DNA of 64,000 nt from Comamonas odontotermitis (GTDB lineage Bacteria > Pseudomonadota > Gammaproteobacteria > Burkholderiales > Burkholderiaceae_C): contig NZ_JACHKZ010000008.1 in NCBI RefSeq assembly GCF_014207855.1, positions 62,001 to 126,000 on the forward strand, in the 5' to 3' direction. A model generated the notes under the pieces. The model was given only the letters and a program-made list of their open reading frames with translations. It had not been told where the DNA came from and did no database searches. The stretch's first letter is position 1; the number at the start of each line of letters is the position of its first letter. Both the position numbers and the translations under genes were made by a program. Of this stretch, positions 1-64,000 are shown in pieces.

Positions 1-1198
1 CTACGGCCAGCGTGCACAGCCCGCCCGCCACGGCAGCAGGTACGGCCCCCAGCAGGGCGGCACTGCTGCCTGCGCGGAACTCGCCCAATTCATTGGATGA
101 ACCGATGAACAACATGTTGACCGCGTTGACACGGCCCCGCATGCCATCGGGCGTGGCAAATTGCAGCAGTGCGCCGCGCACGTACACGCTCACCATATCG
201 GCGGCACCAGCCACTGCGAGCGCGATGCAAGACAGCCACAGCCAGTGCGACAGCGAGAACACCAGGTTGGCGATGCCGAATACGGCAACAGCCAGCATCA
301 TGCGTTTGCCCACATGCGTGCCGAAGGGGCGGTTGCTCAGGTACAGGCCCGCGCAGACTTCGCCCATGGCCATGGCGCTGCGCAGCAGGCCCAGGCCCTC
401 GGGGCCGGTGTGCAGCACTTCATGCGCGTAGATGGGCAGCAGCGCCACCACCCCGCCCAGCAGCACGGCAAACAGATCGAGTGAAATCGTGCCCAGCACC
501 ATCGGCCTGCCGAAGATAAAGCGGATACCGGTGCCAAAGCGCTGCCAGATGGTGTCGGCGGGCGCATCCACCCCGTCCTTGGCCCGCGGCGTGGCATACA
601 GCACCTGCACGCGCAGCAGCATCACGGTGCCGAGCGCAAACGCCAGCAGGCACGTGCCATAGGTCCACGCTGCGCCGCCTGCGGCATACAGAAAGCCGCC
701 CAGCATGGGCGCGCCGATGGCTGCACACCGCATGACCACGCTGTTGGTTGCGATGGCCTTGGGCAGCAGCGCCTGCGGCACCAGTTGTGGCAACAGGCTT
801 TGCAAGGCCGGGCCGGAAAATGCCCGCGTGGCGCCATACAGCACCAGCACGGCATAGATTCCGGCCACCCCCGCATGCCCATGGCTTGACAGCCACAGCA
901 GCAGCGCGCTGCACACGCCCCCGATCGCCCAGCTGGCCGCCAGCACCTTCTTGCGCGGCAGCCGGTCAATCAGCTCGCCTGCTGGCAGCAGCAGCACCAG
1001 CATGGGAATGAACTGAGCAAGGCCCACAAAGGCCAAGGCCATCGGGTTGCGCGTGAGGTCGTACACCTGCCAGGCCACCACCACGGCCTGGATCTGCGTG
1101 GCGCCAACGGCAAACACGCGGGCCACCAGAAAGGTCAGAAAGCCGCTGTGCTGGTCGCGCAGCAGTGGGGGGTGGGCAGAGCTGGATGGAGCGGGCAT
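1..1198 (-). CDS. MFS exporter, MFS_3/EntS-like (partial, 3' end outside window)
   Basis: The minus strand reads open from an ATG at 1198 to the left edge. The protein starts MPAPSSSAHPPLLRDQHSGF and continues with alternating hydrophobic segments, about eleven of them in the visible 399 residues. The loop GELIDRLPRKK after the second segment is MFS motif A. The overall pattern, including the late segment with RGALLQFATPDGMRGRVNAVN, is that of the MFS_3 family (EntS-like and macrolide-type exporters), which export small molecules across the inner membrane using the proton gradient. Substrate is unknown. An in-frame ATG at 1228 is an alternative start; neither has a clear ribosome binding site. 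A 12-bp palindrome lies about 100 bp upstream. The C-terminus is cut off by the window edge. Confidence 0.8.
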   Translation of the reverse strand, partial: MPAPSSSAHPPLLRDQHSGFLTFLVARVFAVGATQIQAVVVAWQVYDLTRNPMALAFVGLAQFIPMLVLLLPAGELIDRLPRKKVLAASWAIGGVCSALLLWLSSHGHAGVAGIYAVLVLYGATRAFSGPALQSLLPQLVPQALLPKAIATNSVVMRCAAIGAPMLGGFLYAAGGAAWTYGTCLLAFALGTVMLLRVQVLYATPRAKDGVDAPADTIWQRFGTGIRFIFGRPMVLGTISLDLFAVLLGGVVALLPIYAHEVLHTGPEGLGLLRSAMAMGEVCAGLYLSNRPFGTHVGKRMMLAVAVFGIANLVFSLSHWLWLSCIALAVAGAADMVSVYVRGALLQFATPDGMRGRVNAVNMLFIGSSNELGEFRAGSSAALLGAVPAAVAGGLCTLAV

Positions 1199-1295
1199 GG
1201 ATGGCAAGGGCAGGCGGCCATGCCGCATGCAGTGCAATCGAAGGGATTGCGGTGTTGTTGGTGGTTATGGCGCCATTCTGCCATGGCAGCTCAAC

Positions 1296-1307
1296 TCTTA
1301 TATAAGA
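1296..1307. promoter_or_regulatory. Palindrome TCTTATATAAGA upstream of the MFS gene
   Basis: A perfect 12-bp palindrome sits about 100 bp upstream of the MFS start. The same 12 bases form the core of the 14-bp palindrome at 53402-53415 in front of isocitrate lyase. This suggests a shared regulator. The regulator's identity is unknown, and an AT-rich TATA-like sequence can also belong to a promoter. Confidence 0.4.
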
Positions 1308-1527
1308 CCTGGGCTTCGCAAGCGTGCAACAGCGTATTGCCCAAAAACTGGGCATGGTGAAAATGTGCTTGCAGATCAAATGTCTTGCTCGCTTTTGCCA
1401 AGCTTATGCACAGAGGCATCCCCGCAGGTTGGGAATAACTGCGACTGTTGCAAGACCGTCTTTCGCACAAAGGCCGCTGGCAAGAGCGGGCTCTGCCTGG
1501 CCGCATGCGTGGGGCAGCTCCCGGCAA

Positions 1528-1552
1528 CAAAAAACCCCGGCGAGCCGGGGTT
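1528..1552 (-). terminator. Intrinsic terminator of the META/DUF4377 lipoprotein gene
   Basis: An 8-bp stem AACCCCGG/CCGGGGTT with loop CGAG is followed on the minus strand by a run of Ts (the As at 1528-1534). It lies 24 bp after the stop codon at 1576. Confidence 0.85.
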
Positions 1553-1575
1553 GAACGAGGCGTGGCGCGTGGCGC

Positions 1576-2418
1576 TTACTTGGTGCGTTCGGATTCGACC
1601 GTCATGTCCAGCACGTAGGCGTAGCGCGAGGCATCGGCAGGCGGGTTCTGTACCGTGTAGCGCTTGACGCGCAGCACATTGCGAATGCCCGGCTCGTGCT
1701 GGTAGCCCTCGATGTTGCCGTAGAAATTGCCCCACTCGCCAGTCGTGGTCTTGCGGCCAGCGCCGTCATAGCGCACTTCGCGCACCTGCAGGCACTGCGT
1801 TCGCATCACGCCCGCGCTGCATGGCTTGGTCTGGGGGCCCACTTCCAGGAAGATGGTCTCGCCCGCATTGCCGTACTTGGTGGCATTGGTCGGCACGGCC
1901 TTCAGATTCCAGCGGCTGCCATCACTGAAGGTGAGCACCATGCTCTGCGGGTTGGCATCCTGCGCAATGCGTACGCTCTGCGCGCGCGGCAGCTGGGCGC
2001 CAACGGCTTGCTCCAGCTGCATCACACGGTTATCGGCGCACGCCATCTGGGTCGAGATCATATTGCCGATCGAGATCTTGTCGCCATCGAGCTGGTAGCT
2101 GCCGCCCAGGTTGTTGCAGATCTTGGTGGAGACCAGTTGCTGGCCAGGCTGGCTGCCTGCAGAAAAGTTCAAGCGCACGGCAGTCTTGGGAGCCAGGGCG
2201 GTGAAACTGGGCAGGGCGCGGCCGGATTGGTCCTGGGCGCTTTCCAGATCCCAGTGGTAGGCCTGCAGGGTTTTGTTGAGTGCAGAGGTGTTCATGCTGG
2301 GAGCGGTGGAGGCGGCGCCAGGCGTGCTGGTGGATGGGTCGGCCGAGCCCGTGCTGCTGCAGGCAGAGATGCCAAGCAGGGCGGCGGAAGCAAAAGCGGC
2401 GAGTGGCCAGCGTGTCAT
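1576..2418 (-). CDS. Lipoprotein with META (HslJ-like) and DUF4377 domains
   Basis: Predicted 280-residue lipoprotein. The ATG at 2418 is preceded by AAAGGA, and the product begins with a signal peptide ending in the lipobox ISAC (Cys20). Residues of roughly 45-150 resemble the META domain of HslJ: YHWDLESAQDQSG, then a predicted CNNLGGSYQLDGDKI core. The last 90 residues, with FLEVGPQTKPC, RTQCLQVRE and FYGNIEGYQHEPG, match the DUF4377 pattern. Such proteins are envelope lipoproteins of unclear role; HslJ is linked to heat and novobiocin tolerance. The reading frame is open further upstream, but that extension would bury the signal peptide. The gene is monocistronic with its own terminator. 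Confidence 0.82.
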   Translation of the reverse strand: MTRWPLAAFASAALLGISACSSTGSADPSTSTPGAASTAPSMNTSALNKTLQAYHWDLESAQDQSGRALPSFTALAPKTAVRLNFSAGSQPGQQLVSTKICNNLGGSYQLDGDKISIGNMISTQMACADNRVMQLEQAVGAQLPRAQSVRIAQDANPQSMVLTFSDGSRWNLKAVPTNATKYGNAGETIFLEVGPQTKPCSAGVMRTQCLQVREVRYDGAGRKTTTGEWGNFYGNIEGYQHEPGIRNVLRVKRYTVQNPPADASRYAYVLDMTVESERTK

Positions 2419-2713
2419 GGTGGAATCCTTTCTGAAATGGGATGGTAGCCGATAGGGGCTGCCAACCGGTGGTTGGAACGCATACACGTTCAGCAAGTGT
2501 GCGCCATCCTAGAGGATGCGCATGTGCGCAGGCTGTAGGCTGTTATCCGTTTTGGTTGCCTGCGTGCGAGGCAATGCTGCGAAGCAGCACTGCACAAACA
2601 CTGCACAAAAGATGAGCAGTGATTAATAGTTTTAATAAAACAATGGCTTGCGCGCTTGTCCCCAGGCTTGCCCACACCATCGCCCACAGAAGTGAGGGAT
2701 AAGATGGTTGCGA

Positions 2714-3598
2714 TCAGGCTGGCAGGAAAAGGGCTGGGTCGACCATGGTGCGGTTGAGCATGACACCCCAGTGCAGGTGCGGGCCGGTGACGCGGCCGGT
2801 GGCCCCGACCTTGGCAATCACATCGCCAGCACGTACCGCGTCGCCCACGGCGCAATCAATCTTGCTGAGGTGGCAGTACATGGTCAGAAAGCCGGAGCCA
2901 TGGTCCAGCCAAACGGTATTGCCGTTGAAGAAGTAGTCGCCCGTGTCGATCACCTTGCCTGCCAGCGGCGCCTTGATGGGCGTGCCGGTGGGGGCTGCGA
3001 TGTCCATGCCGCTGTGCGGATTGCGCGATTGGCCGTTGAACACGCGGCGCAAGCCAAACGAGCTGGAGCGCCGCCCCGGCACGGGCGCAGGCAGCACCAT
3101 GCTGGCAGGAGAGACATTGCTGAAGGTGGCCATGACCTGCTTGAGATGGACACTTTCCTTCTCATAGCGGGCATTGTCCTCGGGCGAAAGATCGACCGTC
3201 TTGGGTGCTACCTTGAGCCGCTGCTCGCTGTATTTCTTGTCTCGCACGGTGTACGCAACGGTGCGGCTGCCTTCGGCGGTCTGCACGCGGATACTGGCGG
3301 GCCCTACGGGGGCAGACAGTGGAATGCCCACGAGGGCTGTCCATTCGATCGCATCGCCCAGCACCAGCACAGGCATATCGCCGCTGAATGCCTGGGGACG
3401 ACTTGCCGCAGGCCCCAGCGACAGGCGCGCCACGCCACCGGGCACCTGCGAATCGGCAGGCCAGCCATCGGATGCATGGGAGGGCGCTGCCAGCAAATGC
3501 GGCGCAAAAATGGCTGCCGCGCTGCCCAGCAAAACCTGCCGGCGGCTGACGCCTGGGCACACGGCTGCAAGGGCTGTGGGTGTAACTGGAAGGAACAT
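2714..3598 (-). CDS. M23-family (lysostaphin-like) metallopeptidase, exported
   Basis: 294-residue zinc endopeptidase expected to cleave peptidoglycan cross-bridges in the periplasm. The C-terminal LytM/M23 domain has the zinc ligands in HSGMD (His195, Asp199) and HLHW (His276), with His243 in the YCHL motif and His274 as further catalytic histidines. The N-terminus carries SRRQVLLGSAAAIFAP, which resembles a twin-arginine signal, so Tat export is possible. All ligands needed for catalysis are present, so this is likely an active enzyme and not a degenerate activator of the NlpD type. The ATG at 3598 is preferred; a TTG four codons upstream is possible. It is divergent from the DUF2242 lipoprotein gene. 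Confidence 0.85.
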   Translation of the reverse strand: MFLPVTPTALAAVCPGVSRRQVLLGSAAAIFAPHLLAAPSHASDGWPADSQVPGGVARLSLGPAASRPQAFSGDMPVLVLGDAIEWTALVGIPLSAPVGPASIRVQTAEGSRTVAYTVRDKKYSEQRLKVAPKTVDLSPEDNARYEKESVHLKQVMATFSNVSPASMVLPAPVPGRRSSSFGLRRVFNGQSRNPHSGMDIAAPTGTPIKAPLAGKVIDTGDYFFNGNTVWLDHGSGFLTMYCHLSKIDCAVGDAVRAGDVIAKVGATGRVTGPHLHWGVMLNRTMVDPALFLPA

Positions 3599-3903
3599 GG
3601 CAGAGTGCAAATTCTGTAAAGCGCTTTAAAAAGCATAGCGTCTTGCGCTTGCCCCCTGCGCGCAAACCTTGCATTTAATGTGCAAATTTTGGTAAACCAG
3701 ACGATGTGTAACCACGACTGCCACGCGGGCTGGTAGCATATTTGATGCTATCCTTTTTGCAAATGGTAAAGCGTTTGGGAAGCCCGCAGCGGCGAGATGT
3801 TTGCAATTGCCGCTGCAATACCGCATCCATCCGCTACATTAACTGCGGCAGCAGGTGCCAAGGCGTTTTCCGCAAAACCATACTCCGGGAGTTTGTGTCG
3901 TTC
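3599..3903. promoter_or_regulatory. Divergent promoter region with a 12-bp palindrome
   Basis: 305 bp between the M23 peptidase gene and the DUF2242 lipoprotein gene, which are transcribed away from each other. It is more AT-rich than its flanks and contains the perfect palindrome TAAAGCGCTTTA at 3617-3628, close to the peptidase start, a plausible operator. No gene is seen here. The open frame upstream of 3904 lacks protein-like character. Confidence 0.4.
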
Positions 3904-4551
3904 ATGTTGGGCAAGTATTCAGACAGACCTTACCTTGCGCGCGCAAGTGGCAATCTGCAGCTTCGCGCTGCAGCGTGGGTGCTGATGGCTGCCAGTGCGG
4001 TCCTCTTATCGGGCTGCGCCAGCCTCGGCGGTGGCCAGGATGGCGGGCATTACAACGTGGTGGCACACGAAACCTTTGGTTCGGCCAATACCTATTCGCG
4101 TCTGTTTGATGCCTCACCCGAGCGTACCTGCGAAGCTGCGCGACGCGCGCTGCTGAGCCAGGGCTACCTGATCAATGTGTCCAAAGACAAGGAAGTGGAG
4201 GGCCAGAAGACCTTCCAGCCTGCGCCGGACAACAACCAGGTCATCACCATCCGGGTGGTGTGCGCCCCTGACAGCAAGGACGGCAAGGTGAGCCTGGGTT
4301 TTGTATCGGCGCTCAAGGACACCTACAACCTCAAGAAGAGCAGCAACTCGGCCAGCGTGGGCGTGGGCGCACTGGGGTCGCTGTCGCTGCCGTTCTCGGC
4401 AGGCAATGATTCGCTGATCAAGGTGGGCAGCGAAACCGTGAGTTCGGCCACCTTCTACGACAGCTTTTTTGATCTGATCAAATCCTTTCTGCGCCAGGAC
4501 GACAGCCTGCGCCAGCAAAGTCTGCACGACGGCGAAGAGTTCGTGGAATAA
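3904..4551 (+). CDS. DUF2242 family lipoprotein
   Basis: 215-residue predicted lipoprotein. The start at 3904 places a signal peptide ending in the lipobox LLSGC (Cys38). The mature part (NVVAHETFGSANTYSRLFDASPERTCEAARRALLSQGYLI, and later KVGSETVSSATFYDSFFDLIKSFL) fits the betaproteobacterial DUF2242 family, whose function is not known. Two cysteines in the mature part (in RTCEAARR and RVVCAPD) could form a disulfide. The frame is open to 3742, but the upstream part is not protein-like and is preceded by no good ribosome binding site. Divergent from the M23 peptidase gene. Confidence 0.75.
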   Translation: MLGKYSDRPYLARASGNLQLRAAAWVLMAASAVLLSGCASLGGGQDGGHYNVVAHETFGSANTYSRLFDASPERTCEAARRALLSQGYLINVSKDKEVEGQKTFQPAPDNNQVITIRVVCAPDSKDGKVSLGFVSALKDTYNLKKSSNSASVGVGALGSLSLPFSAGNDSLIKVGSETVSSATFYDSFFDLIKSFLRQDDSLRQQSLHDGEEFVE

Positions 4552-4715
4552 ATGGCTGGTGGCGGTTGATCCACAAGCCAAAGCAGTTCCAAAAACGCGG
4601 CCCCTGGCCTGGTGTCAGTTGTTTCTGGTAGCTACTGCGGCTGTGCGCGCACTTGCTGGCATGCCAGTGCTGGGTTAAAAGCAGTCATGGGCAACTGAAA
4701 TGTGGAGCGTGCAAT

Positions 4716-5279
4716 ATGCCATTGAACCATGAGGTGCAGGACGAGATCACGGTACTGGTACACGGCGGGTTTGAAGATGCTTCTCGCATTGTTGAAATCA
4801 TTGTCGACGAGATGTACGAGCCCGGAGAGCTGGACGAAGACGAGGTTCAGGTTTTTGTCGACCAGTGTTTTGCCGCCTGGGAGCTGGCCAAGCGCCAGTG
4901 GCCGCGCGTGACGGACTGTGACCGCCTCGATCAGGCCTTTGACCAGTTGGAGCAGCAAGGCGTGGTCTGCCTGCAAAACGCGGGTTACACGCAAAGCGAC
5001 GGTTACAACGACATCCGCGAAGAACTTCGCCAACGCAGCGATGCAACGCGTTTCATTGGCTACTGCTTCTTTCATGAGCAGGACCTTGCCCGTGCGGTGC
5101 GCGGAGGGGGCCTGTATCTGGCCTTTGGGCCGCTGGATGCGGCGCTGGAGCATTCGCTCGGTCTTGAGGTAGGGCAGCGCGTGATGCGCGCCCTGGTTGC
5201 CGCGGGCCTGCATGCCCAGTGGAGCGGCATGTTTGACCAGCGCATATCGGTGCCGGTGTTTGACTGGAAAAGCCGCTGA
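4716..5279 (+). CDS. DUF6891-like cytosolic protein
   Basis: 187-residue soluble protein without signal peptide or membrane segment. It has an acidic first half (VDEMYEPGELDEDEVQVFVDQCF), then a mixed domain with GYCFFHEQDLARAVRGGGLYLAFGPLD, typical of the DUF6891 family, whose biochemical role is unknown. The ATG at 4716 is preferred because TGGAG lies 13 bp upstream and the frame further upstream does not look coding. It is followed after 83 bp by the lipocalin gene, so the two could be co-transcribed. Confidence 0.65.
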   Translation: MPLNHEVQDEITVLVHGGFEDASRIVEIIVDEMYEPGELDEDEVQVFVDQCFAAWELAKRQWPRVTDCDRLDQAFDQLEQQGVVCLQNAGYTQSDGYNDIREELRQRSDATRFIGYCFFHEQDLARAVRGGGLYLAFGPLDAALEHSLGLEVGQRVMRALVAAGLHAQWSGMFDQRISVPVFDWKSR

Positions 5280-5362
5280 TCGGGCAACCATGGTTTGAGC
5301 GAAATTCCTACCCAAAGCCCCTGTCGAGGCTCCTATAAAGAAGGTTTCGGAAAGGGAGTCTC

Positions 5363-5953
5363 ATGGAAAGAAAGCCGCCCAGTGCCTGTAGTACTCATTC
5401 TTCTGCAGCAAGGTGCCTGCTGGCCGGAGGGGCCGCCCTCGCTGCGGGCTGGTATTGGGCGCAGCGCGTCTCCATTCCGCCTGAAGTTCTGCCTGTAGAG
5501 GATTTCGACGTTGAGCGCTACCAGGGGCATTGGTATGAGATCGCACGGATTGATTATCTGTTTGAGCGTGGGCTCACATCGTGTACAGCAGACTACAGCA
5601 TGAATGCCGATGGCACGGTGCGCGTGTTCAACCAGGGTTTTGATCCGGAAAAAGGGGTCTGGAAGTCTGCCAAGGCGGTGGCCAGGTTCATTGGCGCGCA
5701 TACTGAAGGGGCGTTGAAGGTTTCTTTCTTCCGCCCGTTTTACTCAGGGTACTACGTGGTGCATGTCGATGACGATTACCAATGCGCAGTGGTTGTGGGC
5801 GACGGATGCCGGTACTGCTGGGTTCTGTCGCGTTCACCGGAAATGAATGACAAGCTCTATGCAGGCCTGCTGTCGGTGGCGGCTGCCAACGGGGTAGATA
5901 TCAGTCGCATGCACCGGGTACCGCACGGCGCACAACCTGATCCAGAGGATTGA
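5363..5953 (+). CDS. blc: Bacterial lipocalin (Blc-like)
   Basis: 196-residue lipocalin. The signature GHWYEIARID (residues 55-64) is the first structurally conserved region of lipocalins. It is followed by the typical strand order, including CTADYSMNADGTVRVFNQG and GYYVVHVDDDYQCAVVVG, and the C-terminal SRSPEMND segment. Blc proteins bind fatty acids and lysophospholipids at the outer membrane during envelope stress. The N-terminus has a hydrophobic stretch (CLLAGGAALAAGWYWA) but no clean lipobox, so membrane anchoring by an uncleaved segment is as likely as lipidation. GGGAG lies 5 bp before the ATG, and a terminator follows. Confidence 0.9.
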   Translation: MERKPPSACSTHSSAARCLLAGGAALAAGWYWAQRVSIPPEVLPVEDFDVERYQGHWYEIARIDYLFERGLTSCTADYSMNADGTVRVFNQGFDPEKGVWKSAKAVARFIGAHTEGALKVSFFRPFYSGYYVVHVDDDYQCAVVVGDGCRYCWVLSRSPEMNDKLYAGLLSVAAANGVDISRMHRVPHGAQPDPED

Positions 5954-5989
5954 AGGCCCCGACCAGGCAGTAGATGACAGTGACAAAAC

Positions 5990-6023
5990 CCCGGCCCGGT
6001 CTCGAAGCAGGCCGGGCTTTTTT
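5990..6023 (+). terminator. Terminator after blc
   Basis: Stem CCCGGCC (5990-5996) pairs with GGCCGGG (6010-6016) and is followed by CTTTTTT. It lies 37 bp after the lipocalin stop codon. Confidence 0.75.
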
Positions 6024-6250
6024 CCCAGGCGCATACTGGCGAGGCTGACATGCAATTGCTCGGATCTGCAGCGCTGTCGCGGGCATTCAAAACAGCGGAG
6101 GGAAGCCAGGGCTACAAAATAGGCCTGTTCTTTTCCGTGCATAATAACGCGCAGTCATAAAAGACGAAAAATGAGATTTGCGGAGCGCTCCGCAGACTCT
6201 CGAAGTCTGACTTTGCCTGATATGGCAAAAAATCTAGTCAATTCAATAAA

Positions 6251-6327
6251 CTGCCCGTAGCTCAGTTGGATAGAGCAACAGCCTTCTAAGCTGTGGGTCA
6301 CTGGTTCGATTCCAGTCGGGCAGGCCA
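6251..6327 (+). tRNA. tRNA-Arg (anticodon UCU)
   Basis: 77 nt fold as a complete cloverleaf. The acceptor stem is CTGCCCG/CGGGCAG, the D arm GCTC..GAGC, the anticodon stem ACAGC/GCTGT with loop CTTCTAA (anticodon TCT, reading AGA/AGG), and the T arm ACTGG-TTCGATT-CCAGT. The discriminator is G and CCA is encoded. AGA and AGG are rare codons in high-GC genomes. Confidence 0.97.
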
Positions 6328-6882
6328 ATCCCGCAACGCACCGTTGCCATCAATCCCATCGCTTTGGCGCGCCATGCTGCCCAGCCAAGCCGACAACCTT
6401 TCCCGAACTAAATGGATAGAGCACTGCCAGGGCATCCATGCCCTGAATGGCAGGCTGCTCTTGCTCTTGGCCGACGCTCCACGGTGAGCTAGTCATGCCT
6501 TTCGTGGGCAGAGCCGATGTCACTTCGAGATTTCGGTGCCCGTTCAGCTGTGCAGAACTATTGCCATTGCCTGCTGAGGCGGGTCGGGCGCTTACCAGTC
6601 CTTCTTCCGCTTGCTGCGTCGCGGTGGGCTATATCGGGTTTTGATGGAGGTAGCTTGCATTCCAGCCATGCACAGTGCTGAACCGCCAAAGACAAAGGCC
6701 ACCCAGAGGGTGGCCTTCGTTTCGCTGTAAAAAAAGCCGACCCTGGGTATCCAGGGATCTCGTGCAAATACATAGAGAGGGAGGGAGGAGAGCACGAACT
6801 CGGCGTAAACCGTTCGAACAATATTAGCGCATTCCTATCGGTGAATGAAGAATGTTTGTATATTTTTCCGAAAAATGGAGTC
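6328..6882. other. Gene-poor stretch downstream of tRNA-Arg, with several hairpins
   Basis: No convincing gene is seen. Present are: a strong hairpin at 6424-6453 (CTGCC-AGGGCAT/ATGCCCT-GGCAG) just after GGATAGAGCA, which repeats a piece of the tRNA D arm; a 10-bp stem AAGGCCACCC/GGGTGGCCTT at 6695-6717; and a stem CCCTGG/CCAGGG at 6741-6756 followed on the minus strand by a T run. The last two look like minus-strand terminators without an obvious gene in front of them. Confidence 0.5.
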
Positions 6883-6957
6883 AAAAAAAGAGCCTGCATT
6901 GCGCAGGCTCAAAAACGGTACTCACTCGTTTTAGTGGTATTCCCCTCCCGTGGAGGC
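6883..6957 (-). ncRNA. Candidate small RNA (about 75 nt) with intrinsic terminator
   Basis: Read on the minus strand from about 6957, the sequence could form three consecutive hairpins: CCTCC-ACG-GGAGG; AAAACG-(9 nt)-CGTTTT; and GAGCCTGC-(5 nt)-GCAGGCTC followed by seven Ts, a textbook terminator. TATCAT at 6962-6967 could be the -10 box, within AT-rich DNA (6960-7060). No open reading frame ends at this terminator, so the transcript would be non-coding. The RNA family is not recognised. Evidence is structural only. Confidence 0.5.
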
Positions 6958-7140
6958 CTTAATGATATGTCAAATTTATGATCATTTAAATTTAATAATT
7001 TTGATAAATATCACAGCGATGCAAAATTAGCAGTGCTGTCAAGTCGGCTGCATGTGCGCCTCAGCCTTAGAAAGCAAAAGAACATGGAAGTTAGCCGTAA
7101 GCCAGTTACCATGCTTGGTATCTGATTGAAAGCTTTACCT

Positions 7141-7542
7141 ATGCCACCCCTATTGAGCTGTTTTCTTTATACAAGCCAGATGACTCCTGATTTGGACGTT
7201 CATCAGATCGGTCAGATTGTCAAGCAGGCCCGAGAGCTCAATGCCATCCAGGGCATCACCGGGATGCTGGTGTTCGATGGAGAGCGATTCGCCCAGTACG
7301 TGGAAGGGCCACCAGAGGCGGTTTCTCAACTGGCTGTCAAATTGGCAGCCGATCCTCGGCACTGTGATTTTCATCCTTTGCTGAGCCAGTCGCTTACCGG
7401 TGGGCGCAGATTTGCCCACTGGGCAATGGGCTACTCTGATGCAGATATGCACGATTTTGATATCCAGGCGCTGAACGACATGGCTGCCGATCTGGCTCTG
7501 GAGAGTTTCTCGGCTGCAGCGGTCGCCATCGACAGTCTGTAA
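7141..7542 (+). CDS. Stand-alone BLUF-domain blue-light sensor
   Basis: 133-residue protein that is almost entirely a BLUF (FAD-binding blue-light) domain. The key residues are present: Tyr10 in LLSCFLYTS, Asn34 in ARELNAIQGITGML, Gln52 in FAQYVEG, and Trp94/Met96 in HWAMGY. These make up the flavin hydrogen-bond network of the photocycle. There is no attached output domain, so signalling would need a partner protein, as in short BLUF proteins of the PixD/YcgF type. The ATG at 7141 is used; a TTG at 7126 is an alternative. No EAL, GGDEF or anti-repressor gene lies next to it. Confidence 0.9.
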   Translation: MPPLLSCFLYTSQMTPDLDVHQIGQIVKQARELNAIQGITGMLVFDGERFAQYVEGPPEAVSQLAVKLAADPRHCDFHPLLSQSLTGGRRFAHWAMGYSDADMHDFDIQALNDMAADLALESFSAAAVAIDSL

Positions 7543-7832
7543 TGTGCGGAAGGCTCGGGTGAAGTAGGCCCAAGCCGGAGACACTGTATCGGGCTCGGCC
7601 TGCTGCATAACCGGATGCATGCGCGCAGGCTGCGGTCTCACCCCCCATGTACTTTTATGAAGCATTTTTTCGCAGAATGGCATGTTGGCTTCCAGCTGCT
7701 CCCAGTGCCTGCTTCGTGTGGTAACGTTGATCGCCAGCAAGCATCCAAAGGTAGCAGGCTCAAATCCTTCGATTCGAGAATGGGTGTGGGTATTGATTCG
7801 TTTCAGTTTTTCTTAACCTAGCAATTCCTTAT

Positions 7833-8237
7833 ATGAAAAAAACCACCTTTTACCGAAACCTCGTTATTGCGATGGGAGTCGCAGCTTCGTCGGCGCAGCT
7901 TTATGCGCAGGTGGCGCCTGCCTTTTTTCTGAATGACACGATCATTCGAAATATTCCGGCAAAGGACTTGCCTTCGTTTCGCTCGGCTTTGGGCAGTGTG
8001 CTGGAGAGCCCCCAAGACGGCGTTGCCAAGTCCTGGAGCAGCACCAGCAAAGTGGCATCCAAGGCCATCAGGGTGGTTCTGACGCCTTTGCAGACGGCGC
8101 AGACCCAATCGGCCAACACCTGCAGGCTGGTCAAGGCCGATGTGGCAAGGGGTAGCCAGTCGGAAAACTGGCAGTTCTGGTTCTGCAAGCAGGGTGACGG
8201 CGCCTGGAAGGCGAGCGGAAGCTCCACTCCGCGCTGA
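7833..8237 (+). CDS. Small exported protein, surface-antigen-like
   Basis: 134 residues. The first 25 form a signal peptide (MKKTTFYRNLVIAMG then AASSAQLYA). The mature part, with SWSSTSKVASKAIRVVLTP, NTCRLVKAD and FWFCKQGDGAWK, resembles the C-terminal pattern of 17-kDa surface antigens, where two cysteines and a final G-x-W are typical. This similarity is modest. Its stop codon overlaps a possible ATG of the next gene (TGATG), so the pair is probably an operon. Function unknown. Confidence 0.6.
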   Translation: MKKTTFYRNLVIAMGVAASSAQLYAQVAPAFFLNDTIIRNIPAKDLPSFRSALGSVLESPQDGVAKSWSSTSKVASKAIRVVLTPLQTAQTQSANTCRLVKADVARGSQSENWQFWFCKQGDGAWKASGSSTPR

Positions 8238-8281
8238 TGGATCGGCATATGGCGGTATCTAAAAACACCCGGGGCAGCTGC

Positions 8282-9352
8282 ATGAACCCTCGCAGGAGCC
8301 GGTTCTTTGGAATCAAGCCGTTGCTTCTGAGCCTGGCGCTGTTGAATGCGCTTCCCGGTGCGTCGGCGTGCACGAGGCTTGTCTTTCTGGGCGATGGTGG
8401 GAAAGTGGTGACTGCGCGCTCCATGGACTGGAAGAGTGATATCACCAGCAACCTGTGGGTCATGCCGCGCGGCATGGCCCGAAGTGGTGAAGCAGGACCG
8501 AATTCTCTGCGCTGGACGTCGCGTTATGGCAGTGTGGTGACTTCGGGCTATGACATCTCCACGACCGACGGTGTCAACGAGGCGGGCTTGAGCGCCAACC
8601 TGCTCTGGCTTGTGGAGTCGCAATACCCAAAATTCGATTCGAACAGCAAGCCAGGGTTGACCATTGCCGCCTGGGCACAGTTTGTTCTGGACAATTTTGC
8701 GACCGTGGATGAGGCGGTGGCTGCCTTGAAGCAGCAGCCTTTCACCATTGTCACGGACAGCGTCCCCGGGGAGAAGCGGTTGGCCACGCTGCACCTGTCG
8801 ATATCGGATGCAAGCGGCGACAGCGCCATTGTTGAATATATTGATGGGCGTCAAGTCATCCACCATAGCCGCAGTTACCAGGTGATGACGAATTCGCCGG
8901 TTTTCGACCAGCAACTGGCGCTCAACAGTTATTGGCAGCAGATCGGTGGCACGACGATGCTGCCGGGCACCAACCGTGCAGCAGACCGGTTTGCCCGCGC
9001 GTCGTTCTATGTGAATGCCATTCCCAAGGATCAGGATGCCAACAAGACGCTGGCAAGTGTTTTCAGTGTCATTCGCAACGTCTCGGTGCCCTATGGGTTG
9101 ACCACCCCTGGCGAGCCCAATATCTCGTCGACGCGGTGGCGCACGGTGTTTGACCATCAGCGCAAGCTGTATTTCTTCGAGTCGGCGCTGACACCCAACA
9201 CCTTCTGGGTGGATCTCAAGAGCATTGACTTCAGCAGCGAGAAAGGAAGGGTTCTCAAACTCGACCTGGGGCCCAACCAGGATCACCCCTTTGCCGGTGA
9301 CGCAACCAGCGCCTTCCGGCCCGCAGAGCCATTCAAGTTTCTGGGTATCTGA
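8282..9352 (+). CDS. Exported Ntn hydrolase, choloylglycine hydrolase / linear amide C-N hydrolase family
   Basis: 356-residue precursor. From the ATG at 8282 a signal peptide (LLLSLALLNALPGASA) ends exactly before Cys30. In this family cleavage exposes the N-terminal nucleophile cysteine. Arg46 and Asp49 follow with the same spacing as Cys2-Arg18-Asp21 of bile-salt hydrolases, and the VMTNSP segment supplies the conserved Asn. It should hydrolyse amide bonds of linear amides in the periplasm; penicillin V, conjugated bile acids and acyl-homoserine lactones are known substrates of relatives. An ATG at 8237 overlapping the upstream stop codon is an alternative start. The substrate here is not known. 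Confidence 0.85.
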   Translation: MNPRRSRFFGIKPLLLSLALLNALPGASACTRLVFLGDGGKVVTARSMDWKSDITSNLWVMPRGMARSGEAGPNSLRWTSRYGSVVTSGYDISTTDGVNEAGLSANLLWLVESQYPKFDSNSKPGLTIAAWAQFVLDNFATVDEAVAALKQQPFTIVTDSVPGEKRLATLHLSISDASGDSAIVEYIDGRQVIHHSRSYQVMTNSPVFDQQLALNSYWQQIGGTTMLPGTNRAADRFARASFYVNAIPKDQDANKTLASVFSVIRNVSVPYGLTTPGEPNISSTRWRTVFDHQRKLYFFESALTPNTFWVDLKSIDFSSEKGRVLKLDLGPNQDHPFAGDATSAFRPAEPFKFLGI

Positions 9353-9384
9353 AGGTGATGGTGGCGGGCGGCTGACTCTGCACA

Positions 9385-9443
9385 AGCCCACGACAGAACG
9401 AGACCCCTTCGCCGGGAGGGGGCGTTCAAGCTGTGGGCTTTTT
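9385..9443. terminator. Bidirectional terminator between convergent genes
   Basis: An imperfect long hairpin (AGCCCAC at 9385-9391 pairing with GTGGGCT at 9433-9439, with further pairing inside) is followed by TTTTT on the plus strand. It separates the amidase gene and the convergent Sel1-repeat lipoprotein gene. Confidence 0.6.
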
Positions 9444-9870
9444 ACGGCGGCAGGCTTTCCAGGTAGTCCAATGTCGACTGCGCATGGGGGTATCCGCTCG
9501 CTGTGGCTTTTTTTGCCCAGTAGAGGGCCTTGTCTCTGTCGTTTTCATACAGGTAGATCTGTGCCAGGTTGTATTGCGCAGGCGCATACCCCAGCTCCCC
9601 CGCAATCAATATCCACTCCCTGGCCTGTTTCTGGTCGTCGGCAGCAGACCGGTAGTAGGTGTAGACGTTGAATGCGGCCCTGCCGTCCCCATTGTTGGCC
9701 AGCCCTTTCTGTCGCTCCAGCTCTCTTGGCGACATCCTTGGAATGCCGACAGTCAATACATTTGGGTCGTACCGTATGCCCGTGTCTGGAGGCGGACGGT
9801 TGAAATGAGGAATATTGGTGCACGAGACAGTGCTGAGCACTGCAAGGGTGGTGATCAGGAGATGTTTCAT
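9442..9870 (-). CDS. Sel1-repeat lipoprotein
   Basis: 142 residues. The start at 9870 gives a short signal peptide with Cys17 (STVSC) as probable lipidation site. The second half holds two Sel1-like/TPR-type helical repeats: GDGRAAFNVYTYYRSAADDQ and AREWILIAGELGYAPAQYNLAQIY, then DKALYWAKKATASGYPHA. Such repeats mediate protein contacts in the periplasm. It lies between the LysR gene and the amidase gene and has no recognisable partner. Confidence 0.7.
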   Translation of the reverse strand: MKHLLITTLAVLSTVSCTNIPHFNRPPPDTGIRYDPNVLTVGIPRMSPRELERQKGLANNGDGRAAFNVYTYYRSAADDQKQAREWILIAGELGYAPAQYNLAQIYLYENDRDKALYWAKKATASGYPHAQSTLDYLESLPP

Positions 9871-9914
9871 GGATTGCCAGTGGGTTGGGTGAAGGGGCGC
9901 CTTGCAATGCTTGC

Positions 9915-10790
9915 TCAATCGCCCACTATCAGCAGCTCTGCCAGCCGCTGCTGCAGCCACAGTGCGGTGCTCTCCAGTGCCGCGCCCTGCAGGCTGAGCA
10001 TGCGAACGGCCAGCGGGGGCAGGCGCAGCTCCGGGCAGTCCAGGGCGACAATGCGTGGCTCAATGTCGGGCGCCTGCGCGATATTGCGCGGCAGGATACC
10101 CCAGCCTATGCCATCGGCCAGCATGTCGGCGAGCACGTAAAAACTCTCCGAGCGCCAGATGCGCGGGCTGATAACCAGATCTTCCACTCCTTCGATATGC
10201 ATCACCAGCTGGCGGTGGCCGGCCAGATCCTCGCGGGTGATCCGGGCCTGGGCGGCCAACGCATGGTTGCGCGCCACGAACACCATCTGCGGCACGCCCG
10301 CCACATAGCGCTGGGCAAACTGCGCATCCACGGGGCCGCGGTCGAACTGAAAGGCCAGCGCAGCATGGCGCGACTGCACGGCCTGGGCGACCTCCGCTGC
10401 CGTGCCATTGAGCAAGGTCAGCTCCAGTGCCGGAAACCGTGAGGCCAGCTCCCGCAGCAGCCGGGCGATGGGCGGGTAGGGCAAGGCTTCGTCAATGGCC
10501 ACACACAACTGCGCGCTCTGGCCTGCGGCAAGTGCCTGGGCGCGTAGATCGAGCGCCTGGGCCTGATTGAGCAGGGCGCGTGCCTCTGTCAGCATCACTT
10601 CGCCTGCCGGCGTAAGGTGCACCGAGCGTCCGACGCGCCGAAACAGCGCCAGCCCCAGGTCGGCCTCCAGCAGGCCCATGGCCATGCTGACTGCCGACTG
10701 CGCGCGCCCCAGACGCCGCGCAGCTTGGGTCATCGAGCCGCAATCAGCCACGGCCACGAATTGGTTCAGGCGTTCAAGAGTCCATTCCAT
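9915..10790 (-). CDS. LysR-family regulator, divergent from smvA-speG
   Basis: 291 residues with the N-terminal LysR winged helix (LNQFVAVADCGSMTQAARRLGRAQSAVSMAMGLLEADLGLALFRR, residues about 8-52) and a periplasmic-binding-protein-like effector domain. It is transcribed away from the smvA-speG pair across 98 bp that contain inverted repeats, the classic arrangement for a LysR regulator of the neighbouring operon. The effector is not known; a polyamine or cationic compound would fit the targets. Confidence 0.88.
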   Translation of the reverse strand: MEWTLERLNQFVAVADCGSMTQAARRLGRAQSAVSMAMGLLEADLGLALFRRVGRSVHLTPAGEVMLTEARALLNQAQALDLRAQALAAGQSAQLCVAIDEALPYPPIARLLRELASRFPALELTLLNGTAAEVAQAVQSRHAALAFQFDRGPVDAQFAQRYVAGVPQMVFVARNHALAAQARITREDLAGHRQLVMHIEGVEDLVISPRIWRSESFYVLADMLADGIGWGILPRNIAQAPDIEPRIVALDCPELRLPPLAVRMLSLQGAALESTALWLQQRLAELLIVGD

Positions 10791-10792
10791 TC

Positions 10793-10839
10793 ATCAATTT
10801 TACTGATTAACTCAAACTTTTAATAAATTAAAAATTGAT
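10793..10839. promoter_or_regulatory. Candidate LysR operator
   Basis: A perfect 9-bp inverted repeat, ATCAATTTT (10793-10801) and AAAATTGAT (10831-10839), brackets the AT-rich intergenic region. A palindrome ATTGATCAAT (10834-10843) overlaps the right arm. The position between the divergent LysR and smvA genes fits an autoregulated LysR binding site. Confidence 0.5.
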
Positions 10840-10888
10840 CAATCATGGAGGTGTTGTTAAAAAATCGCCCCTCCAAAAAGAGGATTCC

Positions 10889-12403
10889 ATGCAAACCACT
10901 ACTTTTCCCTCTTCACGCAATCCAAGCCTGGGAGCCCGCCGCTGGCTGGTGCTGGGCATTGTCTCCGTCGCATTGCTGCTCATCGTCATCGATATGACGG
11001 TGCTGTATACGGCATTGCCGCGCCTCACCCATGATCTGGCCGCTACCGCTTCAGCCAAGCTCTGGATCATCAATATCTACTCGCTCGTCGTCTCCGGGCT
11101 GCTGCTGGGCATGGGCACGCTGGGCGACCGCCTGGGCCACAAGCGCCTGTTCATTGCAGGCCTTGCCGTATTTGGCGGTGCTTCGCTGGCTGCGGCCTTT
11201 GCGCCGGGAACTGGCGTGCTGATCACGGCCCGTGCACTGCTGGGTGTGGGCGCTGCCATGATGATGCCAGCGACGCTGTCGCTCATCCGCCTGAGCTTTG
11301 GCGACGAGAAGGAGCGCGCCCTGGCGATTGGCATCTGGGCCTCGGTAGCCTCTGGTGGTGCGGCCTTCGGTCCGGTACTGGGTGGGGCGCTGCTGGAGCA
11401 CTTCTGGTGGGGATCGGTATTCCTGATCAACGTGCCCATCGTGCTCATCGCCTTGCCGCTGGCCTGGCGCTGCATTCCCGCCAGCGAGGGCAATCGTGAA
11501 CGCCCCTGGGATCTGGTGGCCTCCATCCAGGTCATGCTGGGCCTGGTGGCTGGCACCTATGCGATCAAGGAGCTGGGCAAGCAGTCTCCTGACTGGGTCA
11601 TGGCCGCTGGCGCGCTTGCGGTTGGTGTCGGCTTTCTGTGGGTCTTTGTGCGCCGCCAGCGCAGCAGCCGCCATCCGCTGCTCGATCTGGCCTTGTTCCA
11701 GGACCGGGGCTTCACCACGGCCGTGCTCTCGGCCCTGGTGGCTGCTGCCGCGCTGCTGGGCATGGAGCTGGTGTTCAGCCAACGCCTGCAACTGGTGCTG
11801 GGCTTCAGCCCACTGGAGGCGGGTTGGGCCGTGTTGCCACTGCCGGTTGCAGCCTTTGTAGCAGGTCCCATTGCTGGTCGCCTGTTGCCACGTTGGGGCA
11901 GCAGCCGCTTGCTGGCGCTGGCGTTGCTGGCTTCAGGCCTGGGCATGGGTGCCTATCTGGCACTGCACGAGGCAGCTGCGGTGTGGCAGTCGCTGAGCCT
12001 GGTGTTGCTGGGCGTGGGCATTGGCGGAGCCATTACCGCTGCTTCGGCCACCATGCTGATGAGTGCACCTGCCGACCGTGCTGGCATGGCCGCATCGGTA
12101 GAGGAGGTTTCATACGAACTGGGCGGCGCCCTGGGCGTGACTGTCATGGGCAGCCTGCTGTCGGCGGTCTATGCGCATTCGCTGGTCTTGCCGCCATCGG
12201 CTGCGGCTGCGCTATCGCCCACGGTGCGCGACAGCCTCGATGAAGCCCTGCTGGCAGCAGAGAAACTGCCGCAAGGCGCTGCCCAAAGCCTGGTGCAGGC
12301 GGCCAGCACGGCCTTTGACAAGGGCTTTTCCGCAGTGCTGTTGCTGGCCACGGTTCTGCTGCTGATTACCGGCTGGGTGGCTTGGCACAAGCGCGCCCGC
12401 TGA
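10889..12403 (+). CDS. smvA: DHA2-family 14-TM MFS exporter, SmvA-like
   Basis: 504 residues with 14 predicted membrane segments. Motif A is LGDRLGHKRLF. The stretch AFGPVLGGALLEHFWWGSVF followed by LINVPIV is nearly that of enterobacterial SmvA, a QacA-type exporter of methyl viologen, quaternary ammonium compounds, biguanides and other cations. The start is fixed by AGAGGA 4 bp before the ATG. The gene directly precedes speG (28 bp) and is divergent from a LysR gene. In enterics SmvA is controlled by a TetR protein, so the LysR arrangement is different here. The natural substrate may be polyamines, which is inferred from the context. Confidence 0.85.
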   Translation: MQTTTFPSSRNPSLGARRWLVLGIVSVALLLIVIDMTVLYTALPRLTHDLAATASAKLWIINIYSLVVSGLLLGMGTLGDRLGHKRLFIAGLAVFGGASLAAAFAPGTGVLITARALLGVGAAMMMPATLSLIRLSFGDEKERALAIGIWASVASGGAAFGPVLGGALLEHFWWGSVFLINVPIVLIALPLAWRCIPASEGNRERPWDLVASIQVMLGLVAGTYAIKELGKQSPDWVMAAGALAVGVGFLWVFVRRQRSSRHPLLDLALFQDRGFTTAVLSALVAAAALLGMELVFSQRLQLVLGFSPLEAGWAVLPLPVAAFVAGPIAGRLLPRWGSSRLLALALLASGLGMGAYLALHEAAAVWQSLSLVLLGVGIGGAITAASATMLMSAPADRAGMAASVEEVSYELGGALGVTVMGSLLSAVYAHSLVLPPSAAAALSPTVRDSLDEALLAAEKLPQGAAQSLVQAASTAFDKGFSAVLLLATVLLLITGWVAWHKRAR

Positions 12404-12431
12404 GCGATTAAAAATTTGAAAGGATCGATTC

Positions 12432-12950
12432 ATGAATGTGAAGACTCAACTGAGACCGCTGGAGCGCGAGGATTTGCGCTTCGTGCACCTGCTGGACAAC
12501 AATGCCAGCGTCATGCGCTATTGGTTTGAAGAGCCCTATGCCACCTTCGACGAGCTGAGCAGCCTGTACGATGCCCATGTGCATGACCAGGGCGAGCGCC
12601 GCTTTGTGGTTCAGCACGGAGGCGAGCGCGCGGGCCTGGTGGAGCTGGTGGAGATCGACCTGATTCACCGCCGCGCCGAATTCCAGATCATTGTTGCCCC
12701 CGATCAGCAGGGCAAGGGCATTGCGGCGCATGCCACGCGACTGGCGCTGGACCATGGCTTTCGCGTGCTGAACCTGCACAAGATCTACCTGTATGTGGAC
12801 AAGGAAAACGCGAAGGCGATCCACATCTATACAAAGCTGGGCTTTCAGCCAGAGGGCGAGCTGGTGGATGAATTCTTCTCCCACGGCCAGTACCGCAGCG
12901 CAATCCGCATGTATATGCTGCAGGTGCCTTATCTGCAGCGCGCGGCCTGA
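12432..12950 (+). CDS. speG: Spermidine N(1)-acetyltransferase SpeG
   Basis: 172-residue GNAT acetyltransferase. The segments [53 protein letters not shown] (acetyl-CoA loop), [16 protein letters not shown] and EFFSHGQYR follow E. coli SpeG closely along the whole length. SpeG acetylates spermidine and spermine with acetyl-CoA and so removes their toxicity. AAAGGA precedes the ATG. It lies 28 bp after smvA, so export and acetylation of polyamines are probably induced together. Confidence 0.95.
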
Positions 12951-12972
12951 TGGAAAGGACGCATGCCCAAAG

Positions 12973-13008
12973 AAGAAAGCCGCCCTGGTATGCCAAGGCG
13001 GCTTTCTT
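12973..13008. terminator. Bidirectional terminator between speG and the M14 peptidase gene
   Basis: A 12-bp stem AAGAAAGCCGCC/GGCGGCTTTCTT with a 12-nt loop, T-rich on both strands, lies between the convergent stop codons at 12950 and 13047. Confidence 0.85.
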
Positions 13009-13046
13009 GTGTGTGCTTGCTGGTATGGCAGCGCGTTCGAGGCAGC

Positions 13047-14837
13047 TCAATCCGTTTCGTCGTACACCAGCGACGGATTGTTCATGGAGCGGGCAACATC
13101 GCTCAGGCCGGTGATGATGTGATTGGCAAAGAAACTGCTCTGTGTGTCGGGCTCCAGGGCGGCGATGGCCAGGTTGGCCAGGGGCTGGTTCAGCGGCACG
13201 TAGTAGCTGCCTTCCGGCACATCGATGGCAATGCGCTGCAGTTGCACCTTGACGCGCTCCACCGAGCGGGAAGAGGGGCCCAGCACATCGTTTTTGGCAC
13301 TGCTGCTGCGCTCCACTTCCTGGTAGGTATCCGCCAGCATGTTGCCGGGTTCGGCAACCCGCAGCACCTGCAGCCCCAGGGCGCGCAGCTTGTCAGCGGC
13401 TTCGCCGGCACCGGTGGACAGCCAATAGCCGCAAGGGCGGGCCCGCGTCTCACCAGGCTGCAGCTTGACGGAGGATTTCCAATCCACCTCTTGCGGGCGG
13501 TCTTCTCCAGTCTGCGGGTCGAGGAAGACAATGCGCCGTTTTTCAGTGGTTTGCTGCGATTCAAGGACGAACTGGCCGCGACAGGCTTGCGATGCCACAT
13601 CGCGGGCGACGAATGCGCGAACCTGTTCCAGATCCTTGGCGCGCTGCGCCGTGGTCTGCAGCGCCGATGTGAGTGCCACCACATGGCTGTGCACGCGGCG
13701 CTGGATATGGGCGCGGCCAATGCCGACGCCACGGGTCTCGATCAGCAGGCTGGGCGAATTCTTGAGGGCGTAGACATTGCGGCCGGTATCCGGGCGCACG
13801 CCGCCCATCGACAGCGTCAGGTCATCGGCCTTCTTCGTGGTGGTGTAGTACCAGTTGGTGCTCATGCCCTGGTCAGTCAGCGCTTTTTGCATGGGCAGCA
13901 GATACCATTCATTGGCCGCCTTGCCGATGAACTCATGCGTATTGGCGGTGGTCGGGGTCTGCAGCAGAGCGTCGTAGCGCTGCACAGCCTGGAATTTTTC
14001 CAGATACCGGCCGGCGACGGTGAATTCGTGCGAGTCAAATACCGCAACGGGGCGGTAGTTGCGGCTGAGCTTGGCCAGCGCGTCGGCCTCAGGGGTCTGC
14101 AGCAGCAGATGGTCGCGGTTCATGTCGATGCCGTTGGCGGTAGTGCGCCGGCCCGAGGCTGCGCCATCCGGGTTGGCGCGTGGCACCAGCAAGACATTCA
14201 GCTTGTCGAGCACAGGCGCAAGCGGGCCCTGGGCCAGTGATTGCGACAGCGCGAGCAGGGCTTCGCTGCCAGCGGGCTCATCGCCGTGTTGCTGGCCGAT
14301 CAGCAATACCGTCGGGCGTCCGCTGGCATCGAGGTCATGCAAGGTGGTGCCGGCGGCCCGCGTCAGCAGCAGTGCATGGATGGGCGTGCCCTCCTGCGAG
14401 GTGCCTGCGGTGATCAGCTCAGCCTTGGTTCCTCCGGCTGGAGCTGCGGCGATCTGTCGCAGCATCTGGCTGAGCTCCGCGTTGCTGGTGAATGTGGTGC
14501 GTCCGGTGGTCAGGCCAGGGGTGCTGTAGGGCGTTGCCGGATCAGGAAACCGCGCGGCAACTTCGGGGCTTTCCTGCCACACGCTCAAGGGCGTGGCCTG
14601 CAGTGGCGTGGATTCCACAGGGGTGCTGATGACGCCTGGGTTGCTGACCCCTGGGATATGTACCGGTGCTGGCCCCTGGCTCTTGGGGGCGGTGGTGACC
14701 GTGCCGGGCACTGCCGTTGGCGTGCTCGTCCAAGGCGGCAGCGGCGTGCTGGTGCATGCGCTTAGCAAGACGGCAGCAGAGACGGCGCAGGGCGCCATCC
14801 AGCGCGAGGCAGTGTGAGAGGAATGGGGTTGCATCAT
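13047..14837 (-). CDS. M14-type zinc carboxypeptidase-like lipoprotein
   Basis: 596 residues from the ATG at 14837. The signal peptide ends in LLSAC (Cys28), followed by a Pro/Thr-rich linker. The M14 domain shows the zinc motif in GQQHGDEPAGSE, Arg/Asn residues in VPRANPDGA and GIDMNRDH, the later zinc histidine in FDSHEF, and the catalytic glutamate region LLIETRGVG. The last 200 residues form an extra domain with no recognised family. Likely role: a periplasmic or outer-membrane peptidase, perhaps acting on peptidoglycan peptides. AGGAGG lies about 25 bp upstream, so an in-frame GTG at 14858 is possible. A longer open frame overlaps the neighbouring gene and is less likely. Confidence 0.8.
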   Translation of the reverse strand: MMQPHSSHTASRWMAPCAVSAAVLLSACTSTPLPPWTSTPTAVPGTVTTAPKSQGPAPVHIPGVSNPGVISTPVESTPLQATPLSVWQESPEVAARFPDPATPYSTPGLTTGRTTFTSNAELSQMLRQIAAAPAGGTKAELITAGTSQEGTPIHALLLTRAAGTTLHDLDASGRPTVLLIGQQHGDEPAGSEALLALSQSLAQGPLAPVLDKLNVLLVPRANPDGAASGRRTTANGIDMNRDHLLLQTPEADALAKLSRNYRPVAVFDSHEFTVAGRYLEKFQAVQRYDALLQTPTTANTHEFIGKAANEWYLLPMQKALTDQGMSTNWYYTTTKKADDLTLSMGGVRPDTGRNVYALKNSPSLLIETRGVGIGRAHIQRRVHSHVVALTSALQTTAQRAKDLEQVRAFVARDVASQACRGQFVLESQQTTEKRRIVFLDPQTGEDRPQEVDWKSSVKLQPGETRARPCGYWLSTGAGEAADKLRALGLQVLRVAEPGNMLADTYQEVERSSSAKNDVLGPSSRSVERVKVQLQRIAIDVPEGSYYVPLNQPLANLAIAALEPDTQSSFFANHIITGLSDVARSMNNPSLVYDETD

Positions 14838-14970
14838 TGTTGTTGCGTGACGAAGCACGGCCCTCCTGAAAATAACGTTGCCATTATGCAAAACGGAGAC
14901 TGGCGTTTGCGTAGGATGGGTGCGAAAGAAAAACATGCTGCAGTTGATGTGCAGCAGAGAATCCAGTTTC

Positions 14971-16053
14971 TCAGAATGTACCAGCGACCGGCGTAGTTGC
15001 TGCGGAGTTGGGCCCGGTGGCGGCTCGCTCCTTGTCCGGAAAGCGCAGGCGCAGCAGAGCGCGGACAAACCCATGGTCGGAGCGCGTGCGGTCACGGCCC
15101 TCGTGCAGGTGGTCATTGAAATAGTCCAATCGGCGCACATCACCAACGGAGTGCTTGCTGAGCGGGTCGAACTCCTCGCTCACCAGGATCTGGTCGAGCA
15201 CGGCAGGAGACCCTTGGTGGATGTGTGAATAGGCGACATCCTTTTTGAGGGCCGCATCACCGAGCAAATCGTAGGCGTTGAACAGGGCGCGGTCGCGTGC
15301 TCCCCGGTCATAGGCGACCTCTGATGTAGCGGCGATCAGCTGGGTGGTGACGCTGTCGGGTGTGTCATTGAAGTCGCCCATCACGACGAGGGGCATGCGC
15401 GTGTGCCGCAGCAGATCGATCACCAGGCAGCGCATCGCCAGGGCTTCCACCCCGCGCATGATGAGTGAGCGCAGCGAAGCCAGGGCTGCAATCTTGGGGT
15501 TGTCGCGGTCTTCCAGCGGATTGCCTGCTTCGTCTTGCAGGAATTTGGGGCGCTTGGATTTGAGGTGGCATGTGAGTACCGACACCACTTGGCCGTGCTT
15601 CATCTGCAAGGTGGCAACCAGCGGTGGGCGCTCGAACTTGTCGTGTATGCCCAGCCCCGGGATCGGCTGGCCCAGGCCCGCCGGAAAATCCGGGAACGAG
15701 CGGCAGGCCAGTACCTTGAGCCTGGTGGCAATGCCGACACGCGGTGTGCCGCTTGCACCAGCCTGTGCGTCGGTGTTCTCGGCGCCAGGCACCGTCACAA
15801 AAGGGTAGTGCAGGCCGCTGAGCTTGAGGGCTTCCTGCAGCGCAGCTGCATCCCAGACCTCCTGCACTGCCAGGATATCGGCATTGAGCGTTTGAAAGCG
15901 ATTGGCCAGCCATTGCACCTTTCGCTCGTACTGGTTGCGGGTGTAGGCGTCCTGGTTGGCGTAGAACACGCGTTCGGGAAGCGCCAGATTCAGGGTGTTG
16001 CAGGTCGCAACGGTGAGGGTGTCAAGAGGTGCTGGTGAAACAAAAGGCCGCAT
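14971..16053 (-). CDS. Endonuclease/exonuclease/phosphatase (EEP) family protein
   Basis: 360 residues with the complete EEP active-site set: Asn19 in TCNTLN, Glu65 in AVQEVW, the GDFND motif, and SDHG near the C-terminus. The family includes DNase I-like nucleases, exonuclease III, sphingomyelinases and inositol phosphatases, so the substrate cannot be told from sequence. No signal peptide is visible, so a cytosolic enzyme is likely. AGAGA precedes the ATG. It lies between the M14 peptidase gene and rhlE, all on the minus strand. Confidence 0.85.
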   Translation of the reverse strand: MRPFVSPAPLDTLTVATCNTLNLALPERVFYANQDAYTRNQYERKVQWLANRFQTLNADILAVQEVWDAAALQEALKLSGLHYPFVTVPGAENTDAQAGASGTPRVGIATRLKVLACRSFPDFPAGLGQPIPGLGIHDKFERPPLVATLQMKHGQVVSVLTCHLKSKRPKFLQDEAGNPLEDRDNPKIAALASLRSLIMRGVEALAMRCLVIDLLRHTRMPLVVMGDFNDTPDSVTTQLIAATSEVAYDRGARDRALFNAYDLLGDAALKKDVAYSHIHQGSPAVLDQILVSEEFDPLSKHSVGDVRRLDYFNDHLHEGRDRTRSDHGFVRALLRLRFPDKERAATGPNSAATTPVAGTF

Positions 16054-16138
16054 AGAAATCTCTTTCTGATGCGGCCCTACCGTAGCGGAATCTGGTGACT
16101 AGATCAACGAAAAGAAGATTTGTTCACCATGCAAATGC

Positions 16139-17911
16139 TTATCTTGAAAACGAATGGTTACGATTTCCTCGTCCGCCATTGCCGCCATTGCGGTTACCGC
16201 CGCCGAAGCCGCCACGGCGACCGCGTTCAGCCATGCTGTCTACGCTGGTGCGCATGGGGTCTGGTTGCGCGTTGCCGCCACGGCGATGATCGCGGCCATC
16301 CACGGTGCCGCCAAATTGGGTGCCCAGATGGGCATCGGCGCGCGGCTGGCGCTCGTCATGGCGAGGGCCGCGTGGATTATTGCTGTGGCGGGGATTGGCG
16401 CCCTGCGGATGGCGGGGTTGTGCGCCTTGTCCGCCTGCCCGGCGCTGCTCGCCGGAGCCGCGAGGGCCCTGGCGGCTGCCTTCACGCCGTGGGGGGCGCT
16501 GTTCGCGGCGGGGTTGCTCCATGCCTGCAGCATCAAATTCGCCGCCTTCTGCCCGGGGAGCTGCGCCGCGCTTGGCATTGCGCTGGCCGCCATTGGCATT
16601 GCCTGCGCTACCCGTGCCGCGGGTTGCCTTGTTGGTGCGAATGCGCTCCATCATTTCCTGGCGGGCGGCCTTGGCTGCTGCCTGCATCACATCGCGGCTT
16701 GGCGGTTTGCCAGCACCGCCCCAGATGGTTTGCCGGCCCATGGCGATGGGCTCGGCCTTTTCGCCTTCTTCAGGGCCAAAGCCATCAATCACCTGCACGG
16801 GGATTTCCTGCTTGGTGAAGCGCTCGATGTCCATCATGAAGCCTTCTTCATCCATGCACACCAGGCTCACGGCATTGCCTTCGCGGCCCGCGCGGCCGGT
16901 ACGGCCGATACGGTGCACATAGTCTTCCGAGACATTGGGGATCTCGTAGTTCACCACGTTGGGCAGTTCATCGATATCGATGCCACGCGCTGCAATATCG
17001 GTAGCAACCAGCGCACGCAGGTCGCCGGTCTTGAAGCCTTCCAGGGCTTGGGTGCGGGCGCTTTGGCTCTTGTTGCCGTGCAGGGCCATGGCCGAGACGC
17101 CATTCTTGGTGAGAAACTCGGCCACATTGTTGGCGCCAAACTTGGTGCGCGTGAACACCAGCACCTGGCTCCAGTTGTTTTCCTGGATGATGTGCAGCAG
17201 CACCTGCTTTTTCTTGCCGCGGCCTACGGGGTGGATCACCTGCTTGATGCGCTGCACCGTGGTATTGCGCGGCGTGACCTGGATGGACTGCGGGTTTTTC
17301 AGCAGGCCGTTGGCCAGCTCGCGGATTTCATCGCTGAAGGTGGCGGAGAACAGCAGGCTTTGCTTGTCCTTAGGCACCAGGGCCAGCACCTTCTTCACAT
17401 CGTGGATGAAGCCCATGTCCAGCATGCGGTCGGCCTCGTCCAGCACCAGGATTTCCACGGTGGACAGGTCCAGAAAGCCTTGCTGCTGCAGGTCCAGCAG
17501 GCGGCCAGGCGTGGCTACCAGTACGTCGATGCCCTTTTTGATGCGGTCGATCTGTGGCTTCATGCCAACGCCGCCAAAGATGACGGTGGATTGGATGTCC
17601 AGATGCGTTGCATAGTGGCGCACGTTTTCTTCCACCTGGGCCGCCAGTTCGCGGGTGGGCGCCAGGATGAGCGCACGGATGGCCTTGCCGCCCCATTGGT
17701 TGCGGCTGCCTTCGGATTGGGAGAGGCGGTGCAGCATGGGTAGCGTGAACGCTGCGGTCTTGCCAGTGCCGGTCTGTGCGCCGGCCAGGAGGTCTCCACC
17801 TTGGAGCACTACAGGAATGGCCTGGGCCTGGATGGGGGTAGGGGCGTCGTAGCCCTGCTCGCGCACAGCCTGCACAATGGCTGGTGCCAGATTCAGTTCT
17901 TCAAATGTCAT
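16139..17911 (-). CDS. rhlE: DEAD-box RNA helicase RhlE
   Basis: 590 residues. All helicase motifs are visible: Q motif (TPIQAQ), [42 protein letters not shown] and [13 protein letters not shown]. The C-terminal 180 residues are rich in Arg, Gly, Asn and Gln, ending in repeated GGNRNGG-type runs, the RNA-binding tail typical of RhlE. Roles are ribosome assembly and RNA turnover, often at low temperature. The ATG at 17911 is used; a TTG at 17929 is in frame. The upstream DNA holds a long inverted repeat that may be part of a structured leader. Confidence 0.93.
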
Positions 17912-17981
17912 TGGATCAGATGCGTCCAACCTGGACGCTGGGTATCAGCCTTGTCTCAGCAATTTCTTGGAGTTATTGCCG

Positions 17982-18082
17982 CCAGTCAAAGGCAGATGGG
18001 TTCAAAGAGTGGAGCCTGGAATTGATGTCCGTCGTCCCCAGCATTAGCGCTGAAGTCCTAGGCAACTGGAGCCTTTGACTGG
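17982..18082. repeat. Perfect 12-bp inverted repeat between rhlE and ettA
   Basis: CCAGTCAAAGGC (17982-17993) and GCCTTTGACTGG (18071-18082) are exact reverse complements, 77 bp apart, with further short pairings between them. They lie upstream of rhlE (minus) and of ettA (plus). They could close a large stem in the rhlE leader, or serve as a paired operator. Confidence 0.6.
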
Positions 18083-18165
18083 GGGTATTGTCGCATGCAC
18101 CGATAATCCTGGGGTGGCCGCGACCAAAAATCGCATATTTTTTTACTGATTTACCAAAACAACAC

Positions 18166-19827
18166 ATGGCTCAATACGTTTTTTCGATGAACAACGTCAC
18201 CAAGACGGTTCCTCCGAAGCGACAGATTTTGAAGGGCATCTCGCTCAGCTTCTTCCCTGGCGCCAAGATCGGTGTGCTGGGCCTGAACGGCTCGGGCAAA
18301 TCGTCGCTGCTCAAGATCATGGCGGGCGTGGACAAGGAGTTCGAAGGGGAGGCCATTCCCATGCAGGGCCTGTCCATCGGTTATCTGCCGCAGGAGCCCC
18401 AGCTCAACCCCGAGCACACGGTGCGCCAGGCCGTGGAAGAGGCCATGGCTGAGGTGAACAACGCCAAGGCGCGCCTGGAGGAGGTGTATGCCGCCTATGC
18501 GGAAGAAGATGCGGACTTCGACGCGCTGGCTGCAGAGCAAGGCCAGCTCGAAGCCATCATTGCAGCTGCCGGTACCGATTCGGAGCACCAGCTTGAAATC
18601 GCTGCGGATGCGCTGCGACTGCCTCCTTGGGACGCTGTTGTTGGCAAGCTCTCCGGTGGCGAAAAGCGCCGTGTGGCGCTGTGCAAGCTGCTGTTGTCCA
18701 AACCCGACATGCTGTTGCTCGACGAACCGACCAACCACTTGGACGCTGAATCCGTCGACTGGCTGGAGCAATTCCTGCACCGTTTCACCGGCACCGTGGT
18801 GGCCATCACCCACGATCGCTACTTTCTCGACAACGCTGCCGAGTGGATTCTGGAACTGGACCGTGGTCACGGCATTCCCTACAAGGGCAATTACTCCGAC
18901 TGGCTGGTGCAGAAGGGCAATCGCCTGGAGCAGGAACAAAAGGGCGAGGAAGCCCGTGCCAAGGCCCTGAAGAAGGAGCTGGACTGGGTGCGCCAGAACG
19001 CCAAGGGGCGGCAGGCCAAGTCCAAGGCCCGTATTGCCCGCTTTGAAGAGCTGAGCGATTACGAATACCAACAGCGCAACGAAACGCAGGAAATCTTCAT
19101 TCCTGTGGCAGAGCGCCTGGGCAGCCGGGTGATCGAGTTCAAGAACGTCTCCAAGGCCTTTGGCGACCGCCTGCTGATCGACAACCTGAGCATGAACATT
19201 CCGGCTGGTGCCATCGTCGGCATCATCGGCCCCAATGGCGCGGGCAAGTCGACCCTGTTCAAGCTGATCGCAGGCAAGGAGCAGCCTGATTCTGGTGAAG
19301 TGGAAATCGGCCAGACGGTGAAGATGGCCTATGTGGACCAGAGCCGCGACGCGCTCTCCAACGACAAGACGGTGTGGGAAGACATCTCCGGCGGCCTCGA
19401 CATCATCAATGTGGGCAAGTTCCAGATGGCTTCGCGCGCGTACGCCGGGCGCTTCAACTTCAACGGCCAGGACCAGCAGAAGAAGGTCGGCAACCTCTCC
19501 GGTGGTGAGCGTGGACGGCTACACTTGGCCAAGACCCTGATCCAGGGTGGCAATGTGCTGCTGCTGGACGAACCGTCCAATGACCTGGACGTGGAAACCT
19601 TGCGTGCACTGGAGGACGCCTTGCTGGAGTATGCGGGTACCGTGCTGGTGATTTCGCACGACCGTTGGTTCCTTGATCGCATCGCCACCCACATTCTTGC
19701 GGCAGAAGGGGATAGCCAATGGGTATTTTTTGATGGAAACTATCAGGAATACGAATTAGATAAGAAGAAGCGGTTGGGTGAAGAAGGGGCGGCGCCAAAA
19801 CGTATGCGCTACAAAGCCCTGAAGTAA
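18166..19827 (+). CDS. ettA: Energy-dependent translational throttle protein EttA (ABC-F ATPase)
   Basis: 554 residues, the same length as E. coli EttA. Two ABC domains are visible: the first with GLNGSGKSS (39-47), LSGGEKRR and LDEPTNHLD; the second with GPNGAGKST (about 355), LSGGERGR and LDEPSNDLD. The arm insertion follows the first Q-loop, and the charged inter-domain linker (QKGEEARAKALKKELDWVRQN) is the P-site tRNA-interacting motif. EttA binds the ribosomal E site and gates the first elongation step according to the ATP/ADP ratio. A terminator follows. Confidence 0.97.
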   Translation: MAQYVFSMNNVTKTVPPKRQILKGISLSFFPGAKIGVLGLNGSGKSSLLKIMAGVDKEFEGEAIPMQGLSIGYLPQEPQLNPEHTVRQAVEEAMAEVNNAKARLEEVYAAYAEEDADFDALAAEQGQLEAIIAAAGTDSEHQLEIAADALRLPPWDAVVGKLSGGEKRRVALCKLLLSKPDMLLLDEPTNHLDAESVDWLEQFLHRFTGTVVAITHDRYFLDNAAEWILELDRGHGIPYKGNYSDWLVQKGNRLEQEQKGEEARAKALKKELDWVRQNAKGRQAKSKARIARFEELSDYEYQQRNETQEIFIPVAERLGSRVIEFKNVSKAFGDRLLIDNLSMNIPAGAIVGIIGPNGAGKSTLFKLIAGKEQPDSGEVEIGQTVKMAYVDQSRDALSNDKTVWEDISGGLDIINVGKFQMASRAYAGRFNFNGQDQQKKVGNLSGGERGRLHLAKTLIQGGNVLLLDEPSNDLDVETLRALEDALLEYAGTVLVISHDRWFLDRIATHILAAEGDSQWVFFDGNYQEYELDKKKRLGEEGAAPKRMRYKALK

Positions 19828-19838
19828 AGCCGACACAC

Positions 19839-19871
19839 CGCCCGCCGCTTCGCGCAAGCGCCGGGCGTTTT
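19839..19871 (+). terminator. Terminator after ettA
   Basis: Nested stems CGCCCG/CGGGCG and CGCTT/AAGCG are followed by TTTTA, 11 bp after the ettA stop codon. Confidence 0.8.
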
Positions 19872-19891
19872 ACTTTGGGGAGTGGATTACA

Positions 19892-21805
19892 GTGGAACAG
19901 CGCGCAGCATCCGTATTCGACACCTGTCTGGAACAGGCCCTGCAAGAGGCTGAGCCTCTGATGACGGCCATGGGCAACGCCGCTTTGGCCTCTTTGCGTG
20001 CCAAATTGTTGGATCCTGCCAACAGTCATCTGGAACCTTTATTGCAGGATGCCATTGAACAGTTGAAGCGCGGACGGGGGGTCTTGCAGGCCAATTACGC
20101 CAAAAGGTTGCGCCAGGCAGCCTTTCTGATTGCCCAGGGCAAGCCTGCCGACTACCACCAGTTGATGGGTGGCGACAACATGGCATCCGCGGATGCCATG
20201 GAATCCGATGTACTGCGCAACCAGATCGAATGGGGCCGGGTGCAGATCAGTCTGCTGCAACAGACTGGAGAGAGTCTGGCTGCCCTTGAGCGGGTATACC
20301 GGCCATTGCGCAAGATCACCCGTTACTGGCGCAATGGCAATCCGCTGCACCATACGGTGTACCTGGACAGCCTGCAGGCAAGCCTGCACGACCAGGGCAT
20401 TACCACCGAGGCGACGTCGCTGTTCCTTGCGGACATGGTGGGCGTGATGGCCGATCACCTGCAGATCAGCTACCGGCGCATCATGACTTTGGCAATGAAC
20501 AGCTATGCCGAGCTGCTTGCCAAGGCCGAAACCAAGCGCCAGGCCGAAAAAGCCAATACCAAGGCATTTGCGCGCAAATCCAAAAAGCTGTTCGAGATTC
20601 CGGAGCATTGCCCCGTGGGGGCCGTGCGCGCCTACAAGAGACTGATCCCTGTGCTTGAGCGTCTGTCGGAGCGCGACGCCAGCTTCTGGACTGACGCCTC
20701 ACACCCTGCGCGCCTGTTGGTTCAGGCCATTGTGGACAAGGCGACCGCGCTCAAGGACAGCGGCGGGAGCATGTCATACCCGGAGTTTCCGGGGGTGGTG
20801 TCGGAATCGGTTGAAACCTTGTCTGCGCTCAAGATGCCAGCCTGGACGGATTTCGCGCAGGCGCTGGTGCGCCTGGATGCAGCTGCACCCATTGCATCAC
20901 GTGCAATACCTGCCAGCCGCAGGCCTGAGCTGGCTATTGATTCCAGTCAGCCCGTAGAAAGCCAGTGGGACGCATCCGAGCTCATGAGCATCAACCCGGA
21001 ATCGGAGCTCACCACATCGGATTTCGCGGGCCTGGATGCTACGCCAGCCTCGCTCATGGATCTGTCTGCTGCGACGGCTCCGGCTGCTGCCACTGCAGGC
21101 AACGCAGCTTCCGCGGAGGCGAACAGCCTCGAAGCCATGGAGCAAGATGTCATGGCCATGGTCGCCTTGCATGTCCGCAGCATCGACGCCGATCCGGCTG
21201 TGCTGGCCGTACTCACCAACGCCTGGCCCAAGGTGCTGTACCAGGCGGCGCAACGTTCGGGGATCGAATCATCGAGCTTCCGCGCCTACCGCCAGGTGGT
21301 GCCTGAAGTGCTGGCCTTGGCAGATGCCCACGCGGGAGCGGCCCCGCTCAGCGAAGCGGATGTGCTGATCCCGTCATTGCTCACCCGCCTGAAGCTGGGG
21401 TTGACCAGCATCGGCTGGATGCCCGAGCGCATTGCTCCCGTGTTGACCTCGGTCGCCCATATGGCGCCCAGTGCCATTGTGGAGCTGCAGGTGGTGCAGG
21501 ACGAGGAGCCCGCCGAGCGGGCTGTTGCTGCACCCCCTCCGGCGGCGCCAGTGGCTGTTTCCGCCGCCGCGCGCGCACCGGTTTCGGTGGCGCAGGATGC
21601 CGTCCTGCACATTTGCGGCCAGAAAGTCCAGGAGGGCGTGCGTTTCGAGTTTCTCAGCCGCGGCGAATGGGTGCCCAAGAAGCTGAGCTGGTCCAATCCC
21701 CAGGCCACCATGTTTCTGTTTACCGCCAGCGATGGCGCCAACCAGTCCATCACGCGGCGCATGCTGGAAAAGCTGGAGCAGGAAAACGCCGTGCGCGCGC
21801 CCTGA
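19892..21805 (+). CDS. DUF1631 family protein
   Basis: 637 residues, largely helical, with no signal peptide. It matches the proteobacterial DUF1631 type: an N-terminal helical region, the middle VADMMADH-like segment (FLADMVGVMADHLQISYRRIM), a low-complexity Ala/Pro hinge, and a C-terminal PilZ-like beta region (VRFEFLSRGEWVPKKLSWSN) with FTASDGANQSITRRML. The biochemical function is unknown. The GTG start at 19892 follows GGGGAG. It lies behind ettA but is separated from it by a terminator. Confidence 0.78.
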   Translation: MEQRAASVFDTCLEQALQEAEPLMTAMGNAALASLRAKLLDPANSHLEPLLQDAIEQLKRGRGVLQANYAKRLRQAAFLIAQGKPADYHQLMGGDNMASADAMESDVLRNQIEWGRVQISLLQQTGESLAALERVYRPLRKITRYWRNGNPLHHTVYLDSLQASLHDQGITTEATSLFLADMVGVMADHLQISYRRIMTLAMNSYAELLAKAETKRQAEKANTKAFARKSKKLFEIPEHCPVGAVRAYKRLIPVLERLSERDASFWTDASHPARLLVQAIVDKATALKDSGGSMSYPEFPGVVSESVETLSALKMPAWTDFAQALVRLDAAAPIASRAIPASRRPELAIDSSQPVESQWDASELMSINPESELTTSDFAGLDATPASLMDLSAATAPAAATAGNAASAEANSLEAMEQDVMAMVALHVRSIDADPAVLAVLTNAWPKVLYQAAQRSGIESSSFRAYRQVVPEVLALADAHAGAAPLSEADVLIPSLLTRLKLGLTSIGWMPERIAPVLTSVAHMAPSAIVELQVVQDEEPAERAVAAPPPAAPVAVSAAARAPVSVAQDAVLHICGQKVQEGVRFEFLSRGEWVPKKLSWSNPQATMFLFTASDGANQSITRRMLEKLEQENAVRAP

Positions 21806-21954
21806 CCACGCGGCTTTGGCGTTGGCCTGCGCATGGCCCGTGGCACAATGGCGGCCGTTGGTGGTTTCCGGGAGGACATGCCCGGGGCCGCCCGTCGTCA
21901 TGAGCCGGTGCAGGCAACAATTCTGCCGCCCGGCCTACATGCACCATTACCTGG

Positions 21955-22120
21955 GGAATCTTTGCAAAACTCCCTGCCGTGGTCTGAACGCGGCGTCGGG
22001 CGATCCGCTGCGTTGTCTTTTGCGCCAATGGCTCCGGCTATTGCCTTCAAAAGATACCTTGCGGCGCGTCCCGGTCCACGTCCGGCCCATCTGGCAAAGG
22101 TTCTGCAGAGGATTCCTGGC
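21955..22120 (+). repeat. Leader segment related to the hairpin element at 39730-39822
   Basis: Within the 364-bp gap before the Bug gene. Bases 21966-22008 match 39741-39783 at 37 of 43 positions without gaps, and 22103-22119 (CTGCAGAGGATTCCTGG) matches 39806-39822. In between, this copy carries about 70 bp more. The conserved part can pair GCGG with CCGC around a small loop. Probably part of the 5' leader of the downstream Bug gene. Identity of the element is unknown. Confidence 0.6.
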
Positions 22121-22169
22121 TAACAAACCGGCCTGTCGTGCTCAGCGGCAGGCTTTCAAGGGGACAAAC

Positions 22170-23192
22170 ATGAGCCATATTTCTCGCCGCGCCCAGGGCA
22201 TGGGCAATGCCGCATCGCGCCGTACCGTTCTGGCCGCTGCACTGCTGGGTGCCAGCGCCTTGGTGCCTTTGGCCGCGCAAGCAGCCGATGTCAAAAAATA
22301 CCCGGAGCGCCCGGTGCGCGTAGTGGTCGGCTTTTCGGCAGGCGGCACCACCGACGTGGTGGCCCGCATCATGGCCAAGGAACTGACGGCCGAGCTCGGC
22401 CAGTCGTTCGTGATCGACAACAAGCCCGGCGCTGGCAGCAACATCGCCACCGAGCAGGTGGCGCGCGCCGAGCCCGATGGCTACACCTTGCTGTTTGTGG
22501 CGGTGACCAGCGCCATCAACCAGACGCTGTACCCCAAGGTGCGTTTTGACCTGGTCAAGGACTTTGCGCCGGTCGCCCTGGGTGCCAAGGTGCCCAATGT
22601 GCTGGTGGTCAACCCCAGCGTGCCAGTCAAGAACGTGCAGGAGCTGATCGCCTACGCCAAGGCCAATCCGGACAAGGTGTCCTACGCCTCTTCGGGCAGC
22701 GGCACCTCCATCCACATGGCCGGTGAACTGTTCAAGCTGCGCACCGGCCTCAAGACCCAGCACATTCCCTACAAGGGCAGCGCTCCCGCGCTCACCGACC
22801 TGATGGCTGGCCAGGTGCAATTCATGTTCGACAACATGCCCTCGTCGTGGCCGCATGTGATGAACGGCAAGCTCAAAGCCCTGGCGGTCACCACCAGCAA
22901 GCGCTCGCCCACGGCGCCTGATCTGCCCACCATGGAAGAAAGCGGCATCAAGCCGTTTGATGTATCTTCCTGGTTCGGCCTGATCGCCCCTGCAGGCACG
23001 CCGCCTGAGGTGGTTCAGAAGCTCAATGCCGCCATGAACAAGGCCTTTGACAAGCCCGAAGTGAAAGAGGCCTATGCAAAGCTCGGCGCCGTGTCGGAGA
23101 AGAACACGCCTGAGCAGTTCGGCGCTTTCATCAAATCGGAAGTGGCCAGCTGGGCGCCTGTGGTCAAATCTTCGGGTGCCACCGTGGATTGA
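22170..23192 (+). CDS. Bug-family (TctC-like) periplasmic substrate-binding protein
   Basis: 340 residues. The signal region SRRTVLAAALLGASALVPLAAQA is followed by the Bug signature KKYPERPVRVVVGFSAGGTTDVVAR and the second loop KPGAGSNIATEQVARAEPDGYTLL. Bug proteins bind carboxylates or amides in the periplasm and are strongly expanded in Burkholderiales. No TctA/TctB membrane genes are adjacent, so it is a solitary receptor. AAGGGGA precedes the ATG at 22170. The upstream leader carries a repeated structured segment. Confidence 0.92.
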   Translation: MSHISRRAQGMGNAASRRTVLAAALLGASALVPLAAQAADVKKYPERPVRVVVGFSAGGTTDVVARIMAKELTAELGQSFVIDNKPGAGSNIATEQVARAEPDGYTLLFVAVTSAINQTLYPKVRFDLVKDFAPVALGAKVPNVLVVNPSVPVKNVQELIAYAKANPDKVSYASSGSGTSIHMAGELFKLRTGLKTQHIPYKGSAPALTDLMAGQVQFMFDNMPSSWPHVMNGKLKALAVTTSKRSPTAPDLPTMEESGIKPFDVSSWFGLIAPAGTPPEVVQKLNAAMNKAFDKPEVKEAYAKLGAVSEKNTPEQFGAFIKSEVASWAPVVKSSGATVD

Positions 23193-23387
23193 TGGAGCAG
23201 GCCGCGCACAGCGGCCGCCACAATTTAGTAAAACGAGAGCTGTCAGCGCTTGTTGGTGTTGGGTTTCATGGTGTTGTAATTCTGAAATCAAGCAATGACA
23301 TGCGCCGACGGCTATTATTTTTTACAGCCATGCCCTGAGCGGCATGGCGTGCCATGTTTTCCGCCTTGCAGGATTGATCCGCCATCG

Positions 23388-26300
23388 ATGAACGCTCCCG
23401 TATCGCCAGCCATCACCCCCGGTCTGATGGTGATCCACAGCAACCACCCCGAAGCGCTGCGCGATCTGGTGGTGGCCTGGATGCGGCGCTACCCGCTCGC
23501 GCCGCTGGAGAGCGAAACCATTCTGGTGCAGAGCAATGGCATTGCGCAGTGGCTCAAGCTGTCGCTGGCGCAGCCGGTGGCGCAAGGCGGTTGTGGAGTT
23601 ACAGCTGCCGTTGATGTGCAGCTGCCCGCGCAGTTTCTGTGGCGCGCCTACCGCACCGTGCTGGGCAAGCACCAGGTGCCCGAGATTTCACCGCTCGACA
23701 AGCAGCCACTGACCTGGCGGCTAATGCACCTGCTGCCCCAGCTGCTGCAGCAGGACACCTTTGCCGCACTGCGCCGCTTTCTGCAGGACGATGGCGACCA
23801 GCGCAAGCGCTACCAGCTGGCCGAGCGCATTGCCGATTTGTTCGACCAGTACCAGGTCTACCGTGCAGACTGGCTCGAAGACTGGGCGCAGGGCCGCGAT
23901 GTGCTGCGCACGGCCAGAGGGGGCGAGGCGCCGCTCGCGGCAGACCAGTGCTGGCAGGCCGCGCTGTGGCGCAGCCTGCTGGACGATGTAGGCCCTGCCG
24001 ACATGCAGACCAGCCGCGCTGCCGTGCACCAGCAGTTTCTGGACTTCTGGCAGGTGCCGCATGCCACGCCCGTGGGGCTGCCGCGCCGTGTCGTGGTGTT
24101 TGGCATCTCGTCCATGCCTGCCCAAACCCTGCAGGCGCTGGCCGCCATTTCTTCCACCTGCCAGGTGCTGCTGTGCGTGCACAACCCGTGCCGCCACCAT
24201 TGGTCGGACATCGTTGCCGACAAGGACCTGCTGCGCCACCAGTACCGCCGCCAGGCCCGCAGAAGCACCATGGCCCACGCGCTGAGCGATGACGAACTGC
24301 ACCAGCACGCCCACCCCTTGCTGGCGGCCTGGGGCAAGCAGGGGCGCGATTACATCCATCTGATCGACGAATTTGATGACTCGCGTCAATGCGCAGCGCA
24401 ACTGGCGCCCATCAACGGTGGCCGCATCGATCTGTTCAGCGACGACAAGCCCCGCCACATGCTGGCCCAGCTGCAGGACGATATTCTGGACCTGCGACCA
24501 CTCGCAGAAAGCCGCGCGCGCTGGCCGGCGTTCTCGCCCACGCAGGACGGCTCCATCCGCTTTGCGACGGCTTTCAGCCCGCAGCGCGAAGTGGAAGCAC
24601 TGCACGACCAGCTGCTGGCGCGCATGGACGCCGACCCCGCGCTTGCGCCACGCGACATCATCGTGATGGTGCCGGACATCAACGACTACGCGCCGCATAT
24701 TGAGGCCGTGTTTGGCCGCATCGGGCGCGACGACCCGCGCCACATCCCCTACACCGTGGCAGACCAGGGCCAGCGCGGCCGCGCCCCGCTGCTGGTGGCG
24801 CTGGAGCACGTGCTGGCCATGCCGGAGAGCCGTTTTGCCGTCAGCGAAATTCTGGATCTGCTGGCGGTGGACGCCGTGCGCCAGCGCTTTGGCATCGATG
24901 AAAGCGATGTGCCGCTGCTGCACCGCTGGATTGAAGGCGCCGGCGTGCGTTGGGGACTGGATGCTGCGCAGCGCGCGCGTATCGGCCTTGCGCAGGCGGG
25001 AGAAACCAACAGCTGGCGCTTTGGCCTGCGCCGCATGCTGCTGGGTTTTGCTGTGGGGCAGGGCGAGGCGCTGGCAGACATCGAGCCGTACGACGAAATC
25101 GGCGGCCTCGACGCCGTGGCGTTGGGCGGGCTGGCCGCGCTGCTGCGCGCGCTGGAGCAATCCTGCACGCTGCTGGCCGAGCCGGTTTCGCCCGAGGCAT
25201 GGGTGGAACGTGCGCGCACGGTGCTGGAGCTGCTGCTGGCGCCCCGCCAGGAGCGAGAAAGCCTGCTGCGCGATCAGCTGCTGCAGGGGCTGGACAAATG
25301 GCTCACCCAATGCAAGGCGGCGGAGTTTGCAGACGCGGTGCCGCTGTCGGTGCTGCGCGAGGTGTGGCTTGCGGGCATGGATGCTGGCAGCCTCAACCAG
25401 CGCTTCATGGCGGGCTCGGTGAGTTTTTGCTCGCTGATGCCGATGCGGGCCATCCCTTTCAAGCTCGTGTGCCTGCTAGGCATGAACGATGGCGCCTACC
25501 CGCGCCCCATCTCCGTGCTCGATTTTGACCTGATGCGCCAGGAATACCGGCCGGGCGACCGCTCGCGCCGCGACGACGACCGCTACCTGCTGCTGGAAGC
25601 CGTGCTCTCGGCCCGCGAGCAGCTCTACATCAGCTGGGTGGGGCGCAGCATCCGCGACAGCACCGTGCGACCTGCCTCGGTGCTGGTAGGCCAGTTGCGC
25701 GATCATCTCTCGCAAGGCTGGCGGCTGGCGGGTGATGGCCAGGCGCCGCACGGCAGCCAGCCGCCCTCCGATGCGGAACGCGCGCGCATGCTCGCCGCCA
25801 TCACGCAGGAACACCCGCTGCAGGCCTTCAGCCCGCGTTATTTTGCGCAAGCCATGGCAGGCGGCAACCCTTCTGACGGCCTGTTCACCTATGCGCAGGA
25901 ATGGCATGGCGTGCATGTGCCTACGCCCACATCCGTGCCAGCGCCCGCCACTATTGACGGGTATCAAGACGTACATGCGGCTTTGCTCCCTCCGGAGGCG
26001 CGCGATGCGGCGGTGGGGCTGCGTGCGCTGCAGGATTTTGCCCTCCAGCCCGTGCAGGCTTTCTTCCGCCAGCGCCTGCGCGTCTACTTTGCCGATGAAG
26101 CCCTGACCAGCCAGGACGACGAAATGTTCACCCCCGATGGCCTGCAGGCCTGGCAATTGCAGGCCCGCCTGCTGTCCGATGTGCAGCCCTGGCTGGAGTC
26201 GCAGGACGCACAGACCCTGCAGGGCCCGCACCTGCCAGCCGCCCTGGCGGCGCAGCTGGCGCTGTCTGCGGGCCGCCTGCAGCGCGAAGGCATGCTGCCG

Positions 26301-27062
26301 CTGCAAGGCTTTGCCGAATGTGCGGTGCAGCCCGCCACCCAGGCGGCGCAGCGCGGCCTGCTGCACTACGCACAGGCGCTGCGCATCTGGCCACAACGCA
26401 TTGACGAAGCTTGGGAGCTGCGTAGCAGCCATGCAGACGCTGGTATCGACGTGGCAGACTGGCTGCGCGGCCTGCGTGCGGCGGCGGGCGTGGCCGAAGC
26501 GGATCTCACCCGGCCGGACCTCACACGCCCCGAGCAATGCGCACGCATCACGCTCTCCGCAGGGCGATTGCACTCGGGCAAGGAAGTGCGGCATGACCGC
26601 CTGCTGCGCCACTGGGTGGAACACCTGGCTTGGCACGTGGCCGGGCGGCCGCTGGTGAGCGTGGTGTGCAGCGAATCGGGCATCGCGGTATTGCCACCGC
26701 TGCCCGCCCCACAGGCCCGGATGCACTGGCATGCCCTGCTGGCGCTGTGGGCCGAAGGCATGCGCGAGCCGCTGCCCCTGGCCGCGCGCACCGGCATTGC
26801 CGCAGCGCAGGGCATGCAGGCGCAGCAGATTGCCGGTGTGTATGACGACGCCTACCGCGGTACAGGCGAGGTGCAGCGCCTGCCCGAGCTGGCGCGCAGC
26901 TACCCCGATTTTGACCACCTGCAGGCCGATGGCCGCTTTGCGCAACTGGCGGCCCAGCTGTATGGCCCGATGCTGGAATGCGTGCGCCTCATCAGCAGCC
27001 ATGATCCCGCAGCGCTGGGCCGCATCGCCCGTGGCGAGGCAGATACGGGAGGCGCGCCATGA
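23388..27062 (+). CDS. recC: RecBCD enzyme subunit RecC
   Basis: 1224 residues. The start MNAPVSPAITPGLMVIHSNH leads into the RecC-type first domain with LVQSNGIAQWLKLSLA. Later segments (FGISSMPAQTLQALAAI, GSVSFCSLMPMRAIPFKLVC followed by LLGMNDGAYPR) are typical of RecC, an inactivated helicase-nuclease fold that splits the DNA duplex and reads Chi. It is the first gene of recC-recB-recD. Its stop codon overlaps the recB start (ATGA). It is somewhat longer than E. coli RecC (1122). Confidence 0.93.
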   Translation: MNAPVSPAITPGLMVIHSNHPEALRDLVVAWMRRYPLAPLESETILVQSNGIAQWLKLSLAQPVAQGGCGVTAAVDVQLPAQFLWRAYRTVLGKHQVPEISPLDKQPLTWRLMHLLPQLLQQDTFAALRRFLQDDGDQRKRYQLAERIADLFDQYQVYRADWLEDWAQGRDVLRTARGGEAPLAADQCWQAALWRSLLDDVGPADMQTSRAAVHQQFLDFWQVPHATPVGLPRRVVVFGISSMPAQTLQALAAISSTCQVLLCVHNPCRHHWSDIVADKDLLRHQYRRQARRSTMAHALSDDELHQHAHPLLAAWGKQGRDYIHLIDEFDDSRQCAAQLAPINGGRIDLFSDDKPRHMLAQLQDDILDLRPLAESRARWPAFSPTQDGSIRFATAFSPQREVEALHDQLLARMDADPALAPRDIIVMVPDINDYAPHIEAVFGRIGRDDPRHIPYTVADQGQRGRAPLLVALEHVLAMPESRFAVSEILDLLAVDAVRQRFGIDESDVPLLHRWIEGAGVRWGLDAAQRARIGLAQAGETNSWRFGLRRMLLGFAVGQGEALADIEPYDEIGGLDAVALGGLAALLRALEQSCTLLAEPVSPEAWVERARTVLELLLAPRQERESLLRDQLLQGLDKWLTQCKAAEFADAVPLSVLREVWLAGMDAGSLNQRFMAGSVSFCSLMPMRAIPFKLVCLLGMNDGAYPRPISVLDFDLMRQEYRPGDRSRRDDDRYLLLEAVLSAREQLYISWVGRSIRDSTVRPASVLVGQLRDHLSQGWRLAGDGQAPHGSQPPSDAERARMLAAITQEHPLQAFSPRYFAQAMAGGNPSDGLFTYAQEWHGVHVPTPTSVPAPATIDGYQDVHAALLPPEARDAAVGLRALQDFALQPVQAFFRQRLRVYFADEALTSQDDEMFTPDGLQAWQLQARLLSDVQPWLESQDAQTLQGPHLPAALAAQLALSAGRLQREGMLPLQGFAECAVQPATQAAQRGLLHYAQALRIWPQRIDEAWELRSSHADAGIDVADWLRGLRAAAGVAEADLTRPDLTRPEQCARITLSAGRLHSGKEVRHDRLLRHWVEHLAWHVAGRPLVSVVCSESGIAVLPPLPAPQARMHWHALLALWAEGMREPLPLAARTGIAAAQGMQAQQIAGVYDDAYRGTGEVQRLPELARSYPDFDHLQADGRFAQLAAQLYGPMLECVRLISSHDPAALGRIARGEADTGGAP

Positions 27063-30000
27063 GCGGGCAGGGCACCGTGCCGCAACGCCTGGCAGACGCC
27101 GTGCAGGCCCTGCATCCCCTGCAGTTTCCGCTGTGGGGCAGCCGCCTGATCGAAGCGAGCGCGGGTACGGGCAAAACCTACACCATTGCGGCCCTCTACC
27201 TGCGCCTGGTGCTGCAGCATGGCGCCGAAAACGCTTACCGGCGCCCGCTGGTGCCGCCAGAGATCCTGGTGGTCACCTTCACCGACGCCGCCACGCAGGA
27301 GCTACGCGACCGCATTCGCCAGCGCCTGGCCGAAGCAGCCGAGCTGTTTGGCCGCGACCCGGCAGACACCATCGGGCTGGATGCGGTAGACCCCTTGCTG
27401 CTGGCGCTGCGTGCGGACTACCCCGACGCCCAATGGCCCGGCTGCGCCCGCCGCCTGCGTGAAGCCGCCAACTGGATGGACGAGGCTGCCGTCTCCACCA
27501 TCCACAGCTGGTGCTACCGCATGCTGCGCGAACATGCCTTTGATAGCGGCAGCCTGTTCCAGCAGCAGCTGGTGACCGACCAGACCGAGCTGCTCACCCA
27601 GGTCGTGCAGGATTACTGGCGCACCCAGTTCTACGGCCTGCCCGCCAGCGCGCTGCGCAGCCTGCAGACCGTGGTGGCTTCGCCCGCCGCACTGCAGGAC
27701 GCGCTGCAAGGCATGTTGGCGCGGCAAGAGGCCGAATGGCAGTTTGAGGGCCAGGCGCTGCCAGCGTCCGCAGCGGTGGATGTTGCGGCGCTCCTGAACC
27801 ATGCCGCCGAGCAGGCCGAGCGCTGCGAACAGCTGCAGGCAGCCGCGCGTGATGCCTGGCGTACCCACCGCGCCGATCTGGAGCAACTCTTTGCCACGCT
27901 GCTGCCGCACTTCAATGGCACCACCTACCCCAAGAAAGACGAAGAGGGCGTGTTCGATGGCTGGATGGCCAGCATCGCTGCCTGGAGCGAAGGGGCCGAT
28001 GCACCGGCGAAGATCCGCGCCTTCAGCCAGTCGGGCATTCGCCTGAAAAAAGGCGCCAGTGTACCCGCGCACCCCGCGCTGGCGGCGCTGGATGACTGGC
28101 TGGCTGCAGACGGCGAAGCCGTGCCGGCCGCAGCGCAGATCAAGCCGCTTTTGCTGCGCCATGCGCTGGGCCATGTCAGGCATGCACTGAACGCCGAAAA
28201 ACAGCGCCGCGCCGAGCTGGGTTTTGACGATCTGCTGCAACGCCTGGACGCCGCCTTGCAGGCCGAAGGGGGCGAGGCGCTGGCAGCGCGCATCCGCGCG
28301 CAGTTTCCGGTGGCGATGATCGACGAGTTTCAGGACACCGACCCGCTGCAGTACCGCATCTTCGAGCGCGTGTACGCCATCGATGCCAACGACGCTGGCC
28401 TGGGTTTCTTCATGATTGGCGACCCCAAGCAGGCGATCTACGCGTTTCGCGGTGCAGATATCTACACCTACCTGCGCGCGCGTGCGGCAACGGCTGGGCG
28501 CCACTATTCGCTGGGCACCAACTACCGCTCCACCACGGCGGTGGTCGACGCCGTCAACCACTGCTTTTCCCATGCCGAGGGGCATGACAGCGGGGCATTC
28601 CGCTTTCGCCAGGGCCCAGCCAACCCGGTACCGTTTGTGCCCGTGGGCGCCAATGGCCGCAGGGAGGGCTTGTTTCTTGCAGGGGCCGCCCAGCCCGCCA
28701 TGACCCTGTGGACCCTGCTGGCGCCGGAGCGGGAAGCGGATGGCGAAGGCGTGGAGGGGGCAGGTAGTGCAGAGGAGGCCGCCGCCAGTGCCGCATCCAC
28801 ACGCACCGGCGTGCCCGAAGGCCAGTACCGCCGCCGCATGGCTGCATCGGCGGCTGCGCAGATCACCGAATGGCTCAATGCCGCGCAACGCGGGCAGGCC
28901 GGGTTTGGCACCGACCCTGATGCCCTGCAGCGGGCGCTGCGCCCGGCCGATATCGCCGTGCTGGTGCGCGGCCGCGCCGAAGCCGAGCTGGTGCGCGAGC
29001 AGCTGGCGCTGCGCGGCTTGGCCAGCGTCTACCTGTCCGACCGCGATTCCGTCTTCCAGACCGCAGAAGCCGCCGACATGCTGCGCTGGCTGCGCGCGGT
29101 GCATGCGCCGACTGACGACGGCTTGCTGCGCACCGCCCTGGCTACCGCTGCCATGGGCTGGTCGTGGCAGGCGCTGGACCGGCTCAACCATGACGAACAG
29201 CACTGGGAGCAACTGACCCTGCGCATGCGTGCGCTGCAGCAGCTGTGGCAGAAAAAGGGCGTGCTGCCCATGCTGCGCCAGTGGCTGCTTGATTTTGACC
29301 TGCCCGCGCGCTGGCTCGCGCAGACCGGCGGCGAGCGGCGCCTCACCAATGTGCTGCACCTGGCCGAATGGCTGCAGCGCACCTCGGCCGCTGTCGATGG
29401 CGAGCAGGCGCTGATGCGCGCCCTGGCCGAGCAGATGGCGCGGCCCGAAGGCGACGAGGAAATCTTGCACCTGGAAAGCGATGCCGATCTGATCAAGATC
29501 GTCACCATCCACAAATCCAAGGGGCTGGAATACCCGCTGGTGCTGCTGCCCTTCATCAGTAGCTGGCGCGATTTTGATGGCAAGAGCCGGGGCTACGCCC
29601 AGTTTCACGACGCGGCCACCGGCGCGCTGGTGGTAGAGCTGAGCAACAAGCACGCGCCCGCCGTAGCTGGCCACAATGACGAACGCCTCAGTGAAGACAT
29701 GCGCCTGCTGTACGTGGCGCTCACGCGCGCTCAGTACGCGCTGTGGCTGGGCATTGCGCCCATCGCCAAGGGCAGCAGCAAGGCCGGTACGCTGGAGAAA
29801 AGCGCCATTGGCTACCTGCTGGCAGGCGGCAACAAGCTGCCGGATGCGACCTTGGGCGCCACCTTGCAGGCGTTTGCCCAGGGCTGCGCAGGCATTGCCG
29901 TGCAGCCGCTGCCGCCAGCGACAAGCCCGGACGCGGTGCGCTACACGCCGCCGCCAGCCCCCGCTCTGCATGCACCGCGCCACCCGCAGCGCCGCTACGA

Positions 30001-30973
30001 CGAACACTGGTGGATCGCCAGCTTCTCGGCACTGACCGACAAGCTGGGGCATGTTGGCCATGTTGGAGATGTGGCAAGCCTGGCGTTGCAGACAGTGGAT
30101 GCCATTGATTTGGATATATCAGCGCAAGACGGAAGGACGCCAGAGCCCGAAACAGCCCAGGAAGACCAATACCTGGAGCTGCAGGACGTGGCCCCCGACA
30201 CGCCAGGCGCTACGCTACCCGTGCGCGCAGCCGCTGCCGTGCCCGGCAGCCTGCATGCCTTCCCCAAAGGGCCGGATGCCGGTAATTTTCTGCACGGCAT
30301 GCTGGAATGGTGTGCGCAGGAAGGCTTTGGCGCTGTACTGGCACAGCCTGCGCAGCTGGACAACCTCATCGCCCACCGCTGCAAGGTGCGTGGCTGGGCG
30401 GACTGGGCCGAGCCGCTGCAGGGCATTGTGCGCCAATGGCTGCAGGCGCCGCTCGTGCTGCAGGGCGAAGCCGGGCCTTCGCTGGCCCAACTGGCGCAGT
30501 GGCAGGTCGAGATGGAATTCTGGCTGCCCGTGGTGGGCCAGGCATCGTCTGCCCAGCTCGATGCGCTGGTGCAGCAGCACATTGCGCCGGGCCAGCCGCG
30601 GCCTGCGCTCGCTTACAACCGGCTCCATGGCATGCTCAAGGGCTATATGGACCTGGTGCTGGAGCATGGTGGTCGCTACTACGTGCTCGATTACAAATCG
30701 AACTGGCTGGGCACGGACAGCACGGCCTATACACCCGCTGCCATGCAGGCTGCGGTGCTGCAGCACCGTTACGATGTGCAGTATGTGATCTATACCTATG
30801 CGCTGCACCGCCTGCTGCAGCTGCGCCTGCCTGGCTACGATTACGAACGCGATGTAGGTGGCGTGGTGTACTGGTTTCTGCGCGGCGTGGATGCTGCGGG
30901 CGCCGGCATGTATGCCGACAAGCCGCCGCGCGCGCTGATGGATGCGCTCGATGCCCTGTGGGCTGCGCCGTGA
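27059..30973 (+). CDS. recB: RecBCD enzyme subunit RecB (helicase-nuclease)
   Basis: 1304 residues. UvrD-like SF1 helicase: Walker A ASAGTGKT (33-40), VTFTDAAT, the MIDEFQDTDPLQYRIF motif (about 418-433), GDPKQAIYAFRGAD, and TIHKSKGLEYPLV. The C-terminal nuclease domain has the catalytic DYKSNWLG motif at about residue 1211. RecB is the 3'-5' motor and the only nuclease of RecBCD, processing double-strand breaks and loading RecA after Chi. Its start overlaps the recC stop, and its stop overlaps the recD start (TGATG), which implies translational coupling of the three subunits. Confidence 0.96.
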   Translation: MSGQGTVPQRLADAVQALHPLQFPLWGSRLIEASAGTGKTYTIAALYLRLVLQHGAENAYRRPLVPPEILVVTFTDAATQELRDRIRQRLAEAAELFGRDPADTIGLDAVDPLLLALRADYPDAQWPGCARRLREAANWMDEAAVSTIHSWCYRMLREHAFDSGSLFQQQLVTDQTELLTQVVQDYWRTQFYGLPASALRSLQTVVASPAALQDALQGMLARQEAEWQFEGQALPASAAVDVAALLNHAAEQAERCEQLQAAARDAWRTHRADLEQLFATLLPHFNGTTYPKKDEEGVFDGWMASIAAWSEGADAPAKIRAFSQSGIRLKKGASVPAHPALAALDDWLAADGEAVPAAAQIKPLLLRHALGHVRHALNAEKQRRAELGFDDLLQRLDAALQAEGGEALAARIRAQFPVAMIDEFQDTDPLQYRIFERVYAIDANDAGLGFFMIGDPKQAIYAFRGADIYTYLRARAATAGRHYSLGTNYRSTTAVVDAVNHCFSHAEGHDSGAFRFRQGPANPVPFVPVGANGRREGLFLAGAAQPAMTLWTLLAPEREADGEGVEGAGSAEEAAASAASTRTGVPEGQYRRRMAASAAAQITEWLNAAQRGQAGFGTDPDALQRALRPADIAVLVRGRAEAELVREQLALRGLASVYLSDRDSVFQTAEAADMLRWLRAVHAPTDDGLLRTALATAAMGWSWQALDRLNHDEQHWEQLTLRMRALQQLWQKKGVLPMLRQWLLDFDLPARWLAQTGGERRLTNVLHLAEWLQRTSAAVDGEQALMRALAEQMARPEGDEEILHLESDADLIKIVTIHKSKGLEYPLVLLPFISSWRDFDGKSRGYAQFHDAATGALVVELSNKHAPAVAGHNDERLSEDMRLLYVALTRAQYALWLGIAPIAKGSSKAGTLEKSAIGYLLAGGNKLPDATLGATLQAFAQGCAGIAVQPLPPATSPDAVRYTPPPAPALHAPRHPQRRYDEHWWIASFSALTDKLGHVGHVGDVASLALQTVDAIDLDISAQDGRTPEPETAQEDQYLELQDVAPDTPGATLPVRAAAAVPGSLHAFPKGPDAGNFLHGMLEWCAQEGFGAVLAQPAQLDNLIAHRCKVRGWADWAEPLQGIVRQWLQAPLVLQGEAGPSLAQLAQWQVEMEFWLPVVGQASSAQLDALVQQHIAPGQPRPALAYNRLHGMLKGYMDLVLEHGGRYYVLDYKSNWLGTDSTAYTPAAMQAAVLQHRYDVQYVIYTYALHRLLQLRLPGYDYERDVGGVVYWFLRGVDAAGAGMYADKPPRALMDALDALWAAP

Positions 30974-33249
30974 TGAAGAATGCAATGACACGAGAAGAAC
31001 AAGATTTGACTGCGAACACCTCTGGCCGGGAGCGCCGCCGTGAGGAGCAGGCGCGGCCTGCCGTGAAGGTGGCCGCCGACAGCGCCACAGCCACCTTGCT
31101 GCACACGGTGCAGCGCTGGACGGCCCACGGCTGGCTGCGCAGCCTGGATGAGGCGCTGGTGCTCTTTCTGCACGAGCTGGACCCTTCTGCCTCGCCACTG
31201 GTGCTGCTGGCCGCTGCGCTGGCCAGCCACCAGCTGGGGCGCGGCCACGTTTGCCTGGACTTGCGCGCCACCCTGGCTGGTAGCCGTTTTGTTCTGTCGC
31301 TGCCGCCTGATGCGGCCGACCAGGGCAGCGGCGCGGTGGAGGCTACGCCCCTGCCATTGCCCAGCGAGCTGCTGGCGAACGTGAGCCTGCCCCAATGGCA
31401 GGGCGCACTGCTGGCCAGCGCACTGGTGGCGGGCGAAGGCAAGGCCACGCAGGGCGGCACGCCGCTGGTGCTGCAGGGCGACCGCCTGTACCTGCGCCGC
31501 TACTGGCAGCACGAGCAGGACGTGGCGCGCGCCATTGGCCAGCGCATCGATGCCAGCGGCCGCCTGCGCGCCGCGCGCACGCCCGCGCAGGATGCCGCGC
31601 TGCGCGAGGCGCTCGATGTGCTGTTTGCCCCGCAGGGCGCAGATGCCGAGGGCCCTGACTGGCAGAAGATGGCCTGTGCGCTGGCTGCCACCAGCGCCTT
31701 TGCCATCATTACCGGCGGCCCGGGCACCGGCAAGACCACCACCGTCGTCAAGCTGCTGGCGCTGCTGCAGCACATGGCCTTGCAGCCCGATGCGGCCAGT
31801 GGCAAGCCCGCGCGTCCATTGCGCATCTGCCTCGCCGCGCCCACGGGCAAGGCCGCTGCGCGGCTGACCGAATCCATCGTGCAGGCGCTGGGCCGCATCT
31901 CCGATGCCGAAATGCCCCACACGCCGCCAGTGGTGATGAACGGCGAGGCGCGCAGCCTCAAGCAGCTCATCCCCGCCGAGGCGCAGACCCTGCATCGCCT
32001 GCTGGGCAGCCGGCCCGAGAGCCGCCACTTTCGCCACAATGCGCAGAACCCGCTGGCGCTCGATGTGCTGGTGATCGACGAGGCGTCGATGGTCGATCTG
32101 GAGATGATGGCCGCCGTGCTGACGGCGCTGCCGCGCGATGCGCGCCTGGTGCTGCTGGGCGACAAGGACCAGCTCGCATCGGTGGAGGCGGGCGCCGTGC
32201 TGGGTGAGCTGTGCGCGCAATCGGAGCGCGGCCTGTACTGGCACGAGACCGCACACTGGCTGCAGCAAGTCACCGGCCAGCAAGTGCCCGCGCAGCTGCA
32301 GGACATGGCAGGAAAACCGCTCGACCAGGCGGTGGTGATGCTGCGCGTGAGCCACCGCTTCCATGCCCAAAGCGGCATTGGACGGCTGGCGCGCGAGGTC
32401 AATGCCGGTAACGGCAAGGCCATCAAGGGCCTGCTCAAGGAGCAATACCCGGATGTGGCCGCGTACGCAGTGCCGGACATCACGCACTCATCGCTGGCAC
32501 AGCTCGTGATCGATGGCGGCGGCAAGCGCTTTCCTGAAAGCGCACAAAAGCAGCAGGGCGGCCCGGTGGGCTATGGCCACTACTTGCAATTGCTGCGCGC
32601 CATGCCCCAGGAGGGCGGCCAGGCAGCGCTGGACGAATGGGCGCACGCCCTGCTGGCCGCGCACAGCCGCTTTCAGGTGCTGTGCGCACTACGCAGCGGC
32701 CCCTGGGGGGTGGAGGGCATGAACGAGCGCATTGCCCAGCTGCTGGCCCACCGCGACCTGATTGCGCACAGCAGCGGCTGGTATGCAGGCAGGCCGGTGC
32801 TGGTGACGCGCAACGACTACAGCCTGAAACTGATGAATGGCGACATCGGGATCACGGTCGAAGTTCCGCTACACCATCAGGAGCCGATGGCGCAGTCTGT
32901 GCGTTTGCAAGAAGTCAATCACGCCACAAACCCGTTGCGCGGGCTGCGCGTGGTGTTTGCCACCAGTGAAGGCCTGCGCTGGGTACTGCCCAGCCGCCTG
33001 CAGGCGGTGGAGACGGTGTACGCGATGACCATCCACAAGTCGCAGGGATCGGAGTTCGACCATGCCGCGGTGGTGCTGCCGCCGCAACTCTCGCCCATCA
33101 TGACGCGCGAACTTGTCTACACCGGCATCACCCGCGCCAAGAACTGGCTGACGGTGGTGGCAGGCGGCACCAGCAGCTTTGCAGTACTGGAGCAGGCAAG
33201 CAACCTGCAGGTCAAGCGCGCCAGCGGCCTGCGGCAAGGCGAGCTGTGA
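30973..33249 (+). CDS. recD: RecBCD enzyme subunit RecD (5'-3' helicase)
   Basis: 758 residues from the ATG overlapping the recB stop codon. The SF1B helicase motifs are GGPGTGKTTT (about 247-256), AAPTGKAAARL, LVIDEASMVDLEMM, LLGDKDQLASVEAGAVL, and the final MTIHKSQGSEFDHAAVVLP with LVYTGITRAK. RecD is the fast 5'-3' motor of RecBCD and regulates nuclease activity. The same frame is open far upstream inside recB, but that is a GC-driven shadow. A weak terminator follows. Confidence 0.95.
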   Translation: MKNAMTREEQDLTANTSGRERRREEQARPAVKVAADSATATLLHTVQRWTAHGWLRSLDEALVLFLHELDPSASPLVLLAAALASHQLGRGHVCLDLRATLAGSRFVLSLPPDAADQGSGAVEATPLPLPSELLANVSLPQWQGALLASALVAGEGKATQGGTPLVLQGDRLYLRRYWQHEQDVARAIGQRIDASGRLRAARTPAQDAALREALDVLFAPQGADAEGPDWQKMACALAATSAFAIITGGPGTGKTTTVVKLLALLQHMALQPDAASGKPARPLRICLAAPTGKAAARLTESIVQALGRISDAEMPHTPPVVMNGEARSLKQLIPAEAQTLHRLLGSRPESRHFRHNAQNPLALDVLVIDEASMVDLEMMAAVLTALPRDARLVLLGDKDQLASVEAGAVLGELCAQSERGLYWHETAHWLQQVTGQQVPAQLQDMAGKPLDQAVVMLRVSHRFHAQSGIGRLAREVNAGNGKAIKGLLKEQYPDVAAYAVPDITHSSLAQLVIDGGGKRFPESAQKQQGGPVGYGHYLQLLRAMPQEGGQAALDEWAHALLAAHSRFQVLCALRSGPWGVEGMNERIAQLLAHRDLIAHSSGWYAGRPVLVTRNDYSLKLMNGDIGITVEVPLHHQEPMAQSVRLQEVNHATNPLRGLRVVFATSEGLRWVLPSRLQAVETVYAMTIHKSQGSEFDHAAVVLPPQLSPIMTRELVYTGITRAKNWLTVVAGGTSSFAVLEQASNLQVKRASGLRQGEL

Positions 33250-33259
33250 TGCATGAAGC

Positions 33260-33288
33260 GGGCGGGAGTAATCGCCACCGCCCCTTTT
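33260..33288 (+). terminator. Probable terminator after recD
   Basis: Stem GGGCGG (33260-33265) with CCGCCC (33278-33283), followed by CTTTT. It lies 10 bp after the recD stop codon. Confidence 0.55.
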
Positions 33289-33407
33289 GAACAGGGCCTG
33301 AAAAACAAAAAGCGCCTGCAGTGCAGACTGCGGCGCAACAAAAGGCTTGCCAACGTTCATGGCACATGGCCAGAGCAGGGCATAACAAGGCGTTCATAAC
33401 CTCCATC

Positions 33408-33568
33408 GTTTCATCGAAAAAATGCGTGGCTACCCGACAAGTCGTTGGCTGGCTAAAACGACCCCGAAGCTGAACAGGCCCCGAGTGTCGCCCCACGATG
33501 AAACAATCACTGTTGCGTTGGCACAAGCGCTTTTTGGAGGGAGCGTCTGCGCCTTCTGCAGCGGCGAT
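33408..33568 (-). ncRNA. Candidate Fur-controlled small RNA, paralogous to the hemP 3' region
   Basis: Read on the minus strand from about 33568 (start estimated from the -10 box) to the six Ts at 33417-33422. Bases 33417-33504 are clearly related to 36691-36782 just behind hemP: an 18-nt block GTTTCATCGTGGGGCGAC is identical, followed by a shared GGTCGT-TTT-GCCAGCCA region, a stem capped by CTTG, and GTAGCCA-GCA-TTTTTT. The CTTG-capped stem differs in sequence but keeps pairing (CGA/TCG here, GG/CC in the other copy). A 9-bp inverted repeat, GTTTCATCG (33408-33416) and CGATGAAAC (33496-33504), flanks the element. No open reading frame fits. The terminator stem is not a canonical one. Confidence 0.6.
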
Positions 33569-33574
33569 GAACGA

Positions 33575-33605
33575 ATCATAACATTGAATGAGAATAATTA
33601 TCAAT
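33575..33605 (-). promoter_or_regulatory. Sigma-70 promoter overlapped by a Fur box
   Basis: On the minus strand TTGATA (33599-33604), an 18-bp spacer and TATGAT (33575-33580) form a good promoter. AATGAGAATAATTATCAAT (33587-33605) covers the -35 box and spacer. It contains TGAGAAT-A-ATTATCA, a 7-1-7 Fur site with one mismatch between half-sites. The promoter points into the small RNA at 33408-33568. Confidence 0.7.
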
Positions 33606-33765
33606 AAGAATGTGGATAAATTCTTTGCCAGACCCTCATTTTGTGTAAGTGTTTGTTTTTGTGTTGGTTCCTGCCGCAAATTGCGCATAAGCAAGGGTGC
33701 GCGCGTCGCAAAATTTTGGTAACTTATGGCTATCAATACAACAAACAGGATTGCGGAGGATTGCA

Positions 33766-34095
33766 ATGATGAACAACAGCTACAGTTTCAGATCGAGCGT
33801 GCTGGCGCTCCTGGCGCTGACGGCTTCTGCATGGTCTCAGGCTGCGTGCTACACCGTCTACAACGCCAAGAACGAAGTGGTGTACCGCAGTGTGGAGCCG
33901 CCCGTGGATATGTCCAAGCAACTGCACCAGTCGCAAAGCCAGCTGCCTGCTGGCAGCCAGGTCGTGTTTTCGCCCAACCAGAGCATTTGCGTAACGGAAG
34001 TCAATGAGTTGCAAGCAGGCAAGGGTTTCAAGTCCACCAACGCCAATATGGTCACCGATCAGTTGAATCTGGGCAGCATGATTACTGCCCAGTGA
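33766..34095 (+). CDS. Small exported protein of unknown function
   Basis: 109 residues. GGAGGA lies 5 bp before the ATG at 33766, and a signal peptide (SSVLALLALTASAWSQA) precedes a mature part starting ACYTVYNAKNEVVYRS. Two cysteines (CYTVY and SICVTE) could pair. The mature domain (SVEPPVDMSKQLHQS and PAGSQVVFSPNQ) is not assigned to a family here. It is divergent from the Fur-box small RNA with 160 bp between, so iron control is possible but not shown. A terminator follows. Confidence 0.7.
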   Translation: MMNNSYSFRSSVLALLALTASAWSQAACYTVYNAKNEVVYRSVEPPVDMSKQLHQSQSQLPAGSQVVFSPNQSICVTEVNELQAGKGFKSTNANMVTDQLNLGSMITAQ

Positions 34096-34146
34096 TCCCA
34101 TGTGGATCCGGCCCATCGGGCTCATCTGGCCCTGGGGCCAGCCTGA

Positions 34147-34174
34147 AAAGCCAGCCTTCGTGCTGGCTTTGTTC
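34147..34174 (+). terminator. Terminator after the small exported protein gene
   Basis: A 9-bp stem AAAGCCAGC/GCTGGCTTT with loop CTTCGT is followed by GTTCTTT, about 50 bp after the stop codon. Confidence 0.75.
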
Positions 34175-34286
34175 TTTGAGGAAACTGCGCTGGCTGCTCC
34201 GGTGCCTCGGCAGACAGCGCCACCATTGCGCTTGAAATTGCCACAGGTTTGCTTTGGGCCATTGCCCGGCCTGCGAAAATAGCGGG

Positions 34287-35864
34287 ATGAGTGAAGCGCA
34301 GACCCCACCAACATCCCCCACATCATCCCCTGCAGCCGCTGAAATGGCTGCCGACATTGCTGCGCGCGAAGCAGCGCAGTTTCCTGCAGATGCCTTGTGC
34401 ATCACCTCCATGGACATGGATGCCCAAGGCGTGGCGCGCCGCGCCGACGGCAAGGTCGTGTTTGTCGACGGAGCCTTGCCCACCGAATGGGTCAGCGCCA
34501 AGACACGCCGCAAGAAGAACAACTGGGAGCAGGCCGATCTGCTGCAGATCCACCGCGAATCCTCGCAGCGCGTGCGCCCTGGCTGCCCCCATTTTGGCCT
34601 GCATGCCGGCGCCTGCGGCGGCTGCAAGATGCAGCATATGCACGTAAGCGGCCAGATCGCCATCAAGCAGCGCGTGCTGGAGGACAACCTCTGGCATCTG
34701 GGCAAGGTGGTGCCCGAGACCGTGATGCGCCCCATCGAAGGCCCGAGCTGGGGTTACCGCTTCCGGGCGCGCCTGTCGGTGCGCTATGTGGCAAAAAAGG
34801 GCAAGGTGCTGGTGGGTTTTCATGAGCGCAAAAGCCGCTACATCGCCGATATGGCAACCTGCAAGGTGCTCCCGCCCCATGTCGATGCCATGCTGATGCC
34901 CATGCGCGAACTGATCGCCAGCCTGGATGCGCGCGAGACCTGCCCGCAGATCGAAGTGGCTTGCGGCGACGATGTGACCGCGCTGGTGCTGCGCCACCTG
35001 GAGCCGCTGTCTGATGCCGACCAGCAGCGCCTGCGCAGCTTTGCCGCTGCGCATAACGTGCAATGGTGGCTGCAGCCCAAGGGGCCGGACACCGTGCGCC
35101 TGATGGACGAGGGCGGCACCCAACTGTCGTATGGCCTGCCCGATTTTGGCATCACCATGCCTTTCAAGCCGACCGACTTCACCCAGGTGAACCCGCACAT
35201 CAACCGCGTGCTGGTGACCCGCGCTTTGCGCCTCTTGGATGCGAAGAAGACCGAGCGCGTGATCGACTGGTTCTGCGGCCTGGGCAACTTCACCCTGCCG
35301 ATTGCCACGATGGCGCGCGAAGTACTGGGTATCGAGGGCTCGGACGCGCTGGTGCAGCGCTCGCACGAGAACTATGCGGCCAACAATGCTGCAATGCCAA
35401 CCGGTCAGGCGCTGGCGGCTACTACTTTTGTAGCGCGCAATCTGTTCGAGATGACACCAGAGATGCTGGTGGCAGATGGCCAGGCCGACAAATGGCTGGT
35501 CGATCCACCCCGCGAAGGCGCGTTTGCGCTCTCCAAGGCCCTGGCAGATATCCACAAGGCGCGCCACCAGGTGCCCGACGCGCCGGTGTTGCCCGAATCC
35601 GCCAAGGATTGGACGCCGCCTGGCCGCATCGTCTATGTCAGCTGCAACCCGGCCACACTGGCGCGGGACGCGGGGTTGCTGGTGCACCAGGGAGGCTACC
35701 GCTGCGTGGCGGCGGGCGTGGTCAACATGTTCCCGCATACGGCCCACGTCGAAAGCATGGCCGTCTTTGAATGGGATGGTCATCCGCCTTCCGTCAAAGC
35801 AGAGGCAGAAGCAGATTTGGTCGCGCTGGCAAAAGAGAGCGAGAACAACCTCATGGACGCCTGA
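34287..35864 (+). CDS. rlmD: 23S rRNA (uracil-1939-C5)-methyltransferase RlmD
   Basis: 525 residues. After a 45-residue Ala/Pro-rich tail comes the TRAM-like N-domain. The cysteine cluster [14 protein letters not shown] (about residues 99-113) holds the [4Fe-4S] cluster of the RlmD/RumA family. The methyltransferase domain has the SAM motif [14 protein letters not shown], the DPPREGA loop, and the catalytic cysteine in [11 protein letters not shown]. It methylates U1939 of 23S rRNA. The ATG at 34287 is used; a frame upstream is open but has no ribosome binding site. It is longer than E. coli RlmD (433), through the N-terminal tail and inserts. Confidence 0.92.
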
Positions 35865-36041
35865 CAAGGCCGATTACCACCTTTTCAGGAACAAATGCTG
35901 TGATGGTGGTGACGGATTCCATCTGTTCATAGCCGGTTATGCTAGTGGAACCAGGAATGTGCGCAAAGTCCCCTCGCTCCAGCGAGAGTGGCTTTGGACA
36001 CATCCTTTCCATCTGAACCGATTCGATTGAGGAGAGTCACC

Positions 36042-36449
36042 ATGAAAACCAAACCCGTGCTGGAGCTGGCCGATGTCAAGGCCATCCTGAACGCTGCCGA
36101 GGCCGAAGCGGCCAAGAACAACTGGGTCGTCAGCATTGCCGTGGTGGACGACGGCGGCAACCTGCTGGGCATGATCCGCCGCGACGGCGCAGCCCCCGTG
36201 TCTGCCCACATCTGCCAGGCCAAGGCGCGCACCGCAGCACTCGGCCGCCGCGACACCAAGGGCTATGAGGACATGATCAACAATGGTCGTACTGCCTTCC
36301 TGAGCGCGCCCGTGATCGACGGCATGCTCGAAGGCGGCCTGCCCGTCATGAAAGATGGCGAATGCCTGGGCGCTGTGGGCGTGAGCGGCGTCAAGGCCAG
36401 CGAAGATGCGCAAATTGCCAAGGCCGGTATTGCTGGCATCGGCCTGTAA
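36042..36449 (+). CDS. GlcG/HbpS-like protein (possible heme-binding protein)
   Basis: 135 residues of the GlcG/HbpS (PF03928-type) fold: ELADVKAILNAAEAEAAKNNW, VVSIAVVDDGGNLLGMIR, then ARTAALGRRDTKGYED and PVMKDGECLGAVGVSGVKASEDAQIAKAG. HbpS of Streptomyces binds heme and iron; other members sit in glycolate operons. The lack of a signal peptide argues for a cytosolic protein. GAGGAG precedes the ATG at 36042. The convergent neighbour is hemP, so a link to heme handling is plausible but inferred. Confidence 0.85.
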   Translation: MKTKPVLELADVKAILNAAEAEAAKNNWVVSIAVVDDGGNLLGMIRRDGAAPVSAHICQAKARTAALGRRDTKGYEDMINNGRTAFLSAPVIDGMLEGGLPVMKDGECLGAVGVSGVKASEDAQIAKAGIAGIGL

Positions 36450-36494
36450 TTATCAACATCAGCAGCATCTTCAGCGATAGCAAGCTCTGTGCAT

Positions 36495-36519
36495 AAAGCG
36501 GCCATCTGGCCGCTTTTTT
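36495..36519 (+). terminator. Terminator after the GlcG/HbpS-like gene
   Basis: A 9-bp stem AAAGCGGCC/GGCCGCTTT with loop ATCT is followed by TTT, 45 bp after the stop codon. Confidence 0.85.
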
Positions 36520-36650
36520 CATCCCCAGCTCCCGGGGTGTTCTCGGGGGCTGTGCGTAGCGCAAGAGGCGCAGGGGGCAAATGCTCTGGGATGACTCGCA
36601 TCAAGCGCCACTGCTTCTGCGTGCGACAGCGATGGAGATCGCCAAAGAAC

Positions 36651-36672
36651 AACGGCCGCAGTAGCGGCCGTT
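36651..36672 (-). terminator. Hairpin downstream of the hemP transcript
   Basis: A 9-bp stem AACGGCCGC/GCGGCCGTT with loop AGTA. On the minus strand it is followed by GTTCTTT. It lies just past the T run that ends the hemP 3' element and could act as a second terminator. Confidence 0.5.
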
Positions 36673-36690
36673 ATGCATATGGACAGTGGG

Positions 36691-36782
36691 AAAAAAGTGC
36701 CTGGCTACGTGGCAAGCCTCTGGCTGGCAAATACGACCTTTGGAGGGTGTGTTGGCCTCCTAGAGTCGCCCCACGATGAAAC
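36691..36782 (-). ncRNA. Conserved RNA element in the hemP 3' region, paralogue of the 33.4-kb element
   Basis: Begins one base after the hemP stop codon and ends in six Ts (the As at 36691-36696). It shares the 18-nt block GTTTCATCGTGGGGCGAC, GGTCGTATTTGCCAGCCA, a CTTG-capped stem (GG/CC) and GTAGCCAGGCACTTTTTT with the stand-alone copy at 33408-33568. It would be transcribed together with hemP under its Fur box and could be released as a 3'-derived small RNA. It has no coding potential of note. Confidence 0.6.
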
Positions 36783-36980
36783 CTATTTCGTCAGGATCAA
36801 CTTGCCCAGCTTGGTAGCCTGCAGGCGGTAGATGGCCCCGTTGTGCAGAATGGAAACCGCCTTGGCGCCCTGCAGCAGCTCGCTGCTCTCCAGGGTACCT
36901 GCAGGGCACACGGGCTGGGGCGTGCTGGCAGTGCTGAGCGGGGCAGTCTTTGGTAGGGCAAGAGGTGCGCTGGTTTGCAT
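36783..36980 (-). CDS. hemP: Hemin uptake protein HemP
   Basis: 65 residues. The C-terminal half SSELLQGAKAVSILHNGAIY followed by RLQATKLGKLILTK is the HemP family signature. HemP proteins are small, Fur-regulated factors needed for heme uptake; in Burkholderia and Bradyrhizobium they act on expression of heme receptor genes. The N-terminal 25 residues are low-complexity (Pro, Ala, Thr). The ATG at 36980 is used; a TTG seven codons upstream is possible. A Fur-box-like sequence lies 32 bp upstream, and the stop codon is followed directly by the conserved RNA element. No heme receptor gene is adjacent. Confidence 0.88.
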   Translation of the reverse strand: MQTSAPLALPKTAPLSTASTPQPVCPAGTLESSELLQGAKAVSILHNGAIYRLQATKLGKLILTK

Positions 36981-37011
36981 GGCAATCGCTTGTTGATTCA
37001 AAACTTGATCA

Positions 37012-37030
37012 AATGATAACGATTCTTATT
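37012..37030 (-). promoter_or_regulatory. Fur box upstream of hemP
   Basis: AATGATAACGATTCTTATT, containing TGATAAC-G-ATTCTTA, fits the 7-1-7 Fur pattern with a few mismatches. It shares its right half ATTCTTATT with the sites in front of the siderophore receptor and bfd genes. Confidence 0.65.
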
Positions 37031-37141
37031 TGCAGTGTCCAGCGTTTTTTTCGGATACCCGTACAAGACCTCGGAAATAAGCCTCGCCCATTGCGTTGAA
37101 TGGCGTTGCGCGCGCTTTTGTCCGATGCGCAAGCCATCCCC

Positions 37142-37542
37142 ATGAATTTGCTACCACCCTTGCTCCAAGAGTCTGTTCGGCTAATGGGTTTGGCGCCCAC
37201 TATGGCACAGGCCCAGGTCATGTCAGGTCATGGGTGGCAGACGGGTGTACATCCCCAAGAGCGTCACATCTGAGCACCCCTTTGCAGCCATCATTGGTCT
37301 GGAAAGTCTTTTGAAGCCGGGGTCAGTCTACGGTGGTGAGGATCATTTCCAACGGCACAAGGCCGAGAGCGCTCTTTTTGGCACTTCGCATTGCTTCGAT
37401 TGCGGAAATTTACGCCACCAGCAAAGCCGCTCGCTCGGTGGCTATCGAGCAGGGGCTAACTGAGGGTCGAATTGTCTGGACCGTATCAGCCTTGGGTGTT
37501 GCTGCGCCCACGATATGGAGAGAGCGGAAGATAGACCAATAA
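37142..37542 (+). pseudogene. Frameshifted Mor-like phage/mobile-element regulator remnant
   Basis: Three frames in succession give pieces of one recognisable protein: MNLLPPLLQESVRLMGLAPT from 37142; then GGRRVYIPKSVTSEHPFAAI followed by IGLESLLKPGSVYGGEDHF from about 37233; then ALRIASIAEIYATSKAARSV and AIEQGLTEGRIVWTVSALG from about 37381. The order (GLPATL-like start, GG-R-YIPK, HP-AAIIG, YGGE, then a helix-turn-helix ending in a GLTE-R-IW motif) is that of the Mor/C activator family of Mu-like phages. At least two frameshifts separate the parts, so it is not functional. It marks a mobile-element remnant. Confidence 0.5.
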
Positions 37543-37834
37543 GCCCCAGGGCACCAAGGGGAGAGACTGAGGCCGCTGATGGACCACTCCTATTACTCTG
37601 CACATTGAACGTAAGCACTGGTGGACCCGCGAGTTCGGCCAACTGGCCGGCAGTGCCTGGTATGCATTCGAGGGTAGGATGAGGGCTTGTGGTCAGGAGC
37701 CGTCACCCGCGAGCGACCGGTCTGTAGAGGCTAGCATTGCCGTTTCGCACAGGTTCGGAATTACCGCGAATCGCGGCGGTCAATCATCCGGGACCTGACA
37801 ATGAGGGATCAAGAACAACGCTACCCTTTCGCCA

Positions 37835-38644
37835 ATGCGCATTCCAATCATTGCTGTCCTTACTTTCGCCGCAATAACCTTTTTGGTTACTGGATTTTGG
37901 GATTTTGTATCAGACGCCATCCTGCCAAATACGATTTGGGGCCTGTACTCACGATCGTTCTTTGAAAATGTATTAGTCGAAGCACATGGGGCCGTGCTTG
38001 ATCTGCTGGTCGTTGGTGTCATCCTCTATTGGTTTGAGCAGCGTCGCGCTCGGCGTGATCAGATTGGAAGGCTTGAGGAGGAGCTTGCTGACTTGCGGCT
38101 TTACCGTGCGCCGGATGCCCCTTATCGCACTCTCGGCACGATACGTCGACTTCTAGCCCTAGATGACAGCAAGGCGCTGCAAATTTCCGAGGTAACGCTG
38201 AGTCATCTCGAACTCAAGGACCTAAACCTTTCCGAGTGCAATATATACGCTACCGTCTTCACAGATAGTCGGATAAGAAACGTGCACTTCAAAAACTGCA
38301 GCCTTGACGCTGCAATCTTCGCAGGGGTGATCATGGAACACACCCAGTTGACAGGTTCAAGTCTGAAGCGAGCAAAGTTTCAGAGCGCTAAGCTCAACGG
38401 ACTAAATTTGACCTCATGTCAAATTCAGAATGCCGACTTCACTAGTGCGTCCCTGCGCAGTGCGAATTTCAAGGGGGTGGACTGCAAGGGCGTAGTCTTC
38501 AAAAATGCAGACCTGACATCCACAAACTTCATAGGCGCGCGCAACCTGGACCCATCCGCCATTGCCACTGCAAGATGTGTGCGAGGTCTAAAGTCTGACG
38601 ATCCTAGGATCAGCGCAATCGTTGCTGCGCATAAAGGTAAATAA
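37835..38644 (+). CDS. Membrane-anchored pentapeptide-repeat protein
   Basis: 269 residues. An N-terminal membrane segment (IPIIAVLTFAAITFLVTGFW) and a second one (GAVLDLLVVGVILYWF) are followed by a charged helix (EQRRARRDQIGRLEEELADL), then a linker and about 110 residues of A(D/N)LxX-type pentapeptide repeats (LKDLNLSECNIYATVF, LTGSSLKRAKFQSAKLNGLN, ADFTSASLRSANFKG, FKNADLTSTNF). Pentapeptide repeats form a right-handed beta-helix used for protein binding. Base composition is more AT-rich than the flanks and there is no good ribosome binding site, which suggests acquired DNA. Function unknown. Confidence 0.75.
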   Translation: MRIPIIAVLTFAAITFLVTGFWDFVSDAILPNTIWGLYSRSFFENVLVEAHGAVLDLLVVGVILYWFEQRRARRDQIGRLEEELADLRLYRAPDAPYRTLGTIRRLLALDDSKALQISEVTLSHLELKDLNLSECNIYATVFTDSRIRNVHFKNCSLDAAIFAGVIMEHTQLTGSSLKRAKFQSAKLNGLNLTSCQIQNADFTSASLRSANFKGVDCKGVVFKNADLTSTNFIGARNLDPSAIATARCVRGLKSDDPRISAIVAAHKGK

Positions 38645-39393
38645 CTGGGATGGAATCGAACCCTTCCCCGGAGTTGCCTCCGTTAGCCGCACCAGCCAGT
38701 TGACTTCCAAATCTATCACAGTTGTGGATTGATGCCTCACTGGCCGTTTGAAGCCTCAATCAGGTGCACTGCTTGAACGGCTACTTCCGGGGAGGATTGT
38801 TTTTCCAGCGCGAACTTCCGCTTTGGGTCGATATCTGCCTTCAGTGGCTGCGCGGATATCAGCCCCCCTTTTGTTAGGCAACCGAAAGCGCTGTCTTAGA
38901 GCCTGGCCACTGAGAATTTAATGAAGCTTGCTCCCTAAAAAAAGAGCGGGCTTTGTCGTTGTTGAAAGGCGCTGTTCACCTCCAACCATCGTCGAGGTGG
39001 GAAGTGGCGGAAAAAGCCGTATTCCTGAGCTAGCTTATTGTTTTCCCCGGTATTTGCCAGGTTGGAACTTCTCGCTGCTTCCAACCTGACCACTTCCCGC
39101 CTCGATGACCGAGCGGCATCCCATGTATCTCCCTCTTTTTCGTTGATTTACCAATGAGATATAGGTGGTGCAAATTCAGCCCAGGAATGTGCCGTAATGG
39201 TCCATTTTGGCCCTATGGACTGCCCAATCGGCGCCAAAGCGATTCGCAAATGCCAAAGTGCCAAAATGGCATGGATGCTGCGCCAACATTGGATTTCCCA
39301 ATTCTTCTGCAGCCCACCCTTTGAGTCAAAACGATTACCCTCTCACCGGCAATCGTCTGGTGCGAACTGGCTCCCCATTCTTACGACGAGCCC
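38645..39393. other. Gene-free accessory stretch with strong inverted repeats
   Basis: About 750 bp without a convincing gene. It holds a 17-bp imperfect inverted repeat (38991-39007 with 39090-39106), which encloses a perfect hairpin CAGGTTGGAA/TTCCAACCTG (39058-39067/39079-39088). A competing pair CACCTC/GAGGTG (38977-38982/38994-38999) overlaps the left arm. A second perfect repeat is CCATTTTGGC/GCCAAAATGG (39202-39211/39260-39269). It may be mobile-element debris or an unrecognised structured RNA. Confidence 0.5.
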
Positions 39394-39627
39394 TCATGGA
39401 AAGCTCAAGTCCAGACCGAGCATTCTGACCAGGGTGAAAGTAATGAGCCCCAGGCCCAGGAGTGAGAGCACGAAGACTGCGGCCACCATACCGCCTGCGC
39501 GCAGCACCGCGCGCCTGTCTTTCCCTTTGGCTCCTTGGTCGTAATGCCATTTGATGGCGAAGAACATGCAGGTTCCGAACATGAGAACCTTGAAGGTAAC
39601 GAAGGCTATGGGGATCCAATCGATCAT
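39394..39627 (-). CDS. Small two-TM membrane protein of unknown function
   Basis: 77 residues from the ATG at 39627 (MIDWIPIAFVTFKVLMFGTC). Two hydrophobic segments, about residues 5-25 and 49-70, are separated by a charged loop (KWHYDQGAKGKDRRAVLRAGG). No family is recognised. A GTG ten codons upstream is an alternative start. The even hydrophobic pattern and the positive loop support a real inner-membrane protein. Confidence 0.55.
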   Translation of the reverse strand: MIDWIPIAFVTFKVLMFGTCMFFAIKWHYDQGAKGKDRRAVLRAGGMVAAVFVLSLLGLGLITFTLVRMLGLDLSFP

Positions 39628-39729
39628 TTTGGGTATTTCCGGCCAATGACTTGGCACTGTCTATCGCAAGAAAGCATGAGAAGCGAAGCGTCAGCGACTG
39701 CCCTGCAAGAGCGGTGTTGCCGCGCGTTG

Positions 39730-39822
39730 AAGGATCCTCTGTAAAACTCCTAGCCATGGTCTGAACGCGGTATCGTGCGATCCGCGTCCAGACCATTGGG
39801 CGGGGGGCTGCAGAGAATCCCT
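39730..39822 (+). repeat. Second copy of the structured repeat, with a long hairpin
   Basis: Bases 39741-39783 match 21966-22008 at 37 of 43 positions. Here the element folds into one long hairpin: TGGTCTG-aa-CGCGG-t-ATC, loop GTGC, GAT-CCGCG-tc-CAGACCA (39755-39793). The CTGCAGAG block at 39806 matches 22103. It lies between the small membrane protein gene and the MocR gene. This may be a repetitive extragenic element or a leader motif. Confidence 0.6.
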
Positions 39823-39864
39823 GAGGCATAGTACTTAGAAGCAATTTCCATACATGGAGGCACA

Positions 39865-41265
39865 TTGTCTCTGTCGAAAACCATGCAAGATGAAAATTCG
39901 CCGCTCTGGTTACCGCGACTGGTCGCACACGGCGGGCCGCGTTTTTTGCAGATTGCGGATGCATTGCAGGCGGCGCTGGTGGGCGGGTCGCTGAAACCCG
40001 GCGATCGCCTGCCGCCGCAGCGGCAGCTGGCCGCGCAGTTGGGCGTTGACCTGACGACAGTCACGCGCGCATACGACGAAGCCAGACGCCGCAACCTGCT
40101 GGAAGGCCGGGGCGCGCGAGGCACCTATGTCGCTGCGCCGAAAGTCCAATTGACATCGGTCCTCGACCTGAGCATGAATACCCCGCCGCCGCCGGATGGG
40201 GTGGATTTCGGCGATATGCTCAAGCAGGGCTTGTCTCAAGTGCTGATGCAGGCAGATGCTGAACTGCTGATGACGTACCACGTGTGCGGAGGAAGCGACT
40301 CTGCCCGCAAAGCGGGAGCCAAATGGCTCGAACCGATGTTGGGGCATATGGATTGCGGGGAGCTTGTTGTCTGTCCGGGAGCCCAGGCGGCGATTGCGGC
40401 ATTGGTTCTTGCTCTGACGCAGCCAGGCGATGTTGTTCTGGCAGAGCCCATGGCTTACCCTGGCCTGCGTGCCGCAGTGACGCAGCTTGGCCGGCGCATC
40501 ATTGCGGTAGATGCAGACGAACATGGCATGGTGCCAGGGATGCTGGAGGAGGCATGCCGCCAGTACAAGCCGGGGCTGGTCTATCTCAATCCGACACTGC
40601 AGAACCCAACTGCCATCACCATGCCGGAGCGGCGGCGTCAGGAACTCGCCAGCGTCGCAAAGCGCAACCATGTGCGCATCATTGAGGACGATCCCTATTG
40701 GCTGCTTGCCGATGCTCCCCCGCCGCCCATTGCGAGGTTGGCGCCGGAGCAGGTGTACTACATCTCTACGCTGTCGAAATGCCTGACACCTGGCCTGCGG
40801 ATTGCCTTCGTGTTGATACCCGATCCGGGCGAACGCGAACGCTTTCTTGCGGCACTTCGATCATTTGCGCTGATGGACGCTCCTTTGACGGCCGCCTTGG
40901 CCACCCAGTGGATCTTCGACGGTTCGGCTGACCGATTGACGGAAGGCATACGCCATGAGGCGCGCCTGCGCCATCGGATGGCTCGGGACATTCTGGCGGG
41001 GCGGTACGGCGGCGTAGGAGACGGCCTGCACGCATGGCTGGAGTTGCCGGGGTATTGGAACTCCTTACAGCTTGCGCATGCGGCCGCTAGCGAGGGCATC
41101 GTGGTGACGCCGGCGGAGGCGTTCGCAACAGGCGGCGGGGCCGTGAATGCAATCCGGATTTCCTTGGGCAGCATTCAGGATCGCAGACGCTTGCAGGCAG
41201 GTCTGCAGCGCTTGTCTCATCTGCTTGCGCGGCGGCCCGGTGCGTTCAGCACTGCTGCGGTCTGA
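39865..41265 (+). CDS. MocR-type regulator (GntR helix-turn-helix plus aminotransferase domain)
   Basis: 466 residues. The GntR winged helix spans about residues 25-90 (FLQIADALQAALVGGSLKPG, then DRLPPQRQLAAQLGVDLTTV), followed by a class I aminotransferase-like domain. It has the PLP lysine at about Lys305 in STLSKCLTPGLRIAF, the NPTLQNPT region and DDPYWLL. MocR proteins use PLP or its adducts as effector. The TTG start at 39865 is preferred because GGAGG lies 5 bp before it; an ATG at 39883 lacks such a site. Its target is not evident; the downstream nitroreductase gene is one candidate. Confidence 0.88.
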   Translation: MSLSKTMQDENSPLWLPRLVAHGGPRFLQIADALQAALVGGSLKPGDRLPPQRQLAAQLGVDLTTVTRAYDEARRRNLLEGRGARGTYVAAPKVQLTSVLDLSMNTPPPPDGVDFGDMLKQGLSQVLMQADAELLMTYHVCGGSDSARKAGAKWLEPMLGHMDCGELVVCPGAQAAIAALVLALTQPGDVVLAEPMAYPGLRAAVTQLGRRIIAVDADEHGMVPGMLEEACRQYKPGLVYLNPTLQNPTAITMPERRRQELASVAKRNHVRIIEDDPYWLLADAPPPPIARLAPEQVYYISTLSKCLTPGLRIAFVLIPDPGERERFLAALRSFALMDAPLTAALATQWIFDGSADRLTEGIRHEARLRHRMARDILAGRYGGVGDGLHAWLELPGYWNSLQLAHAAASEGIVVTPAEAFATGGGAVNAIRISLGSIQDRRRLQAGLQRLSHLLARRPGAFSTAAV

Positions 41266-41702
41266 CGATGCAGGCAACACCGTGCTCTTTCGTCTATTTG
41301 CCCCAGCCCACGGCATTGCCAAACCGGTTGCGCAATCGCGGAAATGGGTATGCCCTTGATTGAAATCAAGAAATGTTGGGGCGAGCCCCGTGGCTTGCTC
41401 TGGTTTGGGCACTGTCGCGGATTCGTTATTCCAAAATATAATAGCGATCACTCGATGGTTTGCTGCTGGCTTCATCCAAGGGCAGATTTCGTTGCAGAGG
41501 CGGCGCTGCCATTGCCACGCCGCCTGCTGGTGGTCTGGCGCCTGGGATGTCAGTCTTTTTTGCAGCGCGAGCCGGAAAAGCCTGCGAAGCTGAAGACAGG
41601 CACCCAGGTGGTGCAGACGGAATTTGGGCCTTTGGGCCTTTGGACCTTTGGTGAAAGTTCCATCCCAGAGCCAGGCGAGCAAGTTCTTATGCTGGAGATG
41701 CC
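41266..41702. other. Intergenic region before the nitroreductase gene
   Basis: 437 bp with no convincing gene. Seen are a hairpin CTTGAT-TGAA-ATCAAG (41356-41371), an AT-rich promoter-like piece around 41425-41450, and a short tandem GCCTTTGG repeat at about 41626-41653 near the start of the next gene. Confidence 0.4.
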
Positions 41703-42644
41703 ATGTTCACGCGCGCAGAATCGCTGCCTCCCCATTTCAATCTGTTGGCCATTACTCCCCAATTGTTCGCTCTGGAGCGCACGCGTGATTGGCAAGCCGC
41801 TGCGCTCACCTGTGCTCTTTCCTACGAGGGGCTGCAAGCATCCATCGCGCAAGCCGAAACGGAGTATGGAAAAAAGCTGGTTGTACCAGGCTACCCTTTT
41901 GCTGGATTCACCGCGTCTGGTGAGCAGGTGCTGGAATGGGCGCACAAGTTGACTGACTCCGTGGAGGAGCTCAAACATATTTTTGCGGCATCAAGAAAAA
42001 AAGCTGCTGTGGGCTTCTTGATTGATCGCAGATCGGTATCTCCGAAGCGTCTTGGTTTGCCAGGGCCCCAGATTGAAGACATAGATCTGATGACCGAGGC
42101 GGCACTGGCGGCCCCCGATCATGGAAACCTCCACCCCTGGCGCTTGCTCACGTTTGCACCGCATCAGCGCCAGGCACTGGCTCGGCTGTTCATGGAGGAG
42201 AAGCTGCGCCGGGACCCCTTGGCTTCAAGGGCAGATATCGATCGCGCCATGGAGCATGCGACGCGGAGCCCTGTGTTGCTTGCATTCATCGTTTCCCTGC
42301 AGGAGCGTAAGAACATTCCCTTCCGTGAGCAGTGGCTGTGTGCGGGCGCGGCAATAGGCAATTTTCTCAATGCAGCGCATCAGTTGGGCTTTGGTGGCAT
42401 TTTGCTCAGTGGAGATCGGTGCTTTGATCCTCTGCTCAAGGAGGCGTTAGGCGTTGGTCACCATGAGTTTCTGGCGGGGTTCATCAGCCTCGGGAGCATC
42501 GCCATGGCTCCTCCTCCGCGTCGTAAGCCGCCAGCGCAACGTATGCGTAGCCAATGGGAGAGTGTTTTCCCAAATGCAGATGTACCCGTGCCTGTTTCTG
42601 GTGCTGCCGAAGTAGTGAGCAAGGGGACGGGCAACCCAGCTTGA
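41703..42644 (+). CDS. Nitroreductase-family oxidoreductase with extra N-terminal domain
   Basis: 313 residues. Residues from about 106 to 270 form a YdjA-like FMN nitroreductase domain: DRRSVSPKRLGLPGPQIEDI, AALAAPDHGNLHPWRLLTF, and QWLCAGAAIGNFLNAAHQLG followed by FGGILLSGDR. The first 100 residues (LFALERTRDWQAAALTCALS, AETEYGKKLVVPGYPFAG, LTDSVEELKHIFA) are not part of that domain and are not recognised. GGAG precedes the ATG at 41703. The MocR gene lies upstream in the same direction, 437 bp away. Substrate unknown. Confidence 0.78.
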   Translation: MFTRAESLPPHFNLLAITPQLFALERTRDWQAAALTCALSYEGLQASIAQAETEYGKKLVVPGYPFAGFTASGEQVLEWAHKLTDSVEELKHIFAASRKKAAVGFLIDRRSVSPKRLGLPGPQIEDIDLMTEAALAAPDHGNLHPWRLLTFAPHQRQALARLFMEEKLRRDPLASRADIDRAMEHATRSPVLLAFIVSLQERKNIPFREQWLCAGAAIGNFLNAAHQLGFGGILLSGDRCFDPLLKEALGVGHHEFLAGFISLGSIAMAPPPRRKPPAQRMRSQWESVFPNADVPVPVSGAAEVVSKGTGNPA

Positions 42645-42672
42645 ATCCGCTGAGACAGTGGGTTTGAGGACG

Positions 42673-42770
42673 CCCGGTTAGGGGCACCCGGCTAGGGGCG
42701 CCCGGCTAGGGGCGCCCGGCTAGGGGCGTCCGGCTAGGGGCACCCGGCTAGGGGCGCCCGGTTAGGGACG
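42673..42770. repeat. Seven tandem copies of a 14-bp repeat
   Basis: Seven direct units of CCCGGCTAGGGGCG with one to three changes each. It lies between the stop codon of the nitroreductase gene and the convergent Bug gene. The unit length is not a multiple of three and no gene spans it. Each unit contains CTAG or TTAG. Copy number is likely to vary between strains. Confidence 0.9.
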
Positions 42771-42845
42771 CCTCGCAAGGCCGCTGCCGTGGCGCGAGGA
42801 GATTGCCGCCACGTTTGAAGGACGATGATCGTGTTTACGCGCAGC

Positions 42846-43874
42846 CTAGGTAGGCTGCACGCCCGCGTCCTGCAGCAGCTGTTTCCATATGGGGAGCTCG
42901 CGGCGCCAATCGGCCTGGTACCTCTGAGGGCTGTCGTCGGTCAGCGGCACGAAACCAGCCATCAGCACCCGTGCGTTGACCTCGCGGGTCTGCAGGGCTT
43001 TGCGAATCTGAGCCCCTAGCTGGTCCGCCACGGCTGCCGGCGTACCCCCGGTGGCCGCTACCCCCAGCCAGCCCGAGACGGTGAACGCATCTTGCTGGTG
43101 GCCCAGTTCGGCAAAAGTAGGCACCTCGGGCAGGGCGGGCACACGGGTGCGGCCGGTGAAAGCGATGGCCCGCAGCTTGCCGCTGTCGATGTGCTGCTTG
43201 AGCGAGAGGATGCTGCCGATGCCGATCATCAACTGGCCTCCCACCAGGTCCTGCACCATCGGGGCCTCGCCCTTGTAGGCGATATGGGTCATGTCCGCAT
43301 CAGTGACCTTGCTCAAGGTGGCCAGCGCCAGATGGCCTTGCGAGCCGATGCCATAGCTGCCGTAGGTGAGCTGGCCTTTGTTGGCCTTGGCGTAGGCCAT
43401 CAGCTCGGGCAGAGTGCGTGCGGCCAGCTTGCTGTTCACTACGAGCACGATTGGCGCCCAGCAGATGCGTACCACCGGCACCAGGTCCTTTTGTGCGTCG
43501 TAAGGCAGCTTCTTGAACATGAACTGGTTCGATAGCATGGTGCTGGTAGTGCCCAGGGTCAATGTATGGCCGTCAGGCGCTGCCTTGGCGACAGCGTCGC
43601 ATGCGAGCAGCCCCGCTGCGCCCGGGCGGTTGTCCACGATGGACGGCTGGCCCAGTTGCTGCCCCAGCTTGTCGCATACGGCGCGGGCGAGCACATCGGT
43701 GGCACCGCCTGCCGCAAAAGGCACGATCACGCGTACGGGTTTGGTGGGGAACGCTGTTTTTTCACCCGAGGCAAAGGCCCAGCCGGTGGTGCTGGCAGCG
43801 GATGCGGCAGCAGCCATGCGCAGCAGTTGGCGACGGTTCAGGGAAGGGTGGGGGTGGCCGGATTCAGTCTTCAA
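42846..43874 (-). CDS. Bug-family (TctC-like) periplasmic substrate-binding protein
   Basis: 342 residues. After NRRQLLRMAAAASAAS (a signal peptide with Tat-like arginines) comes the Bug signature FPTKPVRVIVPFAAGGATDV, the loop NRPGAAGLLACDAVAKAAPD and HIAYKGEAPMVQDLVGGQLM. It should bind a carboxylate or related solute in the periplasm. No TctAB genes are adjacent. The TTG start at 43874 is preferred because GAGGAG lies 5 bp upstream; a GTG six codons earlier overlaps that site. Confidence 0.9.
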   Translation of the reverse strand: MKTESGHPHPSLNRRQLLRMAAAASAASTTGWAFASGEKTAFPTKPVRVIVPFAAGGATDVLARAVCDKLGQQLGQPSIVDNRPGAAGLLACDAVAKAAPDGHTLTLGTTSTMLSNQFMFKKLPYDAQKDLVPVVRICWAPIVLVVNSKLAARTLPELMAYAKANKGQLTYGSYGIGSQGHLALATLSKVTDADMTHIAYKGEAPMVQDLVGGQLMIGIGSILSLKQHIDSGKLRAIAFTGRTRVPALPEVPTFAELGHQQDAFTVSGWLGVAATGGTPAAVADQLGAQIRKALQTREVNARVLMAGFVPLTDDSPQRYQADWRRELPIWKQLLQDAGVQPT

Positions 43875-44223
43875 AATGTCTCCTCGTTGCACGGTACCAG
43901 TCAGGGAGGCGCTGGAGAGTGAATGCCCGCCACTGCTTCGTCCAGTGCAGCTCGCCCAGGTTCCCGAGACCAGTGTAGAGGCTGGTCTGACAGGCTGTTT
44001 TTGGGGTAAACCTGAAGGCGCGCTGTTGCAGATCTAGGGGCTTTGACAAAGCGCAATGGTCTAGCTTGCTATTTGAACGATAGCGCTATGCCTATATGGC
44101 ACTGCCGCGGGCGGCAAGAAATGGCCGAGATGCTGTACGGGCTCTTCATGGGCATGGGCAGGGCGGCGGCAGCAAGAAGGGCGCGGGCCTGCTGAAGCGC
44201 GGACACTGTGGTTGTTGTGCTGC

Positions 44224-44261
44224 AAAAGAACAAGGGCCCCTGAGGGAGCCCTTGTTCTTTT
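44224..44261. terminator. Terminator after exbD
   Basis: A perfect 14-bp stem AAAAGAACAAGGGC/GCCCTTGTTCTTTT with a 10-nt loop, T-rich at both ends. It lies 24 bp after the exbD stop codon. The rest of 43875-44284 shows no gene. Confidence 0.88.
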
Positions 44262-44284
44262 GCGGTGCCAGATACCAGATAGGT

Positions 44285-44698
<414 letters not shown>

Positions 44699-44700
44699 GC

Positions 44701-45426
44701 TCAGGCCCCTTTCTTCAGCGGCGTCACCACGGCACGGGCGCTGCCGCCTTCCACATTGAGGCGCGCACCGGTCACAAAGAAGGCGTGCAGGTCGTGGGCA
44801 AAGCTGTTCAAGCGGTTGAGCACGGATTTGTTGCCGCGCACCAGCGCGTTGTAGCCCAGCACGGCGGGGATGGCGACTGCCAGGCCCAGGGCGGTCATGA
44901 TCAGCGCTTCTCCGATGGGGCCCGCGACTTTGTCAATCGACGACTGGCCCGACAGGCCGATGGCGACCAGTGCATGGTAAATGCCCCAGACGGTACCAAA
45001 CAGGCCAATGAAAGGCGCGGTGGAGCCAACCGATGCCAGCACGGCCAGGCCCGATTGCGCACGGGCGGTGAACTCGTCAATGCCGTTGCGCAGGCAGCGC
45101 GTCACCCAGTCGCTGATGTCGAGCGAATCGTGCAGGTGCTCGGCCGTTTTGCGGTGGTGCGAGGTGGCTTCGCGGCCTTCCAGGGCCAGTTGGCGGAAGG
45201 GGTTGTCCGCCTGCGCGCCCAGCTTGTCCAGGCCAGCGGCAAAGTCGGCGCTGTGCCAGAAATCCTGGGCGCTGCGGGCGTACTTCTTGAAGCGCATGAT
45301 GTCCAGCGCCTTGATGATGATCACGATCCAAGAGGCGAGCGACATGGCGACCAGAATCAAGGCGACTGCCTTGGTCACGAAATCTCCCTGGGCCCAAACG
45401 TGGGCGATGCCGAATTGCGAGTCCAT
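44701..45426 (-). CDS. exbB: Biopolymer transport protein ExbB
   Basis: 241 residues with the MotA/TolQ/ExbB layout: one early membrane helix (AVALILVAMSLASWIVIIIK), a cytoplasmic domain with GREATSHHRKTAEHL, then two helices in LASVGSTAPFIGLFGTVWGI and AGPIGEALIMTALGLAVAIP. These are the conserved channel segments of the family. AGGAAA precedes the ATG at 45426. It lies between tonB and exbD in the same operon. Confidence 0.96.
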   Translation of the reverse strand: MDSQFGIAHVWAQGDFVTKAVALILVAMSLASWIVIIIKALDIMRFKKYARSAQDFWHSADFAAGLDKLGAQADNPFRQLALEGREATSHHRKTAEHLHDSLDISDWVTRCLRNGIDEFTARAQSGLAVLASVGSTAPFIGLFGTVWGIYHALVAIGLSGQSSIDKVAGPIGEALIMTALGLAVAIPAVLGYNALVRGNKSVLNRLNSFAHDLHAFFVTGARLNVEGGSARAVVTPLKKGA

Positions 45427-45449
45427 AGCTTTTCCTGTTTCCGAAATAT

Positions 45450-46181
45450 TTAATTGAGTTCCCACTTCATGGGTACATTGACCCACATGGGTTGAGGTGT
45501 TCCGTTGGACGTGCCGGGCTTGAAGCGCCATTTTCGGATGCCATCGAGTGCAGCCTGGTCCAGGCGGTCATAGCCGCTGGATTTCTTCAGCTGAATATCG
45601 AGCACCTTGCCTTCTTCGTCGATGTGGACGCGCACGATGGTCGTTCCCGTCTCACCCATGCGCTTGCTGATGCTCGGATAAGGCGGCAGCGGATTGCTCA
45701 GATAGGCCGCATTGACATCAGGCAGGCGAATCACCGGCTGGGCGGGCGGCGCGGGAGGCGCTGGCGGCGGAGACGGTGGGGCAGGCGGTGCAGGTGGCGT
45801 AGGCGCCTCGATGGGCGGCGCTGGCGGCTGAGGCTCTGCGCTGCCTTTGACGGCATTGGGCGCTGGCGTCGGGTCCTTGATCGCCTGCGGCTTGGGCATG
45901 GGCTTGGGCGCTGGCTTGGGTTTTGGCTGCGGCTTGGGCACTGGTGCGGGCGGCGGCGGCTTGGGCGCAGGCGGTGGAGGCGGCGCCACCACGGGCATGG
46001 GCTCAGGTGCAATCAACTGCACCACCACGGGCTCAGGTTTGGGTAGCTCAACGGCAGCGCTTTTGAGCAGGCCTGCCTGCAAGGCCCACAGGCCGGCAAC
46101 GTGTGCTGCCAGCACCGATCCCGCGACCACGATGTTACGCCCCGTATTCTTGGGGGGGCTGGTAGGGTCTGAAGGATGCAT
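45450..46181 (-). CDS. tonB: TonB energy-transducing protein
   Basis: 243 residues: N-terminal membrane anchor (IVVAGSVLAAHVAGLWALQ), a long Pro/Lys-rich then Pro/Ala-rich spacer (KPQPKPKPAPKPMPKPQ and similar runs) that spans the periplasm, and the C-terminal TonB fold (PPYPSISKRMGETGTTIVRV and LDQAALDGIRKWRFKPGT). It carries energy from ExbB-ExbD to outer-membrane receptors. The ATG at 46181 is used, although no clear ribosome binding site is seen. It follows bfd and a tiny reading frame. Confidence 0.95.
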   Translation of the reverse strand: MHPSDPTSPPKNTGRNIVVAGSVLAAHVAGLWALQAGLLKSAAVELPKPEPVVVQLIAPEPMPVVAPPPPPAPKPPPPAPVPKPQPKPKPAPKPMPKPQAIKDPTPAPNAVKGSAEPQPPAPPIEAPTPPAPPAPPSPPPAPPAPPAQPVIRLPDVNAAYLSNPLPPYPSISKRMGETGTTIVRVHIDEEGKVLDIQLKKSSGYDRLDQAALDGIRKWRFKPGTSNGTPQPMWVNVPMKWELN

Positions 46182-46237
46182 AAGGCGATAAAAAGTGCTG
46201 CGGGCAGAGTGCCGCAGCACGGCAAATCAATGGTGGT

Positions 46238-46312
46238 TTACTTCTGAAAGACCCACCAGATGGAGGCAGCGACGAGGATCAGGCTGCCTGTGACAGCGGC
46301 GAGGAGTTCCAT
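46238..46312 (-). CDS. Putative 24-residue membrane peptide between bfd and tonB
   Basis: On the minus strand an ATG at 46312, preceded by GGAAAG, opens a 24-codon frame. The peptide has a two-residue start (ME), a continuous hydrophobic helix (LLAAVTGSLILVAASIWWVF) and a short polar end (QK). It overlaps the end of bfd by 34 bp in another frame and ends 57 bp before tonB. The shape is that of a single-pass small membrane protein. There is no support beyond sequence. Confidence 0.4.
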   Translation of the reverse strand: MELLAAVTGSLILVAASIWWVFQK

Positions 46313-46551
46313 GCTTTGCTTTCCGTAATGGCTTTGGCAAGCTGGACCGGCTGTGTCATCGCTTCGTTACGCAAAGCGGCAACCGGGCGCGACGCGCTGC
46401 ACTGCTCGACCACATCGCGGGCGCAGCCTTCGCAGCAACCGCATTGCAGTCCAACACCCAGTTCGAACTGGATTTCATCAAACGACATGCCTGCATGCGC
46501 GTGGCGTGCAATCTCTCGATCCGAGACCCGACGGCAAACACAAACGATCAT
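46279..46551 (-). CDS. bfd: Bacterioferritin-associated ferredoxin Bfd
   Basis: 90 residues. Cys4 and Cys6 in IVCVCRRVSD and Cys37/Cys40 in LQCGCCEGC supply the [2Fe-2S] ligands of the Bfd fold. Bfd donates electrons to bacterioferritin to release stored iron during starvation. It is the first gene of the bfd-tonB-exbB-exbD operon and lies 54 bp behind a Fur-box-like site. It has a longer C-terminal tail than E. coli Bfd (64 residues). No bfr gene is in the window. Confidence 0.9.
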   Translation of the reverse strand: MIVCVCRRVSDREIARHAHAGMSFDEIQFELGVGLQCGCCEGCARDVVEQCSASRPVAALRNEAMTQPVQLAKAITESKAWNSSPLSQAA

Positions 46552-46604
46552 GGTGTGACGAACAGCGTGGTGGCTGGCTAGTGATAAATGTTGGATGGAT
46601 TATA

Positions 46605-46623
46605 AATAAGAATTTGTCGCATT
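46605..46623 (-). promoter_or_regulatory. Fur box upstream of bfd-tonB-exbB-exbD
   Basis: On the minus strand AATGCGACAAATTCTTATT shares ATTCTTATT and the leading AATG with the sites at hemP and the siderophore receptor. The left half-site is weak. Its position and the iron genes behind it support Fur control. Confidence 0.55.
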
Positions 46624-46768
46624 CGCAATAATCACATGAGCGTGATAGGGATGCTGTGTTGCGCCAATGCGTATAAGCTATGAATCGATCTGAATGAAAT
46701 TGCTCTCAAGGCCAATCTAGGTATGTATCAAATGCTCTTGATTTGGTAGTAAAAAAAGCCCTGCTTTT

Positions 46769-47899
46769 CTAGCGTTGCCAGTCGCCGGCCAGCAGCTCAG
46801 GGCCGATATCGGACATGCTGCGGCAGCCGGTGAGCGCCATGGCAGCCTCCAGCTCATCACGCAGTAGCCGGATGACATGGGCCACGCCGGCTGCTCCGGC
46901 TGTGGCGAGGCCATACACCAGGGGCCGGCCTACCAGTACAGCCGATGCGCCCAGCGCCAGGGCCTTGAAGACATCGGTGCCGCGCCGGATGCCGCCGTCC
47001 ACCAGCACCGGAACGGCGCCACCCACGGCTGCCACCACGCCCGGCAGCAGGCGTGCGGTGGCGGGCATGGTATCGAGGGTACGGCCGCCATGGTTGCTGC
47101 AGATGATGCCGTTGGCCCCCAACCCCACGGCTTGCTTCGCATCCAGCGGGTGGGTGATGCCTTTGAGCAGAATCGGCAGCGCCGTCTGGCTGCGCAGCCA
47201 GGCAATGTCGTCCCAGGTGGGCGCATGGCGCAGCAGGTCGTCAAACAGGGGGCTGTCGGCAGGGGTGAGCCGCACTGGTTCGGCAGCGGGCAGACCGGTC
47301 ATGTTGATGGCGCCGATACCCGCAGGCAGCTTGAACGGGGCTCGTCGCTCGCGGTCACGGACGCCGCTGGTGGGCGCATCCACCGTGACCACCAGTGCCT
47401 GGTAACCGGCAGCTTCTGCGCGGCGCAGCAGATCGATGTTGAAGGCGCGGTCATGCTGCAGGTAGAGCTGAAACCACAACGGGCCGTGGGCGGCATCCTG
47501 CAAGTAGCTGGCGGCAATGGCATCCAGCGGCTGGCTGGCCTGGGTGCTGACCACCAGCCCCGCTCCCATGGCGGCGCAGGCATAAGCCATGCCGATTTCG
47601 CCCGATTCCTGCGCCAGGCATTGAAAGGCCATGGGGGCCGCGAGCAGGGGGTGCGCCAGGCGCTGGCCCAGCAGCTGCAACTGTGTGTTGCCGTGGGCCA
47701 GGGGGCGGAGCACGCGGGGCGCAAGCTCGATCTGCTGCCAGGCGCTGGCGTTGGCGCGCAGGGTGATTTCATCACCAGCGCCGCCGCTGAAGTAGGCCCA
47801 GGCATTGGCGTCCATGCGCGCCTGTGCATGGCGCTCGTAATCGGCCAGGTTGACAGTGCCCGGTGGGATGGGAAGCAGGGTGGGCAGGGGAGCGGTCAT
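46769..47899 (-). CDS. FMN-dependent alpha-hydroxy-acid oxidase/dehydrogenase
   Basis: 376 residues of the LldD/glycolate oxidase family: NLADYERHAQARMDANAWAY followed by FSGGAGDEITL at the start, PMAFQCLAQESGE, the FMN region, the catalytic His in SNHGGRTLDTMPAT, and VLVDGGIRRGTDVFKALALG. It oxidises a 2-hydroxy acid to the 2-oxo acid; lactate, glycolate and mandelate are substrates of relatives. It lies 46 bp behind piuC on the same strand. A link to iron uptake is not obvious. Confidence 0.88.
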   Translation of the reverse strand: MTAPLPTLLPIPPGTVNLADYERHAQARMDANAWAYFSGGAGDEITLRANASAWQQIELAPRVLRPLAHGNTQLQLLGQRLAHPLLAAPMAFQCLAQESGEIGMAYACAAMGAGLVVSTQASQPLDAIAASYLQDAAHGPLWFQLYLQHDRAFNIDLLRRAEAAGYQALVVTVDAPTSGVRDRERRAPFKLPAGIGAINMTGLPAAEPVRLTPADSPLFDDLLRHAPTWDDIAWLRSQTALPILLKGITHPLDAKQAVGLGANGIICSNHGGRTLDTMPATARLLPGVVAAVGGAVPVLVDGGIRRGTDVFKALALGASAVLVGRPLVYGLATAGAAGVAHVIRLLRDELEAAMALTGCRSMSDIGPELLAGDWQR

Positions 47900-47945
47900 A
47901 TCCTGAAAGCTTCAATTTGCTATGAATAGAGTAGCTGATCGCGCT

Positions 47946-48635
47946 CTATACATCTGCCCAAAGGCGCAAAAGGTTGTGGTAGGTTCCGGTGAGGCCGATG
48001 ATGGACGGGTTCTGTTCCCCCACTTGCTGGCGCAGGCGCAAAAGCTGCATGTCCATGTCAAACAGCATCTGGCGCTGCTCGGTGGAGCGCACCATGCTTT
48101 CTACCCAGAAGAAGCTCGCCAGGCGCGTGCCACGCGTCACCGGCATGACCTGGTGCACGGTGCTGCCGGGGTAGAGGATCATGTCGCCGGCGGCGAGCTT
48201 GATCTTCTTTTCACCAAAATGCTCGCGCATCACCAGCTCGCCACCCTCGTATTCGGAGGGTTCGCTGAGGAACAGGGTGCACGAGATGTCGCTGCGCACC
48301 CATTGCTGCGTGGCTTTGGAGTGAAGGACCGCGCCATCGACATGCTCGCCATAGAAGTTGCTGGCGCCGCTGTAGCGGTTGAACAGTGGGTTGAAGATGC
48401 GTTTGGGCAGGGCGGCAGAGAAGAACAGCGGATCTCGCTTGAGCGCCGCCAGCACCAGCTCCTGCAGCTCGCGCGCGGTATCGCTGTCCTGCGCAAGCTG
48501 CTGGTTGTTCTTCTGGTGCACGGCCTGCGCTCCGGCGCTGGTGGCGCCATCGCTCCAATAAGGACTGTTGTCCAGCAGTGCGCGGGCGCGGTTCAATTCA
48601 GCTGCACTCAGCAGCTTGGGGACATGAAGAAACAT
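47946..48635 (-). CDS. piuC: PKHD-type Fe(II)/2-oxoglutarate hydroxylase PiuC
   Basis: 229 residues. Iron ligands His98 and Asp100 in EHVDGA and His161 in STVHQV, and the 2-oxoglutarate arginine Arg171 in TRGTRLASFFW, define the PKHD/PiuC family. The segment PLFNRYSGASNFYGEHVDGA is characteristic. piuC genes sit next to catecholate siderophore receptors (PiuA/Fiu) and are iron-repressed; the substrate is unknown. Here the receptor gene lies directly upstream. The longer frame above the ATG at 48635 runs through the receptor's terminator and is rejected. Confidence 0.93.
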   Translation of the reverse strand: MFLHVPKLLSAAELNRARALLDNSPYWSDGATSAGAQAVHQKNNQQLAQDSDTARELQELVLAALKRDPLFFSAALPKRIFNPLFNRYSGASNFYGEHVDGAVLHSKATQQWVRSDISCTLFLSEPSEYEGGELVMREHFGEKKIKLAAGDMILYPGSTVHQVMPVTRGTRLASFFWVESMVRSTEQRQMLFDMDMQLLRLRQQVGEQNPSIIGLTGTYHNLLRLWADV

Positions 48636-48663
48636 GGCTGAAATCGATGGGCTATCCGGCGAT

Positions 48664-48696
48664 GAAAAAAAGGGCGTGCGCTGAATGCGCACGCCC
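48664..48696 (-). terminator. Terminator after the siderophore receptor gene
   Basis: A 10-bp stem GGGCGTGCGC/GCGCACGCCC with loop TGAAT is followed on the minus strand by a run of Ts. It lies between the receptor gene and piuC, so piuC is expressed by read-through or from its own promoter. Confidence 0.9.
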
Positions 48697-48719
48697 TCGG
48701 CCTTGGAGGCTGGCTGACT

Positions 48720-50990
48720 TTAGAAGCGGTGCTTCAGGGTCATCTGTACGGCGCGCGCAGCACCCGGCTGGTAGAAGCCACGGTACAGCGTATCAGCATA
48801 CAGCTTGTCGGTCAGGTTGGTCACATTCAGCTTGAGCGAAGTCTTCTGGTCGAACGTGTATTCGGCCATCGCATCGATCGTGGTGAAGCCCGATGCCTGT
48901 ACCTGGCGGGCACCTTCCGGGCTTTGTGCGCTGCGGTAGGTCAGGCCGGTACCGATGCGCAGCTTGGGCAGCACCTGGTAGGTGGTCCACACGCTGCCGC
49001 TGTGCTTAGGCGTGAGACCTGGGCGGTCGCCTTCCACCTGCGCTCCGCCACCATTGGCAGCCAGCACCACATTGCTCTTGTCGATCTTGGCACGGGGAAT
49101 CCAGGTGTGGTTCCACATCACTTCCCACTGGGGCGTGATGCGGCCGGCGAAGTTGAATTCCACGCCCGCAGCGTGGCGCTTGCCCGACAGCAGCTCCTGC
49201 GTGGCGGTGGTGTCCGGGTCGGTGTTGCGCTCGTTGTACTTCTCGCTGTAGAACAGGGCAACGCCAGCCAGCGCCTTGCGCTCGAACAGCTCCCACTTGC
49301 CGCCGATTTCGAAGTTGCGGCTCTTTTCCGGGTCGGTGTTGGCGGTACGGCTGGTTCCGTTGCTGATGTTGATGGCGTACTGGTAGGTGTCGCCCGAGGT
49401 GTTGTACGAGGTGCCGTACGACATGTAGTAGCTGCTGAGCTCATCGGGCTGGAAGATCAGGCCGACACGGGGACTCCACAGGCCGTCGCTGCGCTCGCTC
49501 GACAGGCTGCCGTCCGCATTGCGGTACGAGGCCTTGAAGTGGTCATAGCGCAGGCCGCCGACCAGCTTGACGGTGTTCGTCAGCGACACGGTGTCCTGGG
49601 CATACAGGCCCAGATTGCGGGCCTTGAAGGTGTTGAAGGCAATCGGGCCACGGTTGTCAGGCACCCAGTCGCCATTGTTGGGCGTGCCCACGCTGGTGTT
49701 GGGGCGCGTGCCGGTGTTGGCTACGTTGCTGTTGCGGTCGGCATCGTCGTTGTAGAAGTCGAAGCCGGTGATGATGTCGTGCTTCATGCCACCGAGCTTG
49801 ATGCTGTTGGTGTAGTCGCTCTGCAACTGGCTCATCGTGCTTTCGCCGATGCGGCCCTTTGAACCACGGGTCAGCTGGGTGTTGTCGGTGATATCGCTGA
49901 TCACGGTAGGGCGTGGGTTGGCAAAGCCGATGGTCGATGCCAGCAGGTCGCGTTCATACTTGCCATGACGCACGCGGGTCTTGAGCTCACCGCCATCGTC
50001 AAAGCGGTGGATGTGGCCCAGGGTCAGGTACTTGGCCGAGGTGTTCAGGTGGTCACCGTTGAGACCGTAGAAGTTCTTGGCAGGCAGGGTCGGAATGATC
50101 TTGCCGTCAGCCGTCAGCCACGGGTGGTTGTAGCTGGGGCGGCCCTTGATGTCCAGGTAATAGGCGCCGATCGAGAACTCGTCACGGGTGCCGATGCCCC
50201 ACGAGAAGGTGGGCGCGATGCCGCGCTTCTTCTGGAAGGCGCCGTAGTTGTAGTCGTTGTTGATCATGGCGTTCAGACGCAGGGCTGCGTTTTCGCCAGT
50301 CACAAAGTTGAAATCGCCGGTCGCGCGGTGGAATTGGCCGGTGCCGAAGGTGTAGCTGACTTCCTTCTGGTCGATCAGCAGGGGCGACTTGTTGACCTGG
50401 TTGACCACGCCGCCGGTCGAACCCTTGCCAAACAGCATCGAGGCAGAGCCCTTGAGCACTTCCACGCGGTCGAGGTTGAAGGTGTCGCGCTCATAGAGGG
50501 GGGCATCCTTCATGCCGTCCACATAGATGTCGCCAGCCTGGCCCAGCGAGAAGCCGCGCAGGCGCACGTCTTCTTCGCCGGTCTCGCCTGCCTGGAAGGT
50601 CACGCCAGCGGTGGTGCGCAGCACGTCGCGGAAGTCATCCTGGTTGCGGTCGGTCATCAACTTTTCGGTGAACACCGTCACCGATTGCGGAATGTCCTTG
50701 ATGTCCTGGTTGCCTTTGCCGACCGTGGTCTTCTTGACCATGATCGTGTCCTTGCTCTGCACTTCGGCTGCGTCCTTGACCGTCACCGTGCCCAGTGTGG
50801 CTTCCGGTGTGGCGGCCTGGGCTGCCGGGGCGGGCTGCGTCTGGGCCCAGCTGCTGACCGAGGCGGCCAGCATCAGTGCGCCCAGAGGGAGCATGGCCTT
50901 GTCAGCCACGGTGGAAATGGGTGCCGCAGTTGCTTGCGTAGCCGGGCTCGCCTGTTTTGCGCGCTGGCGGTGTTGGCGTTTCTTGGACAA
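48720..50990 (-). CDS. TonB-dependent catecholate siderophore receptor (Fiu/PiuA-like)
   Basis: 756 residues. The signal region ends at SWAQ; the plug domain has DIPQSVTVFTEKLM, RLRGFSLGQAGDIYVDGMKD and RVEVLKGSASMLFGKGSTGG. The barrel ends in Phe (ARAVQMTLKHRF), as needed for outer-membrane insertion. The overall plan matches Fiu/PiuA receptors for monocatechol siderophores, which also take up siderophore-antibiotic conjugates. The TTG start at 50990 is supported by AGGAG at good spacing. A Fur box lies about 180 bp upstream, and piuC follows. Confidence 0.92.
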   Translation of the reverse strand: MSKKRQHRQRAKQASPATQATAAPISTVADKAMLPLGALMLAASVSSWAQTQPAPAAQAATPEATLGTVTVKDAAEVQSKDTIMVKKTTVGKGNQDIKDIPQSVTVFTEKLMTDRNQDDFRDVLRTTAGVTFQAGETGEEDVRLRGFSLGQAGDIYVDGMKDAPLYERDTFNLDRVEVLKGSASMLFGKGSTGGVVNQVNKSPLLIDQKEVSYTFGTGQFHRATGDFNFVTGENAALRLNAMINNDYNYGAFQKKRGIAPTFSWGIGTRDEFSIGAYYLDIKGRPSYNHPWLTADGKIIPTLPAKNFYGLNGDHLNTSAKYLTLGHIHRFDDGGELKTRVRHGKYERDLLASTIGFANPRPTVISDITDNTQLTRGSKGRIGESTMSQLQSDYTNSIKLGGMKHDIITGFDFYNDDADRNSNVANTGTRPNTSVGTPNNGDWVPDNRGPIAFNTFKARNLGLYAQDTVSLTNTVKLVGGLRYDHFKASYRNADGSLSSERSDGLWSPRVGLIFQPDELSSYYMSYGTSYNTSGDTYQYAINISNGTSRTANTDPEKSRNFEIGGKWELFERKALAGVALFYSEKYNERNTDPDTTATQELLSGKRHAAGVEFNFAGRITPQWEVMWNHTWIPRAKIDKSNVVLAANGGGAQVEGDRPGLTPKHSGSVWTTYQVLPKLRIGTGLTYRSAQSPEGARQVQASGFTTIDAMAEYTFDQKTSLKLNVTNLTDKLYADTLYRGFYQPGAARAVQMTLKHRF

Positions 50991-51166
50991 GTTTTTCTCC
51001 TAAGGCAGGATGTTATGAAGCTCTCAAACGGGAATGCCAGCGTCCAAAACAAGACGCTGGCATGACAGATGTGGCTGGCAGGGGAAAAAGGCGAAGGCGG
51101 CGCCAATGACACGCAGCGCAAGCCCTCGCGCTCTTCTTCACTCGCTCGGGTCGTAATGCTACGCTA

Positions 51167-51185
51167 AATGAGTCTGATTCTTATT
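51167..51185 (-). promoter_or_regulatory. Fur box upstream of the siderophore receptor gene
   Basis: AATGAGTCTGATTCTTATT shares AATGA and GATTCTTATT with the hemP site. It lies in an AT-rich stretch 177 bp before the receptor start. The remaining part of 50991-51406 shows no gene. Confidence 0.6.
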
Positions 51186-51406
51186 TTGAATTTTGCAAAA
51201 AAGCAACAAAAAGCTCGAAAATCTTCACAATTGTGCGTTGCGGAGTAGAGCTTTCAGAGGGAGTGTGCACAAGTGGCGCTGCCAAATGTAACGGAACTGC
51301 GTGAGGCGGCCTGAAATGGCTCGGGCCAGGCCGAAGGGCAGGGCATGGGTACAGAGCGAGCCCATTCGCTTGGGGGGTCGAGGATGGGGGCTGGTTTTGA
51401 CGGGCG

Positions 51407-51440
51407 AAAAAAAACCAGCTCGCACGAGGCGGCTGGTTTT
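51407..51440 (-). terminator. Terminator after the SWIB gene
   Basis: A 9-bp stem AAAACCAGC/GCTGGTTTT is followed on the minus strand by a run of Ts. It lies 56 bp after the stop codon at 51496. Confidence 0.85.
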
Positions 51441-51495
51441 CTGGCAGAACCTGCGCTTATGCGGCAGGCCTGCGGGCCGGTAACTGGTACAGGAC

Positions 51496-51795
51496 TTACT
51501 TGACGTGCTTGCCGATCAGGCCAGCCATTTCGAACATCGAAACCTGTGGCTTGCCAAATACCTTCTTGAGCTTGTCGTCGGCATTGATCATGCGCTTGTT
51601 GCTGGCATCTTGCAGGTTGTGCGCCTTGATGTAGACCCACAGCTTGCTGATGATTTCGGTGCGTGGCAGTGGAGCGGTGCCCACCACGGCGCCCAATTCA
51701 GCGCTGGGAGTCAGCGGCTTCATGAAAGCAGCATTAGGGGTGCGCTTCTTGGCAGGAGCAGCAGTCTTTGCAGCGGTCTTGGATGCAGTTGCCAT
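51496..51795 (-). CDS. SWIB/MDM2-domain protein
   Basis: 99 residues: a Lys/Ala-rich N-terminal tail (ATASKTAAKTAAPAKKRTP), then a SWIB domain with FMKPLTPSAELGAVVG, PRTEIISKLWVYIKAHNLQD and INADDKLKKVFGKPQVSMFE. SWIB domains occur in eukaryotic chromatin remodellers and in some bacteria (Chlamydia, Burkholderiales), there sometimes fused to topoisomerase. The basic tail suggests nucleic-acid binding, but the bacterial role is unclear. AGGAAA precedes the ATG at 51795. It forms its own unit with a terminator. Confidence 0.92.
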   Translation of the reverse strand: MATASKTAAKTAAPAKKRTPNAAFMKPLTPSAELGAVVGTAPLPRTEIISKLWVYIKAHNLQDASNKRMINADDKLKKVFGKPQVSMFEMAGLIGKHVK

Positions 51796-52090
51796 GTGTT
51801 GGTTTCCTTGTATCAATATCTTTGTCTGCCAGACAGAGCTTCCCTCCGCTGGTTACAGCCATGCTAACGGTAAAAAAAGGGCTTTCCAAGGGAGAGGCGC
51901 AATTTTTTGCCTCGAAATGTTGCTTCTTTCAGGCCCGCTGACCTTTGTTGATGGATTGCAGCTATCAATCAAAAGCAGTTTTGGTTTGATTTCCATAAAT
52001 AATTGCGCACTTTTCGCCTCTCTTGCGCAAAATCGATTGCTGGTGAAAAAAAACCTGTCCGGCAACAACACCTGAAAGCCTGGGGTCATG

Positions 52091-53014
52091 CTAGGTCGGG
52101 TTGCGCTCGCGTCGGGGCAGTGGTGCAGTTGCCAGCACCAGGCTGGATACCGCGATCACAAATGCCAGAAGCTGCAGGCCATTGAGCGTTTCGCCCAGAA
52201 ACACGACGCCCACCAGCGCCGTGGATACTGGCAGCATCACGGTGAATACCGCGCTTTGCGATGCGGGCACCGCCTGCAGGCCCGTCATCCATAGCCATAC
52301 CGTGACGACGCATGCAGCCAGCGCATAGCCCAGCAGCAGCAGCCAAAGCGGTGCAGCCACGCCGCCAAAGTCAAAATGCCAGGCCAGGTACAGGCCAAAT
52401 GGCGTGGTCAGCACAAAACCCCACAGGTTGATGAGTGCGGCAATGCGCTTGGGGCTGAGGCTTGCAGTGAGCTTCTTGCCGATGACCGCGTAGCTGGCTT
52501 CGCAGAACACGGCTGCAATCAGCAACGTCTGGCCAAGCCAGCTATGCCGGGCGGCGCCACCCGGCTCTGGCATGTGTGTGGGCTTGGCAAAGGCAAACAA
52601 TGCAATGCCCAGCACGGCCAGGCCAATGGCGCACAGCACGCGGCCACTGATACGCTCCTTGAGCAACAGCCAGCTGAACAGCGCAATGGCTGCAGGAATG
52701 GCGGCCATGGTCACGCTTGCGGCTACGGCGCCTGTCATCGACACGCCTGTGATCATGCAGATGGTAAAGAGAAAGTTGCCAAAGAAGGATTCCAGAAACA
52801 GCAGGCCGCGCTCTTTGCCAGACAGCCGCGGCTCACTCGGCGGGCGCCGCAGCCAACCTGCCATGGCCACCACACCGATGCCAAACCGCAGCCAGGCCAG
52901 CAGCAGCACGGGCAGTACGGCTGCCAGCGGTTTGGAGAGCGCGACATAGGCGCCCACCAGCGACATGCTCAGCGCGAGGTAGGTATAAGCCAGCGGTTTG
53001 CTGATATTGCTCAT
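52091..53014 (-). CDS. EamA-family (DMT) transporter
   Basis: 307 residues with about ten membrane helices in two five-helix EamA repeats. The first includes FGNFLFTICMITGVSMTGAV, and the second includes LPVSTALVGVVFLGETLNGL. The family exports amino acids and other metabolites, or imports some solutes; the substrate cannot be read from sequence. It is divergent from aceA across 526 bp. Confidence 0.87.
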   Translation of the reverse strand: MSNISKPLAYTYLALSMSLVGAYVALSKPLAAVLPVLLLAWLRFGIGVVAMAGWLRRPPSEPRLSGKERGLLFLESFFGNFLFTICMITGVSMTGAVAASVTMAAIPAAIALFSWLLLKERISGRVLCAIGLAVLGIALFAFAKPTHMPEPGGAARHSWLGQTLLIAAVFCEASYAVIGKKLTASLSPKRIAALINLWGFVLTTPFGLYLAWHFDFGGVAAPLWLLLLGYALAACVVTVWLWMTGLQAVPASQSAVFTVMLPVSTALVGVVFLGETLNGLQLLAFVIAVSSLVLATAPLPRRERNPT

Positions 53015-53540
53015 AAATCAATAGCAAAGAAGAATTGCTCGGCAGACGTTGAAGCCTTGTCTGGCTTGCAGGATGGGCACGGGGGGCAGCTGTCACTGGC
53101 CTGCCATTTGGCGAGCCGATCATCATGCCAGAGCCCGGTATGCCTGGGGCGCCGCGCAGGCGACCGGCGCGGCGGCGAAGAGGCGAAGAGACTATTTTTG
53201 GCCGGGTGCACTCCTGCCGCTGCCCCCCGGCTGCGCGCGAAATTGCTGCGAAGCAGCATGATTTTTCAGCAATGAAAATGGTCTTCCGCATTATGAAATC
53301 ATTAAATGCTGCAATGCGCAAAAATTTCTCAATACGAGAAATTGATTTTTATAATACGAAATTAAATATTTATGTTTTTGATTTTTAATGATTAAATTTT
53401 AGTCTTATATAAGACATAAGACAAAAAATGGCGGCCAATCGGGCTTACAGTAAAAGCCATGGACAGCACAGCGGTCCTCCGGTTCTTCTCACAGTTCCAC
53501 AGTTGTCGACTACCTCACCTTTTTTGATAGGAGTTCCCCC
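53015..53540. promoter_or_regulatory. aceA regulatory region with two palindromes
   Basis: Strikingly AT-rich from 53270 to 53430. It contains palindrome AATTTCTC-AATAC-GAGAAATT (53323-53343), a TATAAT box at 53350-53355, and the perfect 14-bp palindrome GTCTTATATAAGAC (53402-53415) followed by another ATAAGAC. The first palindrome overlaps the likely -35 box and the second lies downstream of the start, both good positions for repressors of the glyoxylate shunt. Regulators are not identified. Confidence 0.6.
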
Positions 53541-54872
<1,332 letters not shown>

Positions 54873-54930
54873 TCTGTGCGGGTCTGCAAGACACACCGGG
54901 GATTGGTCTCCCCGGTGGGCAAAAGAGAGA

Positions 54931-54955
54931 AAGGCGGTCTGCGGACCGCCTTTTT
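54931..54955 (+). terminator. Terminator after aceA
   Basis: A 9-bp stem AAGGCGGTC/GACCGCCTT with loop TGCG is followed by TTT. A second stem, CACCGGGGA/TCCCCGGTG, lies just before it (54890-54918). Confidence 0.88.
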
Positions 54956-55001
54956 CATGGGCTCTGGCGTTTGCGTGGGTGGCTAGCCCAGGCGCCAGGC
55001 C

Positions 55002-56285
55002 TCAACCCGTAAAGCGTTTCAGAATGAGCGTGGCATTGACGCCGCCAAAACCAAAGCCGTTGAGCATGGCATGCTCGATGGGGTGCGGCTGGGCGTGGCC
55101 GCGTATCAGACCGAGGCCCTCGGCCAGCGGGTCTGGGTTTTCGAGGTTGAGCACGGGCGGTGCCACCTGATCGCGCAGCGCCAGTGCCGTGAAGATGGCC
55201 GCCGCGCCCCCGGCTGCGCCCAGCATGTGGCCCAGGGCAGATTTGGTGGCGGTGATGGACGGGCCTGTATTTGCCTCTGCTCCTGCGCCAAATACCCGGC
55301 GGATGGCCGCAAGTTCGCCCCTGTCTCCCACCGCGGTAGAAGTGGCATGGGCGTTGAGATGCTGGATATCACCGGGCTGCAGGCGCGCGTTGCGCAAGGC
55401 GTTGCGCATGGAGCGCGCCGCGCCCGCGCCATCCTCCGGCCCGGAGGTGATGTGGTAGGCGTCTGCCGAAGTGCCGTAACCCACCACCTCGGCCAGCGGC
55501 GTGGCTCCGCGCGCCAGTGCATGCTCCAGAGATTCCAGCACCAGAAGGCCCGCGCCTTCGGCCATGACAAAGCCGTCCCGCGCCAGATCGAAAGGGCGGG
55601 ACGCGCGCGCCGGGTCATCGTTGAAGCGCGTGGCCACCGCCTTGGCCGCAGCAAAGCTGCCCAGCGCCACGCGGTCGATGGTGGCTTCGCTGCCGCCGCA
55701 CAAGGCCATGTCGGCTTCGTCATTGCGAATGAGGCGTGCCGCGTCTCCAATCGCCTGGATGCTGGCTGCGCAGGCAGTGACCGGCGCGCCGAGCGGGCCC
55801 TTGAGCTGGTGCCGGATCGACACCTGGCCTGCTGCCAGATTGGCCAGAAAAGCGGGCACCGTGAAAGGCGAGAGGCGCTGCGGGCCCTTGGTGTCTGTGG
55901 TGCGCACCGCTTCTGCAATGGTGCCAAAGCCGCCCACGCCGGAGCCGATGATGGTTGCCGCGCGCTCCTGCTGCGCTGCACCGCTCTGCGCCCAGCGCGC
56001 ATGGGCCAGCGCCTGGTCTGCCGCGCCCAGGGCAAAGGCGATGAAGCGGTCCATGCGGCGCAGCTCCTTGGCGGAGATGACGGCCTCCGCATTCCAGCCG
56101 GCCTGTGGGTCTTCATCCAGGCCGGGTACCCGCCCGGCAATGGCAACCCCTGTACCTTCTCCCACGTCACTGGCGAGAGACCTCACTCCCGACTCGCCCG
56201 CCAGCAGCCGCTGCCAGGCCACCTCCACATTGCACCCCAGAGGAGACACCAGGCCCAGGCCTGTGATGACCACCCGTCGATTCAT
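55002..56285 (-). CDS. Beta-ketoacyl-ACP synthase II-like enzyme (FabF family)
   Basis: 427 residues. The catalytic triad of KASII enzymes is complete: Cys172 in VTACAAS, His313 in NAHATST, His353 in GHMLGAAG, with Lys348 in TATKSALGH. The enzyme condenses acyl-ACP with malonyl-ACP. It stands alone, without acpP or fabG, and is divergent from a TetR regulator, so it is more likely a regulated accessory ketosynthase than the housekeeping FabF. The ATG at 56285 follows AAAGGTG. Confidence 0.9.
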   Translation of the reverse strand: MNRRVVITGLGLVSPLGCNVEVAWQRLLAGESGVRSLASDVGEGTGVAIAGRVPGLDEDPQAGWNAEAVISAKELRRMDRFIAFALGAADQALAHARWAQSGAAQQERAATIIGSGVGGFGTIAEAVRTTDTKGPQRLSPFTVPAFLANLAAGQVSIRHQLKGPLGAPVTACAASIQAIGDAARLIRNDEADMALCGGSEATIDRVALGSFAAAKAVATRFNDDPARASRPFDLARDGFVMAEGAGLLVLESLEHALARGATPLAEVVGYGTSADAYHITSGPEDGAGAARSMRNALRNARLQPGDIQHLNAHATSTAVGDRGELAAIRRVFGAGAEANTGPSITATKSALGHMLGAAGGAAAIFTALALRDQVAPPVLNLENPDPLAEGLGLIRGHAQPHPIEHAMLNGFGFGGVNATLILKRFTG

Positions 56286-56344
56286 GTCGCACCTTTCGTC
56301 TGCAGCCGCCTCGCTGTTTGAAAGCGAGCCCATGTCTGCTCTAT

Positions 56345-56391
56345 TGATGATGGTCATCATCATACTGAGTTTTGATGATGGGTATCATCTA
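56345..56391. promoter_or_regulatory. Two operator-like repeats between the ketosynthase and tetR genes
   Basis: TGATGATG-GT-CATCATCA (56345-56362) and a second, weaker copy TGATGATGGGTATCATCT (56374-56391) lie in the 110-bp divergent gap. They are the likely binding sites of the TetR regulator for both promoters. Confidence 0.65.
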
Positions 56392-56395
56392 ACGT

Positions 56396-57046
56396 ATGAA
56401 AGTCAGCAAAGCCCAGGCAGCCGAAAATCGTGAAGGAATCGTGGACGCCGCTGCGCGCCTGTACCGGCAAAAGGGCCTGGATGGCGTGGGCGTGGCCGAG
56501 ATCACGCGCGACGCCGGGTTGACGCACGGGGGGCTGTACCGGCATTTCGAATCGAAAGACGCTCTGGCGCGCGAGGCTTGCTTGCGTGCCTTTGACTGGA
56601 CGATCACTCCGCTTGATCGCCTGGGCGGGCCGGAGCATGCGAATGCCGCATCCACTGACAGGCTCCACAGGCTGGTGCAAGGCTATCTTTCTGCAGACCA
56701 CCGCGATCACCCCGGCGAAGGCTGCCCTGCCGCAGCCCTTGCCGCAGACGCCGCACGTGCGGGGCCAGAGATGTCGGAGGTATTTGCCCAGGGCGTGGAG
56801 CGCAATATCGCGCGCTTCATGGAGGTACTGCCGGGCGACGACGCCGTCACCCGCCGCACCCAGACCATTGTCACACTCAGCAGCATGGTGGGCGCGTTGG
56901 TGCTGGCGCGCGCCACGGCCGCCGGTAACCCGCGGCTGTCTGAAGAGATACTGGCCACCTTGCGCAGGCACCTGACAGCACCCTCCGATGCCCCTGCATC
57001 GGCTGCGGACGGTGGATCTGGCATGCGTCAGTCGACAGAGGTCTAA
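56396..57046 (+). CDS. TetR-family regulator
   Basis: 216 residues. The N-terminal TetR helix-turn-helix (IVDAAARLYRQKGLDGVGVA, then EITRDAGLTHGGLYRHFESKDALA) is clear. The C-terminal part with GCPAAALAADAARAGPEM resembles the TetR_C family of the NemR/AcuR type. It is divergent from the ketosynthase gene with palindromic sites between, so it probably represses that gene and itself. Ligand unknown. Confidence 0.9.
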   Translation: MKVSKAQAAENREGIVDAAARLYRQKGLDGVGVAEITRDAGLTHGGLYRHFESKDALAREACLRAFDWTITPLDRLGGPEHANAASTDRLHRLVQGYLSADHRDHPGEGCPAAALAADAARAGPEMSEVFAQGVERNIARFMEVLPGDDAVTRRTQTIVTLSSMVGALVLARATAAGNPRLSEEILATLRRHLTAPSDAPASAADGGSGMRQSTEV

Positions 57047-57173
57047 AACAGCTGATGGGCTTCCGCTGTCTGATGGAGTTGGTGGGGTCGGTGCAGCCGG
57101 TGCAACTGCCGCTGTGAATCATCGGGCGGCGCCATCGATAATCGTTTCTTTTGCCCTGTGAGCTTTCACAACC

Positions 57174-57545
57174 ATGTCCGGCACCTCCGCAAAACCCGTC
57201 TCCATCATCCATTGGCCCGCCAAGACGCTGGTCAACCCCGTCATCGGCAAACCCAGCCGCCCGATCAGCGGCGATACCGAGTACCAGACCATGCAGGTGT
57301 TTGAAGGGCTGGGCGGCAAGGTGAGTTCCGGCACCTGGCAGTCGAGCGCCGGCACCTTCCGCTCCAACATCGTTGGCTACATCGAGTTTTGCTACATCGT
57401 CGAAGGCGCATGCCGCCTGGTGGATCCGGACGGCACGGTGCATGCGTTTGGCGTGGGCGACCATTTCATCATGCCCGAAGGCTGGACGGGCCACTGGGAG
57501 GTGGACGAGTTCGTGAAGAAGGTCTACGTGGTGGCCGAGGCCTGA
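57174..57545 (+). CDS. Cupin-domain protein (cupin_3 / DUF861 type)
   Basis: 123 residues forming a single small cupin: MQVFEGLGGKVSSGTWQSSA, IEFCYIVEGACRLVDPDG, FGVGDHFIMPEGWTGHWEV. Glu71 in IEFCYIVEG and the GDHFIMPEGW turn are typical of the (S)-ureidoglycine-aminohydrolase-like group. A catalytic role is not evident. It follows tetR by 127 bp. Confidence 0.85.
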   Translation: MSGTSAKPVSIIHWPAKTLVNPVIGKPSRPISGDTEYQTMQVFEGLGGKVSSGTWQSSAGTFRSNIVGYIEFCYIVEGACRLVDPDGTVHAFGVGDHFIMPEGWTGHWEVDEFVKKVYVVAEA

Positions 57546-57678
57546 ATCCGCAGAGGCTGGGTGAAATTGGCTGGCAGCGCTTGTTTAGAAAGCGCTATAT
57601 GCTATTGATTTTGCAGTTTAAGGCCGCGCGAATCTTGCCACGCCATTGCCGCAGGCGGCTTGGATCGCAGACCCATGC

Positions 57679-59090
<1,412 letters not shown>

Positions 59091-59094
<4 letters not shown>

Positions 59095-60938
59095 GGTGCA
59101 AGCAGGCCCGAGGCCGAAGAATCAGTGGGTGCAATCCGTGGAAAGCGCAGTGTGAAGCAGGTTCGCCACGGCGCGCGCTCGGTCACGGAGGCAGCGCCGC
59201 CATGCGCGGCCATGATGCGCGCCGCAATGGCCAGGCCCAGTCCGGTGCCGCCGGGGCTGCGTGAGGCAAAGGGCTCGAAGAGGCGTTCGCGCAGATCGGC
59301 AGGGATGCCCGGGCCGTCGTCGCACACATGCACCAGCACTGCATCGGGCAGCTGTTCGGTATCCACCAGCACCCGCCGCTGGCCCGCTGCTGTGCAGGCG
59401 TTGGAGAGCAGGTTGCCCAGTGCCTGGTCAAACCGGGCTGGGTCGACCGTGGCCATGCGTGGCTGCTGCAGCGCGGCGCCCAGTTCCACCTCGGGGCGGT
59501 GGCGCACCTGGGCCTGGATGCGGGCGTGCAGATCGGTGGCCACTGGCGCAATCTGCCAGGGCTTGGCGTAGTCGAGCAGATCGCTGGTCAGGTGCGAGAT
59601 GCGGGCAATCTGCTCGCCCACTTCCTGCCGGGTTTCGGCCGGGGCCATCGCCACGGCCATGGCGATGATGTTGAGCGGGTTGCGCACGTCGTGGGCCACC
59701 GTGGCCGCCAGCGAGCCCAGTTCCGCAAGGCGCGCCTGCAACTGGCGCTCGCGCTCGCGCTGCTGAGCCAGCTCGGCCAGCTCGACCTGCGCTGCCGCAT
59801 CGGCCAGGGTATCGCCAAACAGTGCTGCCAGATGCCGCTGGCCGGGCGGCGCCTCTTCAAAACCCAGCAAGTGCGTCTGCCAGCCGCTCTGGGGGCTTTT
59901 ATGGCACAGCAGGCCGGGCTGGCTGCGGTCGGTGGTGGCAGGCGGCGCGGCATCGGCCTGTACCTGCATCTGCAGCGGTGTGCCCATGCGGGTGGACAGC
60001 AGGGCGGCGGCAACCGCCTCCAGTGCCTCCATCGATTCGGCCTGGCCCATGGCGCTGCGCCACTGGCGCAGATCGCCCGCAGAGGGCGTGCCGCCTGGGT
60101 ACACGAGGCGCGAGGCAAAACGCCACACCGGGCCGCTGAGGATGAAACACGCCGTCGCCACGGCAGCGGCATTGAGCCATTTCGATTCGACCGGCAACAG
60201 CACCGTGAGCGACACCACCGCCAGCCCCAGCACGATGAAAATGGCCGACGCCAGCGCGCGCCGCGCCCAGACATTGACGACAAACACCCGGTAGCGCAGC
60301 ACGCCATACACCAGCAGCAGCGGAAAGACCGGCATGGTCAGCACTGGCCAGGGATAGTGCTCGATACCGAGCGCAGCAAAGGCAAAGCCCGAAATGGCCA
60401 GCAGGCCCCAGGCGCTCGAGACGGCAATCGACGCGAACTGCTTGCGGCGCAGCGGCGAGGGCGCATGCAGCCACCCCCAGCCCAGCACCAGCAGGCCCGC
60501 AGCCGCGAGAATGCCCCAGGCGAGGCTGTGCACCCAGCCCACCGCATTGGGCACCACCACCCATTGATAGCCGGTAAATGGCGGAAAGTGGATGAATTCG
60601 CCCGGCGAACGCACGAGCGACAACAGCGCCACCAGCGTCGCCATGGCATAGCCCGCGCGTACCCAACGCCGGTGCAGTGGTGCGCCACAGAAGATCACGC
60701 AGAAGTGAAAGAAGGCGGCAGAGGTGAAGGTGAGGGATGACAGCAGGGCCATGGCGACCGGCACGCTGCCCAAGCCCGCCCAGTTGGGCAACTCGTTGCC
60801 GACGATCCACGTCGCCACACCCAGGAGGAACACCACCAGCAGCCGGGCGCCGGCCACCTGTTTGGCCCACAGCAGCAGAACGCTGCCAAGGGCGAGGATT
60901 TCGAGCAGGGTGAGCAGCAGGGCGAGGTGGATGGCCAT
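59091..60938 (-). CDS. Membrane-bound sensor histidine kinase
   Basis: 615 residues. Seven or eight membrane helices form the N-terminal half, a topology resembling 7TM-type sensors. A cytosolic linker region and coiled coil (LAELAQQRERERQLQARLAE) follow, then the H-box VAHDVRNPLN with His416, the N-box LGNLLSNACTAA, and ATP-lid motifs DDGPGIP and GGTGLGLAIA. It should phosphorylate the response regulator encoded 4 bp further on (ATGA overlap). There is no periplasmic sensor domain, so the signal may be in the membrane. Confidence 0.92.
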
Positions 60939-61063
60939 GGCTGGACTGTATACGGCGTTGACGTCTCGGGCAACGGCGTTGTATCCGGCGTTTACAGTGA
61001 AAATAAAAATGCAATTTAAATCAATTAGATAGTGAATGGCACAGATGCTGCATTGGTGTAGGC

Positions 61064-61714
61064 ATGACCACCTTGCACGCTCCCCATTCGCACATCCATC
61101 CGGCCTCTGCCAGTGCCCAGGCGCTGGATATCAGCGCGCTGGTCGGGCCTGAGGCCTGGCAAGCGCTCTCGCCCGCCATCCGTCGCCGTTTTGCCAGCCA
61201 GCATGCGCCGGTGGCCTATGCCGGACACATGGAGCTGCGCACATCGCGCGTCGGCCGGTTGTTTGCCTGGGCGGCGCAGCTGCTGGGCAGCCCGCTGGCC
61301 GACAGCCGCGCTGAACTGGTGCCTACGCAGGTGCAGGTGGCAAGCGACGGGCGGGGTGGCGTGGTGTGGTCGCGCCAATTGGGCGAATGCGGCAGTGCGG
61401 GTAGCCAATCGGTGCGATCCACCAAGCGCCTGGGGCCCGGCGGCCAGCTGGAAGAGTGCACGGAGGGCGGTCTGTCGATGACGCTGCAGGTGTGTGTGGA
61501 GCAGGGTGCCCTGGTGTTCTACAGCCGCCGCTACTTCTGGCTGCTGGGCGGCAGGCGCCTGCCGGTGCCCGCCCTGCTGACGCCTGGCGTGTGCCGGGTC
61601 GAGCACCGCGACGAAGGCCCGGGGCGCTTTCGCTTCACCCTTGAGATGACGCACCCCCTGTGGGGCCGAACCTTTTACCAAACCGGTGTTTTTGCCGATC
61701 CTCTGGAGTCCTGA
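61064..61714 (+). CDS. DUF4166 domain protein
   Basis: 216 residues. The segments LSPAIRRRFASQHAPVAYAG followed by HMELRTSRVGRL, WSRQLGECGSAGSQSVRSTK, and MTLEMTHPLWGRTFYQTG-like ending (FTLEMTHPLWGRTFYQTGVF) fit the DUF4166 family, which often precedes or is fused to epimerase-like proteins. The function is unknown. It is followed by the epimerase fusion gene with one base between stop and start, so the two are translationally coupled. Confidence 0.8.
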   Translation: MTTLHAPHSHIHPASASAQALDISALVGPEAWQALSPAIRRRFASQHAPVAYAGHMELRTSRVGRLFAWAAQLLGSPLADSRAELVPTQVQVASDGRGGVVWSRQLGECGSAGSQSVRSTKRLGPGGQLEECTEGGLSMTLQVCVEQGALVFYSRRYFWLLGGRRLPVPALLTPGVCRVEHRDEGPGRFRFTLEMTHPLWGRTFYQTGVFADPLES

Positions 61715-61715
61715 G

Positions 61716-63185
61716 ATGACCATCGTTTTTGTACTGCTCACCGTGCAGTCGCTTTTGGGTGCGTTTGACAACTTCTGGCACCACGAGCGCGAAGCGCGCC
61801 TGCCGCAACGCACATCGGCGCGCCACGAACTGCGCCTGCATGCCGCGCGTGAAGCCATCTACGGCCTGCTGTTTGCCAGTTTTGCGTGGCTGCAGTGGCG
61901 CGGATGGTGGGTGCTGCTGCCTGCGGGCCTGCTGGTGGCCGAGCTGTTCATCACCATTGCCGATTTTCTGGAAGAAGACCGAAGCCGCAAGCTGCCGCCG
62001 CTTGAGCGCGCGCTGCACACGGTGCTGGCGGTGAGCTATGGCCTGCTGGTGGGGCTTGCGGGGCCGCTGTTCTGGCAGGCGGCGCAACTGCCTGGGGGTG
62101 TTTCGGTGGTGACGCATGGGTCGTGGACGCCGATGTTCAGTGTGGCATCGGTGTGCGTACTGGCCTGGAGCGTGCGCAATGCCCTCGCGGTGCGCACGCT
62201 GGGCGCCACCGCACACTGCAACGATTCCATCCCACCTGCCCAGGGTGCTGTACTGCAAGGTCTTGGGCAGCAGACGGTGCTGGTGACTGGCGGTACCGGC
62301 TTTGTCGGCCAGGCGCTAGTGCAGCGCCTGCTGCGGGAAGGCCGCCGGGTGCTGGTTCTGAGCCGTGACCCCTTGCAGGCGCGCGCAGCACTGGGTGAGG
62401 GCGTGTGGGTGGTGGACAGGCTGGACGACATTCCCTGCGAAACCCGCGTCGACGCCGTGGTGCACCTGGCAGGCGCTGGCATTCTGGGCGCCCCATGGAC
62501 GGCCGGCCGCCGCCGCCTGCTGCTGCAAAGCCGCTTGCAGGTGATGGTGCAATTGCAGGGGCTGATCGCGCGCCTCTCCCACAAGCCCGAGGTGCTGGTC
62601 TGTGCGTCGGCCGTGGGCTACTACGGCGTACCGCTGGATGCCGTGCCGCTGGACGAGAGCGCGCCGCCGCAGCCAGGGCGTTTTCAGTCCGATCTGTGCA
62701 GGCTGGTGGAAGCCGCTGCCTCGCGCAGCAATGCGCTGGGTGTGCGCGTGGTCTGTCTGCGCCCTGGCATTGTGCTGGGCCGGGGCGATGGCGCCTTTCC
62801 TGCGCTGGCGTTTGCGGCGCGCTGCGGGCTGGGTGCGGTGCTGGGCGGCGGCCTGCAGCCCATGCCCTGGATTCACCTGGACGATGCGGTGGGCCTGGTC
62901 TGCCATGCCTTGGCAGAGCCCGCGCTGCGTGGCCCGTTGAATGCCGTGGCCCCGCAGGCGGTCTCACAGGGCCAGTTTGCCCGGTGCCTCTCGGGTGCGG
63001 TGGGTCGCCCTCAGTGGCTGCGTGTGCCTGGCTGGCCGCTGCGCCTGCTGTTGGGCGAGATGTCGGAGCTGCTGCTGTGCGGCCAGAATGTGGTGCCTGC
63101 GCAGGCACTGCGCAGCGGTTACCGTTTTCGCTATGCCAGCCTGGCGTCAGCGCTGGGCCAGCTGACGGGCAGATCAGCGGCTTGA
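61716..63185 (+). CDS. Membrane domain fused to a TIGR01777-type NAD(P)-binding epimerase
   Basis: 489 residues. The first 160 hold about four membrane helices (TIVFVLLTVQSLLGAFDNFW, EAIYGLLFASFAWLQW, LLPAGLLVAELFITIADF, SVASVCVLAWSVRN). The second part is a short-chain dehydrogenase-like fold with TGGTGFVG, VVHLAGAGILG, CASAVGYYG and VVCLRPGIVLGRGDGAFP, ending in PWIHLDDAVGLV, typical of TIGR01777/SulA-like epimerases. The start at 61716 follows GGAG. Biochemical substrate is unknown. It forms an operon with the DUF4166 gene. Confidence 0.85.
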   Translation: MTIVFVLLTVQSLLGAFDNFWHHEREARLPQRTSARHELRLHAAREAIYGLLFASFAWLQWRGWWVLLPAGLLVAELFITIADFLEEDRSRKLPPLERALHTVLAVSYGLLVGLAGPLFWQAAQLPGGVSVVTHGSWTPMFSVASVCVLAWSVRNALAVRTLGATAHCNDSIPPAQGAVLQGLGQQTVLVTGGTGFVGQALVQRLLREGRRVLVLSRDPLQARAALGEGVWVVDRLDDIPCETRVDAVVHLAGAGILGAPWTAGRRRLLLQSRLQVMVQLQGLIARLSHKPEVLVCASAVGYYGVPLDAVPLDESAPPQPGRFQSDLCRLVEAAASRSNALGVRVVCLRPGIVLGRGDGAFPALAFAARCGLGAVLGGGLQPMPWIHLDDAVGLVCHALAEPALRGPLNAVAPQAVSQGQFARCLSGAVGRPQWLRVPGWPLRLLLGEMSELLLCGQNVVPAQALRSGYRFRYASLASALGQLTGRSAA

Positions 63186-63289
63186 GAGCCCATGGGGTAA
63201 CTGAGCCATTGGGCCTTGGGGGCAAGGTGGCGCGATGGGGCGCGATGGGGCGTGGCGAGCGCGTGCCCCCGCTCCTGGTTGCTGCCGTA

Positions 63290-64000
63290 TCAGGCGGCGA
63301 TGGATTCGGGGCGGGTCATGAAGCCGGTGGTGGCGTGGCGGCTGCCATCGTCAAGAACCAGTTCACGCTCGGGCCAGCGCATGGCGGCCAGCTTGAAGTC
63401 GTCTTCGGGGCGCGTGCCTGCAAGGCGTGCCGTCCAGCGGGCGCCGACGGAGAAATCGACGCAGAACACATTGTGGAGGAGGCCATGCCAGGACGTGGGC
63501 GCAATGTCAGCAAACAGATCCTGGTCGCCTTTGCCCAGCACGGCGCGGTCAACCGGCGTGATGCGGCGCCAGTAATGGCCCACCAGCACGGGGGTGGCAT
63601 CGGCATAGCGGTCCCACCAGGCCACGCGCTCCACAAAGCGCCATTTGCCACCGGCAAAGAAGGGTTCGGTGCCACGGCGCTCCACACCGCAGGTCAATAC
63701 CTTGAGCGGGTTGTACTGCGATTTGTTCAGTTCGCTCTCGGCATGGGCGGGCATGAAGGGGGGCTGGCGCGCGCCATCTTCCAGGCTGTAAGGCCAGGCA
63801 GCGTTTTCGGCGGCAGAGCGGGCCGGAATGCCCTGTGCACGCGCGTGCACAGCTGCGCCTTCTTCCAGCCGGTCGTAGTCGTTTGCCACTTCACCCGCCT
63901 GCATCTGGCGGGCCTGGGCGATCTTCTCGTCTATCCAGGCGGCATGCACGATGCGGATATCGTCGCGCTCCAGCGCCAGGGGGAGCTGGCGCAAAAATGG
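63290..64000 (-). CDS. Metallophosphoesterase-like protein (partial, 5' end outside window)
   Basis: The minus strand is open from the right edge to the stop at 63290, giving the last 236 residues. The end of a phosphatase-like fold is suggested by DDIRIVHAAWIDEKI and VLVGHYWRRITP, as in calcineurin-type phosphoesterases, where a GH motif near the end binds metal. The N-terminal metal-binding motifs would lie beyond the window. The C-terminal part (LAAMRWPERELVLDDGSRHA) is unassigned. Confidence 0.55.
   Translation of the reverse strand, partial: PFLRQLPLALERDDIRIVHAAWIDEKIAQARQMQAGEVANDYDRLEEGAAVHARAQGIPARSAAENAAWPYSLEDGARQPPFMPAHAESELNKSQYNPLKVLTCGVERRGTEPFFAGGKWRFVERVAWWDRYADATPVLVGHYWRRITPVDRAVLGKGDQDLFADIAPTSWHGLLHNVFCVDFSVGARWTARLAGTRPEDDFKLAAMRWPERELVLDDGSRHATTGFMTRPESIAA

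Follow-up and report, generated by a model that had tools for sequence, protein, structure and literature searches.

A putative free-standing, Fur-controlled small RNA gene of Comamonas with a BrrF-like paralogue behind hemP

The window is a 64,000-nt stretch of Comamonas odontotermitis (contig NZ_JACHKZ010000008.1, positions 62,001 to 126,000). It contains a putative small RNA (sRNA) gene, here called the free copy, and a related sequence directly behind hemP; the features of both are listed in Table 1. The minus-strand promoter named in the original prediction (TTGATA, 18 bp, TATGAT) is present, is accompanied by an upstream TG and is the sole promoter-like site on either strand in 33300-33800 (0.4 expected from shuffles). 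The near-perfect 7-1-7 Fur site that had been read over this promoter was also recovered, with 13 of the 14 specified positions fitting. Fur-type sites with up to three mismatches are found at six places in the window (0.27 expected), four of them outside the free-sRNA and hemP promoters. Transcription would start at A33568, 7 nt after the -10 box, and the RNA would end in the T-run at 33422-33417. No strong stem-loop was found before the T-run of the free copy.

Table 1. Features of the free copy and of the hemP-linked copy in the window
Feature	Position	Strand	Remarks
Fur-type 7-1-7 operator	33589..33603	-	overlaps -35 box and spacer; 1 mismatch to TGATAATNATTATCA
Sigma-70-type promoter	33575..33604	-	TTGATA 33604-33599, 18-nt spacer, TATGAT 33580-33575
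Predicted sRNA gene, ~152 nt	33417..33568	-	from putative TSS A33568 to T-run
5' leader of free copy	33505..33568	-	separate hairpin in fold; absent from hemP-linked copy
Seed block GTTTCATCGTGGGGCGAC	33487..33504	-	conserved
Hairpin 1, closing helix GCGAC/GTCGT	33458..33491	-	
3' module: GCCAGCCA, stem CGA/TCG with CTTG cap, TAGCCACGC, T6	33417..33453	-	
CGATGAAAC directly behind T-run	33408..33416	-	complementary to seed GTTTCATCG; recurs in free genus copies
Second, hemP-linked copy (BrrF-like)	36691..36782	-	from hemP stop codon to own T-run
hemP, small hemin uptake protein	36783..36980	-	PF10636, E 2.5e-15; putative start ATG 36980
Fur-like site upstream of hemP	37014..37028	-	3 mismatches

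The 18-mer GTTTCATCGTGGGGCGAC occurs exactly at 33487-33504 and at 36765-36782, both on the minus strand (0.08 expected), and no third place in the window was found with up to three mismatches allowed. The second copy starts immediately after the stop codon of the ORF identified as hemP by Pfam. The distal 88 nt of the free RNA align with the hemP 3' sequence from 36783 (about 90 nt, to the T-run), and a BLAST search of the genome with its own element matched two places, the free and the hemP-linked copy. The identical 18-mer, the alignment and the BLAST result bear out the proposed relationship between the distal part of the free copy and the hemP 3' sequence. The CTTG-capped stem, proposed to change sequence while keeping its pairing, indeed reads CGA/TCG in the free copy and GG/CC behind hemP, and it is part of a covarying helix.

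The family was searched in a genus set of 53 genomes, presumably GTDB Comamonas with Delftia. With the free copy as query, a DNA search matched 45 of the 53, and seven relatives align over nearly full length, promoter included, with 77-95% identity. Covariance model R1 gave 115 matches in 47 of the 53 genomes, with one to four matches per matching genome. At family level, R1 finds the element in 116 of 397 genomes, spread over 37 of 126 genera; in an order-wide draw it matches 9 of 399 genomes, every one in the window's own family. A named scan with R1 returned at least 120 matching stretches, and the genera among the matches listed include Comamonas, Delftia, Acidovorax, Paracidovorax, Variovorax, Hydrogenophaga, Polaromonas, Rhodoferax, Ramlibacter and Curvibacter. 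No match to the core was obtained by BLAST in a plasmid collection. The expected conservation outside the strain was therefore found. The arrangement of one free and one hemP-linked copy also stands, but not as a one-off pair: it belongs to a family with one to four model matches per sRNA-bearing genus genome.

Genomic context was assigned to the 78 genus copies from the DNA search, out of the 115 model matches (the remainder are mostly, not all, weaker). Sixty-six of the 78 are free and 12 lie behind hemP. In 64 of the 66 free copies a Fur-type site fits the consensus at 10 or more of its 12 positions (about 0.9% of shuffles), and 65 of the 66 have a TAnnnT box no more than 24 nt behind the Fur site. 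In the wider family, 73 of at least 103 model matches, on other contigs, were classified: among the matches listed, 60 follow hemP and 13 do not. In Variovorax and Acidovorax most of the listed copies belong to the hemP-linked form. Eleven of these 13 listed copies show a Fur-like site (9-11 of 12 positions) at 70-102 nt, with a score of 9/12 arising in 4.5% of shuffles; no convincing Fur-like site was seen at one Ramlibacter and one Rhodoferax contig among these non-hemP copies. Judged from its wider spread, the hemP-linked state is presumably older than the free state. In a tree of 113 elements the free and hemP labels change 9 times, compared with 37 times in shuffles. The tree forces at least two label switches (starred branches), but its alignment columns are too few, so the origin of the free copies is not datable from it. 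Tandem copies behind hemP are found in Vandammella, Corticibacter and Lampropedia (loci L161, L169 and L183, among the matches listed). In one genus, tandem sRNA copies lie within about 200 nt of each other (G129, G221, G291, G348, G397 and G437), those of G129 behind hemP.

Conservation of the RNA was assessed in two alignments. A1 was made by MAFFT from 58 copies (57 distinct sequences) and was not fitted to a model; A2 contains 103 covariance-model matches (91 distinct) fitted to the model, so it leans towards structure. The core CATCGTGGGGC (33490-33500) is invariant in all 58 sequences of A1, and the same holds for the two AGCC motifs and for the GC that precedes the T-run. RNAalifold found no covariation in A1 and just five invariant pairs, in our opinion because of misaligned stems and a single outlying row. 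The helices were therefore named by hand and then counted in A1 and A2. In A2, 97.9% of cells pair, and sliding the partners drops pairing to 27-66%. Doubly changed cells number 20 in A2 (2.7 in shuffles) and 15 in A1 (2.4 in shuffles); for each alignment, 0 of 500 shuffles were as high. The closing helix of hairpin 1 is paired in 99.8% of A2 cells and shows a compensatory replacement of G-C by A-U in L043 and L071 of A1. In helix 2, the CTTG-capped stem, all three pairs are changed on both sides in A2. When the window's free copy was folded, the UCGUG core paired with a CCACG close to the 3' end (C8 through G12 have an unpaired probability of at most 0.22), and only GUUUCAU stayed largely free. 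With the core paired in this predicted fold, target pairing by the free copy may need a chaperone or may begin at the free UUUCAU.

The sequence behind the T-run is often complementary to the seed in free copies. A seed complement of at least 7 nt is found there in 19 of 66 free genus copies versus 20 of 4549 control windows, and one of 9 nt in 7 of 66 versus 0 of 4549. All eight members of the window copy's group carry at least 7 nt, and in the L065 group seed and complement have changed together. None of the 12 hemP-linked genus copies has a complement of at least 7 nt behind its T-run. Among 11 free copies from other genera, Paracidovorax anthurii alone reaches 7 nt and the others have 3 to 5. 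As a guess, read-through RNA would mask its own seed by means of the CGATGAAAC-type complement.

Related motifs were seen behind hemP across the order. At least two GCCAGC motifs within 200 nt are present in 33 of 49 order-wide hemP 3' regions versus 27 of 638 control windows, and hemP is often followed by a short stem with an (A)GCCAGCC motif on either side (L442, L453, L460, L462, L486 and L489). No Rfam match was found in hemP 3' regions L442, L453, L460, L462, L474, L475, L484 and L489. The motif pair may be an undescribed RNA element and may be the source of the sRNA 3' module.

A genome scan for the seed complement (CCCCACGATGAA, up to one mismatch), the approach suggested for finding targets, was unproductive: it gave 33 matches, and of 30 examined few lie on likely gene starts. 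An exact match lies before what we take to be a glyoxalase/ArsI-like gene, and matches to the pattern were also seen at a presumed LysR gene beside leuC and just before a start that we consider nuoD-like. The start region of the LysR gene (L359 and orthologues, LysR-type by a name we assume) also gives a good predicted duplex with the seed, with a mean energy of -17.0 in 20 sRNA-bearing genomes versus -8.8 and -10.5 in two sRNA-less genomes. Since the scan did not yield a workable set of targets, the analysis turned to the start regions of orthologues in 25 of the 53 genus genomes, 21 sRNA-bearing and 4 sRNA-less. Four genes (sodB, sdhC, fumA and acnA) had been taken in advance from the list of BrrF targets, and leuC entered through the aconitase family search. 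The sodB gene is missing from the count in G006, leuC is uncounted in G006, G016 and G025, and acnA is uncounted in the four sRNA-less genomes. Sequence and length suggest that sodB is the iron-type superoxide dismutase (SOD) and that the second type is the manganese one.

An open search for 5-mers shared by the five start regions ranked CACGA first, with a summed fraction of 4.41 of 5 versus 2.60 for the next. CACGA is the exact complement of the invariant core UCGUG, and it lies on the start codon (CACGATG) or on the Shine-Dalgarno sequence (CCACGAGG). It is present in 89 of 103 target genes of sRNA-bearing genomes (sdhC 20/21, sodB 19/20, leuC 19/20, fumA 17/21, acnA 14/21) and in 1 of 14 in sRNA-less genomes (sdhC 1/4, sodB 0/4, fumA 0/4, leuC 0/2); these totals include five acnA and three fumA starts added later and were 87/98 and 1/11 before. 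Because the four sRNA-less genomes are few and related, with stretches identical between G016 and G037, the contrast is supportive and not independent proof; one or two losses may account for it. Among other genes, orthologues included and called by a simple gene caller, CACGA was found in 15 of 635 (14 of 494 by distinct N-termini). It is also found in 10 of 20 sdhD genes, in 3 of 20 lysR genes neighbouring leuC and in 4 of 15 second-type SOD genes, which are presumably of the Mn type and not expected to be repressed. The motif lies at -4 in all 29 placed fumA and acnA genes; in 46 of 58 sodB, sdhC and leuC genes it falls in the range -12 to -19. The predicted target site thus kept its position around the start codon but not its full length: CCCCACGATGAAAC as a whole is not conserved, and the conserved part is CACGA, which lies on the Shine-Dalgarno sequence as well.

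In the window's genome, CACGA is found in sodB, fumA, leuC and sdhC, and acnA has ACGATGAAG instead (duplex -12.3). The acnA gene is without CACGA in 7 of the 21 sRNA-bearing genomes. Other complementarity often replaces the missing motif, as in acnA of G006 and G043 (CTCGATGAAAC) and in fumA of G051 and G052 (CCCCACCGATG). Duplex energies were calculated for the seed against positions -32 to +12 of the start regions. In sRNA-bearing genomes the means are -18.3 for fumA (21 genes), -17.9 for acnA (10), -16.8 for sodB (11), -16.0 for leuC (20) and -12.7 for sdhC (21), with -10.6 for the second-type SOD (15). In sRNA-less genomes the values are -10.7 for fumA (one gene), -11.4 to -13.3 for sodB (four), -12.0 and -14.0 for leuC (two) and -9.4 to -13.3 for sdhC (four). 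Energies as good as the median for fumA, acnA, leuC or sodB were reached by 10 to 20 genes in a null set of 300, which came from a simple gene caller and still includes some start regions overlapping the sRNA itself. The sdhC energy is no better than ordinary, with 83 of the 300 as low. Duplex energies alone are not decisive, and the CACGA motif is the stronger argument for the predicted targeting.

sRNAs derived from 3'UTRs by mRNA processing are a known class, and BrrF is a member. The hemP-linked copy resembles this class, while the RNA of the free copy would be that module made as a primary transcript. RyhB of enterobacteria, PrrF1/2 of Pseudomonas and NrrF of Neisseria are Fur-repressed and repress sodB, sdh, acn and fum (in part after PMC7377471). 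By sequence, the free copy is like them in having a promoter covered by a Fur-type site; it is unlike them in lacking an Rfam match, in its different seed and in having its paralogue within the mRNA of a heme gene. Search listings restricted to open-licence PMC papers brought up no account of a BrrF-type RNA as a free-standing gene or from Comamonadaceae.

BrrF (ncS63, BTH_s39, RF02692) of Burkholderia is the closest known system and the published counterpart of the hemP-linked form, a correspondence absent from the original prediction. It appears to arise by cleavage at the 3' end of hemP mRNA and ends in a U-run without a preceding stem-loop (PMC7377471, PMC5688073, PMC4035088). PMC7377471 describes it as always located behind hemP without its own Fur box, and as probably Fur-controlled through hemP. 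According to the same paper, B. cenocepacia BrrF is induced by iron depletion; acnA, fumA and sodB fall on iron depletion in the wild type and not in the BrrF deletion mutant; and only 17% of the predicted interactions lie on the start codon or Shine-Dalgarno sequence (PMC7377471). More than 50-fold induction by iron depletion is given as a BrrF trait. That the free element is simply another BrrF gene within this family is unlikely. The hemP-linked copies do occupy BrrF's place, and inspection of L470-L473 against A1 revealed common features: GUGGGG near the 5' end, a hairpin, AGCCAGC-type motifs and a U-run end without a clear stem-loop. Fur-type control is alike, as are the overlapping targets sodB, fumA, acnA and sdhC, which here are predicted. 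However, no Rfam family matched 33380-33620 at E up to 5 (RF02692, RyhB, PrrF and NrrF included), and RF02692 did not match the hemP-linked copy at E up to 10, where just an implausible lncRNA hit of 13 bits appeared. RF02692 matches three Burkholderia-type loci, L470-L472, at 119-152 bits, and has no gathering-level match in L417, L421, L011, L043 or L065. The three matching loci are from genomes of another family and have a BrrF sequence (GTATTGTGGGGACC...) behind hemP; a fourth such genome has a variant (TTTTGTGGGGACC...). Conversely, when R1 was run with filters off against the L470 BrrF, the score was 4.1 bits (E 5.2); because R1 does not reach Burkholderia BrrF, homology with BrrF rests on place and common motifs. 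The window's free copy also differs from BrrF in standing alone with its own Fur-type promoter, often with several copies per genome, and in its seed GUUUCAUCGUGGGG, whose predicted CACGA sites lie at the start codon or at the Shine-Dalgarno sequence.

It is improbable that CACGA is read in start regions by a protein, or reflects a translation-initiation preference, with an incidental resemblance to the sRNA. The motif is short, the pairing in the cell is a prediction, the core of the window's copy is largely paired in the fold, and CACGA also occurs in the second-type SOD and sdhD starts counted above. On the other hand, it is rare in other genes and nearly absent in sRNA-less genomes, and replacement complementarity is often present where it is missing. 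The several copies per genome and the complementary ends in part of the free copies would suit a mobile-element relic or dispersed repeat bounded by inverted ends, GTTTCATCG ... CGATGAAAC, but this reading is very improbable: the copies are diverged, the free ones have their own Fur-type promoter and conserved helices, the match of the seven relatives runs through the promoter, and the inverted end is found in none of the 12 hemP-linked copies. Least probable is a small-protein gene or a cis-acting 5' leader. Open frames of 61 aa (+) and 184 aa (-) do overlap the free copy, yet both are broken by internal stops in 7/7 near-full-length relatives, the antisense ATG is lost in 6/7, a Pfam search of the + frame gave no match, and the next gene, recD-like, is convergent to the sRNA. 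The claim that about 150 bp behind the promoter are non-coding agrees with these broken frames.

The free element is very probably the gene for a trans-acting, iron-sparing sRNA that is repressed by Fur-iron and made under iron starvation. Its most likely description, judged from sequence, is a free-standing, often multi-copy, BrrF/RyhB-like iron-sparing sRNA. The Fur-type promoter, the conserved covarying RNA, the lack of a conserved frame, the family distribution and the target-site enrichment are sequence-based observations. Transcription and the 3' end, like binding of Fur, target pairing and repression in the cell and any need for Hfq, are inferred from sequence. When iron is scarce, repression by Fur-iron would be lifted and a primary sRNA transcript would be made from the free locus. 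Its 5' block GUUUCAUCGUGGGG would pair with the CACGA start regions of sodB, fumA, acnA, leuC and sdhC mRNAs. As the CACGA sites lie on the start codon or Shine-Dalgarno sequence, the duplex would cover these elements and repression would act at translation initiation, probably with lower mRNA stability as well. Output of iron, heme and Fe-S enzymes would be lowered and iron spared. The hemP mRNA would carry the same RNA module in its 3'UTR, as in the case of BrrF in Burkholderia; with the module in both places, there would be two Fur-controlled sources of one seed.

A wider scenario is put forward tentatively, as somewhat less probable than not. An sRNA born in the hemP 3'UTR would have been freed at least twice in Comamonadaceae by acquiring its own Fur promoter and amplified to up to four copies, one seed being supplied by mRNA processing and by primary transcripts. 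Free genus genes would tend to carry their own target site behind the terminator, silencing read-through RNA, and the 3' AGCCAGC hairpin would derive from an order-wide hemP 3'UTR element without Rfam match in the loci tested. The locus provides a concrete iron-sparing RNA candidate for Comamonas, Delftia, Acidovorax, Variovorax, Hydrogenophaga and others, for which a seed, a target motif and five targets can be named. The same RNA module is visible here in two forms, within the tail of an mRNA and as a gene of its own that is often multi-copy.

A second G-rich stretch, GGTGGG[GA], is found in the leader of 34 of the 66 free copies (e.g., L011, L021 and L044; 0.8% in shuffles) and was not seen in that of the window's free copy. 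It could possibly serve as a second seed. In eight genomes (G018, G022, G029, G040, G044, G045, G048 and G049) a second-type SOD gene is found about 3-12 kb away from one of the sRNA copies. This SOD is presumably of the manganese type and would be an iron-free substitute for sodB.
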